Assembly: GCF_000934755.1 (NCBI RefSeq)
Contig: NZ_KN882180.1
Span: 1-64,000, forward strand
Reading direction: 5' to 3'
Length of the DNA: 64,000 bases
Source: Desulfonatronovibrio magnus
Lineage (GTDB): Bacteria; Desulfobacterota; Desulfovibrionia; Desulfovibrionales; Desulfonatronovibrionaceae
Positions 1-64,000 of the stretch are shown in pieces. Position 1 is the stretch's first letter; each line of letters opens with the position of its first letter. The notes beneath the pieces are model-generated. The model was not told where the DNA came from and ran no database searches. It was given only the letters and a program-made list of their open reading frames with translations. A program made the position numbers and the translations under genes.

Positions 1-256
1 ATTTCTGCAGTCTTTCCTTTATCTCATCATCTGTCGGATCAGATTCAGGGTACATGCGGATTACCAGGTGGAAGTGGTTGCCTAAAAGTGCGAATCCCAG
101 CACATCTACAAAGTAGAGTTGCGACAGTTTCTTGATCAGGCCCAGCAGAAAGTCATTGTCTTTGTCCTTGATGGGCAGGCCCTGCAGGGCGGTTCGGGAT
201 ATAACATGGTATACTGTAGGTTGGTTTTCACGAATAAATCTGGCTATTCTTGGCAT
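1..256 (-). CDS. RAYT/IS200-like Y1 transposase, 3' end outside window
   Basis: The first 85 codons read from an ATG at 254-256 towards the window edge. They give a REP-associated tyrosine transposase (Y1_Tnp) N-terminus: an opening MPRIARF..., a YHVISR segment and the HUH metal-binding motif NHFHLV at about residues 60-65. This family nicks and joins single-stranded DNA at hairpins; the catalytic tyrosine would lie beyond position 1. The gene faces away from the pilus locus and a strong palindrome lies about 180 bp from its start. It may be intact or a remnant, because only the N-terminal part is visible. Confidence 0.8.
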   Translation of the reverse strand, partial: MPRIARFIRENQPTVYHVISRTALQGLPIKDKDNDFLLGLIKKLSQLYFVDVLGFALLGNHFHLVIRMYPESDPTDDEIKERLQK

Positions 257-312
257 GGTAAACCTCTGTTAGGGCTTGTGGTTGTTGGGTTGAAGGGAAT
301 GTAGCGAAATAT

Positions 313-426
313 GGTAGAAAATGCAACTTAAAGAACCTGTCCCAAATTTCTCTTATAGAATACAAACCCTCCACCCCGCCAACGGGAGGGTAGAAAATGC
401 AACTCAAAAAACCTGTCCCCAATTTC
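313..426. repeat. Two direct copies of a ~38-bp repeat
   Basis: Positions 313-350 and 389-426 both start GGTAGAAAATGCAACT and end in a CCTGTCCC..AATTTC block, differing at a few bases. The stretch between the transposase start and the decayed nuclease gene holds no other feature. Confidence 0.7.
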
Positions 427-979
427 ATTGTTCAATCATCTTCACATTTCGCGCTTGACGCGATGTGTGAAGATGATGGGCTGCGGTCACCAGAGCAAAA
501 GCATTGTCAGATTCAAGAAGATTATCCAAATCAGGCTCCCAGTCCAGAAGCTTAACCACTGGAAAATCCAGTCTCATGCGGCAGCCAAAAACTTCATAAC
601 CAAAACTGTCAGGCCTCCATCCGGTATTATCATCTGCCAGCACGGCAAGGCTGGCCAACGGCCGGGCATAACGGTCAAACAAACGGTAATGGTAGGTAAA
701 CATCCGCCTGGCAAAAACGTCTTCAGGATCTCCCTGTACCTCAATATGAACACTGACCCAACCCTCTTCTCCTGCAACCCTGAGCACTTGAACCAGTTTG
801 TCCACGAAACGCCGCCCCAGTTATGCATCCCGAGTCACTTGCTGCAGTTCTTTGTCCAGAAACTGATATCCCGCAGTCCAGTCAATCTCTTTATAAACAT
901 CAGGGAAAAAGAAGGCAATAAACTCTGGAAAATAGCGCTCCAAGGCTATCTTCCATGGGCTGACCTACTCATCCTGCAT
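425..979 (-). pseudogene. Decayed Rpn-family (PD-(D/E)XK) transposase-like nuclease
   Basis: One reading frame on the minus strand gives a typical N-terminus (WKIALERYFPEF at about 958-923, then a segment containing DVYKEIDW) and the nuclease core with the catalytic-type HIEVQ motif, but it is broken by in-frame stops at 965-967 (TAG) and 821-823 (TAA). It also ends early at 425, just after the ITAAH-like segment where relatives continue for well over 100 residues. Only the 126-residue central part remains as an open frame. Rpn/YhgA-like proteins are recombination-promoting nucleases that often occur as many decayed copies. A complementary C-terminal fragment of the same family lies at 33147-33795. 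Confidence 0.75.
435..477. repeat. 19-bp-arm palindrome at the broken end of the Rpn pseudogene
   Basis: ATCATCTTCACATTTCGCG (435-453) and its near-complement (459-477) match at 17 of 19 positions around a 5-base loop. It overlaps the premature end of the nuclease pseudogene and is close to the RAYT gene, so it may be a REP-like target. Confidence 0.7.
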
Positions 980-1068
980 CAGATCATGCTCCAGTACACT
1001 TTATTGGTTATAGCTTAATCCCTGCTTTAATTAGGCTGAAAAAGATCAAATACACTTAGAAAATCCTA

Positions 1069-2871
1069 TTAAGAAGGTATAGGTTTACAAGAGCTATCCC
1101 GTTCTCCATCTGTCACTCCATTAATTATCCTTACTTCACTATTCTTTGCATGTTCAGCGCATGTATCTTCTATATAAATAGTGCCTCCAGCATCAAACCT
1201 GATGCCTGTATTAGCACCAGATCTCTCGGTCGTTAATTGGGAGCGCTGGGCATATATATTTCCACCTGCCTCTAAATAAATGTTTATCCTGGCTTCAATA
1301 TTGACACCACGAATATCAATATTTCCTCCTGCTTTTATATGTATTTCTTCTCTATCACCACCAGAATTGCTTTCTGTTGAAAAAATCACACCTTCTTCTA
1401 GTGTAATATCTCCATTTTCTGATTCTAAAATAATCGAGCCGTGACCACTGTCAGGAGATGCTAAATTAACTCCAGATTCGATATATATTCCTCCGGGTGC
1501 AATATAATTAAAATGTTGACTTGATTGTAGACCGACAGCTGAAGTTAAGACAAGTATTTGATTCGCAGCGCATTCTATATCAGCATCTATGTTGTCTTCA
1601 TATCCTAAGTATTCGGTTGGTTCCTCACCCACACATAAAACAATACCGTCATTACCATTCACTGAGCACATCATCTGAGTATCAAGATAATGAAAAAATG
1701 AGTGACTACCCCAAGTCCTTATTCCTGTATGCAGGTTTTTCCCAACAGGGCTAAAGATGTATGTTTCTGAAAATGTAAGTCTATGTTCCCAAGGTCCGAA
1801 ATAAAAATCAGTAAAGTTTTCCATGTAATCAGGATCTGTATAATAATTTGTAGGTTCAAGATCAAAAACAGATGCCTGGACATTCCTTTGACCATCAGAA
1901 TTGCTGACGTATAATCTAATATAATGAAGGTCTGTCCACCATGGATCACTTCGAGGTTCAGGTATTTTAGGATCATCACTATTTGTTAATATTTTATGCC
2001 AATTAGTTGCGGCATTGACACTTCTTAATTGAAGTGCTCCTTTTTCACCAAGCCCTCTGTCAAACATAAATCTAAATCCTGGGTCTGCGTCATTATTTAA
2101 ACCCAAAACGGTATCAAAGTATATTCCGTAACCATGACCACCAGAACCTGCTGTAGTCCTAGCAACCGCCCTAACAACATAGTCATCACATTCATCCGGA
2201 ATGGGCAAAAAAAGTTTTTGTCCATCACCACCTACCGTGCTTGTGTTGCCAAGCACAACATTGCCTGTTACACGAGACTCATAACTGTTAGCATCTCCTG
2301 TTGAACCCCAGCGATCTTGATGGGGGTCGTCAGTGGGGTATATTGCGACGTCATGAATAAAGTCAGAAATTTGTACTTGATCCATGGTGGCAAAGTTAAA
2401 TTCTGTTCCCTCAAGTCCACCATTCCCATTATCCGAACCTACCTGTGCATACCCAAACAAAGCAGTCAACGTCTCCCCAGAATGTACATTACTCCTCAGC
2501 CCAACCTTCAAAACACAAGCACCAGAAGGAGCATTCTGATCACAGTCGCTTTCCATATATGAACCATTATTTTGGACAAATTCAATAAGCTTATTGGTAT
2601 CCACAGCAGCATCACTTCCAACAATACCTGTCACGCTATCCCTGAAATTTTTTAGGGATTCGATATCTTCAGGTGAATCTTTGCGGTATTCCCCGGTTAT
2701 TTTTGCCATGACCGAACTCAAATTGGCCGCATGGTCCAGATTCTCCAGAGGTTCATGACTTCTGGTCAGGGCAGTGCTCATAAAAGGGACCATCACAGCG
2801 GCCACAATACCGCCAACAACAATAACGGCGATTATTTCGAGAAGAGTGAAGCCTGAATTTTTATTATGCAT
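1069..2871 (-). CDS. Large prepilin-like protein with C-terminal beta-helix (MshQ position)
   Basis: The 600-residue product begins with a class III prepilin signal: a short basic leader, G/F cleavage site (NSGFTLLEIIAVIVV, the conserved E at +5) and a hydrophobic helix to about residue 30. The middle section (about 190-400) is rich in aromatic residues and looks like a lectin/LamG-type beta sandwich. From about 450 to 580 short repeats (GGNIDI, GGNIYA, GGTIYI) suggest a right-handed beta-helix. It is the last gene of the minus-strand pilin cluster, the place MshQ takes in MSHA operons, but sequence similarity to MshQ itself cannot be confirmed. Probable role: tip or adhesin subunit exported with the pilus. 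Confidence 0.72.
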   Translation of the reverse strand: MHNKNSGFTLLEIIAVIVVGGIVAAVMVPFMSTALTRSHEPLENLDHAANLSSVMAKITGEYRKDSPEDIESLKNFRDSVTGIVGSDAAVDTNKLIEFVQNNGSYMESDCDQNAPSGACVLKVGLRSNVHSGETLTALFGYAQVGSDNGNGGLEGTEFNFATMDQVQISDFIHDVAIYPTDDPHQDRWGSTGDANSYESRVTGNVVLGNTSTVGGDGQKLFLPIPDECDDYVVRAVARTTAGSGGHGYGIYFDTVLGLNNDADPGFRFMFDRGLGEKGALQLRSVNAATNWHKILTNSDDPKIPEPRSDPWWTDLHYIRLYVSNSDGQRNVQASVFDLEPTNYYTDPDYMENFTDFYFGPWEHRLTFSETYIFSPVGKNLHTGIRTWGSHSFFHYLDTQMMCSVNGNDGIVLCVGEEPTEYLGYEDNIDADIECAANQILVLTSAVGLQSSQHFNYIAPGGIYIESGVNLASPDSGHGSIILESENGDITLEEGVIFSTESNSGGDREEIHIKAGGNIDIRGVNIEARINIYLEAGGNIYAQRSQLTTERSGANTGIRFDAGGTIYIEDTCAEHAKNSEVRIINGVTDGERDSSCKPIPS

Positions 2872-2884
2872 GACGATACCTTAC

Positions 2885-3727
2885 TTATTCGGGACAGTTA
2901 ATTTCAACCCCAGTTCCAGAGCCATCAAAAGTAGAACTATAAGTAGTTGAAATGGGACTTGAGTCAAAAATTGATACACTAATTTCAATGCAGTTGTTAT
3001 CATTATAATTGGCTGTAACTAAATAATATGGACCTTGTCGCAAACCTGGCTCCATGCCATCTGTCCCTTCAACAATGCTCTCAATTACAATGTCTTCGGG
3101 ATTCCAGCATCCATCACAATCAAATGTAAACGCTCTTCGTGGGATACCTTCAACTGATTGATCACTTTCATCTCGTATCCAGACTTTAAAACTGAAAGAT
3201 TGGCCAGGGCTCGGATCAAAGGATGGAAAAAGATCTTCAGCATGGTGACTCCAGCTGATGCTTACAGGCTCGTCATGCCAAAGGTCTCTGTCAACTCTAA
3301 ACTGAGACTCTCTTGTACTGCCTGGGAAAACACGCCCCACAGAGATTACCCTTGGGCGGACAATTCCAGATTCTCCTGGCGTTACCTCTTGGCTATGAAA
3401 AGATATGTCGATTTCTTCATTGTCACTCATTGTTAAGAGAATTGGTTCGCTATTCTGCCAATCATACTCATCGAGGTTCAAGATATCCTCTTCAGCTTCC
3501 AAGGCAAATAGTCCATAATTCACCCCGGACATAGCCAGATACCTGGCCCGGTCTGATGGGTTGTAGGTCAATTCCGTGAACGTGGAAGATGTGGTCAGAG
3601 AAACAATCCCCGCTCCAAGAGCACCTGCAACAACCAGCACTGCCACCAGATAAATAAGAATTGATCCCTGCTGGGAGTAGCACAAGTTCGCAATGTTTTC
3701 CTGATCGCTCTGTTTGTGTTTTTTCAT
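2885..3727 (-). CDS. PilX/MshP-like minor pilus assembly protein
   Basis: The 280-residue product has an N-terminal stretch with QQGSILIYLVAVLVVAGALG at about 19-38, as in PilX/MshP proteins: a prepilin-like hydrophobic segment lacking the Glu5. It is followed by a segment (RARYLAMSGVNYGLFALE) that resembles the PilX helix, and the C-terminal half has a conserved-looking DCDGCW patch. It sits 3 bp downstream of the preceding pseudopilin and 13 bp upstream of the 600-residue protein, consistent with one operon. Function is inferred from position and the N-terminus. Confidence 0.7.
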   Translation of the reverse strand: MKKHKQSDQENIANLCYSQQGSILIYLVAVLVVAGALGAGIVSLTTSSTFTELTYNPSDRARYLAMSGVNYGLFALEAEEDILNLDEYDWQNSEPILLTMSDNEEIDISFHSQEVTPGESGIVRPRVISVGRVFPGSTRESQFRVDRDLWHDEPVSISWSHHAEDLFPSFDPSPGQSFSFKVWIRDESDQSVEGIPRRAFTFDCDGCWNPEDIVIESIVEGTDGMEPGLRQGPYYLVTANYNDNNCIEISVSIFDSSPISTTYSSTFDGSGTGVEINCPE

Positions 3728-3730
3728 GAA

Positions 3731-4213
3731 CTATTCTTCATCCTCTTCAGGCAGGGCCATGGTTTTTACAAATGTTTTCTGAGCATTATTGGCGCCTTTC
3801 ATGATCAGGGTTACTGTGAAATAGCCATCGCTGAGCTGGGAATCGTCAATTACAAATGATTCAACCCTGTCAGTCAGGTTATGTTGTATATTGTTTTTTT
3901 CAAAAATCAGAAAGTTTCCATCCAGTTCGAATTTATTCTCCGTTTCTTTAGAATTATCAGGATATATTGCATCGAACTTAATTACATCATTACCAAGCTC
4001 AACTTCATCAACAGAATCAGCGTAGGCCATCTCCACAGACATCCTTGTCAAAGCAACCTGGGCCTTTTGGGCCAGATGGGCGTTGTCCTCGGCCCACTTA
4101 TAGCTCTGAACCATCCTGACCATGAACAGTCCTCCGAACACTCCAATTATTCCAATCAGGACCAGCACGGTGATAAGTTCTATCAGGGTAAAGCCCTTGT
4201 TGTTTCTTGTCAT
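3731..4213 (-). CDS. Pseudopilin, PilW/GspJ/MshO-like
   Basis: The N-terminus MTRNNKGFTLIELITVLVLI is a textbook prepilin peptidase site (G/FTLIE) followed by a single transmembrane/polymerisation helix. The 160-residue length and the later segment with ALTRMSVEMAYADSV fit the PilW/GspJ group. It leads the three-gene block that continues with the PilX-like and large prepilin genes. Its start is 24 bp after the HepT stop, so it may be co-transcribed with the toxin-antitoxin pair. Confidence 0.8.
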   Translation of the reverse strand: MTRNNKGFTLIELITVLVLIGIIGVFGGLFMVRMVQSYKWAEDNAHLAQKAQVALTRMSVEMAYADSVDEVELGNDVIKFDAIYPDNSKETENKFELDGNFLIFEKNNIQHNLTDRVESFVIDDSQLSDGYFTVTLIMKGANNAQKTFVKTMALPEEDEE

Positions 4214-4237
4214 AACAATACCATATTTTTGTCAGGA

Positions 4238-4699
4238 TTAAACATCCCCGCTGCTCCCCTCAAGCAACTGGTCCCCAATCCACTTCTTCATGGTGGTAAG
4301 CACCAGTTCAATATCGCCAAGGTGATCAGTGCATATTGTACGGATTTCCTCATTGGAATCACCATGATAAAAATGAACCATGCGATTTCTGTAACCCGCC
4401 ATGTTTCTCAAAATTTGAACTTGATTATCAGGGATAAGTCTTACCCTGGCCAGGGCAGGGCCGATTTCCCTGTATTCTTCAACTGCCTGGCCAAATTTTT
4501 TGGCCTGAATATGTCTTCCAAGATCAAGCAGGGCTTCCAGGGCGCGGCGCAAGCATGATTCACAGGCCAGGGCGTTTCTGGGGTCCGCAAAAAAATCGTC
4601 AATGTTTTCAACAGGAAGTTCTCTTATGTTCGCGATCATGTTCTCAATCCATTGAACCCTGTCCGCAACAACGCGCCTGGAAATATCACCCCTGGTCAT
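4238..4699 (-). CDS. hepT: HepT-like RNase toxin (DUF86)
   Basis: The 153-residue helical protein carries the HEPN-type active site R-x4-H-x-Y (RNRMVHFY, about residues 108-115). HepT toxins are RNases whose tyrosine in this motif is AMP-modified by the partner MntA. The start codon overlaps the MntA stop by 4 bp (ATGA), so the two are translationally coupled. It is placed inside a pilin gene cluster. Confidence 0.88.
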   Translation of the reverse strand: MTRGDISRRVVADRVQWIENMIANIRELPVENIDDFFADPRNALACESCLRRALEALLDLGRHIQAKKFGQAVEEYREIGPALARVRLIPDNQVQILRNMAGYRNRMVHFYHGDSNEEIRTICTDHLGDIELVLTTMKKWIGDQLLEGSSGDV

Positions 4700-5154
4700 A
4701 TGTTGCCTCCAAAAAGCAGGCGAAGCCTCTCCCTGTGAAAAGGCATCAGGTCTCCAGCCCTTCTCAGAATGTACAGGTCGTATTCATCGGCCTGGTATTC
4801 ATCCGCAGCATAAAGCCTTTGTCCCTGGATGATCCTTGAAGCCAGAAAAGGTGGTGCTTCCGGCAGAAAAACCAGGTCCACCCGGCTGACCCCGAAAAAG
4901 TCTTCCAGCCGGCTGCAAAGCTCCACCTTTTGTTTTGGCGACGTCTTGACACCAGGCATGGGCAGGACCCCGATATCCAAGTCTGAACAGGATGCACGCA
5001 TTTTTTCGGTTTGATTTCTGATCCAGGAATAAGCATCCTTTGCCCGGCTGCCAAAGGCGTAAGCAATGGTTATGGAAAACTCTCTGCAGATGGCGGCAAG
5101 GTCTTTTTCCCTGGATTCTGATTTATATATTGTTGTTGATAGAGACATAATCAC
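4696..5154 (-). CDS. mntA: MntA-like minimal nucleotidyltransferase antitoxin
   Basis: The minimal nucleotidyltransferase signature is present: FGSRAKD (about residues 35-41), then SDLDIGV about 20 residues later, and a third acidic strand VDLVFL. The loop between the GS and DxD parts is longer than the usual ten or so residues. In characterised systems MntA transfers AMP to HepT and so neutralises it. Order (antitoxin first, 4-bp overlap) is standard. The region upstream holds the inverted-repeat element at 5178-5377. Confidence 0.88.
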   Translation of the reverse strand: MIMSLSTTIYKSESREKDLAAICREFSITIAYAFGSRAKDAYSWIRNQTEKMRASCSDLDIGVLPMPGVKTSPKQKVELCSRLEDFFGVSRVDLVFLPEAPPFLASRIIQGQRLYAADEYQADEYDLYILRRAGDLMPFHRERLRLLFGGNI

Positions 5155-5177
5155 TTGAGACTTAAAAGTTATCAGTT

Positions 5178-5377
5178 AATTGTTAAGGAGCATTACGCGT
5201 TTCTGACAACCAGATAGGGGACAGTCCCGAAGCCAGGGACAGTCCCCCTCCGGGCTGTAAGCCTCCGGGCAGGAAGCCGTGCCAAGGCATGATAAATCGC
5301 TTTTAACCCCAAAAAAAACTGTGACAAACACATCATTTTTTTCAGTTGTCAGAAACGCGTAATGCTCCCAATTGTTA
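5178..5377. mobile_element. MITE-like element with 24-bp perfect inverted ends and 8-bp direct repeats
   Basis: The inverted ends are 5187-5210 and 5345-5368; the left one starts GGAGCATTACGCGTTTCTGA, and all 24 positions pair. AATTGTTA occurs directly outside each end (5178-5185 and 5370-5377) and is a candidate target duplication, with one extra base on each side. The 134-bp interior has no gene. It contains GGGACAGTCCC and the CCTCCGGGC module also found in other repeat families of this window. A caveat is that AATTGTTA is also part of simple repeats common here. Confidence 0.75.
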
Positions 5378-5626
5378 TTAGTTGAAGAAAAAACGTTATG
5401 ATTTCAAATGTTTAGGCCGTGAAAACGTCTGGACATCTAAAGCTTGTAAAATGGAAATAAATCCAAGGGGTTGCACAAGAAATTTTGACTGTCCAGTTAA
5501 GGATTATGTTCTGGTATATATTCTGATTCATCAATTTCAGTCATAAGATAGAATTCGGTAATCCCCCCAGAAGCACTACTTGATCACCTTTTCCGCTGAT
5601 TGCAGTTTTCTGTCCATTTATACCTG
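5378..5626. other. Intergenic stretch, nothing recognised
   Basis: AT-rich sequence between the inverted-repeat element and the pseudopilin stop; no gene, strong hairpin or repeat copy was seen. Confidence 0.5.
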
Positions 5627-6103
5627 TTATTGAATAAACCCGGTTTCAGGGGTTATGGTGATTGTCTGTGTGTTGCCAACGGATATATCATATGGGTTGG
5701 AAAAATTTTCAGGATCGCTGCCTTCAAGATAAGGTCTGCCACGAGCGGCACTAAACATGATGGTATCCTGAGGAGAAAGAGTTGCATCAAGATCATTATT
5801 TTCTGCGCTGTTTTCCCCTGGTAGATTTGGAACTGAACCATTATCCCTTACAAGTGTATACTTATTCGCCTCAATCTCAATCCCCCAGGCAACAATATCC
5901 CCCATGGCCCGGAGCTGGGCGTAGCGAAGATGAGCCTTAAGGGTATTAGCCGCGGCCAGATCATCAGCCCCGGTATCCTGATATCTGGAAACAGCCACTG
6001 CTGCTATTATCCCCAGGATAATGAGGACCGCCACAACTTCCAGCAAGGTAAAGCCCTTGCATGACTTGGGGTATGTATGTACGTTATGTTGCTTATTCAT
6101 CAT
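5627..6103 (-). CDS. Pseudopilin, GspH/MshC-like
   Basis: The 158-residue product has a prepilin site after a 16-residue leader (CKGFTLLEVVAVLIILGII) and a hydrophobic helix, then ANTLKAHLRYAQLRAM, a segment typical of GspH/FimT-type pilins. Start codons ATGATG at 6101-6103 and 6098-6100 are equally possible. It is the most upstream gene of the minus-strand pilin set. It is separated from the next pilin genes by the MntA-HepT pair and the small inverted-repeat element. Confidence 0.8.
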   Translation of the reverse strand: MMNKQHNVHTYPKSCKGFTLLEVVAVLIILGIIAAVAVSRYQDTGADDLAAANTLKAHLRYAQLRAMGDIVAWGIEIEANKYTLVRDNGSVPNLPGENSAENNDLDATLSPQDTIMFSAARGRPYLEGSDPENFSNPYDISVGNTQTITITPETGFIQ

Positions 6104-6231
6104 AAACTTACCTTATCCGCAAGAAAAATAGAAAGTCAATTTAAAAAGTGATCAAAATATATATTTCTCTGAAAATACATGAAAGGCGATTATCCCATGC
6201 TGAAGCTCGTTAACAAGGTCATGGAGCAGTC

Positions 6232-6366
6232 CCATATTTGGACATTGGGACAGTCCCCGCGAGGAACTGTGAGAAAGATTGATACTGAACTGGTTTCTGG
6301 AAGAAATTTGCTTTAATGAAAAAATATACACAGCGAGGGACAGTCCCCCTCCGGGCTGTAAGCCTC
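6232..6366 (+). repeat. Repeat A, copy 1 (truncated)
   Basis: The 5' half of the roughly 290-bp A repeat. It runs from GGGACAGTCCCCGCGAGG, through a GATTGATACTGAA block, to the second GGGACAGTCCCC and the start of the CCTCCGGGC module, where similarity stops. No coding capacity is evident. Confidence 0.75.
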
Positions 6367-6562
6367 AAAATTAATGAAGGAATATAAGCTTACAATGTTT
6401 TCATTGACAGGAATTTAGCTTTGATTCATAGTCAAACATCTGAGTGATAATAGGTAATCATATTTATGGTTTTTGTCTTCTATCATAACTCATAACTAAT
6501 TCGGGCTGTGCCCATAACACAGATGAAATAAGGGGCGTTTAGTTGAAGCGCTTCACCCTGTG

Positions 6563-6838
6563 GGTCCGGGACCGAACCTACGACTAACTTGAAATAGCCT
6601 TAGCGCGAGATTGCTTCGCTTCGCGCGCAACAAGGATTGCCGCGCTCGAAGACTCGCTCGCAATGACACCTGAGCTGACAGGGATGTGGTAACTGAAAAC
6701 CTGTCATTGCGAGGGAGCCTAAGCGACCGAAGCAATCTGTATCGTAAAACCGTAATGCTTTGAATTTATTGCATATACGTTTGTAGTTACTTAGAAGCTC
6801 CTCACCTGGGCGGACCGGGACCGAACCTGTGAGTAACT
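6563..6838. repeat. Modules D and E, copy 1
   Basis: E (about 6596-6785) runs from a GAGATTGCTTCGCTTCGC start through GCTCGCAATGACA and back to CGAAGCAATCT, so its ends are complementary and it can fold as a long hairpin. D (6788-6838, plus a decayed D at 6563-6590) is a roughly 50-bp GC-rich palindrome between AGTTACT and AGTAACT. The short open frames here are not credible genes. Confidence 0.7.
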
Positions 6839-6842
6839 TTAG

Positions 6843-7095
6843 GATACTGTCACTTTTCTGGAAATTGGGACAGTCCCCGCGAGGTACTATAAAAAAGATT
6901 GATACTGCATTGGTTCCTGGTAGAAATTTGTTTTAATGGAAAAATTTACACAGCGAGGGACAGTCCCTGTGCCTGGCGCAAAGCTCCCATCTTTGACGGA
7001 ACTTTGCTGGCAAATGTGCATCAATCAAAGCAAAAATCGTCAAAATGTGAAAACTGTAAACATCTGATTTTATTAGCAAAACGATTGTAGTTACT
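6843..7095 (+). repeat. Repeat A, copy 2 (lacks the ~31-nt module)
   Basis: An almost full A repeat ending GATTGTAGTTACTTGTAAG. At 6961-6975 it reads CAGTCCCTGTGCC, where most copies carry an extra roughly 31 bases. No gene was recognised in it or in the 200 bp before the lipoprotein start. Confidence 0.8.
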
Positions 7096-7292
7096 TGTAA
7101 GGATTATTTTAAAAACAATGATTTTTTATATAGTTTAGTCTGGAGTCCTTTGAATTGGTACTTTAGTTTGACTTCGGACATTGACTTTGCTGTTTTTGCA
7201 TATCTCAAAATTTTTGGTTTTTTTCTGCGATTTTGAAATTATATTAGAATTGCAAATATTTAATTTCTGGAATTCCTGGCGGGAGTATAAAA

Positions 7293-9722
7293 GTGCGTAG
7301 ACTTATATCATTATTTTGCATGTTGCTTTTGAGTTTTGCTTTGTTGTCTTGTGGAGGTGGGGGCAGTGGAGGGCACGGTACTGACTATATGGTCTCTTTT
7401 AGTGTGGTAGGCGATGAAACCACACAGGTCGGTCTTGGTGCATCCAGAACTATTATGGCAAATGTTTTGAAATTTGATGGTGAGAGTCCTGCACCTGGAA
7501 TTAAAGTCAGCTTTTCTATAACGCAAAACAACACTGGTGCAAGTCTAAGCAACGTTCAGTCTGAAACTCTTTCCAATGGTTCAGCTTCAGCTGTTTACAG
7601 GGCAGGCACTATGCCTGGAGTGGATATTATTGAAGTCAAGGCTGGGGGTGCAAAAAGCAGCATTACATTTACCGTGGCCGGAGGTGGACAGGTTGTGAGC
7701 ACGATGATTCTGTCCGCTGATCAAGATGATGTATCTATAGGTGGTTATAGCACAATAAGAGTCGAAGGCAGAACCTATGATGACCTGCCTGCTTCCAATA
7801 GCCGGGTTGATTTTTCATTTCAAGTAAACAATTCCAATGCATCTTTCATTCATAATAATGAAAACGTACAGTCATTCAGCACAAATTTAGACAATGATGG
7901 TGTAGCAACTCTTACTTATCGTGCAGGAAACAGTTCAGGTATGGATATCATTCAGGTAGTCTTTCCCCAGGCTGTTGATGTTCGCGATACAATCAGCATT
8001 AATGTTGGGCAGGGTAAAGCTCTGGGCGAAGTGCGATTAGAGGCTTTCAGAATGACGGAAGCTTATAACTGGATTGTCAGGGCAGTTGTTCGAGACAGGG
8101 ATGGCAATTTGGCATCTGGAGTGCTGGTTAATTTTATCGCTGATAATGGCGATTTATATTGGGATCTTGGAGAAGTGCTTCGTGAATATGAAGTTGAAAC
8201 CAATGAAAATGGCATAGCACAGGTAAGACTTGTCACTTATGGTCAAGCAAGAGTTTACGCAAATGTGGAAAATGTTAGGCATGATATAACCGTTTCCATA
8301 TACGACTATCTGGAAGTTGATTCTTTGACCCTGGAAGCGCCAGCTTCTACTAATGAATCGCCCGTAGCTGTCCGGGCTGTGGTCAGAGATAAAGATAACT
8401 TTCCAATGAATGGAATGCAGGTCAGCTTTTATTCTAACAAAGGAATTTTGTCAGAAACAACTGTTTTAACAGACTTTAACGGAACTGCATCAACGCAATT
8501 GTCTGCTGAAGAATCAGGAACAGCCAGGGTCTGGGCCAATGTCGGGAATATCAGTGTGTCCAGAGTCATTACTTTTAATTTTCCTCTGCCTCCCGGACCG
8601 GAACCCGAACCGGATCTTCCAGCCATCACCACGGGATCGCCACTTCCCAGCGGAACCCAGAATTCCAGTTATGGATTTCAGCTTGCGGCAAGCGGAGGCT
8701 TTCAGCCTTACACTTGGGGCATTGCCAGCGGTACTTTACCGTCCGGCCTTACTTTAAACCCTGAAACAGGTCTAATTTCAGGCACTCCCACTGAATCAGG
8801 ATGGTACTCTTTCAATGTGGTAGTCACAGATGCCCGTGGATTTAGCGGGACTGCTTCCTTGTCCATGGAAATTGAGTGGGATGATTTCTCGTTGGTAATT
8901 ACCACGGGATCGCCACTTCCCAGCGGAACCCAGAATTCCAGTTATGGATTTCAGCTTGCGGCAAGCGGAGGCTTTCAGCCTTACACTTGGGGCATTGCCA
9001 GCGGTACTTTACCGTCCGGCCTTACTTTAAACCCTGAAACAGGTCTAATTTCAGGCACTCCCACTGAATCAGGATGGTACTCTTTCAATGTGGTAGTCAC
9101 AGATGCCCGTGGATTTAGCGGGACTGCTTCCTTGTCCATGGAAATTGAGTGGGATGATTTCTCGTTGGTAATTTCCTCTGATAATGACCTTGAACAGGGG
9201 ACAATCAACACTTACTACACAGAAGTGCTCGAGGCCGAAGGAGGTAGAAGACCTTATTTATGGAACATTAAAGACTCACTTGGCTCTTTACCAGATGGTC
9301 TTGTTCTGGATAATAACCATGGCATAATCAGTGGTCTACCGACTACTACAGGTCAATTCAACTTCGTCATTGAAGTTACGGACTCCGAAGGAGCCCAGCA
9401 TTATCAGCGCATGCGCATAGTGGTCAGCTCAATGGATGTAAATATAATTACTTCGTCGCCTTTGCCAGACGCTTACACAGGCGAACCGTATGAGCTAGTC
9501 CTTGCTGCCACAGGGTTTGTTGTGGCCGTATGGGATGCTCTTGAGTCAACTGATGGGGATCCCTTTGGAGCTCTTCCTGATGGATTAATAATAGAGGACG
9601 GCTTGATTCGAGGAGTTCCAACTGGACCTGCTGGAGTGTATTCGTTTACAATCAGGGTTGACGAAGGTTTTGCCACGAGGGATCCCGCTTTCAAAAGGTT
9701 TGAGCTTACTGTAAGAGAATAA
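7293..9722 (+). CDS. Ig-repeat surface lipoprotein
   Basis: The GTG start gives a lipoprotein signal with lipobox LLSC (Cys20) followed by a Gly/Ser tether. Residues about 30-430 form three or four Big/invasin-type Ig-like domains (phrases such as VRAVVRDKDNFPMNG). After a Pro/Glu linker (PLPPGPEPEPDLP) come four putative-Ig (He_PIG) domains with the PSGLTLNPETGLISG type signature. The first two of these are identical for 91 residues. It ends with its own terminator just before the riboswitch leader of the pilus operon. It is probably an outer-membrane adhesin or pilus-associated protein; that role is inferred from domains and place. Confidence 0.78.
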   Translation: MRRLISLFCMLLLSFALLSCGGGGSGGHGTDYMVSFSVVGDETTQVGLGASRTIMANVLKFDGESPAPGIKVSFSITQNNTGASLSNVQSETLSNGSASAVYRAGTMPGVDIIEVKAGGAKSSITFTVAGGGQVVSTMILSADQDDVSIGGYSTIRVEGRTYDDLPASNSRVDFSFQVNNSNASFIHNNENVQSFSTNLDNDGVATLTYRAGNSSGMDIIQVVFPQAVDVRDTISINVGQGKALGEVRLEAFRMTEAYNWIVRAVVRDRDGNLASGVLVNFIADNGDLYWDLGEVLREYEVETNENGIAQVRLVTYGQARVYANVENVRHDITVSIYDYLEVDSLTLEAPASTNESPVAVRAVVRDKDNFPMNGMQVSFYSNKGILSETTVLTDFNGTASTQLSAEESGTARVWANVGNISVSRVITFNFPLPPGPEPEPDLPAITTGSPLPSGTQNSSYGFQLAASGGFQPYTWGIASGTLPSGLTLNPETGLISGTPTESGWYSFNVVVTDARGFSGTASLSMEIEWDDFSLVITTGSPLPSGTQNSSYGFQLAASGGFQPYTWGIASGTLPSGLTLNPETGLISGTPTESGWYSFNVVVTDARGFSGTASLSMEIEWDDFSLVISSDNDLEQGTINTYYTEVLEAEGGRRPYLWNIKDSLGSLPDGLVLDNNHGIISGLPTTTGQFNFVIEVTDSEGAQHYQRMRIVVSSMDVNIITSSPLPDAYTGEPYELVLAATGFVVAVWDALESTDGDPFGALPDGLIIEDGLIRGVPTGPAGVYSFTIRVDEGFATRDPAFKRFELTVRE
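8628..9173 (+). repeat. Exact 273-bp tandem duplication inside the lipoprotein gene
   Basis: Copy 1 (8628-8900) and copy 2 (8901-9173) appear identical base for base, including silent positions, and encode one He_PIG domain of 91 residues each. Domains three and four have diverged strongly, so this duplication is recent. Confidence 0.9.
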
Positions 9723-9745
9723 CTGAAATATCACTCACTTTAAAT

Positions 9746-9787
9746 TCGCCTGTAAAATATTATTTGCAGGCGATAAAAAATTTTTTT
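9746..9787 (+). terminator. Intrinsic terminator after the lipoprotein gene
   Basis: CGCCTGTAAA pairs with TTTGCAGGCG (one G-T pair) and a T-rich run follows a few bases later. It is 24 bp after the stop codon. Confidence 0.65.
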
Positions 9788-9974
9788 GCCCTGAATGACC
9801 AACTTTTATGGAGATAGAGCCAACAATAGGATTTATATGTCAAATGGTTTGGCACATAGGGCTATGTGTGTTAGTTTTTCGTGAAATCAACTGAGCATTA
9901 TTAGGATCTGAAACAAACTTTTAGTGTCAAACGCATATGGTCAAATCCTAACCATAAGATACATATTTGTTTAA

Positions 9975-10150
9975 AAAAGCCAAACCCGCTGAGAGGCGGG
10001 GACGGAAAGCCACGGGCCCATAATTATTGATTGTATTGCTTATTTATTCTAATTGGTTTGCTCACTATTTGGTTAAACAAGCAGGTCGCATAATATGATC
10101 ATAATTATTCCCTCAGTAGATTACATGGGTAGCCGGGTTGCAAGCAAAGT
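9975..10150 (+). ncRNA. Cyclic di-GMP-I (GEMM-I) riboswitch aptamer
   Basis: Conserved pieces are in order: GCCAAACCC; a stem CCCGCT/GGCGGG capped by a GNRA loop GAGA; GGGACGGAAAGCC (consensus GGGACGCAAAGCC) with CACGGGCCC; and the closing GGGTAGCCGGGTTGC at 10127-10141. The P3 arm is unusually long: about 105 nt separate the two halves, and an ATAATTAT on each side can pair. It leads the pilus assembly operon, a known context for this class. Its 3' conserved strand is also the 5' arm of the terminator that follows. Confidence 0.85.
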
Positions 10151-10179
10151 ATTTTTATGCTGCAACCCGGCTTTTTTTG
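10131..10179 (+). terminator. Riboswitch expression-platform terminator
   Basis: AGCCGGGTTGCA (10131-10142) and TGCAACCCGGCT (10161-10172) are perfectly complementary over 12 bp and are followed by a run of T. The 5' arm overlaps the last conserved aptamer strand. Aptamer and terminator are therefore likely to be mutually exclusive, which predicts more read-through when c-di-GMP is bound (inference). Confidence 0.85.
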
Positions 10180-10271
10180 TTGCAGGCGTCTTATCCTGGC
10201 GAGCCCATCGAGCACGGATCTCATCAGGACCACGCTGAAGATACTATTTTTAAAACCCGATAGAGGCAATC

Positions 10272-12359
10272 TTGACAAAAGACAATGAGATTTCTTCCAC
10301 AGATAAACTATTGAGCCTTATCAGGAGCAATAAGGATGATATCTATGATAACTCAAGTCCTGAAAAGCCCTCAATAGAACATTCTTCTAAAGTCGAGGAT
10401 AAGGCTGACCTGGAATTTCCTGACTTATCTGATGACTTGTTTGAAGATAGATCTGCAAATGCTGATAGTAGTGAGGATCCAGGCAAACAGGAGGAGGTAG
10501 AGAGTTCAGACATTGATGACCATGACTTGAGCAGGGAGGAATCTTATGGCCTGCCTGCTGGCCACAAAGAAGAATCTTACGAGCAGAAGACAGAAGATCC
10601 AGTTTCTTCAAAATATCAGGCAAAGTCATCCTATCTGGGTTTTTTGAAAAAGATGAAATTCTGGCCCGGCAAAGGTCAGGAGACTGTTGCTGTAGATTTT
10701 TCGCGAAAATCTGTGAAGATGATACGCATGGGGCAGCATCATGGCTCTAAAGCAGTGCTGGATGCCAGGGTTGTCAACCTTGACAGGGAAGTGGACGTTG
10801 ATGATCCTGCTTTTATAGCGGCTTTCAAGAAAGCCTTAGATGACTTTGTTAAAGGTCGTAACGTGCAGCTTTGGTCAAGAGTGTCATCTTCCAAGGCTGA
10901 AGTCTGGACCATAAAGGTGCCGGTGGTGAAAAAAGGGCTGGCCAGTGCCATATACTGGACAGCAAAAAAGGAAAAGTCATTTGATGAAAAGGAAAATATA
11001 TTTGACTATCGCATTGCCGGGTTTGTAAAAGATGAAGATGTTCAGAAGTATCTTGTCAGTGTTTACACAGTTCCAAGGCAGGAAAAAGTTGATATGGAAA
11101 ATATCTTCATCAGAGCCGGTTATAAATTACAAGGTCTGACTGTTTCCACTTTTGCATTTCAAAATATTTTCAAGCACAGAATTGTACCTGTTGAAAGTGA
11201 AGGGTTTGCTGTTTTATATATAGACAATGAATCCACCAGGATTGATATTTTTGAGGCTGACCGGTTAAGACTTAGCAGACTGATTAAAACAGGTCTTGAC
11301 AGTATGCTGGAGTCCATCGCTTATGAGACCATGCGCCGCAGGGATGCAGGTCAGCCTGCTAATGACAGCCCTGATGGTTCACTTGAAGAGCAGGGGCCTC
11401 CATTGGAAGAGATGGAAAAAGCCTCTGAGATGCTTTTGTCCATGCTTTGCAGATTTGACGAAGATAATGACGATGACAGTGACTGTTTTGAGTATATCGC
11501 TCCTGTATTGAGAAGGCTGGCTCTCCAGGCAGAGCGCACTCTTGATCACTACGTCAATGTTTTGGGCAACACACCTGTGACTCAGGTTTTTCTGGCAGGA
11601 AGCTCTTCTGGTATAGCAGGCATGAAGAGCTTTATTGCTGAGCAGCTGGCAGTTCCGGTTGAAGTGCTTGATCCTCTTAACCCGGCTTATTCTCTTGGCT
11701 CATCCAGAGTCTCGCTGAACAGGCTTGACAGGATGGAACTGGCTCTGGCCACCGGACTTTCACTTTCCGAGAGCCTGCAGACAGCCAACCTGCTATTTAC
11801 AGCCAAAGACTACGAGCAGCAGAAAACTTCCAATGTTGTAAGCAGGGTTACTGCTGCAGGTTGTATGGTCATTGTTCTCGCTGCCGTCAGCTATTCATGG
11901 ACTCAAAAGCTTGAAGCTGATTCTCTCGCCCAGCAGGCTGACGTACTTGAGGCTCAGCTTGATGGGTTTGACCAAATTTTAACAACTGATTATATTCAGG
12001 GAATTGCAGAAGAGCTTGAAGATTCCAGCCTTATGCTGCGTGAGGCTGTGAGAAAAAATGTACCGCTTGGAATATTAAGTGAGTTGTCAAGGGTGACTCC
12101 AGGCAGTATTAGGATTTTAAACCTTGTATACAACCCGGACAACAAAGCCCGGGAAGCAATATCTGGTTTTTTGACTGTGGAGGGAATTGTTCGGGGTGAT
12201 CCGCAAATGTTTGAGACCTATCTTTCAAGCTATATAAGAATTCTTGGCGGTTCAGGTTTATTTTCTGACTCATCAATACACAACAGCTATAGAGACAGTT
12301 TGTATGGAGAAGGGGAAGTTTACAGGTTTGTTATTAACGTAAATCTTCCCACAACATGA
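10272..12359 (+). CDS. PilM-PilN fusion, pilus inner-membrane alignment protein (MshI-like)
   Basis: The 695-residue protein begins at a TTG preceded by AGAGGC. Residues 1-125 are acidic and low-complexity. About 135-500 match the PilM actin-like ATPase fold (VAVDFSRKSVKMIRM at the phosphate-1 region, VLYIDNESTRIDIF at phosphate 2, VFLAGSSSGIAGM). One transmembrane helix follows at about 520-543, then a coiled coil and a PilN-like ferredoxin fold. PilM and PilN are usually separate genes of about 350 and 180 residues; GspL and MshI combine comparable parts. It is the first gene after the c-di-GMP riboswitch. Confidence 0.8.
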   Translation: MTKDNEISSTDKLLSLIRSNKDDIYDNSSPEKPSIEHSSKVEDKADLEFPDLSDDLFEDRSANADSSEDPGKQEEVESSDIDDHDLSREESYGLPAGHKEESYEQKTEDPVSSKYQAKSSYLGFLKKMKFWPGKGQETVAVDFSRKSVKMIRMGQHHGSKAVLDARVVNLDREVDVDDPAFIAAFKKALDDFVKGRNVQLWSRVSSSKAEVWTIKVPVVKKGLASAIYWTAKKEKSFDEKENIFDYRIAGFVKDEDVQKYLVSVYTVPRQEKVDMENIFIRAGYKLQGLTVSTFAFQNIFKHRIVPVESEGFAVLYIDNESTRIDIFEADRLRLSRLIKTGLDSMLESIAYETMRRRDAGQPANDSPDGSLEEQGPPLEEMEKASEMLLSMLCRFDEDNDDDSDCFEYIAPVLRRLALQAERTLDHYVNVLGNTPVTQVFLAGSSSGIAGMKSFIAEQLAVPVEVLDPLNPAYSLGSSRVSLNRLDRMELALATGLSLSESLQTANLLFTAKDYEQQKTSNVVSRVTAAGCMVIVLAAVSYSWTQKLEADSLAQQADVLEAQLDGFDQILTTDYIQGIAEELEDSSLMLREAVRKNVPLGILSELSRVTPGSIRILNLVYNPDNKAREAISGFLTVEGIVRGDPQMFETYLSSYIRILGGSGLFSDSSIHNSYRDSLYGEGEVYRFVINVNLPTT

Positions 12360-12895
12360 TGGATCTGCAAAATCTTACTTTTCCAAGAAGAGCCATGTAT
12401 TATCTGGCACTGGCTCTAATAACGGTGGCAGTCATATTTTTTTTGGCCATTCTGCCAGCCTGGGATGATATTGATCGCCTTGAGCTTAAAATTAAGGAAA
12501 ATCAGGTTTTGCTGGAGGAACAGCAGATACTGTTTCCAGTGTATTCAAACCTGATGAGTATTGTGGACTCCACAACTGCTCGAAAGGCTGGCTTGGAAGA
12601 TAAAGGTTCCAACTCTTCTCAGGTAAATGTTGATCAGGGAATCAGAATGTTGAATGTTGCCGCCTTAGAAGCCGGATTTGTTGATGTATCATTTTCCCCG
12701 GTGCCTGCGAGTTATTCCCAGTCTGGCAGCAGAATTATGGTCAACGCGGTCCTTAAAGGCTCTTACCAGGCTGTATATGAATTTTTGGCAGAACTGGCTT
12801 TAAAGCCATTTTTTCTGGAGTATCAACAATTTGAGATTCGCAGCAGGCCGGATGAGTTTCGAGTAATCATGGAAATATGGATTGCTGTTGATTAG
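12356..12895 (+). CDS. PilO-like pilus alignment protein (MshJ-like)
   Basis: The 179-residue product has a short cytoplasmic N-terminus, one membrane helix (ALALITVAVIFFLAILPAW, about 17-35), a coiled coil to about 60 and a C-terminal ferredoxin-like PilO/GspM domain. Its start overlaps the stop of the PilM-PilN gene (ATGA), so it is translationally coupled. The partner PilP-like gene follows about 940 bp later, beyond a block of repeats. Confidence 0.78.
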   Translation: MMDLQNLTFPRRAMYYLALALITVAVIFFLAILPAWDDIDRLELKIKENQVLLEEQQILFPVYSNLMSIVDSTTARKAGLEDKGSNSSQVNVDQGIRMLNVAALEAGFVDVSFSPVPASYSQSGSRIMVNAVLKGSYQAVYEFLAELALKPFFLEYQQFEIRSRPDEFRVIMEIWIAVD

Positions 12896-12907
12896 TTGTT
12901 CACAGTA

Positions 12908-13005
12908 TTTGAATGTTAATTGTTATCAGTTAATTGTTAATAGTTATCAGTTAATTGTTATCAGTTAATTGTTAATTGTTAATGGTTAATGGTTAATGGT
13001 TAAAG
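12908..13005. repeat. Tandem GTTAATTGTTATCA-type simple repeat
   Basis: Units such as GTTAATTGTTATCA are repeated irregularly, degrading to TTAATGG at the right end. The same motif flanks the element at 5178 and occurs at 38500-38530. Confidence 0.85.
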
Positions 13006-13012
13006 AAGATTA

Positions 13013-13735
13013 GAAGCTTCTCACCGGGGGGCCTGGGATCGAACCTGTGAGTAACTTATACCCCTCGTTCACAGGCTCCAGCCTGGGGACGTTTTGCTCT
13101 TGCGGCTCCAGCCGCTTCTTTGAAATGTGGCTTAAGCCACAAAAAAAGAGGTAATAGCCTCAACACGTTTGAGATTGCCGCGCTCGAAGACTCGCTCGCA
13201 ATGACAGCTGAGGTGTCAGGGATGTGGTTGCTGAAAACCTGTCACCCACGAGGGAGCCTGAGAGACCGAAGTAATCTGTATGGCAAAACCATAATGCTTT
13301 GAATTTATTACTTATTTGGTTTTAGTTACTTAGAAGCTCCTCACCTGGGCGGCCTGGGATCGAACCTGTGAGTAACTGTCTTTAAAGTGGAGCCTGCATC
13401 CTGCAGGCTATTTAATTCCCGGCGGCTGGAAGCCGCCTCCACATTGAAGAACTGTCACTTTTCGGGAAATTGGGACAGTCCCCGCGAGGTACTTTAAAAA
13501 AGATTGATGCTACATTGGTTCCTGGAAGAGATTTTCTTTGATGACAAAATTTACACAGCGAGGGACAGTCCCCCTCCGGGCTGTAAGCCTCCGGGCAGGA
13601 AGCTGTGCCAGGCGCAAAGTTTCCATCTTTGACGGAACTTTTCAGACAAATGTGCATTAATCAAAGCAAAAATCGTCAAAAGATGAAAGTTATAACCATC
13701 TGATTTTATTAGCAAAACGATTGTAGTAAACTATA
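13013..13735 (+). repeat. Mosaic array D-hairpins-E-D-C-A inside the pilus operon
   Basis: In order: D (13013-13060); hairpins built on GGCTCCAGCC or GGCTTAAGCC (13072-13150); E without the small hairpin insertion (13170-13320); D (13325-13378); C (13381-13446, two hairpins inside a GTGGAG/CTCCAC stem); A with the roughly 31-nt module (13446-13735). No gene is visible. The array separates pilO-like from pilP-like genes and could attenuate transcription. Confidence 0.78.
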
Positions 13736-13834
13736 AGTCATCTTATGTTGGGGGTTTGCACAAAGCTTCATGCTTTATTCTAACTTGATAATTTGCAAGC
13801 GGGCTATGCACTCCCGCAAAAGCAGCTGAATAAT

Positions 13835-14344
13835 ATGGAAAAAAGGCAGAAAATTATCCTGGCGGTGATGGTTATTGCTATCCTGTACGGGATATATGAT
13901 TTTTTTTTGAAATCACCAGGGCAGGCTCCACAGGTTGTGCAGGAGCAAAGAGTTGAAAGAACCCGGCAATTAACTTCAGATGTGTTGGCCAGAATTGATA
14001 ATTTAACGCTGGATTCTGAAGAAATGCTTGTTCTCGAGGCTTCAGTGGGTCGACCTGGCACAGACATCTTCTATTCCTGGCCTTATGGTGAAAGACCAGA
14101 GGAGAGAGAACCCGAGGTAGTTCAGGAGGAAATCACAGGACCTCTTACATTTGGGGGGTTCATTGAGATGGGTGATAAGAAGATTGCCATTATCAATGGA
14201 TATGAATATACGGTTGGGGAGGTTATCCCGGAAGAGGGACTGCGGATTGTCAGCATTCTTCCTAATGAAGTGGTGCTGGAGTCTATTTCAACAAATAGAA
14301 GATTGTCCATTTATTTTGAGGACTCTTTGTTCGGGGTTAACTGA
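13835..14344 (+). CDS. PilP/GspC-like periplasmic linker (MshK-like)
   Basis: The ATG at 13835 is preferred over the upstream in-frame TTG at 13793, since it directly precedes the basic MEKRQK and a membrane helix (ILAVMVIAILYGIYDFFL, about 7-24). The last 80 residues (LTFGGFIEMGDKKIAIINGY, then GEVIPEEGLRIVSI) form the HR/PilP beta domain that contacts the secretin. It lies between the PilO-like and secretin genes. Confidence 0.72.
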   Translation: MEKRQKIILAVMVIAILYGIYDFFLKSPGQAPQVVQEQRVERTRQLTSDVLARIDNLTLDSEEMLVLEASVGRPGTDIFYSWPYGERPEEREPEVVQEEITGPLTFGGFIEMGDKKIAIINGYEYTVGEVIPEEGLRIVSILPNEVVLESISTNRRLSIYFEDSLFGVN

Positions 14345-14371
14345 TTATACAAGAATATCTGTAAACTCGTA

Positions 14372-14545
14372 ACAGTTTACTCCTTTGGCTGGAGCATGGG
14401 GTCTGGATCATCCTGGACCCGCTTGCCGTAAAAAATTACAAATTGAAAACATAGATTGATAGTTCAGGTGGATCTCGGACCACCTGCCCCTGCTTTCCTT
14501 AAAATAGGGCTAAACTTTTATGTAAACTTCAAACAGATAAATTGT
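14372..14545. repeat. Decayed B-family element
   Basis: GTAACAGTTTA at the left and GGGCTAAAC at the right resemble B-family ends. The interior keeps paired blocks (GGACCCGCTTG, CCCCTGCTTTCCTTAA). No target duplication can be recognised, so this is an old copy. Confidence 0.5.
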
Positions 14546-14572
14546 TTGTTGTAGATGCTTATGTTTTGAGTT

Positions 14573-16333
14573 ATGGGGAATCAAATCGTCCTGCTTACAA
14601 AAAACATACTGAGGAGCGCCTGCAGTCATCCTCTAAGATCATACAGGAAAAGGCTTTTGGAAAATAATACTACTATCAGCAGGAATAAGTTTCAGGTATG
14701 GACCGTAACCATTTGTTTTTTTGTGGTCATGTTGCTTATGAGCGGATGCGCACACAAGCAAAAGGATTCCGGCCCTGATTTTTTTGAAAAGTGGAGACTG
14801 ATGGCGGAACAGTCTCAGGGATACTCACCACCTCCCAAGGAACATGAAGTTGAAGTAACTGATATATTTTTAACACTTGAAGACGAATATGAAGACGAAG
14901 ATATACAGCCTGTGCGATCATTGCCCACCAACAGGGTTACCCTCAAATTCCGTGATGTAGACATTAGAGCAATCATGCGGGCCCTGGCAAGGGCCGCAGA
15001 AATGAATATCATAATGAGCAGCAGAGTACATGGTACTTTGAGCATCAATATTGACAACATGCCCTGGGATCAGGCTTTTATGAGTATAGTGCGCACTCAC
15101 GGGCTTGATTTTGTATGGGAAGGCGACATCCTAAGGGTTATGAGTGTTGAGGATATGCAGCGTGATATCGAGATTGAAAATGTAAGAAACAATAGGATGA
15201 CTGCTCTGGCCAAACAGAAAAGGCTTGAACCGCTTAAGACATCAGTAGTCAGAGTTCGCTATCTTAATTTGACTGACTCAGGTAGAACTTCTACTGATGA
15301 CAGAATAACAACAGATAATAGAAGGGCACAAGCAACAAGAACTGTTCAGTCCAGTAGCGCAGATTCCATTAGGAATAACCTTGAGAGACTACTCACCAGG
15401 GATGAGCATGGCACTCCAAGGGGTTCAATTTCTGTTGATGGACATAACAATGCTCTTATCATCCAGGCCATAGAAGATGATACTCGACGAATACTCCGTC
15501 TTTTGCAAAGTTTGGACCAGCCAAGGCCACAAGTCCTGCTTAAAGCCCATATTGTTGAAACCACTCAGGATGTTGCAAGAGAACTGGGTGTGCAATGGGG
15601 GGGGCGCTACAGATCCAGATTATTAGATGGAGATAACAGATTGTATATTTCTCCGGGACAAGGTGCTGAAGTACCTGGAGATATCAGGGCAGATCGGGCA
15701 CCATGGGGTGGAATCAGTCCTGTTGGTCCGATAGTTGATTTTCCAGGAGCATTTGAAGAAGGTGGCGCCAGGCTCAACTTGATGTACGGCATCCTCGACG
15801 GTAATATTTTAGAAATGCAGCTTTCCGCCCTGCAGTCTGACGGGAGGCTGAATATTCTTTCATCGCCTTCCATAACCACTCTTGATAATCAGATGGCATT
15901 TACTGAAAACGGCGAAAGGGTGCCTTATGTATCAAGGGATGGAGATGGCGATCCTGAAGTCAGGTTTGAGGATGCTGTACTTAGACTGGAAATTACTCCC
16001 AACATTATCGATGCAGAACAGCTCCGGCTAGCAGTCAAGGTTCATAAAGATGAAGTGGATCTTTCAAGGACAGTTCAAGGCAATCCGTTCATTATTAAGA
16101 AACAGACCGAGACAAACCTTGTAGTCGCTGACGGAGAAACCATTGTTATTTCGGGATTGACCAGAGAAAGAAATTTCACTGCTCAGGATGGTGTGCCCGG
16201 ATTGAAAGATATCCCAGGTCTGGGCGCTTTTTTCAGAAGAGATTCCAGAGGACGAATTATGGAGGAAGTTCTGATTTTTATTACGCCTCATATTCTCCCT
16301 TACAGACCACCGCACAGCAGAGAGTTTCGCTGA
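14573..16333 (+). CDS. mshL: Pilus secretin, MshL/PilQ family
   Basis: The mature part begins at a lipobox (LLMSGC, Cys62 of the long frame). An N0/STN-type domain lies at about 120-190 (VTLKFRDVDIRAIMRALARA), an N-domain at 215-320, and the secretin channel at about 325-580 with VLLKAHIVETTQ, GLTRERN and VPGLKDIPGLGAFF signatures. The long frame starts at ATG 14573. A TTG at 14657 preceded by AGGAAAAGG gives a more normal signal peptide and may be the true start. It forms the outer-membrane pore for the pilus. Confidence 0.9.
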   Translation: MGNQIVLLTKNILRSACSHPLRSYRKRLLENNTTISRNKFQVWTVTICFFVVMLLMSGCAHKQKDSGPDFFEKWRLMAEQSQGYSPPPKEHEVEVTDIFLTLEDEYEDEDIQPVRSLPTNRVTLKFRDVDIRAIMRALARAAEMNIIMSSRVHGTLSINIDNMPWDQAFMSIVRTHGLDFVWEGDILRVMSVEDMQRDIEIENVRNNRMTALAKQKRLEPLKTSVVRVRYLNLTDSGRTSTDDRITTDNRRAQATRTVQSSSADSIRNNLERLLTRDEHGTPRGSISVDGHNNALIIQAIEDDTRRILRLLQSLDQPRPQVLLKAHIVETTQDVARELGVQWGGRYRSRLLDGDNRLYISPGQGAEVPGDIRADRAPWGGISPVGPIVDFPGAFEEGGARLNLMYGILDGNILEMQLSALQSDGRLNILSSPSITTLDNQMAFTENGERVPYVSRDGDGDPEVRFEDAVLRLEITPNIIDAEQLRLAVKVHKDEVDLSRTVQGNPFIIKKQTETNLVVADGETIVISGLTRERNFTAQDGVPGLKDIPGLGAFFRRDSRGRIMEEVLIFITPHILPYRPPHSREFR

Positions 16334-16356
16334 TAATATAACATCCAGCATAAATT

Positions 16357-18177
16357 ATGGACTACTTTAGACTTCTTGACTTCTACACGGAACCTTTTTC
16401 CAACTCACCTGATCCAGAGTTTTTTTATGGTTCGGCAAGTCATGTAGACTGTTTGCAGAAGCTGGAAATTTCCATCAGACTCAAGCGTGGTTTATGTGTT
16501 GTTGTGGGACAGGTGGGGGCTGGAAAAACCACTTTGTGCCGCAGGCTCATACGGGACCTTAAAGATGACCCGGAAATAGATACCCATCTTATTCTGGATC
16601 CGACATTCATGGGTTCTTTAGAGATGCTCGGCCATCTTAACCGGCTGCTCAGGAGACCAAACCCCAAAGAGCGCCCGCCAACCTCTGAAGCAGGCTATAA
16701 GGAACTGATCAAAAACCATCTGTTTGACAGAGTCGTACAAAAAGGCAGAAATATTGTTCTGATTATTGATGAGGGACAGAAAATTTCACCCTCCTGTCTT
16801 GAAGTTTTGCGTGAGCTTCTGAATTATGAGACCAATGATCACAAGCTTTTGCAGATCGTAATATTTGCTCAAAATGAATTTATAAAAGTTCTCAAGTCCC
16901 ACCCGAACTTCAATGATCGAGTCAGCTGTTTTTGTCGCATCAGGCCTTTGACTGTGGATGAAACAGAAAAGCTTATCAACTTTCGTATTGAAAAGGCTTC
17001 TAACTATAAATCATCCCCAAGACCCAGGATTCGCTTTACCAGGGGGGCAGTCAAAACACTGCACACATTAACCCGCGGACATCCCAGGCGGATAATGAAC
17101 TTGTGCCATCTGGTCATGTTGCTGATCATTGTGCTCAACAGGTACCGGGTTACTTCCTCCATGGTCAAAAGGGCTGTGCAAAATCTGCCCGGTGCCCCCA
17201 GGCCTTCCTTTTTCCGCAGGCGTGCCAAATATGTAATAAGCGCGCTTACGCTGATTATCATGGTAACAATCGGGTATTTTTATTCATCTGAAATCAGAAC
17301 AGGTGTAGCTTCCTTACTCCTGCCAGGAGTTGAATCATCAGGGACTGATGGTCCATATTATGTTCGAATGCGCCTGGACCCTGTTTCTGAAGTGGAAGCA
17401 GGCAGAGTTGTGATTATTGAGGATACCTTAGTAGAAAAACAGGAACAGGAGGGAAATCCTCATGAAGGGTTGATTGATTCTGAAAGTGAGGTTTCTCATG
17501 TTGGTTCAGACAATGCTTCTGATTCTGATACAGAAAATCCTGCTGCAGATAGTTCTGATTTAGAAGCGCCTGCTTTAGATAGTGATGAATATTACTCAGA
17601 TTCAGATTATGACTTTACTTCGCAAAATCATGCAGATGCAGATGTAGAAGGTGTACTGGATGCAGTTGCAAATACTGCTACATTGGAGTCTGATGTATTG
17701 AATGATCATGTCCGCAAAATTATAATACCGGATGAGTTGGGCAAAATCAGGGTCAGAAGAAATGAGAACCTTTGGAATATTCAACAAAGAGTTTATGGAA
17801 ACGCTACAATTTCCAGAACTGAAAAAATTGCAGCCTATAATCCTCATATTGATGATCTGAATACTCTGTATGAAGGTTTGCGTGTTTTTATGCCTGTCAC
17901 CAACACTCGGGAGAGAAATGCAGATGAACGATTCTGGATTGTAACCGGAACTTTTGCAGATCTGCATGATGCCTACATGGAATTAATCCAGACAGACAGT
18001 CGAAGGCTCAGGCTTGTTTCTTATCTTGATTCTGAATCTGAATTGTTTTTTTCCGTAGCCTGGCCCAGAAGCTTTGCCACCCGGGAAGATGCTCTTAACG
18101 AGCTTGAAAGCATGCCCTCTCATCTTGCTGGAAGTTCTGATTTATTGGAGATTGAGGAGGGAGTGATTCTGAATTAG
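16357..18177 (+). CDS. ExeA/MshM-like AAA ATPase with LysM and SPOR-like tail
   Basis: Residues 1-280 are an ExeA/GspA-type ATPase (opening MDYFRLLDFYTEPFSNSPDP, Walker A GQVGAGKTT at 51-59, Walker B IVLIIDEG at about 133). One membrane helix follows at about 290-308, then an acidic Asp/Ser-rich stretch (360-440). A LysM domain (about 460-510, RVRRNENLWNIQQRVYGN) and a SPOR-like fold (about 525-600) end the protein. The architecture suggests coupling of ATP hydrolysis to peptidoglycan binding so that the secretin can be placed in the wall. MshM proteins are usually only the ATPase part. Confidence 0.82.
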   Translation: MDYFRLLDFYTEPFSNSPDPEFFYGSASHVDCLQKLEISIRLKRGLCVVVGQVGAGKTTLCRRLIRDLKDDPEIDTHLILDPTFMGSLEMLGHLNRLLRRPNPKERPPTSEAGYKELIKNHLFDRVVQKGRNIVLIIDEGQKISPSCLEVLRELLNYETNDHKLLQIVIFAQNEFIKVLKSHPNFNDRVSCFCRIRPLTVDETEKLINFRIEKASNYKSSPRPRIRFTRGAVKTLHTLTRGHPRRIMNLCHLVMLLIIVLNRYRVTSSMVKRAVQNLPGAPRPSFFRRRAKYVISALTLIIMVTIGYFYSSEIRTGVASLLLPGVESSGTDGPYYVRMRLDPVSEVEAGRVVIIEDTLVEKQEQEGNPHEGLIDSESEVSHVGSDNASDSDTENPAADSSDLEAPALDSDEYYSDSDYDFTSQNHADADVEGVLDAVANTATLESDVLNDHVRKIIIPDELGKIRVRRNENLWNIQQRVYGNATISRTEKIAAYNPHIDDLNTLYEGLRVFMPVTNTRERNADERFWIVTGTFADLHDAYMELIQTDSRRLRLVSYLDSESELFFSVAWPRSFATREDALNELESMPSHLAGSSDLLEIEEGVILN

Positions 18178-18260
18178 GAATGAGTCATGATGCATTATGA
18201 TCATGAATGAAGAAAGGAGATGGGAGACAATGATGAATGCCGAATTAAGAGTGAAGTTAT

Positions 18261-19961
18261 ATGCGTAAGAAGATCCGTCTTGGTGAAATGCTTGTTAATG
18301 AGGGGTTGTTGACTGAGGAGCAGTTACAGTCTGCTCTGGAAAACAAGAAGGGCTCTCCCCTCAGGTTGGGGCAGTATCTTATTCGAAATGACTATTGTAA
18401 AGAAGAAGATATTGTCAACACTTTAAGTAAGCAGCTTAGAATTCCTCGTTACGAACCGGAAAAGCATCCTTTAGATATGGGAATGGCTGATGTTTTACCT
18501 GCTGATGTCGCCAGGAAAAATGGTGCTGTTCCTCTTTATTTGCGCGGCAGGGTGCTTATTGTGGTCATGACGGATCCTCTGGATATTGACGCCTTGGATG
18601 CCTTGGAAATATACACAGATCGAGAAGTTGAGCCAGTGGTCTGCACTGAAGCCGAGTTTACCCAGCTTTTTTCTTCTGTTTACGGTATGTACAGGGGGCT
18701 GGATGATATTCTGGAAAGTGTGGAGAATATTACCACAGGAGATGATCCTGATTTTGCTGATGGCCAGGATCTGGATGTTGGGACCCTGGAAAGCCAGGCT
18801 GATCAGGCCCCGGTTATCAGGCTTGTTAATTCCATAGTTGCCCAGGCAGTTTCAGAGAAAGCCAGTGATATTCATATCAGCCCGGAAAAGGACCGGGTAC
18901 AGATTCGATTCAGGGTTGACGGCAGACTTAAGGACGTACCCGCTCCCTCCAAGAAGCTTATGCCATCCATTGTTTCCAGGATAAAGATTCTGGGCAGAAT
19001 GGATATATCCGTGACCAGGGTGCCTCAGGATGGCAGGTTTACTGTCAATATGGAGGGCAAGGAAATTAATGTAAGGGTTTCATGTCTTCCCACCATTTAT
19101 GGTGAAAATGTTGTCATGCGTATTCTGGATATGAGCGCAGGATTATATACCCTGGACCAGCTGGGCATGAATAAGATGGATCTCAAAAAGATTGATTCAA
19201 TTATTTATAAGCCTTATGGTATGATTTTGTCTACAGGACCCACAGGAAGTGGTAAAAGTACCAGCCTGTATGCCATTCTTAAAAAGGTGAACCGGCCGGA
19301 CGCCAATATTATTACTCTGGAAGATCCTGTTGAATACAGAGTGACCGGCATCAGGCAGGTGCAGCTGAACCGCAGAGCTGGAATGACCTTTGCTTCCGGG
19401 CTGAGATCTGTTTTACGTCAGGACCCGGATGTTATCATGGTAGGTGAGATTCGTGACTCTGAAACTGCAAACATTTCTGTTCAGTCTGCCATGACAGGCC
19501 ACAGGGTATTGTCTACTGTCCATACCAATGACGCTGCAGGAGCCATAACAAGGCTTGTTGATATGGGGGTGGAACCCTTTCTTGTGGCATCAGTACTTTT
19601 GTCATCATTTGCCCAGAGGCTGGTGCGCAAGGTTTGTTCCAACTGTGCAGAACCTTTTGATCCCCCAGCGGCAGGTTTGCGGGCCCTTGGCATTGATTCA
19701 GGAGCAGACTGCAAGTTCATGAAAGGCAAAGGGTGTCATACTTGTTCAGATACAGGCTACAAAGGCAGGACAGGGGTCTTTGAAATTCTGGTAATCGATG
19801 ATGAAATTCAGGATATGATTATGAAAAGGGCTTCTGCCGGTGAAATAACCCGTTCATGTATCAAAAGAGGCAAATTGTCCACTCTGCGCGAAGATGCTGC
19901 CGATAAGGTCTGTCAGGGAATTACTACGGTGGAAGAGGCGTTGACCGTAGTTATGGCTTAG
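18261..19961 (+). CDS. mshE: Pilus assembly ATPase with c-di-GMP-binding MshEN domain
   Basis: The 566-residue GspE/PilB-family hexameric ATPase has Walker A GPTGSGKST, an Asp box (TLEDPVEY), Walker B VIMVGEIRD and a tetracysteine zinc site (VCSNC and CHTC). At the N-terminus are two 24-residue RLG motifs (6-29 and 35-58) separated by exactly five residues, the arrangement of the MshEN c-di-GMP-binding domain. The first motif differs from consensus only at its final Gln (Lys here); the second lacks the Gly (Asp44). It powers pilus extension. Confidence 0.92.
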   Translation: MRKKIRLGEMLVNEGLLTEEQLQSALENKKGSPLRLGQYLIRNDYCKEEDIVNTLSKQLRIPRYEPEKHPLDMGMADVLPADVARKNGAVPLYLRGRVLIVVMTDPLDIDALDALEIYTDREVEPVVCTEAEFTQLFSSVYGMYRGLDDILESVENITTGDDPDFADGQDLDVGTLESQADQAPVIRLVNSIVAQAVSEKASDIHISPEKDRVQIRFRVDGRLKDVPAPSKKLMPSIVSRIKILGRMDISVTRVPQDGRFTVNMEGKEINVRVSCLPTIYGENVVMRILDMSAGLYTLDQLGMNKMDLKKIDSIIYKPYGMILSTGPTGSGKSTSLYAILKKVNRPDANIITLEDPVEYRVTGIRQVQLNRRAGMTFASGLRSVLRQDPDVIMVGEIRDSETANISVQSAMTGHRVLSTVHTNDAAGAITRLVDMGVEPFLVASVLLSSFAQRLVRKVCSNCAEPFDPPAAGLRALGIDSGADCKFMKGKGCHTCSDTGYKGRTGVFEILVIDDEIQDMIMKRASAGEITRSCIKRGKLSTLREDAADKVCQGITTVEEALTVVMA

Positions 19962-19975
19962 GAAGAGTATGAGGA

Positions 19976-21190
19976 ATGAATTTTAATTATACAGCAATAG
20001 ATCATATAGGCACCAAGGTTACAGGAACAGTAGAGGCCGCGTCTCCGGATGAAGCCATGGAAAGGGTTGCGGCGAGGGGGCTGATTCCCACCAATGTAAA
20101 AAGTGCGCAAAAAAATAAAGGTGATACTCTTACTGACAGAATCAATCTGGCTCTGGCCAAGGTAAAAGTTCCTGAACTGATTATTTTTACAAAGCAGTTT
20201 CGCACTCTGTTCAGAGCAGGGCTTTCCATGCGCAATTTGTGGACAGTCATGCAGGAGCAGACAGACAACTTAAAGTTGAAAAATGCGGCCAAACAAATAG
20301 GCAAGGACATTGATTCTGGTTTCAGTCTTTCAGATGCTTTTAAAAAACATCCCAAGATTTTTTCCAATCTTTACAGCAGTATGATCCAGGCCGGAGAAAA
20401 CAGCGGTCGTCTGCCCGAGGTTCTGGATCGCCTGGTATATCTTTTACAGCATGAGCATAAGGTAAAGTCTGACATCAAGGCGGCCTTGAGATATCCCATT
20501 ATTGTTGTGTTTGCCCTGACCGGTGCGTTTTTCTTTTTGCTGGGCTTTGTCATTCCGCAATTTATTCAAATTTTTGAGGGGGCTGACATTGATCTGCCAT
20601 TGCCTACCCAGATCGCTGTAACTCTTCATGCATGGATTATTGTCAACTGGCATATTTCCTTTGCGGTTTTTGGTGCTGTTCTTACAGCTCTTATATTATA
20701 TCTAAAAACCGATCATGGTCAGCTTCAAAAGGATAGATTTCTTTTAAGACTGCCTATTCTCGGGCCGGTTTTTGTGAAAGGGGCCATGGCCAGATTTTCA
20801 AGTATTTTTGCTATTTTGCAGGCCAGTGGAGTGTCTGTGATAAATACGCTGGGTATTCTTTCAGGCACCATTGGCAATGTGGCCATATCCTTAGAGTTTG
20901 ACAAATTGCAGGAGAAGTTAAGAGAAGGTAAGGGAATTTCCGGTCCGTTACGCCAGGCCAGGTATTTTACGCCTATGGTTGTGAATATGGTAGCCATTGG
21001 TGAAGAGTCAGGTAATCTTGATGAGATGCTTCAGGAAGTTTCCAGCCATTATGATGACGAAGTGGCTTATGTGGTCAGCCGCATGTCTGAGACCATAGGG
21101 CCAGTACTCATGGTGGCTCTGGCCGGGGTGGTGGGCTTTTTTGCTTTGGCTATTTTTATGCCCATGTGGGATTTGGTGCAGATGGTTTAA
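19976..21190 (+). CDS. mshG: Inner-membrane platform protein PilC/GspF/MshG
   Basis: The 404-residue protein has two T2SSF domains (about 70-190 and 270-395), each ending in hydrophobic helices, and the motif ESGNLDEMLQEVSSHYDDEV typical of the second domain. The start has a GAGGA site and lies 14 bp after mshE. It anchors the ATPase and feeds pilins into the growing fibre. Confidence 0.92.
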   Translation: MNFNYTAIDHIGTKVTGTVEAASPDEAMERVAARGLIPTNVKSAQKNKGDTLTDRINLALAKVKVPELIIFTKQFRTLFRAGLSMRNLWTVMQEQTDNLKLKNAAKQIGKDIDSGFSLSDAFKKHPKIFSNLYSSMIQAGENSGRLPEVLDRLVYLLQHEHKVKSDIKAALRYPIIVVFALTGAFFFLLGFVIPQFIQIFEGADIDLPLPTQIAVTLHAWIIVNWHISFAVFGAVLTALILYLKTDHGQLQKDRFLLRLPILGPVFVKGAMARFSSIFAILQASGVSVINTLGILSGTIGNVAISLEFDKLQEKLREGKGISGPLRQARYFTPMVVNMVAIGEESGNLDEMLQEVSSHYDDEVAYVVSRMSETIGPVLMVALAGVVGFFALAIFMPMWDLVQMV

Positions 21191-21452
21191 AGATGTGGCT
21201 GCAAAAATATTTTTGCATCCACAGGAGTCAGAACTCAGGGGTCAGGAGACAGTAAAAACAAAGAGTTATGGAGATGTTTTTGCTGAATAGTTATTTGTCC
21301 GACTTTTTGCAGGAAAATCTTTAAAATTTAAGAGTTCAAAGTTCCAGGTTTTTCGTTCCTGGATGCAGGAAATAAAGCCCATAAATTAAAATATATATGG
21401 CCTTGATCGAAAGACCTGTTGAACTACCAGCTACCAGCTATGAGCTAATTGT

Positions 21453-21980
21453 ATGCCAACTATATCTTTTATAATCGGACTGCTGTTGTTAAGCACCGGA
21501 ATTTTGACAGTACTCCACCCGGTCCTTGCCGGGAGGTTTTTATTGTCTGTCTGGAATATGCTTCCCGGGTTAAACGCATACTATCGCATTGAGCGTTACT
21601 ATTACCGCCATCACAGGCTGAGCGGGCTGCTCACTGTAGCTGGTGGTTTGGCCCTTTTATATGTTTCTGCAATAATGGCTATGAATCTGGCTCAGCCAGG
21701 AAGTCAAAATATTGAAGCCATAATCAGAGATGCTGGAACTATTTTGTTTCTTCTTTGCGGTCTTTTGATCTCAATTTTTGGACTGACTGTATTTATCAGG
21801 CCAAGTGCCCTCAAACCCATTGAATCCTGGGCCAATCAGCCCGTGACCAGAGAAAGAGCTTATGAATTTTTTGTAAAAATCAAAAAGTTTATCAGACAGT
21901 TTATTATATCCTTTCCAAGGGTGGCAGGTCTTTTTGCTGCATTAACAGGACTGGTTCTGATTTGTTTAACTGGAAATTAA
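21453..21980 (+). CDS. Membrane protein of unknown function in the pilus cluster
   Basis: The 175-residue protein has about four hydrophobic helices (near 4-27, 55-76, 93-113 and 152-172) with a conserved-looking basic, Tyr-rich loop (YYRIERYYYRHHRLSG). No family was recognised. It lies between mshG and the TPR gene, on the same strand and 23 bp upstream of the latter. The 262 bp before it contain one hairpin (21195-21222) but no clear terminator. Confidence 0.65.
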   Translation: MPTISFIIGLLLLSTGILTVLHPVLAGRFLLSVWNMLPGLNAYYRIERYYYRHHRLSGLLTVAGGLALLYVSAIMAMNLAQPGSQNIEAIIRDAGTILFLLCGLLISIFGLTVFIRPSALKPIESWANQPVTRERAYEFFVKIKKFIRQFIISFPRVAGLFAALTGLVLICLTGN

Positions 21981-22003
21981 TGTCCATAACATGAGTTGTT
22001 AGC

Positions 22004-23947
22004 ATGCGAAAATACAAAGTTTATCATCACCCATCCCAAGGCCTGGTTGCAGTCAAAGATGGTTTTTGCTGGCCCGCTTTTCTTTTGTCCATCCTCTGGA
22101 TGGCCTTTAAGAAACTCTGGTTTCATGTTCTTGCCTGGGCATACTGGATTTTTCTGACAGTATTTTTATATGGGGAATTTTCTGACAAGCTTGCAGACAG
22201 TTTTGTGTTTTATGGTGCAGCAGCAGTTTTTTTCATGGTATTTTTTCTGATTCCAGGTATTTCCGGGCATAAATGGTTACAAGTCAAGACTAAGAAACAG
22301 GGTTTTGAATACTTGGATAGTGTTGCTGCAGCAAATGCATCTGCTGCTGTTAATGCAGTTTCCCAAAAAAAGCTCAAGTGGACTATAGCAGATTATACTG
22401 ATCCGGATGAATCATCTATGCAGGATGAGCAGCTTTCAAAACCTGTTAGATTCACTCAGAATAAAGCCTCAGAAAAGCCTGGAAATTCCCTGAGGTATGG
22501 AGTTCTGATTTTGCTTTTTCTAAGCCTTGGGGCTGTCTGGTGGTTTTTAAATCCTTCAATATTTTCCACTGAAGATAATGGACTGGATGAGCAGGTTCAA
22601 AAAACAGAACAGGCAGATGACATTAATGATCATGCTTCGCAGGAAGCAACAACTGCATCCTCAAAAAAATCAGCACAGGATCAGGATCTTACTGAAAAAA
22701 CAGACATGGGAACAATTTCAGAGCGACCTGGTGAACATTCTTCAGAAAATGATGAGGTTCTTCAAACTGATATTGATTATGCAGCCCGGTGTAACCAGGA
22801 TTTTCTAACTGAGGATTGGAAACGGGCAAAAGAATCCTGTCATAATGCCGTCCAGGAAAAACCCGAAGATGCTCAGCTCTGGAACAGGCTCGGCCAGGTT
22901 TACATGCAGACAGACCAGGCCCACCAGGCGGAACAAGCCTATGAACAGGCTGCCGGCATTAACCCTGAGAGTGTTCAGGCCTGGTCTGGAAAAGCAGATG
23001 CCTTGTTAATGCAGGATAAGTCAGAACAGGCGGTTCAGGCCCTGAGTCAGGTTGTGAGTTTGGACCCGGAAAATATGCAGGCTCGAGCCAGACTGGCTGA
23101 TGAATATACTCGTACAGGCCAATCTCATAAGGCCATTGATGTCTGGAACCAGGCAGAAAATATTCAGCCTGGATCAGGCATACAGGGCCTGCAGGACATA
23201 ACCCGCATCCAGCCGCAAAATCCAAAGGCCTGGCATGAGCTGGGAAATGCTTATGACAATGTTCAGGATTCAGGCGGTGCGGCCCGGGCATATCAGAAAG
23301 CAGTAGATATTGACAGCGGCCGGGCTGATACCTGGGAAAACCTTGGAAATGCTCAAATGGCTATGGGAGATTTTAAGCAGGCCATTTCTTCTTATGAAAC
23401 AGCCACCAGCATCAACCCCTCTCTGTCAAAATCATGGTACGGCCAAGGCAGGGCTTATCTGAGCAGTGAAAATTTCCATGAGCAGGCTGCCTTAGTCGGT
23501 GCGGGACAGACACACGGCTTTTTTCATAAGGAGCTCAATGTCTGGCATGGATTTGAAATGACCGGGGATGACCTCCTGCTTAGACTCAAGGCTGTAAAGG
23601 CCTTCAATAATGCTGTGGCCATTGATCCGGGTTTTGCTGAAGCATGGTATGAAATGGGCAGTTTTTTTCTTTCAACAGGCCAGTGGATGAAACCAGCCAT
23701 TGTTTATCTTGAAAAAGCTGTTGATATGAAACCTGATTATGATCAGGCCTGGAAAACCCTATCCAAGGCCTATGATGCTGTCGGCAGAAAAAGTCAAAGC
23801 ATTGACGCCCTGGAAAAAGTGCTCAAACTGCAGAAATACAACCCCGAGAACTGGGAGGCCTTGATCAAAGCCTGTCAAGAACATGGGCTGGAGAACAGAG
23901 TGAAAAAATTGACCCGGGAAATGAAGGTCTATTTTGAGGAAGAGTGA
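22004..23947 (+). CDS. DUF2628-like membrane domain plus TPR repeats
   Basis: The 647-residue protein opens with a DUF2628-like region (HPSQGLVAVKDGFCWPAFLL and three hydrophobic helices to about 90). A further membrane helix lies near 165-185, followed by a low-complexity linker. From about 270 to 640 it is a chain of TPR units (WNRLGQVYMQTDQAHQAEQA and similar). It occupies the place of the TPR protein MshN in MSHA-like loci and is probably a periplasmic scaffold; this is inferred from context. Confidence 0.75.
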   Translation: MRKYKVYHHPSQGLVAVKDGFCWPAFLLSILWMAFKKLWFHVLAWAYWIFLTVFLYGEFSDKLADSFVFYGAAAVFFMVFFLIPGISGHKWLQVKTKKQGFEYLDSVAAANASAAVNAVSQKKLKWTIADYTDPDESSMQDEQLSKPVRFTQNKASEKPGNSLRYGVLILLFLSLGAVWWFLNPSIFSTEDNGLDEQVQKTEQADDINDHASQEATTASSKKSAQDQDLTEKTDMGTISERPGEHSSENDEVLQTDIDYAARCNQDFLTEDWKRAKESCHNAVQEKPEDAQLWNRLGQVYMQTDQAHQAEQAYEQAAGINPESVQAWSGKADALLMQDKSEQAVQALSQVVSLDPENMQARARLADEYTRTGQSHKAIDVWNQAENIQPGSGIQGLQDITRIQPQNPKAWHELGNAYDNVQDSGGAARAYQKAVDIDSGRADTWENLGNAQMAMGDFKQAISSYETATSINPSLSKSWYGQGRAYLSSENFHEQAALVGAGQTHGFFHKELNVWHGFEMTGDDLLLRLKAVKAFNNAVAIDPGFAEAWYEMGSFFLSTGQWMKPAIVYLEKAVDMKPDYDQAWKTLSKAYDAVGRKSQSIDALEKVLKLQKYNPENWEALIKACQEHGLENRVKKLTREMKVYFEEE

Positions 23948-23964
23948 ACGTAATAGTTAAGTAA

Positions 23965-24500
23965 TTTGCATGTGGCATGTGGACAGGCACTCCGGCACCC
24001 ACTTGAAGATGAAAACAGGCTCAAAAGGCACAAAAAACATTCAAGTGGGTGCCGGATAGTGCCTGTCCCCTGCTTTCCTTCTTCAGCCTTCAGCCTGAAA
24101 ATTATGGTTATCGCCCCAACTTAACGATCATTTGTTAAATTGGGTTGCAGGCAAAGCTCGCCTTAGCTGATATGCCCGTAATGGCGGTGACAGTATAAAA
24201 AGTACATATCTGCAAGAGAAGTTATCAAGCATAACATTTTTGCCTGGCACATGATTTGCTTTTTGTTTTTCACTGCCTGCCCCTGTGGGACAGATCAGTA
24301 CTATGAGGGTTTAAAAATTTTGGTAACTGTTCACCACATATGGTATTAGGCTATTAAAACACCCTGGATTCCGGCTTTCGCCGGAATGACGGAAAAAGGC
24401 AACTATCTGCTTTAACCGTCACCCCGGACTTGATCCGGGGTCCATGTCTTCTTATTCGATCGTATTGAATAGTTACAATTTTAAAAAAGAAAATGAAAAT
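23965..24500. repeat. Repeat-rich leader before the pilin gene
   Basis: A truncated B-family element (23975-24078) is followed by a CTTCAGCCTTCAG block (24078-24125) that recurs inverted at 63250-63305. GTAACTGTTCACCACAT (24324-24340) resembles the left end of the IS66 remnant. Two common hairpins, TTCCGGCTTTCGCCGGAA and CCCCGGACTTGATCCGGGG, lie at 24360-24450. No gene was seen. Confidence 0.65.
24245..24260 (+). promoter_or_regulatory. Candidate sigma-54 promoter (-24/-12)
   Basis: TGGCAC-N5-TTGCT fits the sigma-54 consensus, with GG at 24246-24247 and GC at 24258-24259 separated by ten bases. It is about 380 bp upstream of the major pilin gene. Pilin genes are often sigma-54 dependent, but the distance is long. 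Confidence 0.4.
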
Positions 24501-24505
24501 AACGC

Positions 24506-24534
24506 TTGACAATAAGATAATAAATAACATTAAA
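24506..24534 (+). promoter_or_regulatory. Candidate sigma-70 promoter of the pilin gene
   Basis: TTGACA at 24506-24511 is followed after 17 bases by ATTAAA. The pilin start is about 105 bp further on and has a GGAGG site. The -10 box is weak. Confidence 0.35.
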
Positions 24535-24640
24535 TGATTAAGAAACAATTTATATCGGTCTCAAGCATAAATAGTTGCGACTCATTTTCGCTTGGGCTAA
24601 CAATCTTAACAATCACCTGCGGGTGAAGTGGAGGTAGAAC

Positions 24641-25033
24641 ATGGAAAGAAGGATTCAAGGCGGACAAGGCGGTTTTACTTTGATTGAATTAATTGCGGTT
24701 ATTGTTATCTTGGGGATTTTGGCTGTTGTTGCAATACCCCGTTATGTTGACCTTCAGGAAAGTGCAAGAGTGGCAGCTGCTGATGGTGCATGTGCAGCTG
24801 TTAATTCTTCAGTTAGCCTTGGTTTTGCAGAGGCATTAATTGGTGGTGAAGACACATCTACTGCTGCTGGTACAGCATGTGCTGAGGGAATTGCAACTTC
24901 AATTAGCGGAGATTGGGCATTCTCCACTTTTACTGCATGTACTGACACTGGAAATGGTAGCGTAGAAATTAGTCGTTCTGATTGGGATGGTGATTATGAA
25001 TGTACAATCTTTTCACCAACCCCTAGCCCATAA
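24641..25033 (+). CDS. Major MSHA/type IV pilin
   Basis: The 130-residue prepilin has a short leader with the G/F cleavage site (GGFTLIELIAVIVILGILA, Glu at +5) and YVDLQESARVAAADGACAAV, strongly like MshA. Two pairs of cysteines fall in the globular part. A GGAGG ribosome site precedes the start. It has its own leader region and a long hairpin downstream. It is polymerised by mshE/mshG and exported through mshL. Confidence 0.88.
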   Translation: MERRIQGGQGGFTLIELIAVIVILGILAVVAIPRYVDLQESARVAAADGACAAVNSSVSLGFAEALIGGEDTSTAAGTACAEGIATSISGDWAFSTFTACTDTGNGSVEISRSDWDGDYECTIFSPTPSP

Positions 25034-25096
25034 TGAATAGCAAGATTGCAATCATTGTTAGCCGGTTAAAATTTTGACTATCTGTTGTTTTGTTGG

Positions 25097-25145
25097 CTAA
25101 AGATAATTGTTCTCATGCACAAGCTATGAGAACAATTATCTTTAG
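25097..25145. terminator. 20-bp perfect stem-loop downstream of the pilin gene
   Basis: CTAAAGATAATTGTTCTCAT (25097-25116) pairs perfectly with 25126-25145 around a 9-base loop. There is no T-run afterwards, so it may be a 3'-end stabiliser or a factor-dependent terminator rather than an intrinsic one. Confidence 0.6.
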
Positions 25146-25335
25146 GCCTCTTAGAATCCAGGCAAGTCAAAATAGATGTACTTCTTCTTCATAATTTACT
25201 AAATTTCTAAAGAAATGAGGCTGTATTTTCAGAAACAACTTGGCATCACCTTATACCCTATTAATACTTTTCACAGACATTTACTTTTCTTTAACTTCCA
25301 ATTGCTGAACAAGCTCGTGACTTGACGGGTATTGT

Positions 25336-25883
25336 TCAAAATATCCGATAGTTTCGGATATTTTGAACTTTCGATTGGAACATTTCACTTGAAGATTTTT
25401 GCTGCAAGACGGTAATCTTTGCACCTTCCCTTGAAATTTCAAGATAACCATCTCTCCATTGCATCATTTTTTCATCATGAAGCGCCCCGGTTATAAACCC
25501 CTCTAATGGATTATTGATCCACATCGACCAGTTGAATTTCGACAACTCTTAAATCAAATAACCAACACTCATGAAGCCTTGGATCTGCCCATGCTCCTGA
25601 AACCGTGAGTGCACATTTACAATTATTCCAATTATGCCGGTGAAAGAGAGTGGTAAAAAGCTTCATTAATTTTTCTTGGCTTTGATGCCCTATGGGAGAT
25701 GAGATTGAAAAGTGGATAATTAGTGGACAAAATAACCCCATGTCGATGATAATCATACGACATAAATGCCAGTTCTATAATTTTATTCTCTGTGAACACT
25801 GCGCCTCTATCGGAATCTTCAAAGGGGGCAAGAAAAAATATCTCACGCCCGGCCTGAAGCAGGCGGTTAGATTGACAAGCCAT
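25336..25883 (-). pseudogene. Possible frameshifted remnant of an unknown gene
   Basis: Three overlapping open frames on the minus strand (25632-25883, 25511-25756, 25336-25545) can be joined by two frameshifts into one protein-like sequence of about 170 residues. Sections look coding, such as FFLAPFEDSDRGAVFTENK and LHDEKMMQWRDGYLEISREG. No family was recognised; it could also be chance. Confidence 0.35.
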
Positions 25884-25981
25884 GAATAATGTACAATACT
25901 TTTGTACAAATCATTTCAATTTGAGAATTAAACGCTTATAACTATGATATAAATTACCACAGGCAGAATAAGGAGTACAAA

Positions 25982-26218
25982 ATGCACGCCATAAATATAT
26001 CTGATGCCCGCAAAAATCTTCCCCACCTGATCTCTGAAATTGCCGCCTCCCGAAATGAAGTGCTCATCACCAGACACGGCAGGCCGATTGCCAGGCTTAT
26101 AGCCTATGAGCCTGACAAAAGTACACAAAACAAATACCCTTTGCGCGGTCTTGAGTTTCAGGTTGAGGGAGATTTTGACGAACCAATGCCGGATATGTGG
26201 GACGCCATGAAGCTATGA
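25982..26218 (+). CDS. Phd/YefM-family antitoxin
   Basis: The 78-residue protein has the Phd fold signature: INISDARKNLPHLISEI at the N-terminus, and EVLITRHGRPIARLIAYE as the beta hairpin. The acidic tail (about 55-78) would wrap the toxin. The gene has a GGAGT site upstream and overlaps the PIN gene by 4 bp. Such antitoxins bind their own promoter. Confidence 0.88.
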   Translation: MHAINISDARKNLPHLISEIAASRNEVLITRHGRPIARLIAYEPDKSTQNKYPLRGLEFQVEGDFDEPMPDMWDAMKL

Positions 26219-26610
26219 TCATCCTTGATACACATGTCTGGCTCTGGTGGCTGCACACCCCGAACCTGCTGTCTAATGCTGCCTACCAGCGAATCAAAGA
26301 GGAAGAAAAGCTTGGAGGGATCAGAGTTTCAGCAATTTCAATCTGGGAAATTGCCGTCAAAGTGCAGATAAAAAAGCTTGTTTTACCTCTGGATATTGAA
26401 ACATGGTATTTTTCAGCCAGCTCATATCCCGGTTTGACTATTGAACCCCTGTATCCTTTAGATGCCATTGAGAGCACACGCCTGCCCGACATTTTTCACA
26501 AAGATCCAGCAGACCGGATTATTGTTGCTGTTTCCCGGCGCTACGGAGTTCCTCTTGTAACATGTGACCAGAAAATTCTGAATTATGATCACGTACAAAC
26601 ATTATGGTAA
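26215..26610 (+). CDS. PIN-domain toxin (VapC-like)
   Basis: The start at 26215 overlaps the antitoxin stop (ATGA) and gives MIILDTHVWLWW, the first PIN acidic residue (Asp5). SAISIWEIAV holds the conserved Glu, and DPADRIIVAVSRRYG the third and fourth acidic positions; VTCDQKIL follows. It is of the subgroup that cleaves RNA and pairs with Phd-type antitoxins. The length of about 131 residues is normal, so it is probably intact. Confidence 0.9.
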   Translation: MIILDTHVWLWWLHTPNLLSNAAYQRIKEEEKLGGIRVSAISIWEIAVKVQIKKLVLPLDIETWYFSASSYPGLTIEPLYPLDAIESTRLPDIFHKDPADRIIVAVSRRYGVPLVTCDQKILNYDHVQTLW

Positions 26611-26675
26611 TATACCGAACACTCCCTGACCCTCTGTCCGGGCCCTGGAAATTAAATTTTTATGGTTAATCCTAC

Positions 26676-27495
26676 GTAACTATTCACCACATTTTTTTAA
26701 AAAAAAGCTTGACAGGGTTTTAGTCAAAATTTTCAAAAATCAGCTATCTTTTCTGTAAGGCTACAGCATGGCTATGTGGCCTCATAATAAGCCTTTAGAG
26801 GCATGCTTGCAGCGGACGACAAGAAGCCTTGTGGGAAAATTATTTGCGGCCCGTACAAGCAAAGCTGGAGACAAAAATTCCGTTTTTAAAACCTGTGATA
26901 TAGTGTTTTCATCACACGGAGCACAGGCTTTTAAGCATGACCATAAACACTAAAAATATCCAAGACCTTTTAGCGCAGGTCGAAAAGCAGATTGCCGAAG
27001 AAGAGGATTTGTCTCCAGCTCTCAAGACAAGTCTTGAGTTGATGGTAATGGTCATTAATCTGCTTGCTCAAAAACTTGGACTCGATTCCACAAACAGCAG
27101 TATTCCTCCTTCTGCTGACCCAAACCGGAAAAAGAAGTCCAAGTCACAGGGCGATAAAAAACCTGGCGGACAAAAAGGCCGCAAAGGGATCAATCTTAAG
27201 CCTGTAGATAAGCCAGACATCATTCATCAGATCCCCGTTGATATAAACACTTTGCCACAAGGGCAATACCGAGCTGGTGGTTACGAACGTAGACAGGTCT
27301 TTGACATAGACATATCAATGATTGTTACAGAGTACCAGGCCCAGATATTTAACAATGAAAAGGGACAGCATTTTGTTGCTCCTTTTCCTGAGGGCGTCTC
27401 CAGGCCAGCTCAGTACGGCCCCGGAGTCAAAACGAATGCAGTCTATATGTCACTGTTCCAGCTCACGCCCTATAATCGTGTTCAGTGCGAAATAT
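26676..27495 (+). mobile_element. IS66-family element, left part only
   Basis: GTAACTATTCACCACAT at 26676 is a plausible left inverted end (IS66 ends start GTAA). TTGACA at 26709 may be the promoter. Family similarity of the transposase stops at about 27487, and no right end follows. A similar end, GTAACTGTTCACCACAT, is at 24324. Confidence 0.6.
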
Positions 27496-27518
27496 GCCTG
27501 GAGCTATACGCCCCATGA
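26937..27518 (+). pseudogene. IS66 transposase (TnpC) N-terminal fragment
   Basis: The 193 residues contain the IS66 N-terminal coiled coil and leucine-rich part, the NSSIPPSADPNRKKKS region, GGQKGRKG, and the C-terminal phrase RPAQYGPGVKTNAVYMSLFQ. The DDE catalytic domain (usually another 250 or more residues) is missing. The sequence runs into the opposite-facing glycosyltransferase-like gene and stops at a frame-specific TGA. Confidence 0.85.
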
Positions 27519-28074
27519 GATAAAAAAACATGGCCATGATGAAAAACATACCGGCCATGGAAGCCATGCGCTGCACTATAAAGGTTACTGAAGTAACCAT
27601 GATGGGGCTGGTGGCCCACAGGGCAGCAGCCAGCAGGGCAATGGAACCGGCCCGGTCCATGTATTTCTCCCGCAGTCTGGGCAGGTGCAGGGTATGGAAA
27701 ATAAACAGATACAGGAAGAGTGCTGACAAACAGTGCACTATAAAATTAACCAGGTGATAGCCCCAGGTATCTAAGCCATGAAAAAAATAGTTCAGCCCGA
27801 ATGTCAGGTAGGCGAAGGGCCGGTCAAAGCTCTTACCCCTGATGCTTTCAAATGTCCTGGCAATGCCCTCCCAGTTCAGCTGCTCCATGTGTACGTATGG
27901 ATTCTGGACAATATTGGGCTCATCATCAAATACCCATGCGCCATTAAAGCTGTTGGCATAGATTATGGACAGGAAAATAAACAGAAGAAGCAGAGGAAAT
28001 AGATGCGTCCGCCAGCACCTGGTGTTATCCGGGGTACAGGTCGGGGTGATGGTGGTGGTTGTTTGGTTGTGCAT
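27463..28074 (-). pseudogene. Truncated membrane glycosyltransferase-like protein (TMTC/DUF1736-like N-terminus)
   Basis: The 203 residues hold an N-terminal membrane helix, an acidic luminal motif (GAWVFDDEPNIVQNPYV), the segment RPFAYLTFGLNYFFHG and further helices, as in O-mannosyl- or oligosaccharide-transferase relatives that normally continue with more helices and TPR repeats. The reading frame passes into IS66-derived DNA near 27490, so the gene has lost its 3' part. Confidence 0.65.
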
Positions 28075-28081
28075 GTTGGTT

Positions 28082-28190
28082 TGTGGCTTGAGAGTTAAAG
28101 GTTGTCAAGGGTCAGAGGTCAGATGTCAGATATCGGAGGTCAGAGATCAGAGGTCAGTGGTCAGAGATCTGAGGTCATAGTTCGTCAGTT
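28082..28190. repeat. AGGTCAG simple tandem repeat
   Basis: Irregular repeats of GAGGTCAG/ATGTCAG cover most of the stretch immediately upstream of the truncated glycosyltransferase-like gene start. Confidence 0.8.
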
Positions 28191-28204
28191 ATAGGGACTG
28201 ACCT

Positions 28205-28740
28205 TAAGCGTGGAGGTGGTTTCTAACCGCCTTTGCTCTAATAGCCTGCAGGATGCAGGCTCCACTTCTTCTTACAAGTAACTATAATCGTTTTTGTAAT
28301 AAAATCAGACGGTTATAATTTTCACAATTTTTATAATTTTTACATATGATTGATTCTCAATTTCCTGAAAAGTTCCTTCAAAGATGGGAACTTTGCGCCT
28401 GGCACAGCTTCCTGCCCGGAGGCTTACAGCCCGGAGGGGGACTGTCCCTCGCTGTGTATATTTTTTCATCAAAGCAAATTTCTTACAGGAACCAATGCAG
28501 CATCAATCTTTTTTATAGTACCTCGCGGGGACTGTCCCAATTTCCAGATATGGGACTGTTCTTCAAGGTGGAGGCGGCTTCCAGCCGCCTGGAATTAAAT
28601 AGCCTGCAGGATGCAGGATCCAGTTATAAAGACAGTTACTCACAGGTTCGGTCCCGGTCCGCCCGGGTGAAGAGCTTCTAATTGCCTTTGCTCTAATAGC
28701 CTGCAGGATGCAGGCTCCACTTATAAAGGCAGTTGCTTAT
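28205..28740 (-). repeat. Mosaic array C-A-C-D-C, minus orientation
   Basis: C variant (28208-28268), A with the module (28275-28567), C (28568-28615), D (28632-28680) and a partial C (28690-28735). In the first C the hairpin arm reads GGTGGTT/AACCGCC instead of the usual GGCGGCT/AGCCGCC, a compensatory C-G to T-A change. Up to 28948 nothing else was recognised. Confidence 0.75.
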
Positions 28741-28948
28741 CGGCATGGCTGTAGTCTGCCCGGATGTGGCGATCAACTGGGCTGCTATATTTATTTACCA
28801 GTCATAAAATTGTCTGAAAGTTTATGTTGCGCCATCCTGAGGTATTTGGAGCACAGCACGGACTACTCCCCTCCTCTTCAAGGAGGGGTTGGGGGAGGTT
28901 TGATCTAAATGACCAGTCCCTCATTATAATTGACCAAGATTAACGTAA

Positions 28949-29548
28949 TTATAACATGGCAGTAGCCATAATTACCGTGACTATTGTTATGAGTTGAGTA
29001 AGTATCAGACCAGTCATCCAGCGTATAACTTTCTGATTGCCGCTGGCAAAGTCTGTTTTTACTTCAGTACGCAACTGTTCTATCTCAATCTGCAAGTCAG
29101 CTTTAACTTGTGCTATTTCTTTACTTAAGTCGGCTCTAACCTGTTCAATATCTTTGGTCAGGTCGGATTTAACTTGCGCTATTTCTTTGCTTAAGTCGGC
29201 TCTAACCTGTTCAATATCTTTGGTCAGGTCGGATTTAACTTGTGCTATTTCTTTGCTTAAGTCGGCTCTAACCTGTTCAATATCTTTGCTCAGATCAGCT
29301 CTTGCTTTCTCAATTTCTCTACCTAACTCAAAACGTACTTCTTCTACTCGTAACTTCACCAACTCAATTTCTTTCTGCAGGCGCAGTTCACTTTCACGAA
29401 CACCACCAGCAGTAGCCAGATCTTTTAGTTCTGGATAACGTTCTTCCAGCCGCTCAAAAGCTCCGGCTATTATTTTTGCTCTGGATTTTTCGTCTTCCGC
29501 GCTAACCAGGCTTTCATATAAATCAATCACTGAAGCAGCATGGGCCAT
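28949..29548 (-). CDS. Coiled-coil protein with C-terminal membrane anchor (DUF1640-like)
   Basis: Start at 29548 (ATG with an AAGGAG site 6 bases upstream) is better than the longer frame from 29584. Residues about 10-60 are helical. About 60-165 form a long coiled coil containing 22-residue repeats (KDIEQVRADLSKEIAQVKSD), then a GNQKVIRWM segment and one membrane helix end the protein. This looks like the DUF1640/CCDC90-like group common in repeat-rich genomes. No catalytic motif was seen. Confidence 0.7.
   Translation of the reverse strand: MAHAASVIDLYESLVSAEDEKSRAKIIAGAFERLEERYPELKDLATAGGVRESELRLQKEIELVKLRVEEVRFELGREIEKARADLSKDIEQVRADLSKEIAQVKSDLTKDIEQVRADLSKEIAQVKSDLTKDIEQVRADLSKEIAQVKADLQIEIEQLRTEVKTDFASGNQKVIRWMTGLILTQLITIVTVIMATAML
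29100..29290 (-). repeat. 66-bp in-frame tandem repeats in the coiled-coil gene
   Basis: Units of 66 bp (22 codons) recur nearly identically about two and a half times, including silent positions. They lie inside a coding frame and are not CRISPR-like. Confidence 0.85.
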
Positions 29549-29639
29549 TATTTTCTCCTTATTAAGATGGCATATTATCATCAATTGTAAAATATTTCAA
29601 TCCTGCTGAGCATGGATTAGTGATATGAATTGAGTTTTA

Positions 29640-30838
29640 AGTTTTAAGATTTAAGTGTTAAGCTCCTCACCCGGGCGGCCCGGGACCGAACATGCGAGTA
29701 ACGTCTTTAAAGTGGAGCCTGCATCCTGCAGGCTATTTAATTCCAGGCGGCTGGAAGCCGCCTCCACCTTTAGTTCTTGCGGCTCCAGCCGCTTCTTCAA
29801 AATGTGGCTGGAGCCACAAAAAAATAGGTGTTCCCAGGCTGGAGCCTGGGAACAAGAGCAAGTATACTGAAATTTGTAAGTGTTTGATTTGATAGTCATT
29901 ACGATTCCAGTTACTTGCAAGCTCCTCATCCGGCTGGCCCGGGACCGAACCTGCGAGTAACTGAAAATGAGTCTCCTCTATGGACATTGGGACAGTCCCC
30001 GCAAGGAAACGTTAAAAAGTTTGATACTGAATTGGTTTTTGGCAAAAATCGGTTTTAATGAAAAAATTTACATAGCGAGGGACAGTCCCTGTGCCAAGCG
30101 CAAAGCTCCCATCTTTGACGGGACTTTTCTGGTAATTGTAAGTGAATCTTAAAGAAAAATCGTAAAAAACTGAAAACCATAACAGCTTGAAATGATTGAC
30201 ATAAAAATGTAGTTACTTAGAAGCTCCTCCCCCGGGCGGCCCGGGACCAAACCTGCGAGTAACTTTAAGACTCTGTCACTTTTCTGGAAATTGGGACAGT
30301 CCCCGCGAGGTACTATAAAAAAGATTGATTCTGCATTGGTTCCTGGAAGAAATTTGCTTTGATGAAAAAATCTACACAGCGAGGGACAGTCCCCCTCCGG
30401 GCTGTAAGCCTCCGGGCAGGAAGCTGTACCAGGCGTAAAGCTCTCATCTTTGACGGAACTTTTCTGGCAAATGTGCATCAATCATGAGAAAAAATCGTCA
30501 AAATATGAAAACTGTAAACATCTGATTTTATTGGCAAAAACATTGTAGTTACTTGTAAGCTCCTCACCCGGGCGGATCGGGACCGAACCTGTGAGTAACT
30601 AAAAAAACAGCCTTAGCACGTTAGAGATTGCCGCGCTCGCCCCAGTTGAATGGCTGCGCCTACACTGCGTGTATTCAACGAGGTAAAAAGAATCGCTCGC
30701 AATGACACCTGAGTTGTCAGGGATGTGGTTACTCAAAACCTGTCACTCACGAGGGAGCCTAAGCTACCTAAGCAATCTGTATGGTAAAACCATAATACTT
30801 TGAATTTATTACTAATTTGGCTTTAGTTACTTAGAAGT
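29640..30838. repeat. Long mosaic array of modules D, C, A and E
   Basis: In order: D (29660-29702), C (29704-29768), GGCTCCAGCC-type hairpins (29775-29862), D (29908-29962), A without the module (29970-30215), D (30212-30264), A with the module (30280-30555), D (30546-30600), E with a small hairpin insertion (30608-30830). Each X module sits between AGTAACT and AGTTACT. No gene was seen. Confidence 0.8.
30645..30679 (-). repeat. Small double-hairpin element H5 inside module E
   Basis: Read on the minus strand: outer stem GTTGAAT with ATTCAAC, hairpin ACAC/GTGT with loop GCA, and hairpin GGC/GCC with loop GCA. An empty site is seen in the E copies at 6640 and 13180. Confidence 0.8.
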
Positions 30839-30854
30839 GTTAAGTGTTAAGTTT

Positions 30855-30978
30855 TAAGAAGGAAAGCAGGGGACAGGCACCCCAACCCTTGTTTTTTGTT
30901 GATGTAAAACACAGATTTAATAAAACAAGGGCTGGAAGAGCCAGTCCCCATGCCACATGCAAAGCGCTAAACAGATAC
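30855..30978 (+). mobile_element. B-family element, left end lost, module absent
   Basis: The interior matches the 53382-53553 copy (an AACAAGGGCTGG block and others), and the right end GCGCTAAACAGATAC is intact. The left end is replaced by a TTAAG-rich repeat. At 30931-30960 it reads CCAGTCCCCATGCCACA, without the CCTCCGGGC module. Confidence 0.7.
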
Positions 30979-30993
30979 AAGAAAATAAGGAAG

Positions 30994-31029
30994 ATTTTTT
31001 TTAAAAACCGAGCATCGGTTTTTAAAAAA
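30994..31029. repeat. 16-bp-stem hairpin with GCA loop
   Basis: A TTTTTTTAAAAACCGA arm pairs with a TCGGTTTTTAAAAAA arm around loop GCA. It directly precedes the double-hairpin elements and uses the same type of loop. Confidence 0.6.
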
Positions 31030-31056
31030 GCTGCCTTTTCATTTGCTGCCTGCCTT

Positions 31057-31094
31057 GTTAAACAGACGTAGTCTCCGTCGCAGACGGGTTTAAC
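31057..31094 (+). repeat. Double-hairpin element H1
   Basis: GTTAAAC (31057-31063) pairs with GTTTAAC (31088-31094). Inside are AGAC/GTCT with loop GTA and CCGTC/GACGG with loop GCA; no base is left unpaired. A further outer stem TTTTCATTTGC/GCAAATGAAAA surrounds it (31036-31046 and 31106-31116). The tail is TGGGT. Confidence 0.88.
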
Positions 31095-31151
31095 TGGGTG
31101 CCCCGGCAAATGAAAAAACTTCTTTCTTCCTTTGTGCCCTTTGCCTGCCCG

Positions 31152-31193
31152 GTTAAACAACGCTGAAAGCGTTCCTGCGCAGCAGGGTTTAAC
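31152..31193 (+). repeat. Double-hairpin element H2
   Basis: GTTAAAC (31152-31158) pairs with GTTTAAC (31187-31193). Inside are AACGCT/AGCGTT with loop GAA and CCTGC/GCAGG with loop GCA, again with no unpaired base. The flanking sequence matches the uninterrupted block at 49310-49345. Confidence 0.88.
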
Positions 31194-31223
31194 TGGACGT
31201 CTTGAGCTCGCCCGGCCTGCCAC

Positions 31224-31255
31224 GTAAAACCGGGGTCCCCCCTGGGGTGTTTTAC
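31224..31255 (+). repeat. Double-hairpin-like element H3 (weaker)
   Basis: GTAAAAC (31224-31230) pairs with GTTTTAC (31249-31255). The interior is a G/C-run palindrome (GGGG-T-CCCC) whose second hairpin is unclear. The tail is TGGGG. Confidence 0.6.
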
Positions 31256-31259
31256 TGGG

Positions 31260-31299
31260 GTTGAATAGACCTTCGGTCTACGGCAATGCCGTATTCAAC
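31260..31299 (+). repeat. Double-hairpin element H4
   Basis: GTTGAAT (31260-31266) pairs with ATTCAAC (31293-31299). Inside are AGACC/GGTCT with loop TTC and ACGGC/GCCGT with loop AAT; no base is unpaired. The tail is TGGGT. Confidence 0.88.
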
Positions 31300-31622
31300 T
31301 GGGTAAATCTTCGAACGGGCGGTGAAAATATCTTTTTTGGGTTGCGGGTACAACCCGCATTAGTCTTGCTTTAATCAGCGAGTTGATGCAGAATTAAAAT
31401 TCATTCGCAAACATAAAAGCTGGTCACCTGGGCAAGATTATGCGTTTCTGAGCACTATGTAATCGTTGAGCCATATGCAGGAGACGCAGGGACTGGCTCT
31501 GGGTTCGAAACAGCCTGTTGTTTATTTTTCCGAAATCGGACTGGCTATTGTTCACGACCAATTAGAGAAGGACACTACAAAAATTTCACAAACTATTAAG
31601 CCAACTCGCTGGATCCATCCAA
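31300..31622. other. Non-coding stretch before the AAA/nuclease gene
   Basis: It holds the end of an F-type repeat (a CTTCGAACGGGCGG block and a GGGTTGCGGGTACAACCC hairpin) and, at 31435-31453, GATTATGCGTTTCTGAGCAC, which resembles the inverted end of the 5178-5377 element. A 63-codon open frame at 31466 has no family features. Confidence 0.55.
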
Positions 31623-33149
31623 ATGAAAAAACTACCCATAGGAATTCAGACTTTTGAAAACCTGATTGATGAAGGCTATTATTACGTGGACAAGACTCAT
31701 TTTGTTCACCAGTTATCCTCAGAGGGCAAATACTATTTCCTGTCCAGGCCGCGCAGGTTTGGCAAGAGCCTGTTTTTGAGCACCATCAAGGCAGCTTTTC
31801 AGGGTAAAAAGGATTTGTTTCAGGGGCTGTTCCTAGAAAATAACTGGGATTGGGACCGGGTAAACCCTGTGGTGCATGTGAGCTTTGGGTCAGGCGTGGT
31901 CCGAAATGTTAGTGAACTTGAGGTTTCATTTGATGAGATTCTTTATGATCACGGACTGAAGTATAATATTGAGTATGTTAAAAAAAGTTTGAAAGGCAAG
32001 TTTGCAGAATTAATTTTCACTTTGCACGAAAAAACAGGGCAAAAAGTTGTCATACTGATTGATGAATATGACAAGCCAGTATTAGACAATATTGAAAAGA
32101 AAGATATGGCTGTAGCCATCCGGGAAGAGCTTAAGAATTATTATTCCGTAATCAAGGATGCTGATCCATATATCAAGTTTGTATTTATTACCGGTGTGTC
32201 CAAGTTCAGCAAGGTGTCCCTTTTCAGTGGGTTGAACAATCTGGAAGATATTACTCTGAATCAGAAGTATTCAGATATATGCGGTTATACCCAAGATGAG
32301 CTGGAGACAGTATTTGCTGATTTTTTAGAAGGTGTGGACCTGAATCAGGTAAGGTTATGGTATAATGGTTATAACTGGCTAGGCAAAGAAGTCTATAATC
32401 CTTTTGACATTTTACTCTACCTTAAATCCAAAGTATTTTCCAATTACTGGTTTGAGACCGGTACGCCAAGTTTTTTAATCAAAATGCTCTATAATGGGCA
32501 ATACAACATACCCGGCATAGAAAATCTTAAGGCTGGAGAAGAGATTGTGGGCAGTTTTGATGTGGAGAATATTACGGCTGAAACCCTGCTTTTTCAGGCC
32601 GGATACTTGACCATTACAGGATTTGAACAGGTTGGATCCTTCAGGCGCTATACACTGACCTATCCTAACATGGAGGTCAAATCCAGTTTAAACAATTCAA
32701 TCCTGAGCACTCTGGCCAAAGACAGTCTGGCCAAAACCAGGAATCAGTCAGATCTCATAGATGCCCTGCTAGGCAATGATCTGGATAGCCTTAAGGATAT
32801 TTTTCATGCCTTTTTTGCTTCCATTCCACATGACTGGTATCGCAAAAATCAATTGTCGAGATATGAAGGTTATTATGCTTCTGTGGTTTATTGCTATTTT
32901 GCAGCTCTTGGGCTTGATGTACGCGCTGAAGAGTCAACCAGCAAGGGGCGCTTGGATCTGGTTATCCGCTTCCAGGGCCGGGTTTATATTCTGGAGTTTA
33001 AGGTTGTTGAGCTTGCAGGTGAAGGCAGACCCATTGAACAGATTAAAGACAGAGGTTATGCAGATAAGTATGTGGGACAGGAAGTGTATCTCATCGGGGT
33101 TGAGTTCTCAAGTAAAGAGCGTAATGTGGTGGGTTTTGAGTGGGAGTGA
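31623..33149 (+). CDS. AAA-ATPase-like / PD-(D/E)XK nuclease protein (DUF1703 type)
   Basis: The 508-residue product is a full-length member of the AAA-ATPase_like plus DUF1703 family: LPIGIQTFENLI at the N-terminus, Walker A-like RPRRFGKS (about 40-47), Walker B IDEYDKP (about 145), FITGVSKFSKVSLFSGLNNL, and a C-terminal PD-(D/E)XK nuclease (GRLDLVIRFQGRVYILEFKV, about 440-460). These genes are multi-copy in many anaerobes and probably mobile or defence-related; the role is unproven. An Rpn fragment abuts the stop codon. Confidence 0.88.
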   Translation: MKKLPIGIQTFENLIDEGYYYVDKTHFVHQLSSEGKYYFLSRPRRFGKSLFLSTIKAAFQGKKDLFQGLFLENNWDWDRVNPVVHVSFGSGVVRNVSELEVSFDEILYDHGLKYNIEYVKKSLKGKFAELIFTLHEKTGQKVVILIDEYDKPVLDNIEKKDMAVAIREELKNYYSVIKDADPYIKFVFITGVSKFSKVSLFSGLNNLEDITLNQKYSDICGYTQDELETVFADFLEGVDLNQVRLWYNGYNWLGKEVYNPFDILLYLKSKVFSNYWFETGTPSFLIKMLYNGQYNIPGIENLKAGEEIVGSFDVENITAETLLFQAGYLTITGFEQVGSFRRYTLTYPNMEVKSSLNNSILSTLAKDSLAKTRNQSDLIDALLGNDLDSLKDIFHAFFASIPHDWYRKNQLSRYEGYYASVVYCYFAALGLDVRAEESTSKGRLDLVIRFQGRVYILEFKVVELAGEGRPIEQIKDRGYADKYVGQEVYLIGVEFSSKERNVVGFEWE

Positions 33150-33795
33150 GGACCATCCATCCTGGCGTCCGGGACCATATAGTTTTAAGCAGTGGGGCTG
33201 CGAACTTCATTTCCAGTTTCCTATGGTCAAGCTTCTTGATTACAACGACAGAATCGATGAATTGCTGAAGCAGTCCAACCCATTTGCCATTATAACTGCT
33301 GCTCACCTGAAGACAAAAACCACCAAAAACAACCCGGAGGAGCGCTATTCGTGGAAGTGGTCCATTGTTATGGCCCTTTATGAAAGAGGATTTTCAGCTG
33401 ACGATATTTTGCAGCTATACAGGCTGATTGACTGGTTAATGATCTTACCAGAGGATTTGTCCCAGAGATTTACTGACAACCTTGTTGAATATGAGGAGGA
33501 TAAAGAAGTGACATACGTAACAAGTGCTGAAAGACATGGGATTAAAAAAGGCAGGATTGAAGGTATTGAAATAGGCAGAGGTGAAGGTATTGAGATAGGA
33601 ATGCTGTCTAATGCCCAGGAAACGGTCCTTGACGCATTAGACACAAAGTTCAGTTCAAATATTCCCTCAGATATTGAAGAAAGAATCAAAAAAATGACCA
33701 GCAGGATGATGCTGAAACAACTGCTACGCTCTGCCATTCAAAGCAGCGACATAGATAGTTTCAGAAAATCCATTGATGAATTGACTTCGGAATAA
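33147..33795 (+). pseudogene. C-terminal fragment of an Rpn-family protein
   Basis: From 33147 the frame opposite to that of the preceding stop encodes HPSWRPGPYSFKQWGCELHF, FPMVKLLDY, NPFAIITAAHLKTKTTKN, a WKWSIVMALYERGFSADDIL helix and a GIEIGRGEGIEIG repeat, the C-terminal two thirds of the family also seen at 425-979. The nuclease core is absent. The open frame extends upstream to 32776 only as a shadow of the AAA/nuclease gene. Confidence 0.8.
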
Positions 33796-34387
33796 TCCGC
33801 AGTTTCTTGCGGACCGTAATCCTCTGTCACTCGGAAGGCTTGTCAAACAGCATATTCGACTTGCTCCAAAAGCTCCCTGCATTTCTTTTGCTGACGCGAA
33901 CCCCATTTATGGCTCACTGCTTCAATACTTCCAGCCCTGGAACAAAGTGCGTAAATTTCCTGCAGAACAGGTCTACAGGGCTACATTTATACAAGAAAAA
34001 TTTTTCATCAAACATCAGAACTTTCCACCAGGCACAGCTTTCTGCCCGGAGGCTTACAGTCCGGAGGGGGAATGTCCCTCGCTGTGTAAATTTTCATTAA
34101 AACCGATTTCTGCCAAAGTCCCAGGCGTTACCTGTCATTTTAATGGTTCCTTGCTCGCAGTTCATTCTTTTCTTTATATCTGACAAAGATGGATTGCCGC
34201 GATGGGGCCCGGCAATGACAATATTAGACCCTTTTCTCTGACCATAATTCCCCCGTGTTTGGTTTGTTAAAAGTAGTTATTTAAAAAGTAAGAAATGAAT
34301 TGCAAATAACAGGAAATAATAATATAGGCTGAAAAATTTTTGCGGCGTTATATTAGTTTGTAATTACTTTTTGTAACACTTTTAATT
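33796..34387. repeat. Intergenic: partial A repeat and hairpins
   Basis: A degenerate, minus-orientation A copy with the module lies at about 34000-34130, and a GGATTGCCGCG/GGCAATGACA fragment at 34190-34220. No gene was recognised. The last 100 bp are AT-rich and probably contain the promoter of the porin gene. Confidence 0.6.
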
Positions 34388-34408
34388 ATGTACTATTCAG
34401 GAGGCGGG

Positions 34409-35686
34409 ATGAGAGATGGTGTTAGTCTTAAAGCTTGTGTGTTGATGATTGTGCTGCTCTGTTTTGTCTATGTCGGGCATGTGAATGCCGCCGGTTTTGC
34501 ACTTTATGAATGGGGTGCCAGGGGCACTTCCATGGGTGGAACCATGATAGGCCGTGCTGATGATCCTTCTGCGGTTGCCTATAATCCAGCCGGTATTACT
34601 CAGCTGGAGGGTATTCAGGCCAAGGCAGGCTTCTCTGTGGTCTCTCCCACAGGCAGAATTCAAACTCCCGAGGGATCCAAAAGCATTACCAGGAATCACT
34701 GGATACCTCCTTATGCTTACCTTACCTGGCAGATGAATGACAAGGCCTGGCTTGGACTGGGAATTTACAACAGGTTCGGTCTGGGTACAGAATATGATAA
34801 AGACTGGTTCGGCAGGTATAACAGCCAGTATACCAGAGTTCAGTCACTGTCCTTTAACCCTAATATTGCCTATAAGTTGACTGATACGCTGTCCATTGCT
34901 GTTGGAGCTGAAATCATGTGGTTTGATTTTCACCAGGAAAGAGCTATAAATGACTGGGCCAGGGGCATGAGAGCGGCTGATATCGATGCCAAACTTGACG
35001 GGGACAGCTATGGTTTTGGCGGTAATATTGCCTTGCACTACAAACCCAATGACACGTGGGCTTTTGGCTTGACTTATAAAAGCAGAGTTAAGCAAAGTAT
35101 TTCAGGAGATGCAAAATTCAGCCGTCATCCCGGTGCTGCAGTTCCTCAGCCCTGGTTTCAGAATACTTCAGCCAAAGGTGACATCACATTGCCTGACTCG
35201 TTTGCACTTGGTGTTACATTCAGTCCAATGGACAGGCTGAGTCTTGAAGGAAATGCTATTTACACTTTGTGGAGTACTTATGATGAGCTGAAAATTAATT
35301 TTGGACAGGACTTGACCCCAGGCAGTCCTTTGGGATCAACCACAACATCTTCCACTGATAAAAAATGGAAGGATGTCTGGCGTTTCCAGCTTGGCGCTGA
35401 ATATGAACTGACTGATTTGATAAATGTTCGTCTTGGCTATGTGTATGATCAGATACCTGATCGTGACAGATATGCTGACTACATGACTCCCACCAACAAC
35501 CGGCACATAATTACCACAGGCCTTGGTTTCAAGTGGGAAAAGGCCAGTTTGGACTTATCCTACTCATACCTGTGGTTCGCAAACAGGTCCATTGATGAAC
35601 GTTACTTAGATGACGGAGTTTTGGACAGCAGGTTTAAAAATGGTCGGACTCACTTGACCGGAATAAGTTTCAGCTACAGGTTTTAA
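34409..35686 (+). CDS. FadL/OmpP1/TodX-family outer-membrane transporter
   Basis: The ATG at 34409 follows AGGAGG and is preferred over 34388. A signal peptide ends at about VNAAG. The mature N-terminus is typical for FadL: GFALYEWGARGTSMGGTMIG, then ADDPSAVAYNPAGITQLEG. A 14-strand beta barrel follows and the last residue is Phe (SYRF), as expected for an outer-membrane barrel. It would pass hydrophobic substrates such as fatty acids. Confidence 0.9.
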   Translation: MRDGVSLKACVLMIVLLCFVYVGHVNAAGFALYEWGARGTSMGGTMIGRADDPSAVAYNPAGITQLEGIQAKAGFSVVSPTGRIQTPEGSKSITRNHWIPPYAYLTWQMNDKAWLGLGIYNRFGLGTEYDKDWFGRYNSQYTRVQSLSFNPNIAYKLTDTLSIAVGAEIMWFDFHQERAINDWARGMRAADIDAKLDGDSYGFGGNIALHYKPNDTWAFGLTYKSRVKQSISGDAKFSRHPGAAVPQPWFQNTSAKGDITLPDSFALGVTFSPMDRLSLEGNAIYTLWSTYDELKINFGQDLTPGSPLGSTTTSSTDKKWKDVWRFQLGAEYELTDLINVRLGYVYDQIPDRDRYADYMTPTNNRHIITTGLGFKWEKASLDLSYSYLWFANRSIDERYLDDGVLDSRFKNGRTHLTGISFSYRF

Positions 35687-35694
35687 TTATCGTA

Positions 35695-35841
35695 ACAGTT
35701 TAGCCCTGCTTAAGGGAAGCTTGGGACCGGCTTTTCTGGTACCTGCTTGAACAATAACCATTGTTTTAAACTTGTTATTTATGAGGCAAGCGGGATCTGG
35801 AAGGTCCGGTCCTCTTGCCGGATCCAGGGCCTGAACTATTA
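35695..35841. mobile_element. Degenerate B-family element
   Basis: GTAACAGTTTAGCCCTG at the left and CAGGGCCTGAACTATTAC at the right are imperfect inverted ends. Flanks TAATTATC and AAATCGGA do not match, so the copy is old. Its right end lies about 16 bp before the DUF362 start. Confidence 0.6.
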
Positions 35842-35856
35842 CAAATCGGAGAATTA

Positions 35857-36960
35857 ATGAGTAAGGTGTATTTCTGGAATCTCAGGGCTTCGCGAAAAAT
35901 GCCATATGATCTGCGTATAAAAAAGCTGCTGAAGAAATTAGAGCTGGGGGCTATGTTAGAGCCAGGAATGCTTGCAGCTGTTAAGATTCATTTTGGGGAA
36001 GGAGGGACAACCGGTTTTGTATCTCCACTCTGGCTTAAACCTGTTATCGATTTTGTTAAAAAATGTGGAGCTAAACCTTTTTTAATTGATACAAATACTC
36101 TTTATATAGGCAATCGAGGAGAAGCTGTCTCGCATCACCTGCAGGCCGCTGCCCATGGGTTTGATCCCAATGTTATCGGGGCACCAGTGATTATTGCTGA
36201 TGGCATAAAAAGCCGTAATGAAAGGATCATAAACTATGCCGGCAACAGCTTGTCAGAATTTTATATTGCTGGTGACATTGTTGACAGTGACTTTATTGTC
36301 AACGTCAGTCACTTTAAAGGGCATGAACTTGCAGGATATGGTGGAGCACTAAAGAATCTGGCCATGGGTTGTGCCACCCGTCAGGGAAAAATGCGACAGC
36401 ATTGTGGTTTAGGGCCCAAAGTTGATCTGAAGCATTGTATTGGTTGTGGTATGTGTGTGGAAGTATGCGCTCCCATGGCCTTAACTCTTGATGAAGAAAA
36501 GGTTGCCCTGGATCTGGGTAAATGCGTTGGTTGTGCTGCATGTTTTCTTGCTTGCAAGACTGGAGCACTGTCAATAAACTGGAAAACCGAAGTGGATGAA
36601 TTTTTGAAAAGAATGATGGAATATGCTGGAGCGGTTTTGAGTCTTATGCATGATCGAGCCGTGCATATCAATTTTGTGTTTAATGTCACGCCTGACTGTG
36701 ACTGTCCAGGTTTCAGCGATGCCCCTGTATGTGCAGATATTGGAGTGCTGGCATCCAAAGACCCTGTTGCCGTTGATCAGGCCTGTCTTGATCTTGTAGA
36801 CAACGCTCAACCTCTGTTTCCCAGCAAACTTCCGGACAGCGCTGTCCCCGGAGATGACAAGTTCAAACTTGTCCATCCCAAAACCAATGGGCGGTGGTCT
36901 TTACAATATGCTGAGGATCTGGGCCTTGGTACCCGAAGCTACCAGTTAGAAACCATTTGA
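35857..36960 (+). CDS. DUF362 protein with two [4Fe-4S] motifs
   Basis: The start at 35857 (MSKVYFWNL, preceded by CGGAG) is chosen over an in-frame TTG. The N-terminal two thirds are DUF362 (VKIHFGEGGTTGFVSPLWLK, NVSHFKGHELAGYGGALKNL). A ferredoxin insert carries CIGCGMCVEVC and CVGCAACFLAC (about 190-240), each able to hold one cluster. It is probably an iron-sulfur electron carrier or assembly protein; the substrate is unknown. Confidence 0.88.
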   Translation: MSKVYFWNLRASRKMPYDLRIKKLLKKLELGAMLEPGMLAAVKIHFGEGGTTGFVSPLWLKPVIDFVKKCGAKPFLIDTNTLYIGNRGEAVSHHLQAAAHGFDPNVIGAPVIIADGIKSRNERIINYAGNSLSEFYIAGDIVDSDFIVNVSHFKGHELAGYGGALKNLAMGCATRQGKMRQHCGLGPKVDLKHCIGCGMCVEVCAPMALTLDEEKVALDLGKCVGCAACFLACKTGALSINWKTEVDEFLKRMMEYAGAVLSLMHDRAVHINFVFNVTPDCDCPGFSDAPVCADIGVLASKDPVAVDQACLDLVDNAQPLFPSKLPDSAVPGDDKFKLVHPKTNGRWSLQYAEDLGLGTRSYQLETI

Positions 36961-37143
36961 TAATAATGACAGGTTTGGGCAGTATGTGTTTTGAGGTCTT
37001 TATTTCAATGATGCCTCAGACCTGGCTATGTCTCAGGGCAAAGAGCCAGCTGAAATGCCTTGGAAAATAAGGATAAACAAAATTCTGGACAGTGCATATT
37101 TTTTAATGCTATTTGTTAATATTGGTTCTCAGCGAAGAGATTT

Positions 37144-37341
37144 GATCCAAAGTATCTGTTTAGCGCTTTTAAGGAAAGCAGGGGACAGGCACTCGGGGAC
37201 CCACTTGATAATCAATTTGTGCTCAAAATGACTCATTATTTTGGACAAGTGGGTCCCGGAAGAGCCAGTCCCCCTCCGGGCTGTATGCCTCCGGGCAGGA
37301 AGCCGTGCCACATCCAAAGCGCTAAACAGATATGATCCAAA
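37144..37341. mobile_element. B-family MITE, copy B1, with 8-bp target duplication
   Basis: GATCCAAA occurs at 37144-37151 and 37334-37341. Between them the 182-bp element starts GTATCTGTTTAGCGC and ends GCGCTAAACAGATA plus T (C expected). The interior holds GGGACCCACTTG paired with CAAGTGGGTCCC and the CCTCCGGGC module. It is non-coding. Confidence 0.88.
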
Positions 37342-37377
37342 AAAATAAATATCAATTCATAATCTCAGGAGGAATAA

Positions 37378-37494
37378 GTGGGAAGTCATAAAAAAATTGA
37401 GCGTAAAAAAGAGATTGACAGACGTCGCAGACGCCGCAGAAAAAGACTTAAGCAAAGAATCAGAGAAGCAAAAAGTGCAGCTAAAAAAGATTAG
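37378..37494 (+). CDS. Very small Arg/Lys-rich protein (38 aa)
   Basis: A GTG start preceded by CAGGAGGAAT (strong ribosome site) opens a frame of 38 codons: MGSHKKIERKKEID, then a run of seven arginines, and KRLKQRIREAKSAAKKD. The site, composition and lack of overlap with other genes support a real gene. It could be a ribosome-associated or nucleic-acid-binding microprotein; no family was recognised. It is followed by about 480 bp of repeats before the FmdB-type gene. Confidence 0.65.
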   Translation: MGSHKKIERKKEIDRRRRRRRKRLKQRIREAKSAAKKD

Positions 37495-37628
37495 CTGTGA
37501 GGGACATTTTTTCAGCCTGAAGCTGAACACCTGCATTATTATTGCAGTGTAATTAATGCATTGTCCCCAGCTTTACAAGTTCTGATACAAAAATCATAAT
37601 AGCTTAGACTTTTTTTATGGAAAGCAGG

Positions 37629-37747
37629 AAGACAGGCCCTCCTGACTCACTTGTGCACTAACCGGTGTTTTAAACATGATATTTGTCAGGCAAGTGGGCC
37701 CGGAGGTGCCAGTTCCCTGTTTCACATCCAAAGGTCTAAACTATTAT
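37629..37747. mobile_element. B-family element, variant ends, adjacent to copy B2
   Basis: Ends ATAATAGCTTAGAC and GTCTAAACTATTAT are inverted with one mismatch. The interior has B-type hairpin arms but no CCTCCGGGC module. Its right flank, TAGAAATC, is also the target duplication of the next copy. Confidence 0.65.
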
Positions 37748-37944
37748 TAGAAATCGTATCTGTTTAGCGCTTTTAAGGAAAGCAGGGGACAGGCACTCCG
37801 GGACCCACTTGAGCATCAATTTGTGCTCAAAGTGACTCATTTTTGGGACAAGTGGGCCCCGGAAGAGCCAGTCCCCCTCCGGGCTGTATGCCTCCGGGCA
37901 GGAAGCCGTGCCACATCCAAAGCGCTAAACAGATACTAGAAATC
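37748..37944. mobile_element. B-family MITE, copy B2, with 8-bp target duplication
   Basis: TAGAAATC occurs at 37748-37755 and 37937-37944. The 181-bp element begins GTATCTGTTTAGCGC and ends GCGCTAAACAGATAC. It lies 30 bp upstream of the FmdB-type gene, so the promoter of that gene may be inside it. Confidence 0.9.
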
Positions 37945-37973
37945 TATATCGCCTGTTAAGGAGGAAAAAGTAA

Positions 37974-38276
37974 ATGCCTATTTATGAGTACAGGTGCAAT
38001 GACTGCCAGCAGGTTTTTGAAGAGTGGCAAAAAGGCTTTGAAGACCTTGAAAAAGTCTGTCCTATCTGTGGTGGGGCGTCTTCAAGGCTCATATCCAACT
38101 CAGCTTTCGTGCTTAAAGGAAGTGGTTGGTATGTTACGGATTATTGCGGAAATAATTCAGCAGCCGGCAATGGGGATGGTAAGACGACTGAAAAAGAAAA
38201 GTCCGCCCCTGCTACTGAAACCAAGGCATCGGATACAGGCAGCACGCCTGCAACTTCAAGTTCCCAGGCAAGTTAG
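37974..38276 (+). CDS. FmdB-family zinc-ribbon protein
   Basis: The 100-residue protein starts MPIYEYRCNDCQQVFE and has a second CPICGG, so CxxC...CxxC binds zinc. LISNSAFVLKGSGWYVTDY is the typical FmdB continuation, and the last 45 residues are a low-complexity Ser/Thr/Ala/Lys tail. The ribosome site is AAGGAGG. These proteins are often called regulatory, but the function is not known. Confidence 0.9.
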   Translation: MPIYEYRCNDCQQVFEEWQKGFEDLEKVCPICGGASSRLISNSAFVLKGSGWYVTDYCGNNSAAGNGDGKTTEKEKSAPATETKASDTGSTPATSSSQAS

Positions 38277-38282
38277 GCTTGC

Positions 38283-38311
38283 AAAGGCAGCTGGTCAGCT
38301 GCCTTTTTTTT
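38283..38311 (+). terminator. Intrinsic terminator of the FmdB-type gene
   Basis: AAAGGCAGCTG pairs with CAGCTGCCTTT, loop GT, followed by a T-run. Confidence 0.9.
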
Positions 38312-38339
38312 ATCAACTTGATTAAAACATTGTTAATGC

Positions 38340-38545
38340 TCAAGACTGGCCCGAAGAGCCTGTGCCCTGTTTTCCTTAAAAAGGGCTAACGCGGGCTGAA
38401 CCCGCGACCCAGTTATCTGTTATCTGTTATCTGTTATCTGTTATTTGTTATTTGTTATCTGTTATCAGTGTAAGGCAGTGAATTCAGGCTTTTGTTCTTC
38501 AACAATTAACTATTAACAATTAACTGATAACAATTTCTTGTTTTT
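38340..38545. repeat. Intergenic repeats before purB
   Basis: A truncated B-family end (38340-38395) is followed by tandem TTATCTG heptamers (38415-38470) and ACAATTAACTATTA-type repeats (38500-38535). There is no gene; the purB promoter was not identified. Confidence 0.7.
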
Positions 38546-38604
38546 TATGACAGGGTTCCAGGTGTAAGTTACTAAACTGTAAGAATATTATATGGATTGT
38601 ATTC

Positions 38605-39906
38605 ATGATTGAACGATATACCAGAAAGGAGATGGGTGACATCTGGTCAATGGAAAACAGGTTCAAGTCATGGCTTGAGGTTGAGCTTGCCATTTGCGAA
38701 GCCTGGCATGAACTTGGAGTTATTCCAGCTGAAGATATGCAGCAGATTCGCAGCAATGCGGGATTTGATCTAAATCGTATTTTAGAGATTGAAGAGAAGA
38801 CCAGGCATGACGTTATAGCTTTTTTAACGGCTGTTGAAGAGAAGGTGGGGCCATCTGCAAGATTTATTCACCTGGGATGTACTTCTTCTGATATTGTGGA
38901 TACTGCCAATGCCTTGCTGCTTTTCAGAGCAGGCATGCTTATTTCAGGCGCATTAAACAGCCTGCTTGAGACTCTAAGTGATCTGGCTCACAGGCACAGG
39001 GGGCGCCTTGTCATGGGCAGAACTCATGGCATTCACGCTGAACCCACCAGTTTTGGTCTCAAGATGACCAACTTTTATGCTGAATTCAGTCGTCATCAGG
39101 CCCGGTGGAGAAGGGCTGTAGATAACATCAGGGTAGGTAAAATTTCCGGTGCTGTTGGCACCTATGCTCATTTAGATCCTGAAGTGGAAAGGATAACCTG
39201 TAAGCTCCTGGGACTTAAAGTTGATCCAATTTCTTCTCAGATTGTCCAGCGCGACAGGCATGCAGAATACTTTACAGCCCTGGCTTTGCTGGCCGGTGGA
39301 ATTGAAAGGGTTTGTGTAGAACTCAGGCATCTGCAGCGCACTGAAGTTCTGGAAGTAGAAGAAGGATTCACCAAGGGACAGAAGGGGTCTTCAGCAATGC
39401 CTCATAAAAAGAACCCCATATCTGCTGAAAATTTGACTGGACTTTCCCGCCTGGTTCGAACCAATGCCTTAGCAGCCATGGAAAATATGGCTTTATGGCA
39501 CGAACGTGATATCAGCCATTCATCAGTTGAAAGGGTTATTATGCCTGACTCAACCATCCTTATTCACTACATGTTATTCCGCTTGAATAACTTGCTGTCC
39601 AACCTTAAAATCAATGAAGCCAATATGGAGCGAAACCTTAATTCTTCCATGGGGCTCTATTTTTCCCAGCGTGTACTGCTTGGTCTCATTGAAAAGGGGA
39701 TGCAGAGACAGGAAGCTTACGAATTAGTTCAGGGTCACGCCATGCACTGCTGGGAAAACCAGGTATTTTTTCCAGACAGAATCAGGTCAGACTCCAGAAT
39801 TTGTGACTTTCTAAGTGCTGACAGGCTTGATACGCTTTTTGACACTCAATATTACCTTCAACACGAGAAACTAATCATGGACAGGGTGTTTGAAAATGGG
39901 AAATGA
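38605..39906 (+). CDS. purB: Adenylosuccinate lyase
   Basis: The 433-residue enzyme cleaves adenylosuccinate and SAICAR in purine synthesis. It shows the fumarase/aspartase superfamily signature GSSAMPHKKNP (about residues 262-272), HLGCTSSDIVDTANALL and GRTHGIHAEPTSFGLK. The length is normal. Its end overlaps pyrE by 11 bp, as part of a four- or five-gene run. Confidence 0.96.
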   Translation: MIERYTRKEMGDIWSMENRFKSWLEVELAICEAWHELGVIPAEDMQQIRSNAGFDLNRILEIEEKTRHDVIAFLTAVEEKVGPSARFIHLGCTSSDIVDTANALLLFRAGMLISGALNSLLETLSDLAHRHRGRLVMGRTHGIHAEPTSFGLKMTNFYAEFSRHQARWRRAVDNIRVGKISGAVGTYAHLDPEVERITCKLLGLKVDPISSQIVQRDRHAEYFTALALLAGGIERVCVELRHLQRTEVLEVEEGFTKGQKGSSAMPHKKNPISAENLTGLSRLVRTNALAAMENMALWHERDISHSSVERVIMPDSTILIHYMLFRLNNLLSNLKINEANMERNLNSSMGLYFSQRVLLGLIEKGMQRQEAYELVQGHAMHCWENQVFFPDRIRSDSRICDFLSADRLDTLFDTQYYLQHEKLIMDRVFENGK

Positions 39907-40468
39907 CGAGCTTAAAATTAAACTTGCCAGGCTGCTTTATTCCAAATCCTACAAGGAAGGCGACTTTACCCTTACTTCAGGCAAAAAAAGTGATTACTAT
40001 TTTGATTGCAAACAGACTGCCCTCCATCCTGAGGGCTGCTACCTGATAGGTAAGCTGTTTCTAAATATGATCCATGAGTCAGCTATGGAAATACAGGGTG
40101 TTGGAGGCATGACTCTGGGAGCAGATCCCTTGATTTCTGCTGTTACTGTTGTGTCATACTTAGAAAAAACCCCACTTCCAGGTTTTATTATCCGTAAAAA
40201 ATCTAAAGGACACGGGACTAATGCCTATCTCGAAGGCATGGCCAACTTTAAGCCCGGAGACAAGGTATGCCTGCTGGAAGATGTTGTCACAACCGGTGGT
40301 ACACTTCTGACAGCATGTGAAAGGGTTAAAGACCAGAAACTTGATATTCGCGGTATAATCTGTGTACTTGACCGTCAGGAAGGGGGCAGGGAAAATATTG
40401 CCAAGGCCGGTTACCAGCTGACATCCATTTTTACCAGAAAAGAACTGCTCCATGCGGCCCGGCAATAG
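39896..40468 (+). CDS. pyrE: Orotate phosphoribosyltransferase
   Basis: The ATG at 39896 overlaps the purB stop. The 190-residue enzyme makes OMP from orotate and PRPP. The PRPP loop VCLLEDVVTTGGT is present, as are SGKKSDYYFDCKQTALHPEG and KSKGHGT. The 3' end overlaps the next lipoprotein gene. Confidence 0.95.
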   Translation: MGNDELKIKLARLLYSKSYKEGDFTLTSGKKSDYYFDCKQTALHPEGCYLIGKLFLNMIHESAMEIQGVGGMTLGADPLISAVTVVSYLEKTPLPGFIIRKKSKGHGTNAYLEGMANFKPGDKVCLLEDVVTTGGTLLTACERVKDQKLDIRGIICVLDRQEGGRENIAKAGYQLTSIFTRKELLHAARQ

Positions 40469-41042
40469 CTGTTTTATTCTATCGGCCATTATTGTGCTAA
40501 CTTTTTTGGGTATCGGCTGTCAGGTCAAAAAAGCACCCCATTTCCTTTGGCCGGATATGGACGATCCATATATTCAGACTACCCGTGAATGGACAAGATC
40601 TGGTGCCCTTTATTCCGGTATTGAGACCGACATACTGGTTCAGGCTACTTTAAAGAGCAAAGACTGGACCCAAGCCTATTTCAGAAAAAAACAAGCTGTT
40701 TTTTCACCTTCTCCGAGGGAAATCATGGAGCAGGAAGAAAGGGCCTTGCGAGATCTTGAAACCGAGATTACTGTGTTTGTTTCGCTGTTCAGCCCTGTAC
40801 GGGATCATTCTAATCTGCGGTTCAACGATCCATTATGGTCAATTTTCATAGTTCAGGATGATGAAAATATTTACCCCATTGAAATAAGGCCGGTCAGGCT
40901 GCCTTTGGCCAGGCTGAAGGTGTTTTATCCTTATGTCGATCAGTGGCACAGAAACTTTAACATCCGGTTTCCAGCTCCTGCCGGAGAATCAGTGCTAATG
41001 GTCATGACAGGTCCTCTCGGGAGGATTGAACTTGAGTGGTGA
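40452..41042 (+). CDS. Predicted lipoprotein of unknown function
   Basis: Start at 40452 within the end of pyrE. A signal with lipobox (FLGIGC, Cys23) is followed by about 170 residues that alternate beta strands (TEITVFVSLFSPVRDHSNL) and end in GPLGRIELEW. No domain was recognised. It is coupled to pyrE and to the next L,D-transpeptidase gene, so it is likely to act in the envelope with that enzyme. Confidence 0.75.
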   Translation: MRPGNSCFILSAIIVLTFLGIGCQVKKAPHFLWPDMDDPYIQTTREWTRSGALYSGIETDILVQATLKSKDWTQAYFRKKQAVFSPSPREIMEQEERALRDLETEITVFVSLFSPVRDHSNLRFNDPLWSIFIVQDDENIYPIEIRPVRLPLARLKVFYPYVDQWHRNFNIRFPAPAGESVLMVMTGPLGRIELEW

Positions 41043-41052
41043 GGTTAATAAA

Positions 41053-42324
41053 TTGAGTCCAAGACTTTTATTTTTTTTACTTTTGTTTGTTCCTGCCCTG
41101 ACCTATGCTGAGGCATGGAAGCCACACTTGACCGGCGATGCTTTTGCTCCTGAAACTATACTGACGGTAGATAAGCAAAATCAAAGCTTCTTAATTTTTT
41201 CCAACAAGAGTCCTTTGGTCAAGAAAGAGTCCTGGCAGTGCACAACAGGTCAGGCTCAAGGGGACAAACTGGTGGAGGGAGATCTCAAAACCCCCGAAGG
41301 GATTTATTTTTTAGAAAGAAGGATAGCCAACAATCCTTACCTGCCCTACGAGCTCTTTGGTGACCTGGCATTTACTCTGAACTATCCCAATCCAGTTGAT
41401 CGCATAAAAAATAAAACAGGTCACAGCATATGGATTCACGGACGCGGCAGAGAGGTTGTTCCTTTTGATACTGAAGGCTGCGTGGCAATGGATATGGAGT
41501 ATATGCTGGCTTTAGAAGATTATGTTGAATTTCGGAAAACTCCTGTAATCATTGCTGAAAAAATATCCTGGTCTCCTGATGAGATTGAGCATGAGCACTC
41601 TCGAGCAATTGCCCGCAACAGTCTGCAGTGGGCAGATGACTGGCGCAATAAATCCACTGCGTATTTTGAGCACTATGATTCCATACTTTTTCCCAAAAGC
41701 GAAGGGCAGAGTTTCAGAGCTTTCCAAGCCCATAAGCAAAGGCTCTTTAACCAGTATGCCTGGATGGATGTTTTTGTTGAGCAGCCCAAGGTTGTGCATG
41801 GACCGGACTATTCTGTCAGTTATTTTGGACAGGTTTTCAAGGCTCCTGGATTTTATTCCAGGGGGATTAAGAGACTTTACTGGAAACAAGATGATGACGG
41901 GCGATTCAGGATTGTAGGCGAAGAATGGCGTTCATATCCCAGTGCAGACCTGGAAAAGGCTTATCTTGACGCTCGCAAAGATGATATCTTAGAAGTACTT
42001 TCCAGGTGGCGAGAAGCCTGGTTAGATGCAGATCTTGATGCCTACGCCAGTTTTTATCACAATAATGCAGTTCAAAATAATCTCAGGGGCAGGAGCAGTA
42101 TTGTTGATCATAAGGTTGATATCTGGGGCCGGGGACTATTGCCGAAAGCCATTGAAATCAGCAATATCAAGTTTGAAACATCCAATGAAGGATTTGTGCT
42201 GGTATTTTACCAGAATTATTCAAGTGTAACCGGTTTTTCAGATTTTGGTGAAAAAACTCTTACTTTGGCCCCTTTTAAAGATCAATGGAAGATAATTTCT
42301 GAACACTGGAGAGAAATTAGTTGA
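41053..42324 (+). CDS. L,D-transpeptidase (YkuD) with NTF2-like C-terminal domain
   Basis: Start TTG at 41053 follows TGAGG and gives a clear signal peptide (LLFFLLLFVPALTYA); an upstream TTG at 41026 is possible. The YkuD domain (about 45-180) has TPEGIYFLE, HSIWIHGRG and the catalytic GCVAMD. The C-terminal region (about 300-420) looks like a SnoaL/NTF2-type domain. It probably cross-links or modifies peptidoglycan. Confidence 0.87.
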   Translation: MSPRLLFFLLLFVPALTYAEAWKPHLTGDAFAPETILTVDKQNQSFLIFSNKSPLVKKESWQCTTGQAQGDKLVEGDLKTPEGIYFLERRIANNPYLPYELFGDLAFTLNYPNPVDRIKNKTGHSIWIHGRGREVVPFDTEGCVAMDMEYMLALEDYVEFRKTPVIIAEKISWSPDEIEHEHSRAIARNSLQWADDWRNKSTAYFEHYDSILFPKSEGQSFRAFQAHKQRLFNQYAWMDVFVEQPKVVHGPDYSVSYFGQVFKAPGFYSRGIKRLYWKQDDDGRFRIVGEEWRSYPSADLEKAYLDARKDDILEVLSRWREAWLDADLDAYASFYHNNAVQNNLRGRSSIVDHKVDIWGRGLLPKAIEISNIKFETSNEGFVLVFYQNYSSVTGFSDFGEKTLTLAPFKDQWKIISEHWREIS

Positions 42325-43019
42325 GCTCTCACAAGTATAATGTCATCTTAATGCGTGATGATACTTCAGTAAAGCGCTTTCGTCTCAGTCCTTTCTGGAT
42401 CAGGTTTATTGTGCTTATTTTCCTGTTGCTGCTGAGCTCAACAGTGGCTGGGGGTTATTATACCTACTTTTTCTATAATCAGTATCAGACATTGAAAGTC
42501 TCATGCCAGTTGGATCGCGATGCTCTTGTTCAAGCCAACAGGGAACTAACCAGGCTTCAAAATATCAGTACTATGCTTGAAAGCCATAATGACGAAAAAC
42601 TGCGCTCACTTCTGGCCCAGAGCAAGGAAAGACCAAGGGTTTATTCTGAAAGAGTTGACCTGCAGGACATTTTTGATCTTGTGGATTCAGGTCTTGTAGG
42701 TATCACCAATGTGCAGGCAAGGTTTGTCCGGGACAGTATGAGGGTTCAGCTTGAAGTCAACAACCTTGATTCCGGTCAGACAGTTTCGGGCAGGGTTCAT
42801 ATTTTTCTAGTTAGAAATGATGGTTTGATGATTGATCTTAATCTTGAAGACAGGGATCTTGACTTTTCAATCAACCGGTTCAAGTCTATGGATACCACTT
42901 TTGAACTGCCTGAGGTTATGGATCAGGATACAATTTTTGCCCTCAGGATTAAAGCCAACGATAACGAGGGGCAAGTTCTCTACAGTGAAACTTATCCCTT
43001 AAGCCATGTTCTTATATAG
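42321..43019 (+). CDS. Single-pass membrane coiled-coil protein
   Basis: The TTG start overlaps the stop of the L,D-transpeptidase gene. A cytoplasmic N-terminus, one membrane helix (about 26-47, FIVLIFLLLLSSTVAGGYYTY), a coiled coil (about 60-100) and a C-terminal beta-rich domain (VQLEVNNLDSGQTVSGRVHI) are visible. No family was recognised. It is coupled to the cell-wall gene and ends just before a B-family MITE. Confidence 0.75.
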   Translation: MSSHKYNVILMRDDTSVKRFRLSPFWIRFIVLIFLLLLSSTVAGGYYTYFFYNQYQTLKVSCQLDRDALVQANRELTRLQNISTMLESHNDEKLRSLLAQSKERPRVYSERVDLQDIFDLVDSGLVGITNVQARFVRDSMRVQLEVNNLDSGQTVSGRVHIFLVRNDGLMIDLNLEDRDLDFSINRFKSMDTTFELPEVMDQDTIFALRIKANDNEGQVLYSETYPLSHVLI

Positions 43020-43085
43020 TTTAAAGCAGTCTGATGTTTTCTGATGGTTGCTATGCGACTTTTTTGCTTCTTTGTTTTACAATTA

Positions 43086-43282
43086 AAAAACTGGTATCTG
43101 TTTAGCGCTTTGGATGTGGCACGGCTTCCTGCCCGGAGGCATACAGCCCGGAGGGGAACTGGCTCTTCCGGGACCCACTTGTGCCAAAAATGAGTCACTT
43201 TGAGCACAAATTGATGCTCAAGTGGGTCCCGGAGTGCCTGTCCCCTGCTTTCCTTAAAAGCGCTAAACAGATACAAAAACTG
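43086..43282. mobile_element. B-family MITE, copy B3 (inverted interior), with 8-bp target duplication
   Basis: AAAAACTG occurs at 43086-43093 and 43275-43282. The element (43094-43274) starts GTATCTGTTTAGCGC and ends GCGCTAAACAGATAC, with the interior of B1/B2 in reverse orientation. It includes the CCTCCGGGC module. Confidence 0.92.
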
Positions 43283-43305
43283 CATAAAGCCTGTAGTATT
43301 CTGCC

Positions 43306-44163
43306 ATGACCCGCTTTTTTGTCAATCTCCCATTAAGTTACAATCTTACTCAGCCTGATACATTTGATTTTTTCAGACACAACGCAGTATCTCCAGAGTT
43401 AGGCTTAGATCTGCTGACCCTTGAGGTTTACTCCACCGCTCACCATAAGATAACAGCTGGAAAGTTTGAACATCAGAAATTAAAAACAGCTGTGCATATG
43501 CCTTTTATCGATCTCAAACCGGGCAGTCCTGACAACTATATTCATGAGGCCAGCATCAGAAGGCTGAAAGAGGCGGTTGCATTTGCAAAGCTTTACTCTC
43601 CAGAACATATCATTGCACATACAGGATATGTTCCCAATGTTTATAACGGCCATTACAGCCGATGGATAGAGAATTCTCTTATCGCCTGGCGGGCAATCCT
43701 TGATGAAGCAGGCGACATTCCTGTTTATCTGGAAAATGTATATGAGCAGGATCCGACGGAGATAGGAGACTTACTTTCTGAACTTGGAGGCAGGGCTGGA
43801 TTCTGTTTTGATCTTGGGCACTGGTTCAGCTTTGGGGGCGGTAAAAAGGGTGGTGATCTGACCAGTTGGCTGCAGGGTCTGGGGCCCTATCTGCGTCACC
43901 TCCATCTGCATGACAATGATGGCTTGCATGATGAACATCTCGGACTTGGAACCGGTAAGATTCCCTTTGTCGAGCTTTTTGCCGGACTTGAATTGTTAGA
44001 TCTTTGTCCTGGGTTTACTCTTGAACCACACAGCCCGTATGACTTTGAAAAGAGTCTGGAGTTCATCTGCCAGAGGCAATACTGGTTCAGCCTGTTGGGA
44101 TTCAAGAAGAATGACTTTGATCATATTCACAGACTGAAGTCACGAGTTCAGACTTTGAGATAG
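43306..44163 (+). CDS. Sugar-phosphate isomerase/epimerase-like TIM-barrel protein
   Basis: The 285-residue product has the AP endonuclease 2-type barrel: LKTAVHMPFIDLKPG, HIIAHTGYVPN, PVYLENVYE, AGFCFDLGHW and LRHLHLHDNDGLHDEH, each contributing metal ligands (His, Glu, Asp, His). It is probably a sugar isomerase or a metal-dependent hydrolase. Its last 62 bp overlap the opposite-facing RluA-type gene. Confidence 0.8.
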   Translation: MTRFFVNLPLSYNLTQPDTFDFFRHNAVSPELGLDLLTLEVYSTAHHKITAGKFEHQKLKTAVHMPFIDLKPGSPDNYIHEASIRRLKEAVAFAKLYSPEHIIAHTGYVPNVYNGHYSRWIENSLIAWRAILDEAGDIPVYLENVYEQDPTEIGDLLSELGGRAGFCFDLGHWFSFGGGKKGGDLTSWLQGLGPYLRHLHLHDNDGLHDEHLGLGTGKIPFVELFAGLELLDLCPGFTLEPHSPYDFEKSLEFICQRQYWFSLLGFKKNDFDHIHRLKSRVQTLR

Positions 44164-45025
44164 AGAGATATAATTCCGGATTAAACCTTCCTTCCCAGTC
44201 TGGCAGATGAGTGAAACTTTTTTTTCCCCAGTTTAGTCTGAAACTGTGCAGGTACATGGTTTTGCATTCTTTGTCTGTATGTTCTGTATCTCCAATAATT
44301 GGATGACCTTTTTGAGCTAGATGCAGTCTTATCTGATGAGTGCGCCCAGTATATATTCTGACCCTTAACAATGACATATCCTCAAAGCCGGCCACTACAG
44401 TTATTGAGCTTCGGGCTTCTTTTCCCCGGCTATCCACCCTTGCCCCAAGATGATCTTTTAGAATGCCTGCCTTAATTTCTGCAATATTTGCATCCCATTT
44501 CCCCTGAACCCATGCAAGATATTCTTTGCAGAACCCGGGTTGGTTCCAGATGCTCTGGATGTATCGCAACCATTTATAAGATTTGGCAAACAGTATTATG
44601 CCGGTGGTGTTTTTATCAAGCCTGTGCGCAGGTGTAGGTGCAAAAACAGCATGACTGTAAGCTGCATGAACACGCGTTACAAGGCTGTCGTTATGATATG
44701 TTCCAGGGTGAACCGGAAGTCCGGGAGGCTTGTCAAGGACAAGATATTCATGTGATTCATAAATTATATCAATGGGTCCGGCATCAGAGGTATCAGTTTT
44801 TGCTGATGAAGAGTGGGGGGGTACTCTTATTTCATCTGCAGCACAGACCCGTTGGAAAGGTTTGCATCTGCCTTTGTTCACCCGGACCTGGCCAGTCCTG
44901 ATAAACTTCATTATGGCTGATCTGGGTATATCACGTCCAAGTTTTCGTTGCAGGTACGAAAATAGTTTCTGGCCGGATTCCTGTTCACTTACCTCATAGT
45001 ATTTGACCTGGCTTGAGGTTTTCAT
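44102..45025 (-). CDS. RluA/RluD-family pseudouridine synthase
   Basis: The 307-residue protein has an S4 domain (about 15-70, MKFIRTGQVRVNKGR) and the synthase domain with the catalytic aspartate in HRLDKNTTGI (about 137-146), YLVLDKPPGLPVHPG and RVRIYTGRTHQIRLHL. It modifies rRNA or tRNA uridines. The 3' end overlaps the TIM-barrel gene by 62 bp on the other strand. Confidence 0.93.
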   Translation of the reverse strand: MKTSSQVKYYEVSEQESGQKLFSYLQRKLGRDIPRSAIMKFIRTGQVRVNKGRCKPFQRVCAADEIRVPPHSSSAKTDTSDAGPIDIIYESHEYLVLDKPPGLPVHPGTYHNDSLVTRVHAAYSHAVFAPTPAHRLDKNTTGIILFAKSYKWLRYIQSIWNQPGFCKEYLAWVQGKWDANIAEIKAGILKDHLGARVDSRGKEARSSITVVAGFEDMSLLRVRIYTGRTHQIRLHLAQKGHPIIGDTEHTDKECKTMYLHSFRLNWGKKSFTHLPDWEGRFNPELYLSISKSELVTSVCEYDQSHSS

Positions 45026-45120
45026 TTTTTACGTGCTCTGCTGGGGCGGGCCGGACCGAACCTGTCAGTAACGCCTCGCCCCGAATCAAAATCAGGGTTG
45101 AGATGTCCGGCAACTTATTT

Positions 45121-46737
45121 TTATTGCTCTCTCCGGCCCATGGTTTCGGAGTCCAGCTTATATGCAAGCACTATAGTGCCCCGGTCCTGAAGACCTGTAA
45201 TGCCCGGGTGCGTATTGACCAGTACTACAAGGTCTTTCTGGCCGTCGCCGTCAAAATCAAATAGTCCAAAATCCATGATTCCAGCTCTGATTTTTCTGGT
45301 ATTCCAGTGAACATTTAAACCAATATCATCCCAGAACATTGCTCTGATTTCACCTTCAGGAAAGTTTCTGTGGCGAGCGAATATCCTTGTCATGCCGGCA
45401 AAATGCTTGTGGACAAGCAGGGTATAGTCTCTTGAATCTCCTATTCTGGCAGGCAACAGTCTTGTGGGTATATAGTAGTAATTTGGATCAACATCACTTC
45501 CGCGACCAAGGCCCGGCATAGTGTCATGTATTTCTATACCCAGCCTTGATCCAGCATATTCTTCAGTTGTGCTGTATCGCAGATTATGAGTGGAGCTGTA
45601 AACTTTCAGAATATCATTCTCAGCCAGGACAATGAGGTGGTCATCATCTTGTGGAAAGTAGGTGAAGTTAAAAACATTGGCGTTAGGTGGCAGAGATATT
45701 CTTGGCCCCAACTCAGGGCCGTCACTGGTCATAATGACTTCCTGTACCGAGTTGGGGTTGAAGAGTCTGGATCCGCTTGCAGGTCTCTGGCCGATAATGG
45801 CTGGCCTGTAATGAGGTGGAAGCATGACTATATTCATGTAAAATGGAATTCGCTGATGCAGGGTTGTGAACTCATCATTTTCAAACTTGAGAATAAGTGA
45901 TCTAGCCCGTTCATCCTGCATTGCTGAGATGATTAATTCATCATTACCGTCTCTATTGATATCATAGGCGTTGATGTTGAGAGGCTGGTATGTCAGGGGA
46001 ATTTCATAAGTATCAACAGGCATCATTCTGCCTTCCTGGAGCCGATAAGCATGGACATGGCGATCTCCAAGAATGAAAATAGTTTTGGTTCCGCTGGATT
46101 TAGACGAACCCAGAGCAATGCCTACACTGGAAAAAGATAAAGTCTGGCTTCTCCACCTCCCAGCGGCGTAAGGATCATCTTCAAATCGGAAATGCGGACT
46201 GACAAAAACATCGGCTTCTGCAGGTCGGGCAGGTGGTGCCGGGGTATCTGCAACGACCTCTTCCTGAGCAACGACAGTTTGCTCAGGAAGAGCCTGGCTG
46301 AGCAGGCTGGAGGCAACCTGCTCAAGAGAAGGAATAAGTTCAGACAGGGACGGCTGCTTAAGGATAGGTTCTAAAGGACCCTGAATGGATGCAGAAAATA
46401 CATCAAGGCTGGCTTCTCTATCCATTATAGTTACATTGCCATATACAATGTAGTCAGCTCCCAGCATGGAGCGGATTTCCTGAGCCTGAGCTGTTGTATG
46501 GGGCAATTCCTGTACACGCTGATTGATTTGGCCGGCAGGAATTGATGAACTTTGACCAGCTCTGGTTAAACGTGAACTTAGCATGGACTGAATGCCCTGG
46601 GCAAGATATTGGTATTCCTGTGGTCCATGGACTTCAAAAGGAAGAACAGCAAAAGTCTTTTCTGACTGACTCCATGCCTGTCCAGCACTGAGTAAAAAGG
46701 CCAGAAAACTATAGAGTAAAATTCTTAATAGCATCAT
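45121..46737 (-). CDS. Periplasmic protein: TolB-N-like domain plus FG-GAP propeller repeats
   Basis: The 538-residue protein has a signal peptide, an N-terminal alpha/beta domain (FAVLPFEVHGPQEYQYLAQG, LGADYIVYGNV, about 28-120) like TolB/FlgT N-domains, a Pro-rich linker and then FG-GAP-type repeats with Ca-binding loops (DINRDGNDEL, DFDGDGQKDL). It probably anchors at the outer membrane. The specific role is unknown. A decayed D module (45040-45073) lies downstream. Confidence 0.72.
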   Translation of the reverse strand: MMLLRILLYSFLAFLLSAGQAWSQSEKTFAVLPFEVHGPQEYQYLAQGIQSMLSSRLTRAGQSSSIPAGQINQRVQELPHTTAQAQEIRSMLGADYIVYGNVTIMDREASLDVFSASIQGPLEPILKQPSLSELIPSLEQVASSLLSQALPEQTVVAQEEVVADTPAPPARPAEADVFVSPHFRFEDDPYAAGRWRSQTLSFSSVGIALGSSKSSGTKTIFILGDRHVHAYRLQEGRMMPVDTYEIPLTYQPLNINAYDINRDGNDELIISAMQDERARSLILKFENDEFTTLHQRIPFYMNIVMLPPHYRPAIIGQRPASGSRLFNPNSVQEVIMTSDGPELGPRISLPPNANVFNFTYFPQDDDHLIVLAENDILKVYSSTHNLRYSTTEEYAGSRLGIEIHDTMPGLGRGSDVDPNYYYIPTRLLPARIGDSRDYTLLVHKHFAGMTRIFARHRNFPEGEIRAMFWDDIGLNVHWNTRKIRAGIMDFGLFDFDGDGQKDLVVLVNTHPGITGLQDRGTIVLAYKLDSETMGRREQ

Positions 46738-47090
46738 TTCCTCCGAACAAGATGTCTTAATTAATGTGTAATAGTTCAGGCGCAGGTGTACGGCCCGGGG
46801 ACGTTTTTCTTTTCAGCATCACTTATATGCAACCCATATATCCCTGGCAGTAATCGGACTGTGCACAGCCATGGCCCAGGCGTTTATGATAAAGCTAAAT
46901 TTATTCACTGATAATTCAACAGTTCAAAAATGATCCTGCAAAAAAAAACACTTAAGTTTCGCTGGACCATTAATGTTTGTCAACTTAAATTCTTGGCAAT
47001 GCTGGTGGCAATGAAATCCTTTGTCAGGATCTAAGAATTTTAAGATAAACTTTAACCTGCCACTATAGCGGCATTTTTCGAGGATAATAT
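46738..47090. other. Intergenic stretch, no gene recognised
   Basis: Divergent promoter region between the FG-GAP gene and the rRNA methyltransferase gene; no clear promoter, repeat copy or RNA was seen. Confidence 0.5.
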
Positions 47091-48341
47091 ATGAAGTCAG
47101 ATAGTCGGTCCAGGCGCTGGTTTCGCCTTTGCTGCAGCAAAGGTGAGCGATCAGACGTACTGAGCCTGTTGCACAATGAAGGTTTTGAGTTTGCTGACTT
47201 TTCGGGTGATACTGAAATTATGTGTTTTACGTCTGGTGGAAATCCTCCCGGGGGTTCTCTAACCAACTATTTCGGGCTGATCTATATTCAGGACATTTCA
47301 TCAATGCTGCCGGCCATGTTGCTTAATCCAGAGCCTGGGGCGGCAGTGCTGGACATGTGTGCCAGTCCAGGCAGCAAGGCCGGTCAGCTGGCTCAAATGG
47401 TTGGTTCCAATGGGCTGGTGGTGGCCAATGAACCAAACAGAACCAGGCTTGCAACACTAAGAGCGAATATCAGGCGTCTTAATCTGACCAATGTTGTAAC
47501 TACAGGATATCTGGGACAGAACTTTCCTGACAGGAACATCAGCTTTGATTATATTTTACTTGATGTTCCATGCAGTGGATGGGGTACAGTGGATAAGAAT
47601 CCCGAGGTTTTGAAGATATGGTCACAGGATAAAACTGGTTCACTTGTGGGACTTCAAAGAATTTTATTAAAATCTGCTGCCTCCCTTCTTGCTCCTGGAG
47701 GGCGGTTGGTTTACTCTACATGCACCACCAATGAACAGGAAAACCAGGAGCAGATTAATTGGGCTCTGCAGGAACTTCCACTGCAGATACCTTCAGGCAA
47801 AAACTTGCTTCCACAAGAGATTGCTCAATGTTCACAAGAGATTTTTTCCGGAATGTTCAAAGTTATGGGCAGAAGGCTGGGAGGACAGGATTTTTTCATG
47901 GCTGCTTTAGAATCCACCAAGGCTGACCAGGATGGACAAAGGCCAATTCCAATGAAAAAAAACCGGGCTGAACAGGTTGCATTTACAAATGATATGCGGC
48001 AATTAACCCATGGAAGGTTGTGGAACTTTTCCGGAAAAGTTTTCTTTGTTCCTGAAAGAGCATGGGAATTTATTGGTGCTGGAGTTAATGCTGCAGGCCT
48101 TCATGCAGGCAAGAGAAGCAGGAATAACTTTCTGGTGTGGCCTGGTATGCGGGCTTTTCTTCCTGGTAAGGATTGCGGAACATATTACGCAGTCAGGGAT
48201 GTCTCTGAACTCAGGAGCTTAATCAATGGTCAAAGTCTCAGTGTTACAGGGGAAAGCAGGATGATTGGGTTATATTGGAATGATCTGGGGCTTGGCTGGG
48301 TGAAAATCAGGAAAAACAGGCTTTTCTGGTCGGATAGATAG
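47091..48341 (+). CDS. RsmF/NOL1-family RNA cytosine-5 methyltransferase
   Basis: The 416-residue product has a SAM-binding motif VLDMCASPGSKAGQLAQM, the motif DVPCSGWGT with the release cysteine, and VYSTCTTNEQENQEQI with the catalytic cysteine. A C-terminal RNA-binding domain follows at about 290-416. The length fits YebU/RsmF-like enzymes, which methylate 16S rRNA. Start: ATG with CGAGGA upstream. Confidence 0.9.
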   Translation: MKSDSRSRRWFRLCCSKGERSDVLSLLHNEGFEFADFSGDTEIMCFTSGGNPPGGSLTNYFGLIYIQDISSMLPAMLLNPEPGAAVLDMCASPGSKAGQLAQMVGSNGLVVANEPNRTRLATLRANIRRLNLTNVVTTGYLGQNFPDRNISFDYILLDVPCSGWGTVDKNPEVLKIWSQDKTGSLVGLQRILLKSAASLLAPGGRLVYSTCTTNEQENQEQINWALQELPLQIPSGKNLLPQEIAQCSQEIFSGMFKVMGRRLGGQDFFMAALESTKADQDGQRPIPMKKNRAEQVAFTNDMRQLTHGRLWNFSGKVFFVPERAWEFIGAGVNAAGLHAGKRSRNNFLVWPGMRAFLPGKDCGTYYAVRDVSELRSLINGQSLSVTGESRMIGLYWNDLGLGWVKIRKNRLFWSDR

Positions 48342-48416
48342 GGCTTCAGGCTTGGACCTGGCGGTTGTTCGTGCTGGACGCAGGCGAATACGTGAGTTTT
48401 TATGTGCAGCATGTAT

Positions 48417-48460
48417 AGTCAGGAGTCAGGAGTCAGGAGTCAGGGGGCAGGGGGGAACTT
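48417..48460. repeat. AGTCAGG tandem heptamers
   Basis: About four copies of CAGGAGT/AGTCAGG, then a G-rich run. Confidence 0.8.
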
Positions 48461-48492
48461 TTAACTCTCAAGATGAATAGTGCAGGAGAAGT

Positions 48493-49254
48493 ATGACTGG
48501 ACATAAACGAAGACTTGAACGTTTTTTTGATGTCAGGACACGCAAGACAATGATTTTGCCCATGGATCATGGAGTAAGCGAAGGCCTTGTGTCAGGATTA
48601 GATGATATGTCTAAGCTAATTTCCTCTTTAACCGACACTCAGGTTAAGGGGGTTGTTCTGCATAAAGGTACAGCAATGGAGCAAAGCGCTAACTTAAGCG
48701 TGAACCAGAATCTGGTGATTCACCTTTCAGCAGGTACCAAGCACGGGCTGCCATCATACGGCAGAGCACTGGTCTGCTCCATTCAGGAGGCCCTGCGCAT
48801 TGGTGCTGATGCTGTTGCTGTACATATTAATATTGGTAATGATTTGGAAGACAGGATGCTTTCAGATCTTGGGCTTGTGGTTGATGAGGCGCACCAGCTT
48901 GGTGTTCCGGTGCTGGCCATGATTTATGCCCGGGGAGGACAGATTATTAATGAGCTTGATCCTCATCTTGTGGCGCATTGCATCCGAATTGGTTCTGAAC
49001 TCGGTGCTGACATAATTAAGGTTCCATATAGCGGAGACAAAAAGATTTTTAACAGGGCAGTAAAATCAGTGTCCACGCCTGTTGTTATCGCTGGTGGCCC
49101 AAAGCAGGATGACTTTGAAAGTTTTCTGAATATGGTTGATGACAGTATCGAATGCGGTGCAGCAGGGGTCAGCATAGGCAGAAATATTTTTCAGCAGCCT
49201 GATCCTGTTTCGGCTATAGATAAGCTTTGGAAAAGAATAGCAGTAACAGGTTAG
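48493..49254 (+). CDS. 2-amino-3,7-dideoxy-D-threo-hept-6-ulosonate (ADTH) synthase
   Basis: The 253-residue class I aldolase of the DhnA/DeoC-LacD superfamily begins the alternative (archaeal-type) route to 3-dehydroquinate. The active-site lysines are seen at VLHKGTAM and IIKVPYSGD; PMDHGVSEG and GAAGVSIGRNIFQQ are family signatures. This route is typical of Desulfovibrio-like bacteria. The aroK gene at 58027 uses the same pathway. Confidence 0.88.
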   Translation: MTGHKRRLERFFDVRTRKTMILPMDHGVSEGLVSGLDDMSKLISSLTDTQVKGVVLHKGTAMEQSANLSVNQNLVIHLSAGTKHGLPSYGRALVCSIQEALRIGADAVAVHINIGNDLEDRMLSDLGLVVDEAHQLGVPVLAMIYARGGQIINELDPHLVAHCIRIGSELGADIIKVPYSGDKKIFNRAVKSVSTPVVIAGGPKQDDFESFLNMVDDSIECGAAGVSIGRNIFQQPDPVSAIDKLWKRIAVTG

Positions 49255-49299
49255 TAACTTACTCCTGAAGCTTTGTCATAAAAAACAAGAAAATTTGAA

Positions 49300-49410
49300 C
49301 TGCTTTCTTCCTTTGCGCCCTTTGCGTCTTGAGTGAGTCTTCGAACGGGCGGTTAAAATATCTTTTTTTGGGTTGTGGGCACAGCCCGCGTTAGATTTTT
49401 GATTTTTGAA
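49300..49410 (+). repeat. F-type repeat, uninterrupted copy
   Basis: CTTTCTTCCTTTGCGCCCTT, then GTCTTGAGTGAGTCTTCG and a GGGTTGTGGGCACAGCCC hairpin. It matches 31118-31372, where the double-hairpin elements interrupt the block, and so acts as an empty site. The rest up to 49505 shows no gene. Confidence 0.8.
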
Positions 49411-49505
49411 TGTAACATGGAATTTGCAGTGTCTGCCCCTGCTTTGATTAAAGTAAGGCGAAACTATTTTGGATTTCGCAGGTGGTTATCCTGAATGAGG
49501 TATAA

Positions 49506-50741
49506 ATGAAGGATTTTTTCAATATCATAAAAGTTAATGATTTTTTTTCCATACTTAAGAGACATCCTGTACTGGACAGTGTTGAGACAGAACTGGGTGA
49601 GGCTGGAGGGAGTTTTTCATCTGTTGATATTTTTGCTCCAGAAGATCTTCCTGCAACAGACAGGTCATCCATGGATGGCTACGCTGTAAGGTTTAAAGAT
49701 ACTTTTGGAGCAGGTGACTCCAATCCTGCCTATCTTGAGCTTTGTGAAAATATTGGCATTAATGCTGTATCCCTGCATGAACTAAAGCCAGGGCATTGCG
49801 CAGGCATTGTCACAGGCGCGACTTTACCTCCGGGTGCGGACAGTGTGGTAATGGTGGAGTATGCCCATGATATGGGAGAGGGATCAATTGAAATAAGAAG
49901 GCCTGTTGCTCCGTGGGAAAATGTTATGCTCAAAGGGGAAGATATTAAAAGCGGAGAACAGGTTCTTGGCGCTGGGGAGCAGATATCTTACCGCAAGATG
50001 GGGCTTCTTGCTGCTTTGGGTATTGAAAAGTTATCTGTTTACCAAAGACCTGCAGTGGGAGTCATTTCTACAGGCGATGAACTGGTGGAGATCAGCATGA
50101 GACCCTTGCCGGGATGCATCAGGGATATCAACTCCTTAGCTCTGGGGCAATTGTTGCGTGAGAATGGCTGTAATCCCACCATATACCAGATAGTACCTGA
50201 CAGTGAATCCCTGCTGGAAGCATCACTCAGGCGTGCTCTGAAAGAAAATGATGTGGTTCTCATATCAGGTGGAAGCTCAGTGGGAAATAGAGATTATACA
50301 GTGAGTGCCATGAATGCCGTCCCAGAGCTGGAAATTCTGGTTCATGGAGTTGCAATCAGTCCGGGCAAACCGACGATTTTTGCTGCCAGGGGCAATAAAT
50401 GCGTGTGGGGATTACCAGGTCAGGCCGGATCTGCCCAGGTTGTCATGCTGGCCCTGGTAATACCTTTTCTTAAGCATTTGCAAGGTGATCCAGATCCTTT
50501 TAATCCAAGAGAGGAACTCATGGTCAGAGCCAGCCTGTCACGGAATATTGCGTCAAAATACGGTCGCGAAGACCATATCCGGGTCAGGTTGGAGAAGAGT
50601 AATGGTCAGGTTTTTGCTGTGCCTGTGACAGGCAAGTCCGGTCTTTTGAAAACATTGCTCAAGGCCGATGGATTGATAAAAATTCCGGATAACTGCGAAG
50701 GGCTGTCTGAAAATGATGAGGTTCTGGTCAGGTTGTTTTAG
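49506..50741 (+). CDS. moeA: Molybdopterin molybdenumtransferase
   Basis: The 411-residue MoeA/GlnA-type enzyme inserts Mo (or W) into the pterin cofactor. Signatures SSMDGYAV, VTGATLPPGADSVVMVEYA, STGDELV, SGGSSVGNRDY, ISPGKPTIFA and GLPGQAGSA are present. Such cofactors serve formate dehydrogenase and related oxidoreductases. The length is normal; it follows an AGGTATAA region without a strong ribosome site. Confidence 0.95.
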   Translation: MKDFFNIIKVNDFFSILKRHPVLDSVETELGEAGGSFSSVDIFAPEDLPATDRSSMDGYAVRFKDTFGAGDSNPAYLELCENIGINAVSLHELKPGHCAGIVTGATLPPGADSVVMVEYAHDMGEGSIEIRRPVAPWENVMLKGEDIKSGEQVLGAGEQISYRKMGLLAALGIEKLSVYQRPAVGVISTGDELVEISMRPLPGCIRDINSLALGQLLRENGCNPTIYQIVPDSESLLEASLRRALKENDVVLISGGSSVGNRDYTVSAMNAVPELEILVHGVAISPGKPTIFAARGNKCVWGLPGQAGSAQVVMLALVIPFLKHLQGDPDPFNPREELMVRASLSRNIASKYGREDHIRVRLEKSNGQVFAVPVTGKSGLLKTLLKADGLIKIPDNCEGLSENDEVLVRLF

Positions 50742-50765
50742 CGGGCTGCACCTATCCACATGTAA

Positions 50766-51605
50766 TTAACTTCTTGCTGAATAATAATGTATTGAACACC
50801 ATTCTCCTTCTTGTTCAACCGTGGGGTCTTTTAAGCCAAGTTTAGAATAAACAGATATTACCTCATGGGCCTGGTCTATGAGAATACCTGACAGAATAAG
50901 ATGGTATGAGTCATCAAGACAGGAAACCAGATGACTGGACAAATTTATAAGAGTGGAAGCCAGGATGTTGGCAAACACAAGGTTGAACCTTGTCTCAGAA
51001 TTCAAGGCGCTCAAACTGCCCTGAATCACCGAAATACAGTCTTCTACACGGTTAAGCTTCATATTTTCCACGGTATTGACAACAGCTTCCTGATCAATAT
51101 CCATGGCTAATCCCCTGTGACCCAATCGGGCAGCCCCAATGCTTAAAATGCCTGACCCGCATCCAAGGTCCAGAAAGTTGCACTTGGGCGGCATCATCCC
51201 GGTGCGTTGCAGCTTTGCCATGGTTTTGAGACAAAGTGCAGTCGTTGCGTGATGTCCGGTACCAAAGGCCATTTTGGGTGTAATCACAATTTTTATCATT
51301 TCTGTTTCTTTGCCAGCCAGCCAATGCGGTACAATGATGAATGTGCTGTGAATTTCAATGGGGGTGAAGTATTTTTTCCATTCTTCACTCCAGTCGGCTT
51401 CGTCTACCTCCTGACCGGAAAAAATAAAATTGTGGGGTAGTTTCTGAATAAGGGCCTTTATGTCCCGGGCTTTTTCCTGGCTTGAAAAATGGATGCTAAC
51501 TGCCCCGGAATCATGTTCTTCCCATCCCCAGGAGATGCGCTGGTGAAGCAGGGGCAGAAGGCTGTCCATGCCTTCAGAGCTGGAATGTATGGTCAGGGCA
51601 TACAT
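50766..51605 (-). CDS. prmA: Ribosomal protein L11 methyltransferase
   Basis: The 279-residue enzyme methylates L11. An N-terminal substrate domain (1-90) is followed by a SAM domain: MAFGTGHHATTALCL, DLGCGSGILSIGAARLG and VFANILASTLINL. The start codon follows the argD stop with no gap (TAA-ATG), so it is the third gene of a dut-argD-prmA run. Confidence 0.95.
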   Translation of the reverse strand: MYALTIHSSSEGMDSLLPLLHQRISWGWEEHDSGAVSIHFSSQEKARDIKALIQKLPHNFIFSGQEVDEADWSEEWKKYFTPIEIHSTFIIVPHWLAGKETEMIKIVITPKMAFGTGHHATTALCLKTMAKLQRTGMMPPKCNFLDLGCGSGILSIGAARLGHRGLAMDIDQEAVVNTVENMKLNRVEDCISVIQGSLSALNSETRFNLVFANILASTLINLSSHLVSCLDDSYHLILSGILIDQAHEVISVYSKLGLKDPTVEQEGEWCSIHYYSARS

Positions 51606-52817
51606 TTAAGGCTCACAAAGTTCTTTACTGCCCAGCAACTGGTCAAGGGCAACGGCAAATGATTTCAGGTGATCTTCTTCAATAATTAGAGGAGGCAGCA
51701 ACCTCAAAACTGTGTCCTGAGTCAGATTGAGAACAAAACCCTTTTCAAGCAGGGCCAGCCAAATCTTGTTGCCGGGAAAAGTTAGTTCTATTCCAACCAT
51801 AAGGCCTTGACCGCGAATTTCTCTGATTTTTTCAGGATGTCTTTTTTTTACATTTTCAAGTTCAGCTTGAAGCATGAGGCCCTTTTGAGCTGCCATACTG
51901 ATGATGTTATCTCGTTCTATAATTTCCAGGGTTTTAAGAGCAGCCATGCAGGATATGGGACTGCCGCCAAAGGTTGTTCCGTGAGTGCCCGGGCCAAAAG
52001 CAGAGGCAACATTATTTCGGGCCAGAACCGCACCCATGGGAAGGCCTCCTGCCAGTGCCTTGGCTGTGGTGATAATGTCCGGTTTCAGCTGGTAGTGTTC
52101 ATGAGCCCAGAACCTGCCTGTCCGGGCTATGCCGGTCTGAATCTCGTCCACAATGAGCAGCAGGTCATGCTTTTGACATAATTCACTAATTTTGGCGACA
52201 AAGCTTTTTGTTACAGGTTTTACTCCTCCCTCACCCTGGATTACCTCAATCATAATAGCTGCTGTATCTTTGGTGATGGATTGCTCAAGGTGCTGTTCAT
52301 CATTGAACCTGATAATTTTAAAACCCGGCAGAAGGGGGGCAAAGCCATCTTTGATTTTATCCTGACCGGTGGCGGTTAGCGTGGCCATAGTCCGGCCGTG
52401 AAAAGATCCTGTTAGAGTGATAATTTCAAACCGTGTTTGATTTTTAATTTTCTGCATATATCTGCGAGTCAGCTTAATGGCCCCTTCATTGGCCTCTGCT
52501 CCTGAGTTGCAGAAAAAAGCCTTGCTGTCCGGAAAGGTAGCTGTAAGCTTTCGGGCAAGCTGAATCTGTTCTTCCTGGTAAAACAGGTTGCTGACATGAA
52601 TAAGCTTTTCTGCCTGCTGCTTGATGGACTCTACAATTTCAGGATGACTGTGGCCAAGGTTACAGACCGAAATTCCTGCAAGCAGGTCTAAGTATTCCCT
52701 GTCTTCAAAATCATAAAGCTTACAGCCTTTGGCTTTTTTTACAGCAAGAGGATATCTTGCATAAGTTGGGCAGATATAATCGCTGGTATTTTTCTGGAAA
52801 AAATCCACTTCAGACAT
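51606..52817 (-). CDS. argD: Acetylornithine/succinyldiaminopimelate aminotransferase
   Basis: The start at 52817 (GGAG site) gives 403 residues; an upstream in-frame extension is unlikely. PLP-binding features: FCNSGAEANEGAIKL, GSFHGRTMATL, LLIVDEIQTGIARTG, and the lysine in ITTAKALAGGLPMGAV. It acts in arginine and possibly lysine synthesis. It lies 14 bp after dut. Confidence 0.95.
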   Translation of the reverse strand: MSEVDFFQKNTSDYICPTYARYPLAVKKAKGCKLYDFEDREYLDLLAGISVCNLGHSHPEIVESIKQQAEKLIHVSNLFYQEEQIQLARKLTATFPDSKAFFCNSGAEANEGAIKLTRRYMQKIKNQTRFEIITLTGSFHGRTMATLTATGQDKIKDGFAPLLPGFKIIRFNDEQHLEQSITKDTAAIMIEVIQGEGGVKPVTKSFVAKISELCQKHDLLLIVDEIQTGIARTGRFWAHEHYQLKPDIITTAKALAGGLPMGAVLARNNVASAFGPGTHGTTFGGSPISCMAALKTLEIIERDNIISMAAQKGLMLQAELENVKKRHPEKIREIRGQGLMVGIELTFPGNKIWLALLEKGFVLNLTQDTVLRLLPPLIIEEDHLKSFAVALDQLLGSKELCEP

Positions 52818-52831
52818 GATTGAAACTCCTG

Positions 52832-53293
52832 TTACATATTTCCAGTATGGCCAAACCCGCCAGATCCGCGGGTTGTAGCGCAAAGATCCTCTACTTTGGC
52901 AATATCTGCCTGATAAAAGGGCATAAAAACCAGCTGGGCTATGCGCTGGCCTCTTTTGACATGGTGTGTTTGCTGGGAGGTGTTGCGCAGGCAGACTAAT
53001 ATTTCGCCGCGATAATCCGGATCGATGACTCCCACACCCTGGCAGACCACCAGCCCTTTTTTGGTTCCCAGACCGCTGCGGGAAAAGATAAAGCCTGCTA
53101 CACCCGGATGCTGTGGCTCAATACTGATGCCAGCTGGAAAAAAAAAACTCTGGCCGGGTACAAGTTCCACAATTGATTCATCCATAAAGGCTCTCAGGTC
53201 AATGCCGGCTGACATGGATGTGGCATATTCAAGCCTGTTTCCAGATTGATCTGTCTGTCTTAAGAATTTTACCTTGACCGCGATACTATGCAT
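52832..53293 (-). CDS. dut: Deoxyuridine 5'-triphosphate nucleotidohydrolase
   Basis: Start at 53293 gives 153 residues, the usual trimeric dUTPase size. Motifs: AGIDLRAF (1), SRSGLGTK (2), GVIDPDYRGEI (3), GQRIAQLVF (4) and RGSGGFGHTG (5). It prevents uracil incorporation and supplies dUMP. The gene is the first of dut-argD-prmA. Confidence 0.96.
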   Translation of the reverse strand: MHSIAVKVKFLRQTDQSGNRLEYATSMSAGIDLRAFMDESIVELVPGQSFFFPAGISIEPQHPGVAGFIFSRSGLGTKKGLVVCQGVGVIDPDYRGEILVCLRNTSQQTHHVKRGQRIAQLVFMPFYQADIAKVEDLCATTRGSGGFGHTGNM

Positions 53294-53373
53294 TGTCGTT
53301 CCTTTTGTCTTGCGAGTAAAATATGGCCGATTGATAACCTTGAGTGGAAAAACCTGCAAGGATTAAATTTTAA

Positions 53374-53561
53374 CTTTTTATGTAATAGTTTAGCCCTTTT
53401 CTAAGGAAAGCAGGGGACAGGCACCCCAGTCCTTGTTTTTTGTTGATGTAAAACACAGACTTAATAAAACAAGGGCTGGGAGAGCCAGTCCCCCTCCGGG
53501 CTGTATGCCTCCGGGCAGGAAGTCGTGCCACATGCAAATGGCTAAACTGATACCTTTTTAT
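53374..53561. mobile_element. B-family MITE, copy B4 (divergent ends), with 8-bp target duplication
   Basis: CTTTTTAT occurs at 53374-53381 and 53554-53561. The 172-bp element starts GTAATAGTTTAGCC and ends GGCTAAACTGATAC. The interior has GGGGACAGGCACCCC, a stem around an AACAAGGGCTGG block and the CCTCCGGGC module. Compared with B1-B3, both the ends and the central stem differ. Confidence 0.9.
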
Positions 53562-53665
53562 GAATTACAGGTTTGCAAAGATGTTTTTATGCCAGAAATG
53601 AGTTCTTGCAATTTCAAGCTTAGTTGGGCAAGATCACCAAAATGATTTAATCGGAGGTTTTTTAT

Positions 53666-56227
53666 ATGCGTCCACTGAAAGTTTACAGCGTCACGCCAAG
53701 GCTGCCGGACAATCTCACCCCCTTGTGGGACCTGGCTTTTAATTTCTGGTTTTCCTGGAATCACGATATCTGCGAATTGTTTGAGCGGATTGATTATCAG
53801 TTGTGGCAGCAATGTCGTCAAAATCCAGTAAAGTTTCTTAATCAGGTTTCGCAGGAAGCTATTGAAGAATTGTCCAAAGATGATTTTTTTCTTGAGCGGC
53901 TTCAACGCACGAGAGAAAGTCTGGAAAAATATACTGGAGCAACCAAGGCTGCTTTTGATTTCAAAGACAGCAAAGGTGAATCAGTTATTGCTTACTTCAG
54001 CGCCGAATACGGCATCAGCCGGTCGCTGCCCATTTATTCAGGAGGATTGGGGATTCTTGCCGGGGATCATCTTAAATCAGCCAGCGATCTTAATATTCCC
54101 TTAGTGGCCATTGGCCTTTGCTACCAGAACGGTTATTTCAGACAATATCTGACTGCTGATGGATGGCAGCAGGAAAGGTACCCTGTAAATGATTTTGAAG
54201 AAATGCCCATGACTCTGGTTCGAGACGAGGACGGCAATCCTTTGAAGGTGCAGGTTACTCTTCTGGATCGCCTGGTCAGTCTGCAGATTTGGAAAGCCAG
54301 AATTGGGAGAGTGGATCTTTTTCTTTTGGATACGAATCTCAATGAAAATATACCGAATGACCGAGAAATTACAGCCCAGCTTTATGGTGGTGACTGGGAA
54401 ATGCGTCTTAAGCAGGAAGTGGTGCTGGGAATCGGCGGCATCCGGGCTTTAAAGGCTTTGGGGCTTAACCCCAGGGTAATTCATATGAATGAAGGGCATT
54501 CCGCTTTTGCTGGTCTGGAACGTATCAGTGTTTTCATGCGTGAGTATAATATGTCTTTTGAAGCAGCCACTGAGCTAGTTGCCTCCAGCAGTGTTTTTAC
54601 TACACATACTCCTGTTCCAGCAGGCAATGACCGTTTTGATCCAGAACTTATGCGCAAATATTTTGAAAGTTATGCCCGTGAGCTGGGGCTGGCATTTAAG
54701 GTTTTCCTGGCATTGGGCAGAGAAGATCCCCGTGATGACAGTGAACTGTTTTGCCAGACGGTTCTGGCTTTGCGTCTTTCCAGATTTAATAACGGAGTCA
54801 GCAAACTCCACGGCAGGGTGGCCAGAAATATGTGGAAGCGAGTATGGCCTCAATATCCTGTAGACGATGTACCTATTGCAGCCATTACCAACGGTATTCA
54901 CATTCCCACCTGGACTGCACCAGACATATCTTATCTTTTTGACCGCTATCTTGGTGCAGACTGGAGAGAAGATCCAGATTGTCAAAGGGTCTGGAAACAG
55001 GCTGAATCCATACCTGATTCAGAACTGTGGAGAACCCATGAACGACTAAGGGAAAGGCTGGTGGATTTTGTGCGTACCAGACTTAAAGATCTGACTCTGG
55101 CCCGCGGGGGAAAACGTTTAGAACTCCAGCTTGCCGGGGAAGTTCTTGATCCAGGTGCCCTGACCATTGGCTTTGCCAGGCGCTTTGCTACTTATAAAAG
55201 GGCAAACCTGATTCTAACGGATGTAAAAAGAATTCTCGAAATAATGAATAACTCCAAACAGCCTGTTCAGTTTATTTTTGCTGGAAAAGCCCATCCCAAG
55301 GATGTTGAGGGCAAGAAGATAATCCAGCAGATAGTGCAGTTTTGTCGCAAGTCCGAGTGCAGACATCATTTTGTATTTATTGAAGATTATGACATGGAAA
55401 TTGCCGAACATATGCTTCAGGGCTGTGATGTATGGCTTAATAATCCCAAACGACCTCTTGAAGCCTGCGGCACCAGCGGTATGAAGGCTGTTGCCAACGG
55501 AGTTCTTAATTTGAGTGTTCTGGACGGATGGTGGGATGAGGCTCATACCCCGGACAACCGTTATGGTTGGGCCATAGGCGACGGTGAAGAACATTCTGAC
55601 CAGGAATACCAGAACATGGTGGAAAGTCATTATTTATATAATGTACTGGAAAGAGATATTATTCCTACATTTTACAATCGCTCTCATGGCAATATGCCTG
55701 TTGAATGGATTAGAAAAATGAAAAACGGACTCAAGGATCTTTGTCCTGTTTTCAGTTCGCACAGAATGGTGGAGGATTATGCAACTACAGCGTATCTGCC
55801 TGCCTATGACAACTTTGTGAAGCTTGAAAAGAACGAATTTGAAAAGGCCAAGAGCCTGGCTTCATGGAGAATGGACCTTATGACCAAGTGGGGAGATGTC
55901 AAAATCAGAAATGTTCGCTCTGTGGAAGAGGATGTACTGCATTCCGGTGATGAACTAACCATTTCAGCAGAAGTATATATTAATGGTTTGTCAGCAAAGG
56001 ATATTCAGGTTGAAATCTATTCAGGATCTGTGGACATAAATGGAGACTTTTTGAACAGAAATACAATGTGCATGGCTCGAAAAGAAGAGGTTGAAAAGGG
56101 GTGGATACGTTACGAAGGTACTATCAAAACCTCCACCACCGGGCGCTTTGGATACACCGTGCGTATTCTGCCTCACCATCCATTGCTCCTTGATCCTCAT
56201 TGTCTGGGGCTGATCCACTGGGCCTGA
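53666..56227 (+). CDS. glgP: Alpha-glucan (glycogen/starch) phosphorylase, DUF3417 long form
   Basis: The 853-residue enzyme releases glucose-1-phosphate from glycogen. The N-terminal DUF3417 part (about 15-110, WFSWNHDICELFE) is the mark of the archaeal/bacterial long form; FSAEYGISRSLPIYSGGLG, HMNEGHSAF, ATYKRANL and the PLP-binding CGTSGMKA region follow. The C-terminal 120 residues form a beta-rich extension. The start has GGAGG. A B-family MITE lies upstream. Confidence 0.95.
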   Translation: MRPLKVYSVTPRLPDNLTPLWDLAFNFWFSWNHDICELFERIDYQLWQQCRQNPVKFLNQVSQEAIEELSKDDFFLERLQRTRESLEKYTGATKAAFDFKDSKGESVIAYFSAEYGISRSLPIYSGGLGILAGDHLKSASDLNIPLVAIGLCYQNGYFRQYLTADGWQQERYPVNDFEEMPMTLVRDEDGNPLKVQVTLLDRLVSLQIWKARIGRVDLFLLDTNLNENIPNDREITAQLYGGDWEMRLKQEVVLGIGGIRALKALGLNPRVIHMNEGHSAFAGLERISVFMREYNMSFEAATELVASSSVFTTHTPVPAGNDRFDPELMRKYFESYARELGLAFKVFLALGREDPRDDSELFCQTVLALRLSRFNNGVSKLHGRVARNMWKRVWPQYPVDDVPIAAITNGIHIPTWTAPDISYLFDRYLGADWREDPDCQRVWKQAESIPDSELWRTHERLRERLVDFVRTRLKDLTLARGGKRLELQLAGEVLDPGALTIGFARRFATYKRANLILTDVKRILEIMNNSKQPVQFIFAGKAHPKDVEGKKIIQQIVQFCRKSECRHHFVFIEDYDMEIAEHMLQGCDVWLNNPKRPLEACGTSGMKAVANGVLNLSVLDGWWDEAHTPDNRYGWAIGDGEEHSDQEYQNMVESHYLYNVLERDIIPTFYNRSHGNMPVEWIRKMKNGLKDLCPVFSSHRMVEDYATTAYLPAYDNFVKLEKNEFEKAKSLASWRMDLMTKWGDVKIRNVRSVEEDVLHSGDELTISAEVYINGLSAKDIQVEIYSGSVDINGDFLNRNTMCMARKEEVEKGWIRYEGTIKTSTTGRFGYTVRILPHHPLLLDPHCLGLIHWA

Positions 56228-56243
56228 TGATTAACGCAAATAA

Positions 56244-56999
56244 ATGAAAAGCAGGCAACGGGCGGACCAGCTGCTTTTTGATCAAGGTCTTGCTGAATCT
56301 CGAGAAAAGGCCAAAAGACTGATAATGGCCGGGCAGGTTTTTGTCCTGTCCGGTAATGACCGGGAAAGGATTGACAAGCCTGGTCGTGCCCTGAGCAAAG
56401 AATCTGCCTTAATGGTCCTGGAGGATCAGCGTTTTGTGAGCAGAGGGGGATATAAACTCTTGACTGCTGTTGAGAGATTTGATCTTCATATTCAGGATAA
56501 AATTTGTCTTGATGTGGGAGCATCCACTGGAGGTTTTACAGATTGCCTTTTGCAACATGGCGCAAGGAAAGTTTATGCTGTCGATGTTGGCTATGGGCAG
56601 CTCCATTGGAAGCTTCGTGAGCATGAAAGGGTTGTTAATCTCGAAAAAATCAATATTAGAACTGCTCCGGAAGATCTTCTTTCAGAGCAGGTTGATTTTT
56701 TGACAATGGATTGTTCTTTTATATCTGCTATTCTTGTTTTGAAGTCTGCCCTTAAATTTTTGCGACCTGGTGGAGAAATTGTGGCCCTGATCAAGCCTCA
56801 GTTTGAGGTTGGTCCGGGTCAGACCTGTAAAGGGGTTGTCAAATCTTTGGAAGTGGCTCAAGAAGCCCTGCACAGGGTAAGGGATACGTTTATACAGGAC
56901 CTGGGGTTGACTTACAGAGGAGTTACGCCTTCAGCAATCAAAGGTCCAAAAGGAAATCAGGAATACCTTTTATATCTCGAAAAATATTATGACCCATAG
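56244..56999 (+). CDS. tlyA: TlyA-family rRNA 2'-O-methyltransferase
   Basis: The 251-residue protein has an S4 domain (RADQLLFDQGLAESREKAKRL) and an FtsJ-type methyltransferase domain (VSRGGYKLLTAVERF, LDVGASTGGFTDCLLQ, KPQFEVG). In mycobacteria TlyA modifies 16S and 23S rRNA and sets capreomycin sensitivity; the function here is inferred. The next gene starts within the last 11 bp. Confidence 0.93.
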   Translation: MKSRQRADQLLFDQGLAESREKAKRLIMAGQVFVLSGNDRERIDKPGRALSKESALMVLEDQRFVSRGGYKLLTAVERFDLHIQDKICLDVGASTGGFTDCLLQHGARKVYAVDVGYGQLHWKLREHERVVNLEKINIRTAPEDLLSEQVDFLTMDCSFISAILVLKSALKFLRPGGEIVALIKPQFEVGPGQTCKGVVKSLEVAQEALHRVRDTFIQDLGLTYRGVTPSAIKGPKGNQEYLLYLEKYYDP

Positions 57000-57582
57000 A
57001 CCACGAACACCTCAAAGGGCTGAGAGGATTCGTCAGGTCCTCAGCAGACGGCAAAAGGATCTGACCCTGGTAATCAATAATATTCACGACCCGCATAATG
57101 TGTCCGCCATTTTAAGAAGCTGTGATGCTTTTGGAATCAGCGCTGTTCACCTTCTTTACACCAGCAATACTTTTCCCGCCCTTGGTAAGAAATCATCTGC
57201 CTCAGCCAAAAAATGGGTGGAACAAATTAGACATCATGATGCTCAAGGACTGGTTCATGCCTTGAAAAAAAGCGGTCTGAATCTGGTCAGAACTGGTTTC
57301 AGCCATACTGCTGTGCCTTTGTTTGAGTGGGACTTTTCCCGGCCTACAGCAGTAATCCTCGGTAACGAGCACAGCGGAATTGAAGAAAACCTAATTAAAT
57401 TTGTAGATCAGGAATTGTATATCCCCATGCAGGGTATGGTTCAGAGTCTGAATGTGTCTGTAGCTGCTGCCATTATTCTTTATGAAGCCTTCAGTCAGAG
57501 GCAGAAGGCAGGATTGTATGACAACCCATCTTTGGAGCCTGCAGAGCTGGATGAACTTTTTGATAATTGGATTCAGAAATAA
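56989..57582 (+). CDS. trmH: TrmH-family tRNA (guanosine-2'-O) methyltransferase
   Basis: The 197-residue SpoU-fold enzyme has motif 1 INNIHDPHNVSAILRSCDA, motif 2 VILGNEHSGIEE and motif 3 MVQSLNVSVAAAIILYEA, the SAM-binding knot. The N-terminal RPRTPQRAERIRQVLSRRQ is a TrmH-like region that would bind tRNA G18. It overlaps tlyA by 11 bp and is followed directly by repeat D. Confidence 0.92.
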   Translation: MTHRPRTPQRAERIRQVLSRRQKDLTLVINNIHDPHNVSAILRSCDAFGISAVHLLYTSNTFPALGKKSSASAKKWVEQIRHHDAQGLVHALKKSGLNLVRTGFSHTAVPLFEWDFSRPTAVILGNEHSGIEENLIKFVDQELYIPMQGMVQSLNVSVAAAIILYEAFSQRQKAGLYDNPSLEPAELDELFDNWIQK

Positions 57583-57990
57583 GCTCCTCACCTGGGCGGC
57601 CCGGGACCGAACCTGTGAGTAGCTGTCTTTAAAGTGGAGCCTGCATCCTGCAGGCTATTAAAGACCAGGCGGCTGGAAGCCGCCTCCACATTGAAGAAAA
57701 GTCCCATATCTGGAAATTGGGACAGTCCCCGCGAGGTACTATAAAAAAGATTGATGCTGTATTTGTTCCTGGAGGAAATTTGCTTTAATGATAAAATTTA
57801 CACAGCGAGGGACAGTCCCCTCCGGGCTGTAAGCCTCCGGGCAGGAAGCTGTGCCAGGCGTAAAGCTCTCATCTTTGACGGAACTTTTCAGGCAAATGTG
57901 CATTAATCAAAGCAAAAATCGTCAAATATGAAAATTATAACCATTTGATTTTATTAGCAAAACGATTGTAGTTACTTGTAAGCTAAGGTC
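57583..57990 (+). repeat. Mosaic array D-C-A
   Basis: D (57583-57622), C (57624-57690) and A with the module (57695-57975), ending GATTGTAGTTACTTGTAAGC. The end of the array repeats the TAAGC of its start. No gene was seen before aroK. Confidence 0.8.
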
Positions 57991-58026
57991 AGGCTTAGTC
58001 CCAAAAATACACGATAATAGACAGTG

Positions 58027-58545
58027 ATGAAGTATAGAAATGTTTACCTTATTGGCTATCGGGCCAGTGGAAAAACTACTTTGGCCAGGAAACTCGCAAG
58101 CCTGTTAAAGATCAGGTTTGTTGATGCGGATCATGAGCTTCAGCAGCAGTATGAGATGACTATTGATGAAATGGTTAATAAGCATGGGTGGCCATATTTT
58201 CGGGAAAGGGAAGAAAAGATTTTAAGTGAGATAAATGCAAGGCAGGGCCAGGTGGTGGCCACTGGAGGCGGCGTGATATTACGCTCTTCCAATCGGAACA
58301 TCTTAACTCAAACACAGAACTATTGTGTTTATTTACAAGCAACTATATCCTTAGTTCTTGAGAGATTAAATGCTGATCCCATTTCCGGACAGAGGCCTGC
58401 GTTGTCAGATATGTCTCTTGAGCAGGAAATTTCAACTGTAATGAGTCAAAGAGAACAGCTTTATCTGTCCTGTGCTGACCTGGTTATGGACGTATCCCTG
58501 CCAGTAGAACAAATTGTAATTTCCATTGCAAGCCATTTGAAATAG
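58027..58545 (+). CDS. aroK: Shikimate kinase
   Basis: The ATG at 58027 is preferred to the GTG at 58024. The 172-residue enzyme has the P-loop GYRASGKTT, the shikimate-binding DADHE, the FREREEKIL helix, and the GGG motif (VVATGGGVILR); GQRPALSD marks the lid. It phosphorylates shikimate in aromatic amino-acid synthesis. No strong ribosome site is seen. Confidence 0.94.
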   Translation: MKYRNVYLIGYRASGKTTLARKLASLLKIRFVDADHELQQQYEMTIDEMVNKHGWPYFREREEKILSEINARQGQVVATGGGVILRSSNRNILTQTQNYCVYLQATISLVLERLNADPISGQRPALSDMSLEQEISTVMSQREQLYLSCADLVMDVSLPVEQIVISIASHLK

Positions 58546-58572
58546 TATTCATCTTCAAAAAGTATCCATTTC

Positions 58573-59175
58573 ATGAAGCCATTAACTGGAATTATCTTTT
58601 TTTTTCTTATATTTATTTCGCAACAGACAAATGCCTGGTCCGGACATTCGCACCAGGCATTGGATATACCCTGTATTGAGTCTAACGAATGCGCGGTTGA
58701 ATTCAGTTATTTTGTCCATTTGCAGCCACGCATGGCCAGTAATCAGTGGGCAATCTGGATAGAAAAGCCTGATGGTCAGTATGTGGCTACAGTATTCGCC
58801 ACTGCCTATACAGCCAGGGGAGCTTATGAACACAGGCCCCTCAGCCTTCCCATGTGGAGAGAAGTTTCAGGCTGGAGCCATGAAAATACCGAATACGTGG
58901 ATGCTGTGAGCGCAGCTACTCCAATTATATCAGGACGCCATTCCAGCATTTGGGACTGCCGGGATCATACAGGGGAACCTGTTGGGTCTGGAAAATATAT
59001 CTTTCGCATGGAAGGCAATATTTTCTGGGAGCACAGGGTTGTCTGGTCTGGGGAACTGGTAATGGGAGACGATACTCGTGTATTTTCGGCCCAGCCCGAG
59101 TATATTCCAGAACGCGCCTTTCGAAGGGGCATACTTCTGGAAGATGTTAGAGCAGAAATATTGGTCAACCCCTGA
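58573..59175 (+). CDS. Secreted DUF2271-like protein
   Basis: The 200-residue product has a signal peptide (IIFFFLIFISQQTNAWSG). The mature part has ECAVEFSYFVHLQPRMASNQ, AIWIEKPDGQYVATVFATAYTA and a long beta-sandwich; this resembles DUF2271 and FlgD-Ig-like carrier domains. It is probably periplasmic. The gene lies 27 bp after aroK and the role is unknown. Confidence 0.7.
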   Translation: MKPLTGIIFFFLIFISQQTNAWSGHSHQALDIPCIESNECAVEFSYFVHLQPRMASNQWAIWIEKPDGQYVATVFATAYTARGAYEHRPLSLPMWREVSGWSHENTEYVDAVSAATPIISGRHSSIWDCRDHTGEPVGSGKYIFRMEGNIFWEHRVVWSGELVMGDDTRVFSAQPEYIPERAFRRGILLEDVRAEILVNP

Positions 59176-59310
59176 CATTTTTCTGGAGAGCTATTAATTG
59201 TCCAAAGTCCAGGATTCAAAGTCCAGTGCCTTCCACATCCAGCCTGAAGAAATTTAACCATCCCAATCATAATGATCCTTTTTTGAGTTGGGTTATGGGT
59301 AAAGCTTTCT

Positions 59311-60249
59311 TTAGACATGATTTCTCAGTTTAAGCTCCATTGGATGAGGATTTAGATAAACCTGCTGTCTCAGATAGGATTGATCGTATTTGCGCACATA
59401 GTGATTGAGCAGGGTTATCGGTACTATGAGAGGCACTAAGGAATCAGCATATGCCTGAATGATTTCCAGCAGTTCCTGTTTTTCATCGCTGGTAAGTTCT
59501 TTTTTAAAGTATCCCATGACATGATGCAGCACATTAACGTTCTTCTTGATGGTGGATGACATTTTGAGTGCCTGCATGAGTTTGGATATGTATTCCTCAG
59601 CAAGCTGGTCTGGATCATATTCTTTTGCCTTGGCCACCATGCGTCCCAGGTCTCTGTAAGCGTTGACATTATGGGACATGATGAGCAATTTATGTCTGGT
59701 GTGAAAATCCACCAGCCTGCCTGTGGTCAGGTCCTGGTCCAATACATCTCTCCATCTGCTGAAAACAAATATTCTGGCAATAAAGTTTTCTCTGAGCATG
59801 GGATCATTCATTCTACCGTCTTCTTCTACAGGAATCAGTGGAAATGCATCCATGAACATGCCGGCAAATATTCCCCTGCCTTTGGGTATGGGGTGGCCTT
59901 TTTCAGAATATACCTTGACCCTTTCCATCCCGCTGCTGGGAGATCTGGATTTGAAGATGAATCCGCAAAGTTTTGCCTTTTCCAGCTCTTTAAGTTTTTC
60001 TTTACCCCAGTTTTGCAAACGATCAGTGTGATCAATCCTGGTTTGGATAGTCAACAGCCTGGGGTTTTCAGGGTCACCCACAAGACGCATGGCCTCTCTT
60101 GGAATTGGCAGGCCTGATTCTGACTCCGGACAAACAGGTACATAGTTTACATATTTTCCTAACAGGTCGCGCAGATATTTATCTAACTTGTGCCCTCCGT
60201 CATAACGTACATTTTCACCCAAAAGACAGGTGCTTATTCCGATTTTCAT
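59311..60249 (-). CDS. DUF523-DUF1722 protein (YbgA-like)
   Basis: The 312-residue fusion has DUF523 at the N-terminus (GISTCLLGENVRYDGGHK, PVCPESESGLPIPREAMRL) and DUF1722 at the C-terminus (FHTRHKLLIMSHNVNAYRDLGR). Such fusions are widespread and sometimes next to photolyase genes, not here. The catalytic function is unclear. The cysteine pattern in DUF523 suggests redox or metal binding. Confidence 0.88.
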   Translation of the reverse strand: MKIGISTCLLGENVRYDGGHKLDKYLRDLLGKYVNYVPVCPESESGLPIPREAMRLVGDPENPRLLTIQTRIDHTDRLQNWGKEKLKELEKAKLCGFIFKSRSPSSGMERVKVYSEKGHPIPKGRGIFAGMFMDAFPLIPVEEDGRMNDPMLRENFIARIFVFSRWRDVLDQDLTTGRLVDFHTRHKLLIMSHNVNAYRDLGRMVAKAKEYDPDQLAEEYISKLMQALKMSSTIKKNVNVLHHVMGYFKKELTSDEKQELLEIIQAYADSLVPLIVPITLLNHYVRKYDQSYLRQQVYLNPHPMELKLRNHV

Positions 60250-60339
60250 AAATTATTTCTCCTGTATATATCTGTTTAGCAATTAGCATTGAGCATTGGT
60301 GGTTGACTTTTCCAGGTTCTACTTGTCTTAAAAAGGATG

Positions 60340-61175
60340 TCATTTGTAAGCTCATCACCCGGGCGTGCGGGACCGATCGTGTGAGTAACTGTCTTTAAAG
60401 TGGAGCCTGCATCCTGCAGGCTATTTAATTCCAGGCGGCTGGAAGCCGCCTCCACCTTGAAGAACTGTCACATATTTGTTCCCCTGGGGCGGCCCGGGAC
60501 CGAACCTGCGAGTAACTGTCTTTAAAGTGGAGCCTGCATCCTGCAGGCTATTTAATTCCAGGCGGCTGGAAGCCGCCTCCACCTTGAAGAACAGTCCCAT
60601 ATTTGGAAATTGGGACAGTCCCCGCGAGGTACTATAAAAGAGATTGATGCTGCATTGGTTCCTGGATGAAATTTGCTTTAATGATAAAATTTACACAGCG
60701 AGGGACAGTCCCCCTCCGGGCTGTAAGCCTCCGGGCAGGAAGCTGTGCCAGGAGTAACGCTCTCATCTTTGACGGAACTTTTCTGGCAAATGTGCATTAA
60801 TCAAAGCAAAAATCGTCAAAATATGAAAATTATAACCATCTGATTTTATTGGCAAAACAACTCCAGTTACTTGTAAGCTCATCACCCGGGCGGCCCGGGA
60901 CCGAACTTGTGAGTAACTAATAATCAGCCTTAACACGAGATTGCTTCGCTTCGCTCGCAACAAGGATTGCCGCGCTCGCCCCAGTTGAATGGCTGCGCCT
61001 ACACTGCGTGTATTCAACGAGGTAAAAAGACTCGCTCGCAATGACAGCTGAGGTGTCAGGGATGTGGTTGCTGAAAACCTGTCACCCACAAGGGAGCCTA
61101 AGCGACCGAAGCAATCTGTATGGTAAAACCATAATATTCTGAATTTATTGGATATTCGATTGTAGTTACGTGTAA
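60340..61175 (+). repeat. Mosaic array D-C-D-C-A-D-E
   Basis: D (60350-60390), C (60392-60470), D (60480-60520), C (60522-60590), A with the module (60598-60865), D (60869-60919) and E with the small hairpin element (60920-61170). The two C copies are close to identical. No gene was seen in the 1.2 kb between the DUF523 and ispG genes. Confidence 0.82.
60984..61018 (-). repeat. Small double-hairpin element H6 inside module E
   Basis: Identical in sequence to H5: minus-strand outer stem GTTGAAT/ATTCAAC with two GCA-loop hairpins. The E copies at 6640 and 13180 lack it. Confidence 0.82.
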
Positions 61176-61264
61176 GTTTAGCCAACATGTATATATTTTT
61201 CTGGATAAAGACAAGCCCTGCAAAAACGGAGTCTTCAGTTAACTTGAGAGGGGTGAATGTTTAC

Positions 61265-61380
61265 CCCGTATTTCAGGAAAATACAGGACAGGCACTTTTG
61301 TGCATAGTTGAGCAATAGCCGATGTTTTGAATATGTCGCTTATGAGGCAAGTAGGTCCCGGAAGAGACTGAAGAGTACGT
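61265..61380. repeat. Degenerate B-family fragment
   Basis: ACAGGACAGGCACTTTTGTG followed by a GAGGCAAGTAGGTCCCGGAAGAG block resembles the B interior. Ends are missing. Confidence 0.5.
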
Positions 61381-61431
61381 TGAAGTCTTCATCAACCTCT
61401 GGGATGTAAAAGAAAGCAAAGTGGAGCTGCC

Positions 61432-62502
61432 ATGCAAAGAAGAAAGTCAATTGAGGTCAAAATAGGTCATGTGGGTATTGGGGGGGATAATCCAGTTCGA
61501 GTTCAAAGTATGACCAATACTGATACCAGAGACTCCGAAGCTACCTTGGAACAAATAAAACAGCTTGCCAGAGCAGGGTGTGAAGTAGTGAGGGTCGCAG
61601 TTCCGGATCAAGAAGCTGTGTCAGGTCTAAGGGAAATTGTGCTTTATTCTGAACTGCCTGTTGTGGCTGATATCCACTTTGATCATCGACTGGCTCTCGG
61701 GGCTATTGAATCTGGAGTCCACGGGCTGCGTCTTAATCCAGGAAATATTGGTGATGAATCCAGGGTGAACAGAGTTGTGGATGCAGCTAAATCGGCTCGT
61801 ATACCTGTTCGCATTGGAGTTAACAGTGGTTCCATTGACAGGAAAATATTAAAAAAATATGGAGGTCCAACTGCTGAGGCCATGGTGGAAAGCGCTTTGG
61901 AACATATCCGCTTTTTGGAAAATAGAAATTTTAATCTCATCAAGATTTCTCTTAAATCATCTTCTGTGCAAAATACAATTGAAGCATACAGGCTGATGGC
62001 AGAAAAACGGGACTACCCCTTACATATTGGCATCACCGAGGCTGGCACCCCATTCAGGGGAGCCATAAAATCCGGGGTTGGCCTGGGTATACTTTTGTAT
62101 CTTGGTCTTGGAGATACTTTGAGAGTTTCCCTGACAGGAAATCCTGTTGCGGAAATGCCTGTGGCCTGGGAAATACTACGTTCCCTTGGCATCAGGCAAC
62201 GAGGACCTGAGATTATATCCTGTCCAACTTGCGGCCGCACTGAGATCGATCTGGTTAACATGGCCACTGCTGTGGAAGATCGTCTGCAAGATGTGGAGCA
62301 GGTGTTTACTGTGGCGGTAATGGGCTGTGTGGTTAACGGCCCTGGCGAAGCCAGAGAAGCGGATATTGGGTTGGCCGGAGGCCGGGATTGCGGGATTATT
62401 TTCAAAAAAGGCCAGGTGGTAAGGAAGGTGCGTGGTCAGAGCCTTTTGCAGGAATTCATGAAAGAGCTGGACAACTATCTTGAGAGCTCAATGAACGATT
62501 AG
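61432..62502 (+). CDS. ispG: 4-hydroxy-3-methylbut-2-enyl diphosphate synthase
   Basis: The 356-residue GcpE/IspG enzyme of the MEP isoprenoid pathway is of the usual bacterial form without the plant-type insert. VQSMTNTDTRDSEATLEQIK, DIHFDHRLAL, GLRLNPGNIG and the cluster region CPTCGRTEIDL and GCVVNGPGEAREADIG (Cys ligands of the [4Fe-4S] cluster) are seen. No strong ribosome site was noted. Confidence 0.96.
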   Translation: MQRRKSIEVKIGHVGIGGDNPVRVQSMTNTDTRDSEATLEQIKQLARAGCEVVRVAVPDQEAVSGLREIVLYSELPVVADIHFDHRLALGAIESGVHGLRLNPGNIGDESRVNRVVDAAKSARIPVRIGVNSGSIDRKILKKYGGPTAEAMVESALEHIRFLENRNFNLIKISLKSSSVQNTIEAYRLMAEKRDYPLHIGITEAGTPFRGAIKSGVGLGILLYLGLGDTLRVSLTGNPVAEMPVAWEILRSLGIRQRGPEIISCPTCGRTEIDLVNMATAVEDRLQDVEQVFTVAVMGCVVNGPGEAREADIGLAGGRDCGIIFKKGQVVRKVRGQSLLQEFMKELDNYLESSMND

Positions 62503-62534
62503 ACCCTTAAAGAGATTTGTCAATTTATTGGAGC

Positions 62535-62563
62535 TTGACATACATGCATTGTAAGAATAAAAG
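62535..62563 (+). promoter_or_regulatory. Candidate sigma-70 promoter of rpsF-rpsR
   Basis: TTGACA (62535-62540), a 17-base spacer and TAAAAG. The transcript leader would include a CTCTCGCGAGAG hairpin and an AAGGAGG site before rpsF. Confidence 0.5.
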
Positions 62564-62618
62564 AGACGGTTTACCTTGCTCTCGCGAGAGGGCCAAATGA
62601 CCACAAGGAGGACCATTA

Positions 62619-62954
62619 ATGAACATGACTTATGAAACCCTTCTTTTGCTGAGCCCTGAGCTTGGCTCAGAAGGCAGCAAAGAAGTGGTGGACACGCTGA
62701 CAGGCATCATTGATCGCGATGGTGGCCAGAGCATCACAATTGACGACTGGGGCATAAAGGAGCTTGCCTATCCAGTGCGCAAGCAGGTCAGAGGGCAGTA
62801 TATCCGTATGGAGTATACCCTTCCAGGGGATAAGGTGAATGAACTTGAAAGAAATATCAGAAACGCTGATGGAATTTTTAAGTTTTTGACAGTCAAGTTA
62901 GATCCCAAGGCCAAAGCTAAAGCCGAACAAAAGACCGAGTCCAAGGAGAGTTAA
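62619..62954 (+). CDS. rpsF: 30S ribosomal protein S6
   Basis: The 111-residue protein opens MTYETLLLLSPELGSEG and has WGIKELAYPVRKQVRGQYIR and FLTVKLDPKAK. It pairs with S18 on the small subunit. AAGGAGG precedes the start. It directly adjoins rpsR. Confidence 0.96.
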   Translation: MNMTYETLLLLSPELGSEGSKEVVDTLTGIIDRDGGQSITIDDWGIKELAYPVRKQVRGQYIRMEYTLPGDKVNELERNIRNADGIFKFLTVKLDPKAKAKAEQKTESKES

Positions 62955-63212
62955 ATGGCATTCAGAAAATTCGCCCCAAGAAAGAAATTTTGTCGTTTTT
63001 GTGCTAACAAGGAAATTCAGTTGGATTACAAGAATGTTGAGTTGCTTAATGATTTCATAACTGACCGTGGTAAAATCATTGCCCGCAGAATTACCGGCAC
63101 CTGCGCCAAACACCAGCGCAAGCTTACCGGAGAGATCAAAAAGTCCAGGCAGATGGCGCTGCTTATCTATACTGCCACGCACAGCAATCAGGTGCATAGA
63201 AGAACTATCTAA
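62955..63212 (+). CDS. rpsR: 30S ribosomal protein S18
   Basis: The 85-residue protein has [39 protein letters not shown] and TATHSNQVH. The FCRFC motif is of the zinc-type form. The start immediately follows the rpsF stop. Confidence 0.96.
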
Positions 63213-63565
63213 GGCTGACTGTGCCCGCAATCCAGTTTAAATAAGGATCCTTAAGTTGGGGCGATAACCAGAATTTTCAGACTGAAGACTGAAGGCTGAA
63301 GAAAAAGGATTTTGGGTATTATTGCTCTTGTCAGGGTTAAAAATTTTCTTGTTTTTTTCTACAGGATTGAGGCAGTAAGTTACTAAGGCAAATAGTGCCC
63401 GCAACCCAGCTATTCTTTTGATTGCTTAAGACAAACAACAGTTAGTAAAGAATTTGTGTTGCAAATGTCATGTCCTCCTGAAAAAAATGGGCATCAAGAC
63501 TGGTTGATGCCTGTTAACATCAGATGTGACAGGACACACACATTCTTTGTTTCAGGAGTATAATT
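63213..63565. other. rpsR-rplI intergenic with repeat fragment and hairpin
   Basis: A CTGAAGACTGAAGGCTGAAG block (63250-63305) is the inverse of 24078-24125. A GGGCATCAAGACTGGTTGATGCC hairpin lies at 63489-63511. CAGGAGT precedes rplI. No gene was seen; rplI may have its own promoter. Confidence 0.6.
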
Positions 63566-64000
63566 ATGCAGATAATTTTAAGAGCAGACGTTGACAACCT
63601 TGGTCGGCTCGGAGATGTGGTCAAGGTTAAACCCGGCTATGGTCGCAATTATCTTATCCCTCAGGGATATGCCATGCCTGCTACCAAGGCCAATATGAAT
63701 GTATTTGAAAATGAGCGTAAAAAATTAGAAGCCAGAATGCAAAAAATCAGACAGGCTGCCCAGAGTCTGGCTGATCGCATAAATGCAGCCCACGTTATCA
63801 TCCCGGTTCGTGTTGGGGAGAATGAAAAGCTATACGGATCAGTAACTACAACTAATATCGGAGATGCCCTCACAGAAATGGGTATTGAACTTGACCGGCG
63901 CAAAATTGTTCTGGAAAATCCCATTCGTGCCCTGGGTGATTATACTGTAGAGGTTAAACTGCACCATGATATAAGCTGCTCCCTTAAGGTCAGCGTAATC
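63566..64000 (+). CDS. rplI: 50S ribosomal protein L9, 3' end outside window
   Basis: 145 codons are visible: MQIILRADVDNLGRLGDVVK, VKPGYGRNYLIPQGYAMPAT (the L9 signature), an internal long helix and a C-terminal domain (YGSVTTTNIGDAL). Full-length L9 is about 150 residues or more, so only the tail is missing. Confidence 0.96.
   Translation, partial: MQIILRADVDNLGRLGDVVKVKPGYGRNYLIPQGYAMPATKANMNVFENERKKLEARMQKIRQAAQSLADRINAAHVIIPVRVGENEKLYGSVTTTNIGDALTEMGIELDRRKIVLENPIRALGDYTVEVKLHHDISCSLKVSVI

Follow-up and report, generated by a model that had tools for sequence, protein, structure and literature searches.

Small DNA junction elements in Desulfonatronovibrio magnus and distant bacteria: a probable family of miniature mobile DNA

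The small palindromic junctions present in the window (the whole 64,000-nucleotide stretch of Desulfonatronovibrio magnus DNA that was analysed) were confirmed as described in the original prediction, and the phenomenon proved more extensive than it stated. Their junction fold is kept by compensatory change, their insertion is free of scars and the target sequence recurs. Exact empty and filled sites without a scar, nesting, arrays and insertions within genes therefore led us to regard these elements as miniature mobile DNA, and we consider it likely that they form a non-coding, non-autonomous family whose single-strand fold would be recognised by an enzyme supplied in trans.

Fold, extent and covariation of the elements

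DNA folding gave the predicted architecture, a 7-bp outer stem closing two abutting triloop hairpins with zero unpaired bases, for H1 (31057-31094), H2 (31152-31193) and H4 (31260-31299), with z-scores against dinucleotide shuffles of -3.4, -5.1 and -6.3, respectively. H3 (31224-31255) was indeed weaker (z -0.7, no proper double hairpin; 11.7 bits and E 1.9 against the covariance model), and the variant with one spare base, H5/H6, was found as the element at 30645-30679 and a second copy at 60984-61018, which we took to be the pair previously so named. A covariance model built from 13 real element classes matched H4, H2, H1 and both 30645-type copies in the window, with E values of 3e-13 to 0.001. 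The TGG(G) tail noted after most copies turned out to be the 3' end of the inserted unit, where it pairs with an upstream CCC, and the full unit extends beyond the predicted junction as CCTGCCnn or TTTACCCn, then the junction, then nGGG. The generic unit is about 48-57 bp long and consists of a 4-nt tag (CCTG, CTTG, TTTA or TTCA), CCC, a 7-bp stem (GTTRAAY/RTTYAAC) around a pair of short triloop hairpins whose sequence is nearly free, and a final GGG. The elements of the window are as follows.

30640-30687, minus strand: 48-bp inserted element (core 30645-30679) in target CTCG^AAGA, with GNA loops and the 5' tag TTTA on the minus strand.
60979-61026, minus strand: second copy of the 30640-30687 element, 48 bp, in the same kind of host repeat.
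31049-31098, plus strand: H1, a 50-bp insert, CCTGCCTT-(junction 31057-31094)-TGGG, at host site B inside the loop of a host hairpin, supported by empty and filled copies and by its fold.
31144-31197, plus strand: H2, a 54-bp insert, CCTGCCCG-(junction 31152-31193)-TGGA (elsewhere TGGG), at host site C, supported by empty and filled copies.
31216-31259, plus strand: H3, a 44-bp insert nested in H4 (left arm), CCTGCCAC-(31224-31255)-TGGG, with stem GTAAAAC/GTTTTAC.
31260-31307, minus strand: H4, core 31260-31299 plus TGGGTAAA, the best scorer of the window (59 bits, E 3e-13).

Further copies, for which the original prediction had proposed a search genome-wide and in relatives, were found in both: the covariance model matched 84 times in the genome itself and 86 and 53 times in two relatives. 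The pattern GTTRAAY-N(18-36)-RTTYAACNGG matched the same genome exactly at 84 places on the forward strand and 79 on the reverse, where a reversed control pattern had no match. Copies within one genome are not independent, because host repeats carry them, and it is safer to count classes. Strong covariation was seen when 13 classes, which are partly related and come from several genomes, were aligned without gaps, with a score of 0.519 versus 0.161 in shuffles (0 of 500 reached 0.519) and also far above that of slid structures; 99.1% of its cells pair, both-sided change occurs in 10 of 17 pairs, and RNAalifold, unaided, gave the same junction fold. Pairing is kept while sequence is not, as proposed, and the classes are covarying three-way junctions. 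When 63 unique elements were picked by the end-box pattern alone, 31 of them resolved into a perfect pair of hairpins that left no more than one base over, versus 0.06 with shuffled interiors. The loops, said to be mostly GNA on one strand, are GNA or the complementary TNC in 166 of 278 cases (139 unique elements), and of the 20 unique elements in which both loops are of this type, 17 have them on one strand (17:3).

Covariation of this strength usually points to RNA, and for REPs transcription is plausible and a role as RNA has been considered possible (PMC3733652); the elements could accordingly be read as a conserved structured RNA, such as a terminator or a processing or regulatory element, with pairing kept for RNA function. 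We hold this to be very improbable, as G.T and A.C mismatches are equally frequent on the GNA strand (17 vs 19), whereas an RNA should favour G.U. Likewise, the elements contain no T-run, an Rfam search of the window returned no family for them, and their scar-free presence or absence within repeats and inside coding genes, described below, is at odds with an RNA function. The sole Rfam match was a c-di-GMP-I riboswitch elsewhere in the window (9969-10145, 54 bits).

Some related sequences were also observed. The hairpin CCTGCnnnGCAGG recurs across many classes with differing partner hairpins, as if modules had been swapped. A Cloacimonadota MAG (G447; e.g. C78:9395-9437, C183 and C212) has GTTAAAT...ATTTAAC-GGG ends with interiors of about 20-28 nt and no obvious double hairpin. 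Longer relatives, with stem GTGAAAC/GTTTCAC and an interior of about 75 nt, were seen at locus L232 (G009:C1; 600-700, 2331-2430 and 6435-6530), where they repeat near a Transposase_31 and a short Phage_integrase ORF.

Empty and filled sites in host repeats and in genes

H1 to H4 are carried by a dispersed repeat, and the 30640-30687 element by a second one, of which the window also contains an empty copy.

30956-31367, plus strand: dispersed host repeat, about 300 bp without inserts, carrying H1-H4 at fixed sites.
13153-13220, plus strand: empty site of the second host repeat, junction 13186/13187, aligning contiguously to 30606-30639 and 30688-30837.

The segment 31040-31320 has 45 matches in the genome, in pieces that break exactly at the palindromes. 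Four sites are recognised in the first host repeat, A (empty or 52 bp), B (50 bp), C (54 bp) and D (48 bp), which are occupied in many combinations, and at each of them filled and empty copies differ by one exact unit, with a 0-bp scar and no target duplication. Site B is empty in loci L029-L038 and filled in L003-L022, and site C is empty in L012-L019 and L029-L039. Other copies of H4 are present at L001, L007, L023, L025 and L027, and H3 is missing from the homologous arm in L007, L010 and L013. In the second host repeat, at 13186/13187 and near 6640, exactly the 48 bp of 30640-30687 are missing. Empty sites, which the original prediction had proposed to look for, are thus found in exact form at four positions of one repeat and at one in a second repeat, and these exact differences without duplication define the unit as tag, CCC, junction and GGG. 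The target GAGTCTT^CGARCG is common to two otherwise unrelated host repeats, both of which carry the same element type there. Elements are also nested within one another, in an arm or a loop (L011, L022, L024, L026, L090 and L103). In a relative, Desulfonatronospira sp. CSSed11_143, the units, 54-bp ones like H2 included, form head-to-tail arrays with a period of 54-55 bp, the length of the inserted unit.

As to the surroundings, the first host repeat, present at many loci (L001-L039), is a palindromic mosaic of about 300 bp whose ends lie near TTAG and which contains a perfect 15-bp hairpin at 30997-31029; a plasmid search with its segment 31098-31144 gave no match. Two repeat units spaced by about 335 bp, with GGGACAGTCCC motifs that are present elsewhere in the window too, occupy 30000-30600, and a gene encoding AAA-ATPase_like (PF09820) and PDDEXK_9 (PF08011) domains lies just downstream of the elements (31623-33149).

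Several elements of Moranbacteria are located within the open frames of conserved enzymes, in frame. A pseudouridine synthase contains an exact 18-aa (54-nt) insert that is absent from 6 orthologues (64-70% identity), an aminotransferase has 19 extra residues at the element in comparison with solved structures, and a dimethyladenosine transferase (KsgA) has an insert at the element, with slight local rearrangement, that 7 orthologues lack. A PDB search for a U32 peptidase found nothing. In two same-order relatives, at L079 (G029:C31) and L080 (G045:C13), junction elements disrupt RAYT genes and bring stop codons into them.

The fact that most copies within one genome have spread together with the host repeat counts against the mobility model, and it implies few recent independent hops. 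It also agrees with an explanation in which no transposition takes place and gene conversion, template switching or slippage between host repeats copies the elements along as passengers: most copies in G000 and G009 sit in the same host repeat, the 12-13 bp common to targets in different hosts would favour template switching, and some inserts are chimeric (L008 and L038). Nevertheless, this explanation appears improbable, since the Moranbacteria inserts lie in single-copy genes without a host repeat, one of them as the exact 54-nt gain relative to the 6 orthologues, and since unlike elements have one common insertion geometry.

Distribution, strand polarity and the search for a mobiliser

The pattern was present in 31 of 61 genomes, that of D. 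magnus included, and the covariance model agreed with this distribution. Genomes of the same family had 73 and 48 forward matches, and one genome of the same genus and several families had zero. The carriers comprise Desulfobacterales MAGs, Desulfosarcina widdelii and MAGs labelled Moranbacteria, Cloacimonadota, Bipolaricaulota and Armatimonadota; some of the MAG labels may be binning errors. The strict CCTGCC form was found in only 7 of 395 sampled genomes of the phylum. The most solid case outside the phylum is that of Patescibacteria, where 7 of 8 genomes of one Moranbacteria family have one to five elements, nearly all distinct in sequence; in most of them the ends are complementary over 11 bp. 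The four patterns searched matched no more than five of 2.9 million viral contigs, and carriage by phages was discarded on this count.

On the GNA strand, a tag (CCTG, TTTA or TTCA) stands 5' of the element in 62 of 77 contexts, and the mirror of the tag stands 3' in 18 of 77. Over 171 contexts, CCTG was counted 113 times, TTTA 53, TTCA 38 and CTTG 11. The Moranbacteria elements usually read TTYACCC...GGGTRAA on both sides, and the single case that was resolved suggests that some of this outer sequence is target DNA. Element orientation in G009, set against GC-skew windows as a rough guide to replication direction, was 16:11 and showed no bias, a count that carries no information here, since many copies lie in a common host repeat.

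We propose that the mobile element would move as a single strand in its folded form, which an enzyme provided in trans would recognise. A folded strand is the favoured substrate because what is conserved is the fold, together with the strand polarity of the GNA loops and the tag, with G.T and A.C mismatches equal. The likeliest enzyme class would be Y1/HUH, which would fit because there is no target duplication and the target is 5', no specific gene being tied to the elements. None of the 37 Y1-transposase/RAYT loci checked had an element within 1.5 kb, and no clear link was observed between elements and PF01797 across the 61 genomes; of the 17 genomes searched within the genus and family, six contain elements and no PF01797 match, although four of the six are <90% complete. 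As for IS200-type tnpA ends as a source of the elements, no junction was seen in the flanks of the one full IS200-type tnpA (L040), of which other copies may exist elsewhere, and guide-target complementarity of the IS608 kind was not visible. Taken together, the interpretation in the original prediction, that a folded single strand is recognised, was partly supported: it fits the strand polarity seen in loops and tag, and G.T mismatches are not in excess, but the linked or co-occurring Y1/HUH enzyme to be expected if the best-known mechanism applied was not found and orientation was unbiased. Separately, a cluster of several near-identical RAYT genes was noticed at L256 (G009:C3:276000-292000).

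The presence of PF01797 matches (10 in the D. magnus genome and 31 in G009) would agree with a reading of the elements as a divergent REP/REPIN branch mobilised by RAYT (TnpA_REP), as in Pseudomonas and E. coli. REPs are also short palindromes with an unpaired 5' tetranucleotide tag, tandem clusters and putative excision (PMC3116915, PMC6006769). We nevertheless judge this origin unlikely: the tag is neither GTAG nor CGTC, both of which fall outside the 25 commonest tags in the 171 contexts; the unit encloses in one stem two unlike hairpins of the same polarity (17:3) rather than two inverted copies; Y1/RAYT loci lack nearby elements and six carriers lack PF01797; and the elements in G029 and G045 interrupt RAYT genes and do not flank them.

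Comparison with known systems

A literature search returned no description of this element family; subscription papers were mostly outside its scope, and a prior description is possible. A REP is a single hairpin tagged with GTAG or CGTC; REPs frequently occur as inverted pairs, and it is the GTAG class to which RAYTs are linked (PMC3733652, PMC3116915, PMC6006769). Like REPs and REPINs, the elements are short, tagged, palindromic, dispersed, sometimes tandem and thought to move as single strands, but they form closed three-way junctions, bear different tags and have no RAYT linked to them. Two further candidates were rejected: a MITE of a DDE transposon, for the inverted ends are present but the target site duplication is absent, and an integron attC site, for the boxes are reversed (GTTRAAY ... 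RTTYAAC vs attC 5'-RYYYAAC ... GTTRRRY-3'). Non-autonomous derivatives of IS200/IS605 resemble the elements in the absence of target duplication (0-bp scar at sites A-D), in their hairpins and in a flanking target that is kept and reusable, and differ in that no TnpA-linked copies and no visible guide-target pairing were found here.

Rickettsia palindromic elements (RPEs), of about 150 bp, are in-frame inserts in unrelated conserved genes of a reduced genome (PMC10969869). In-frame insertion in protein genes is likewise seen here, in the pseudouridine synthase (+18 aa), the aminotransferase (+19) and KsgA, although RPEs, compared here by description, are about three times longer than our elements of 48-57 bp with their defined junction fold. 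The double-hairpin elements of fungal mitochondria and related genomes (Allomyces, sponges) consist of adjacent short hairpins with suspected mobility and occasional gene insertion (PMC2800124). These properties are shared by the present elements, whereas the double-hairpin elements are organellar. To our knowledge, neither a GTTRAAY/RTTYAAC closing stem nor a cross-phylum bacterial family is known for them. The small dispersed repeats (SDRs) of cyanobacteria, reportedly described by Elhai in 2008, offer a lead, being very small, structured, precisely inserted in other repeats and nested, but their size (21-27 nt) and structure are different.

A wider proposal, which we put forward tentatively and consider doubtful, is a cross-phylum superfamily that would include some of the smallest mobile elements of bacteria. 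Its hallmark would be a branched DNA fold and not a sequence, with hairpins that can be freely exchanged, and it would be moved by an as yet unrecognised enzyme that reads DNA shape. The conserved fold with near-free sequence links scattered cases (REPs, RPEs, double-hairpin elements and SDRs), in-frame selfish DNA is seen in conserved genes of Patescibacteria, and the exact empty sites in single-copy genes make the recogniser or mover of such small palindromes directly testable.
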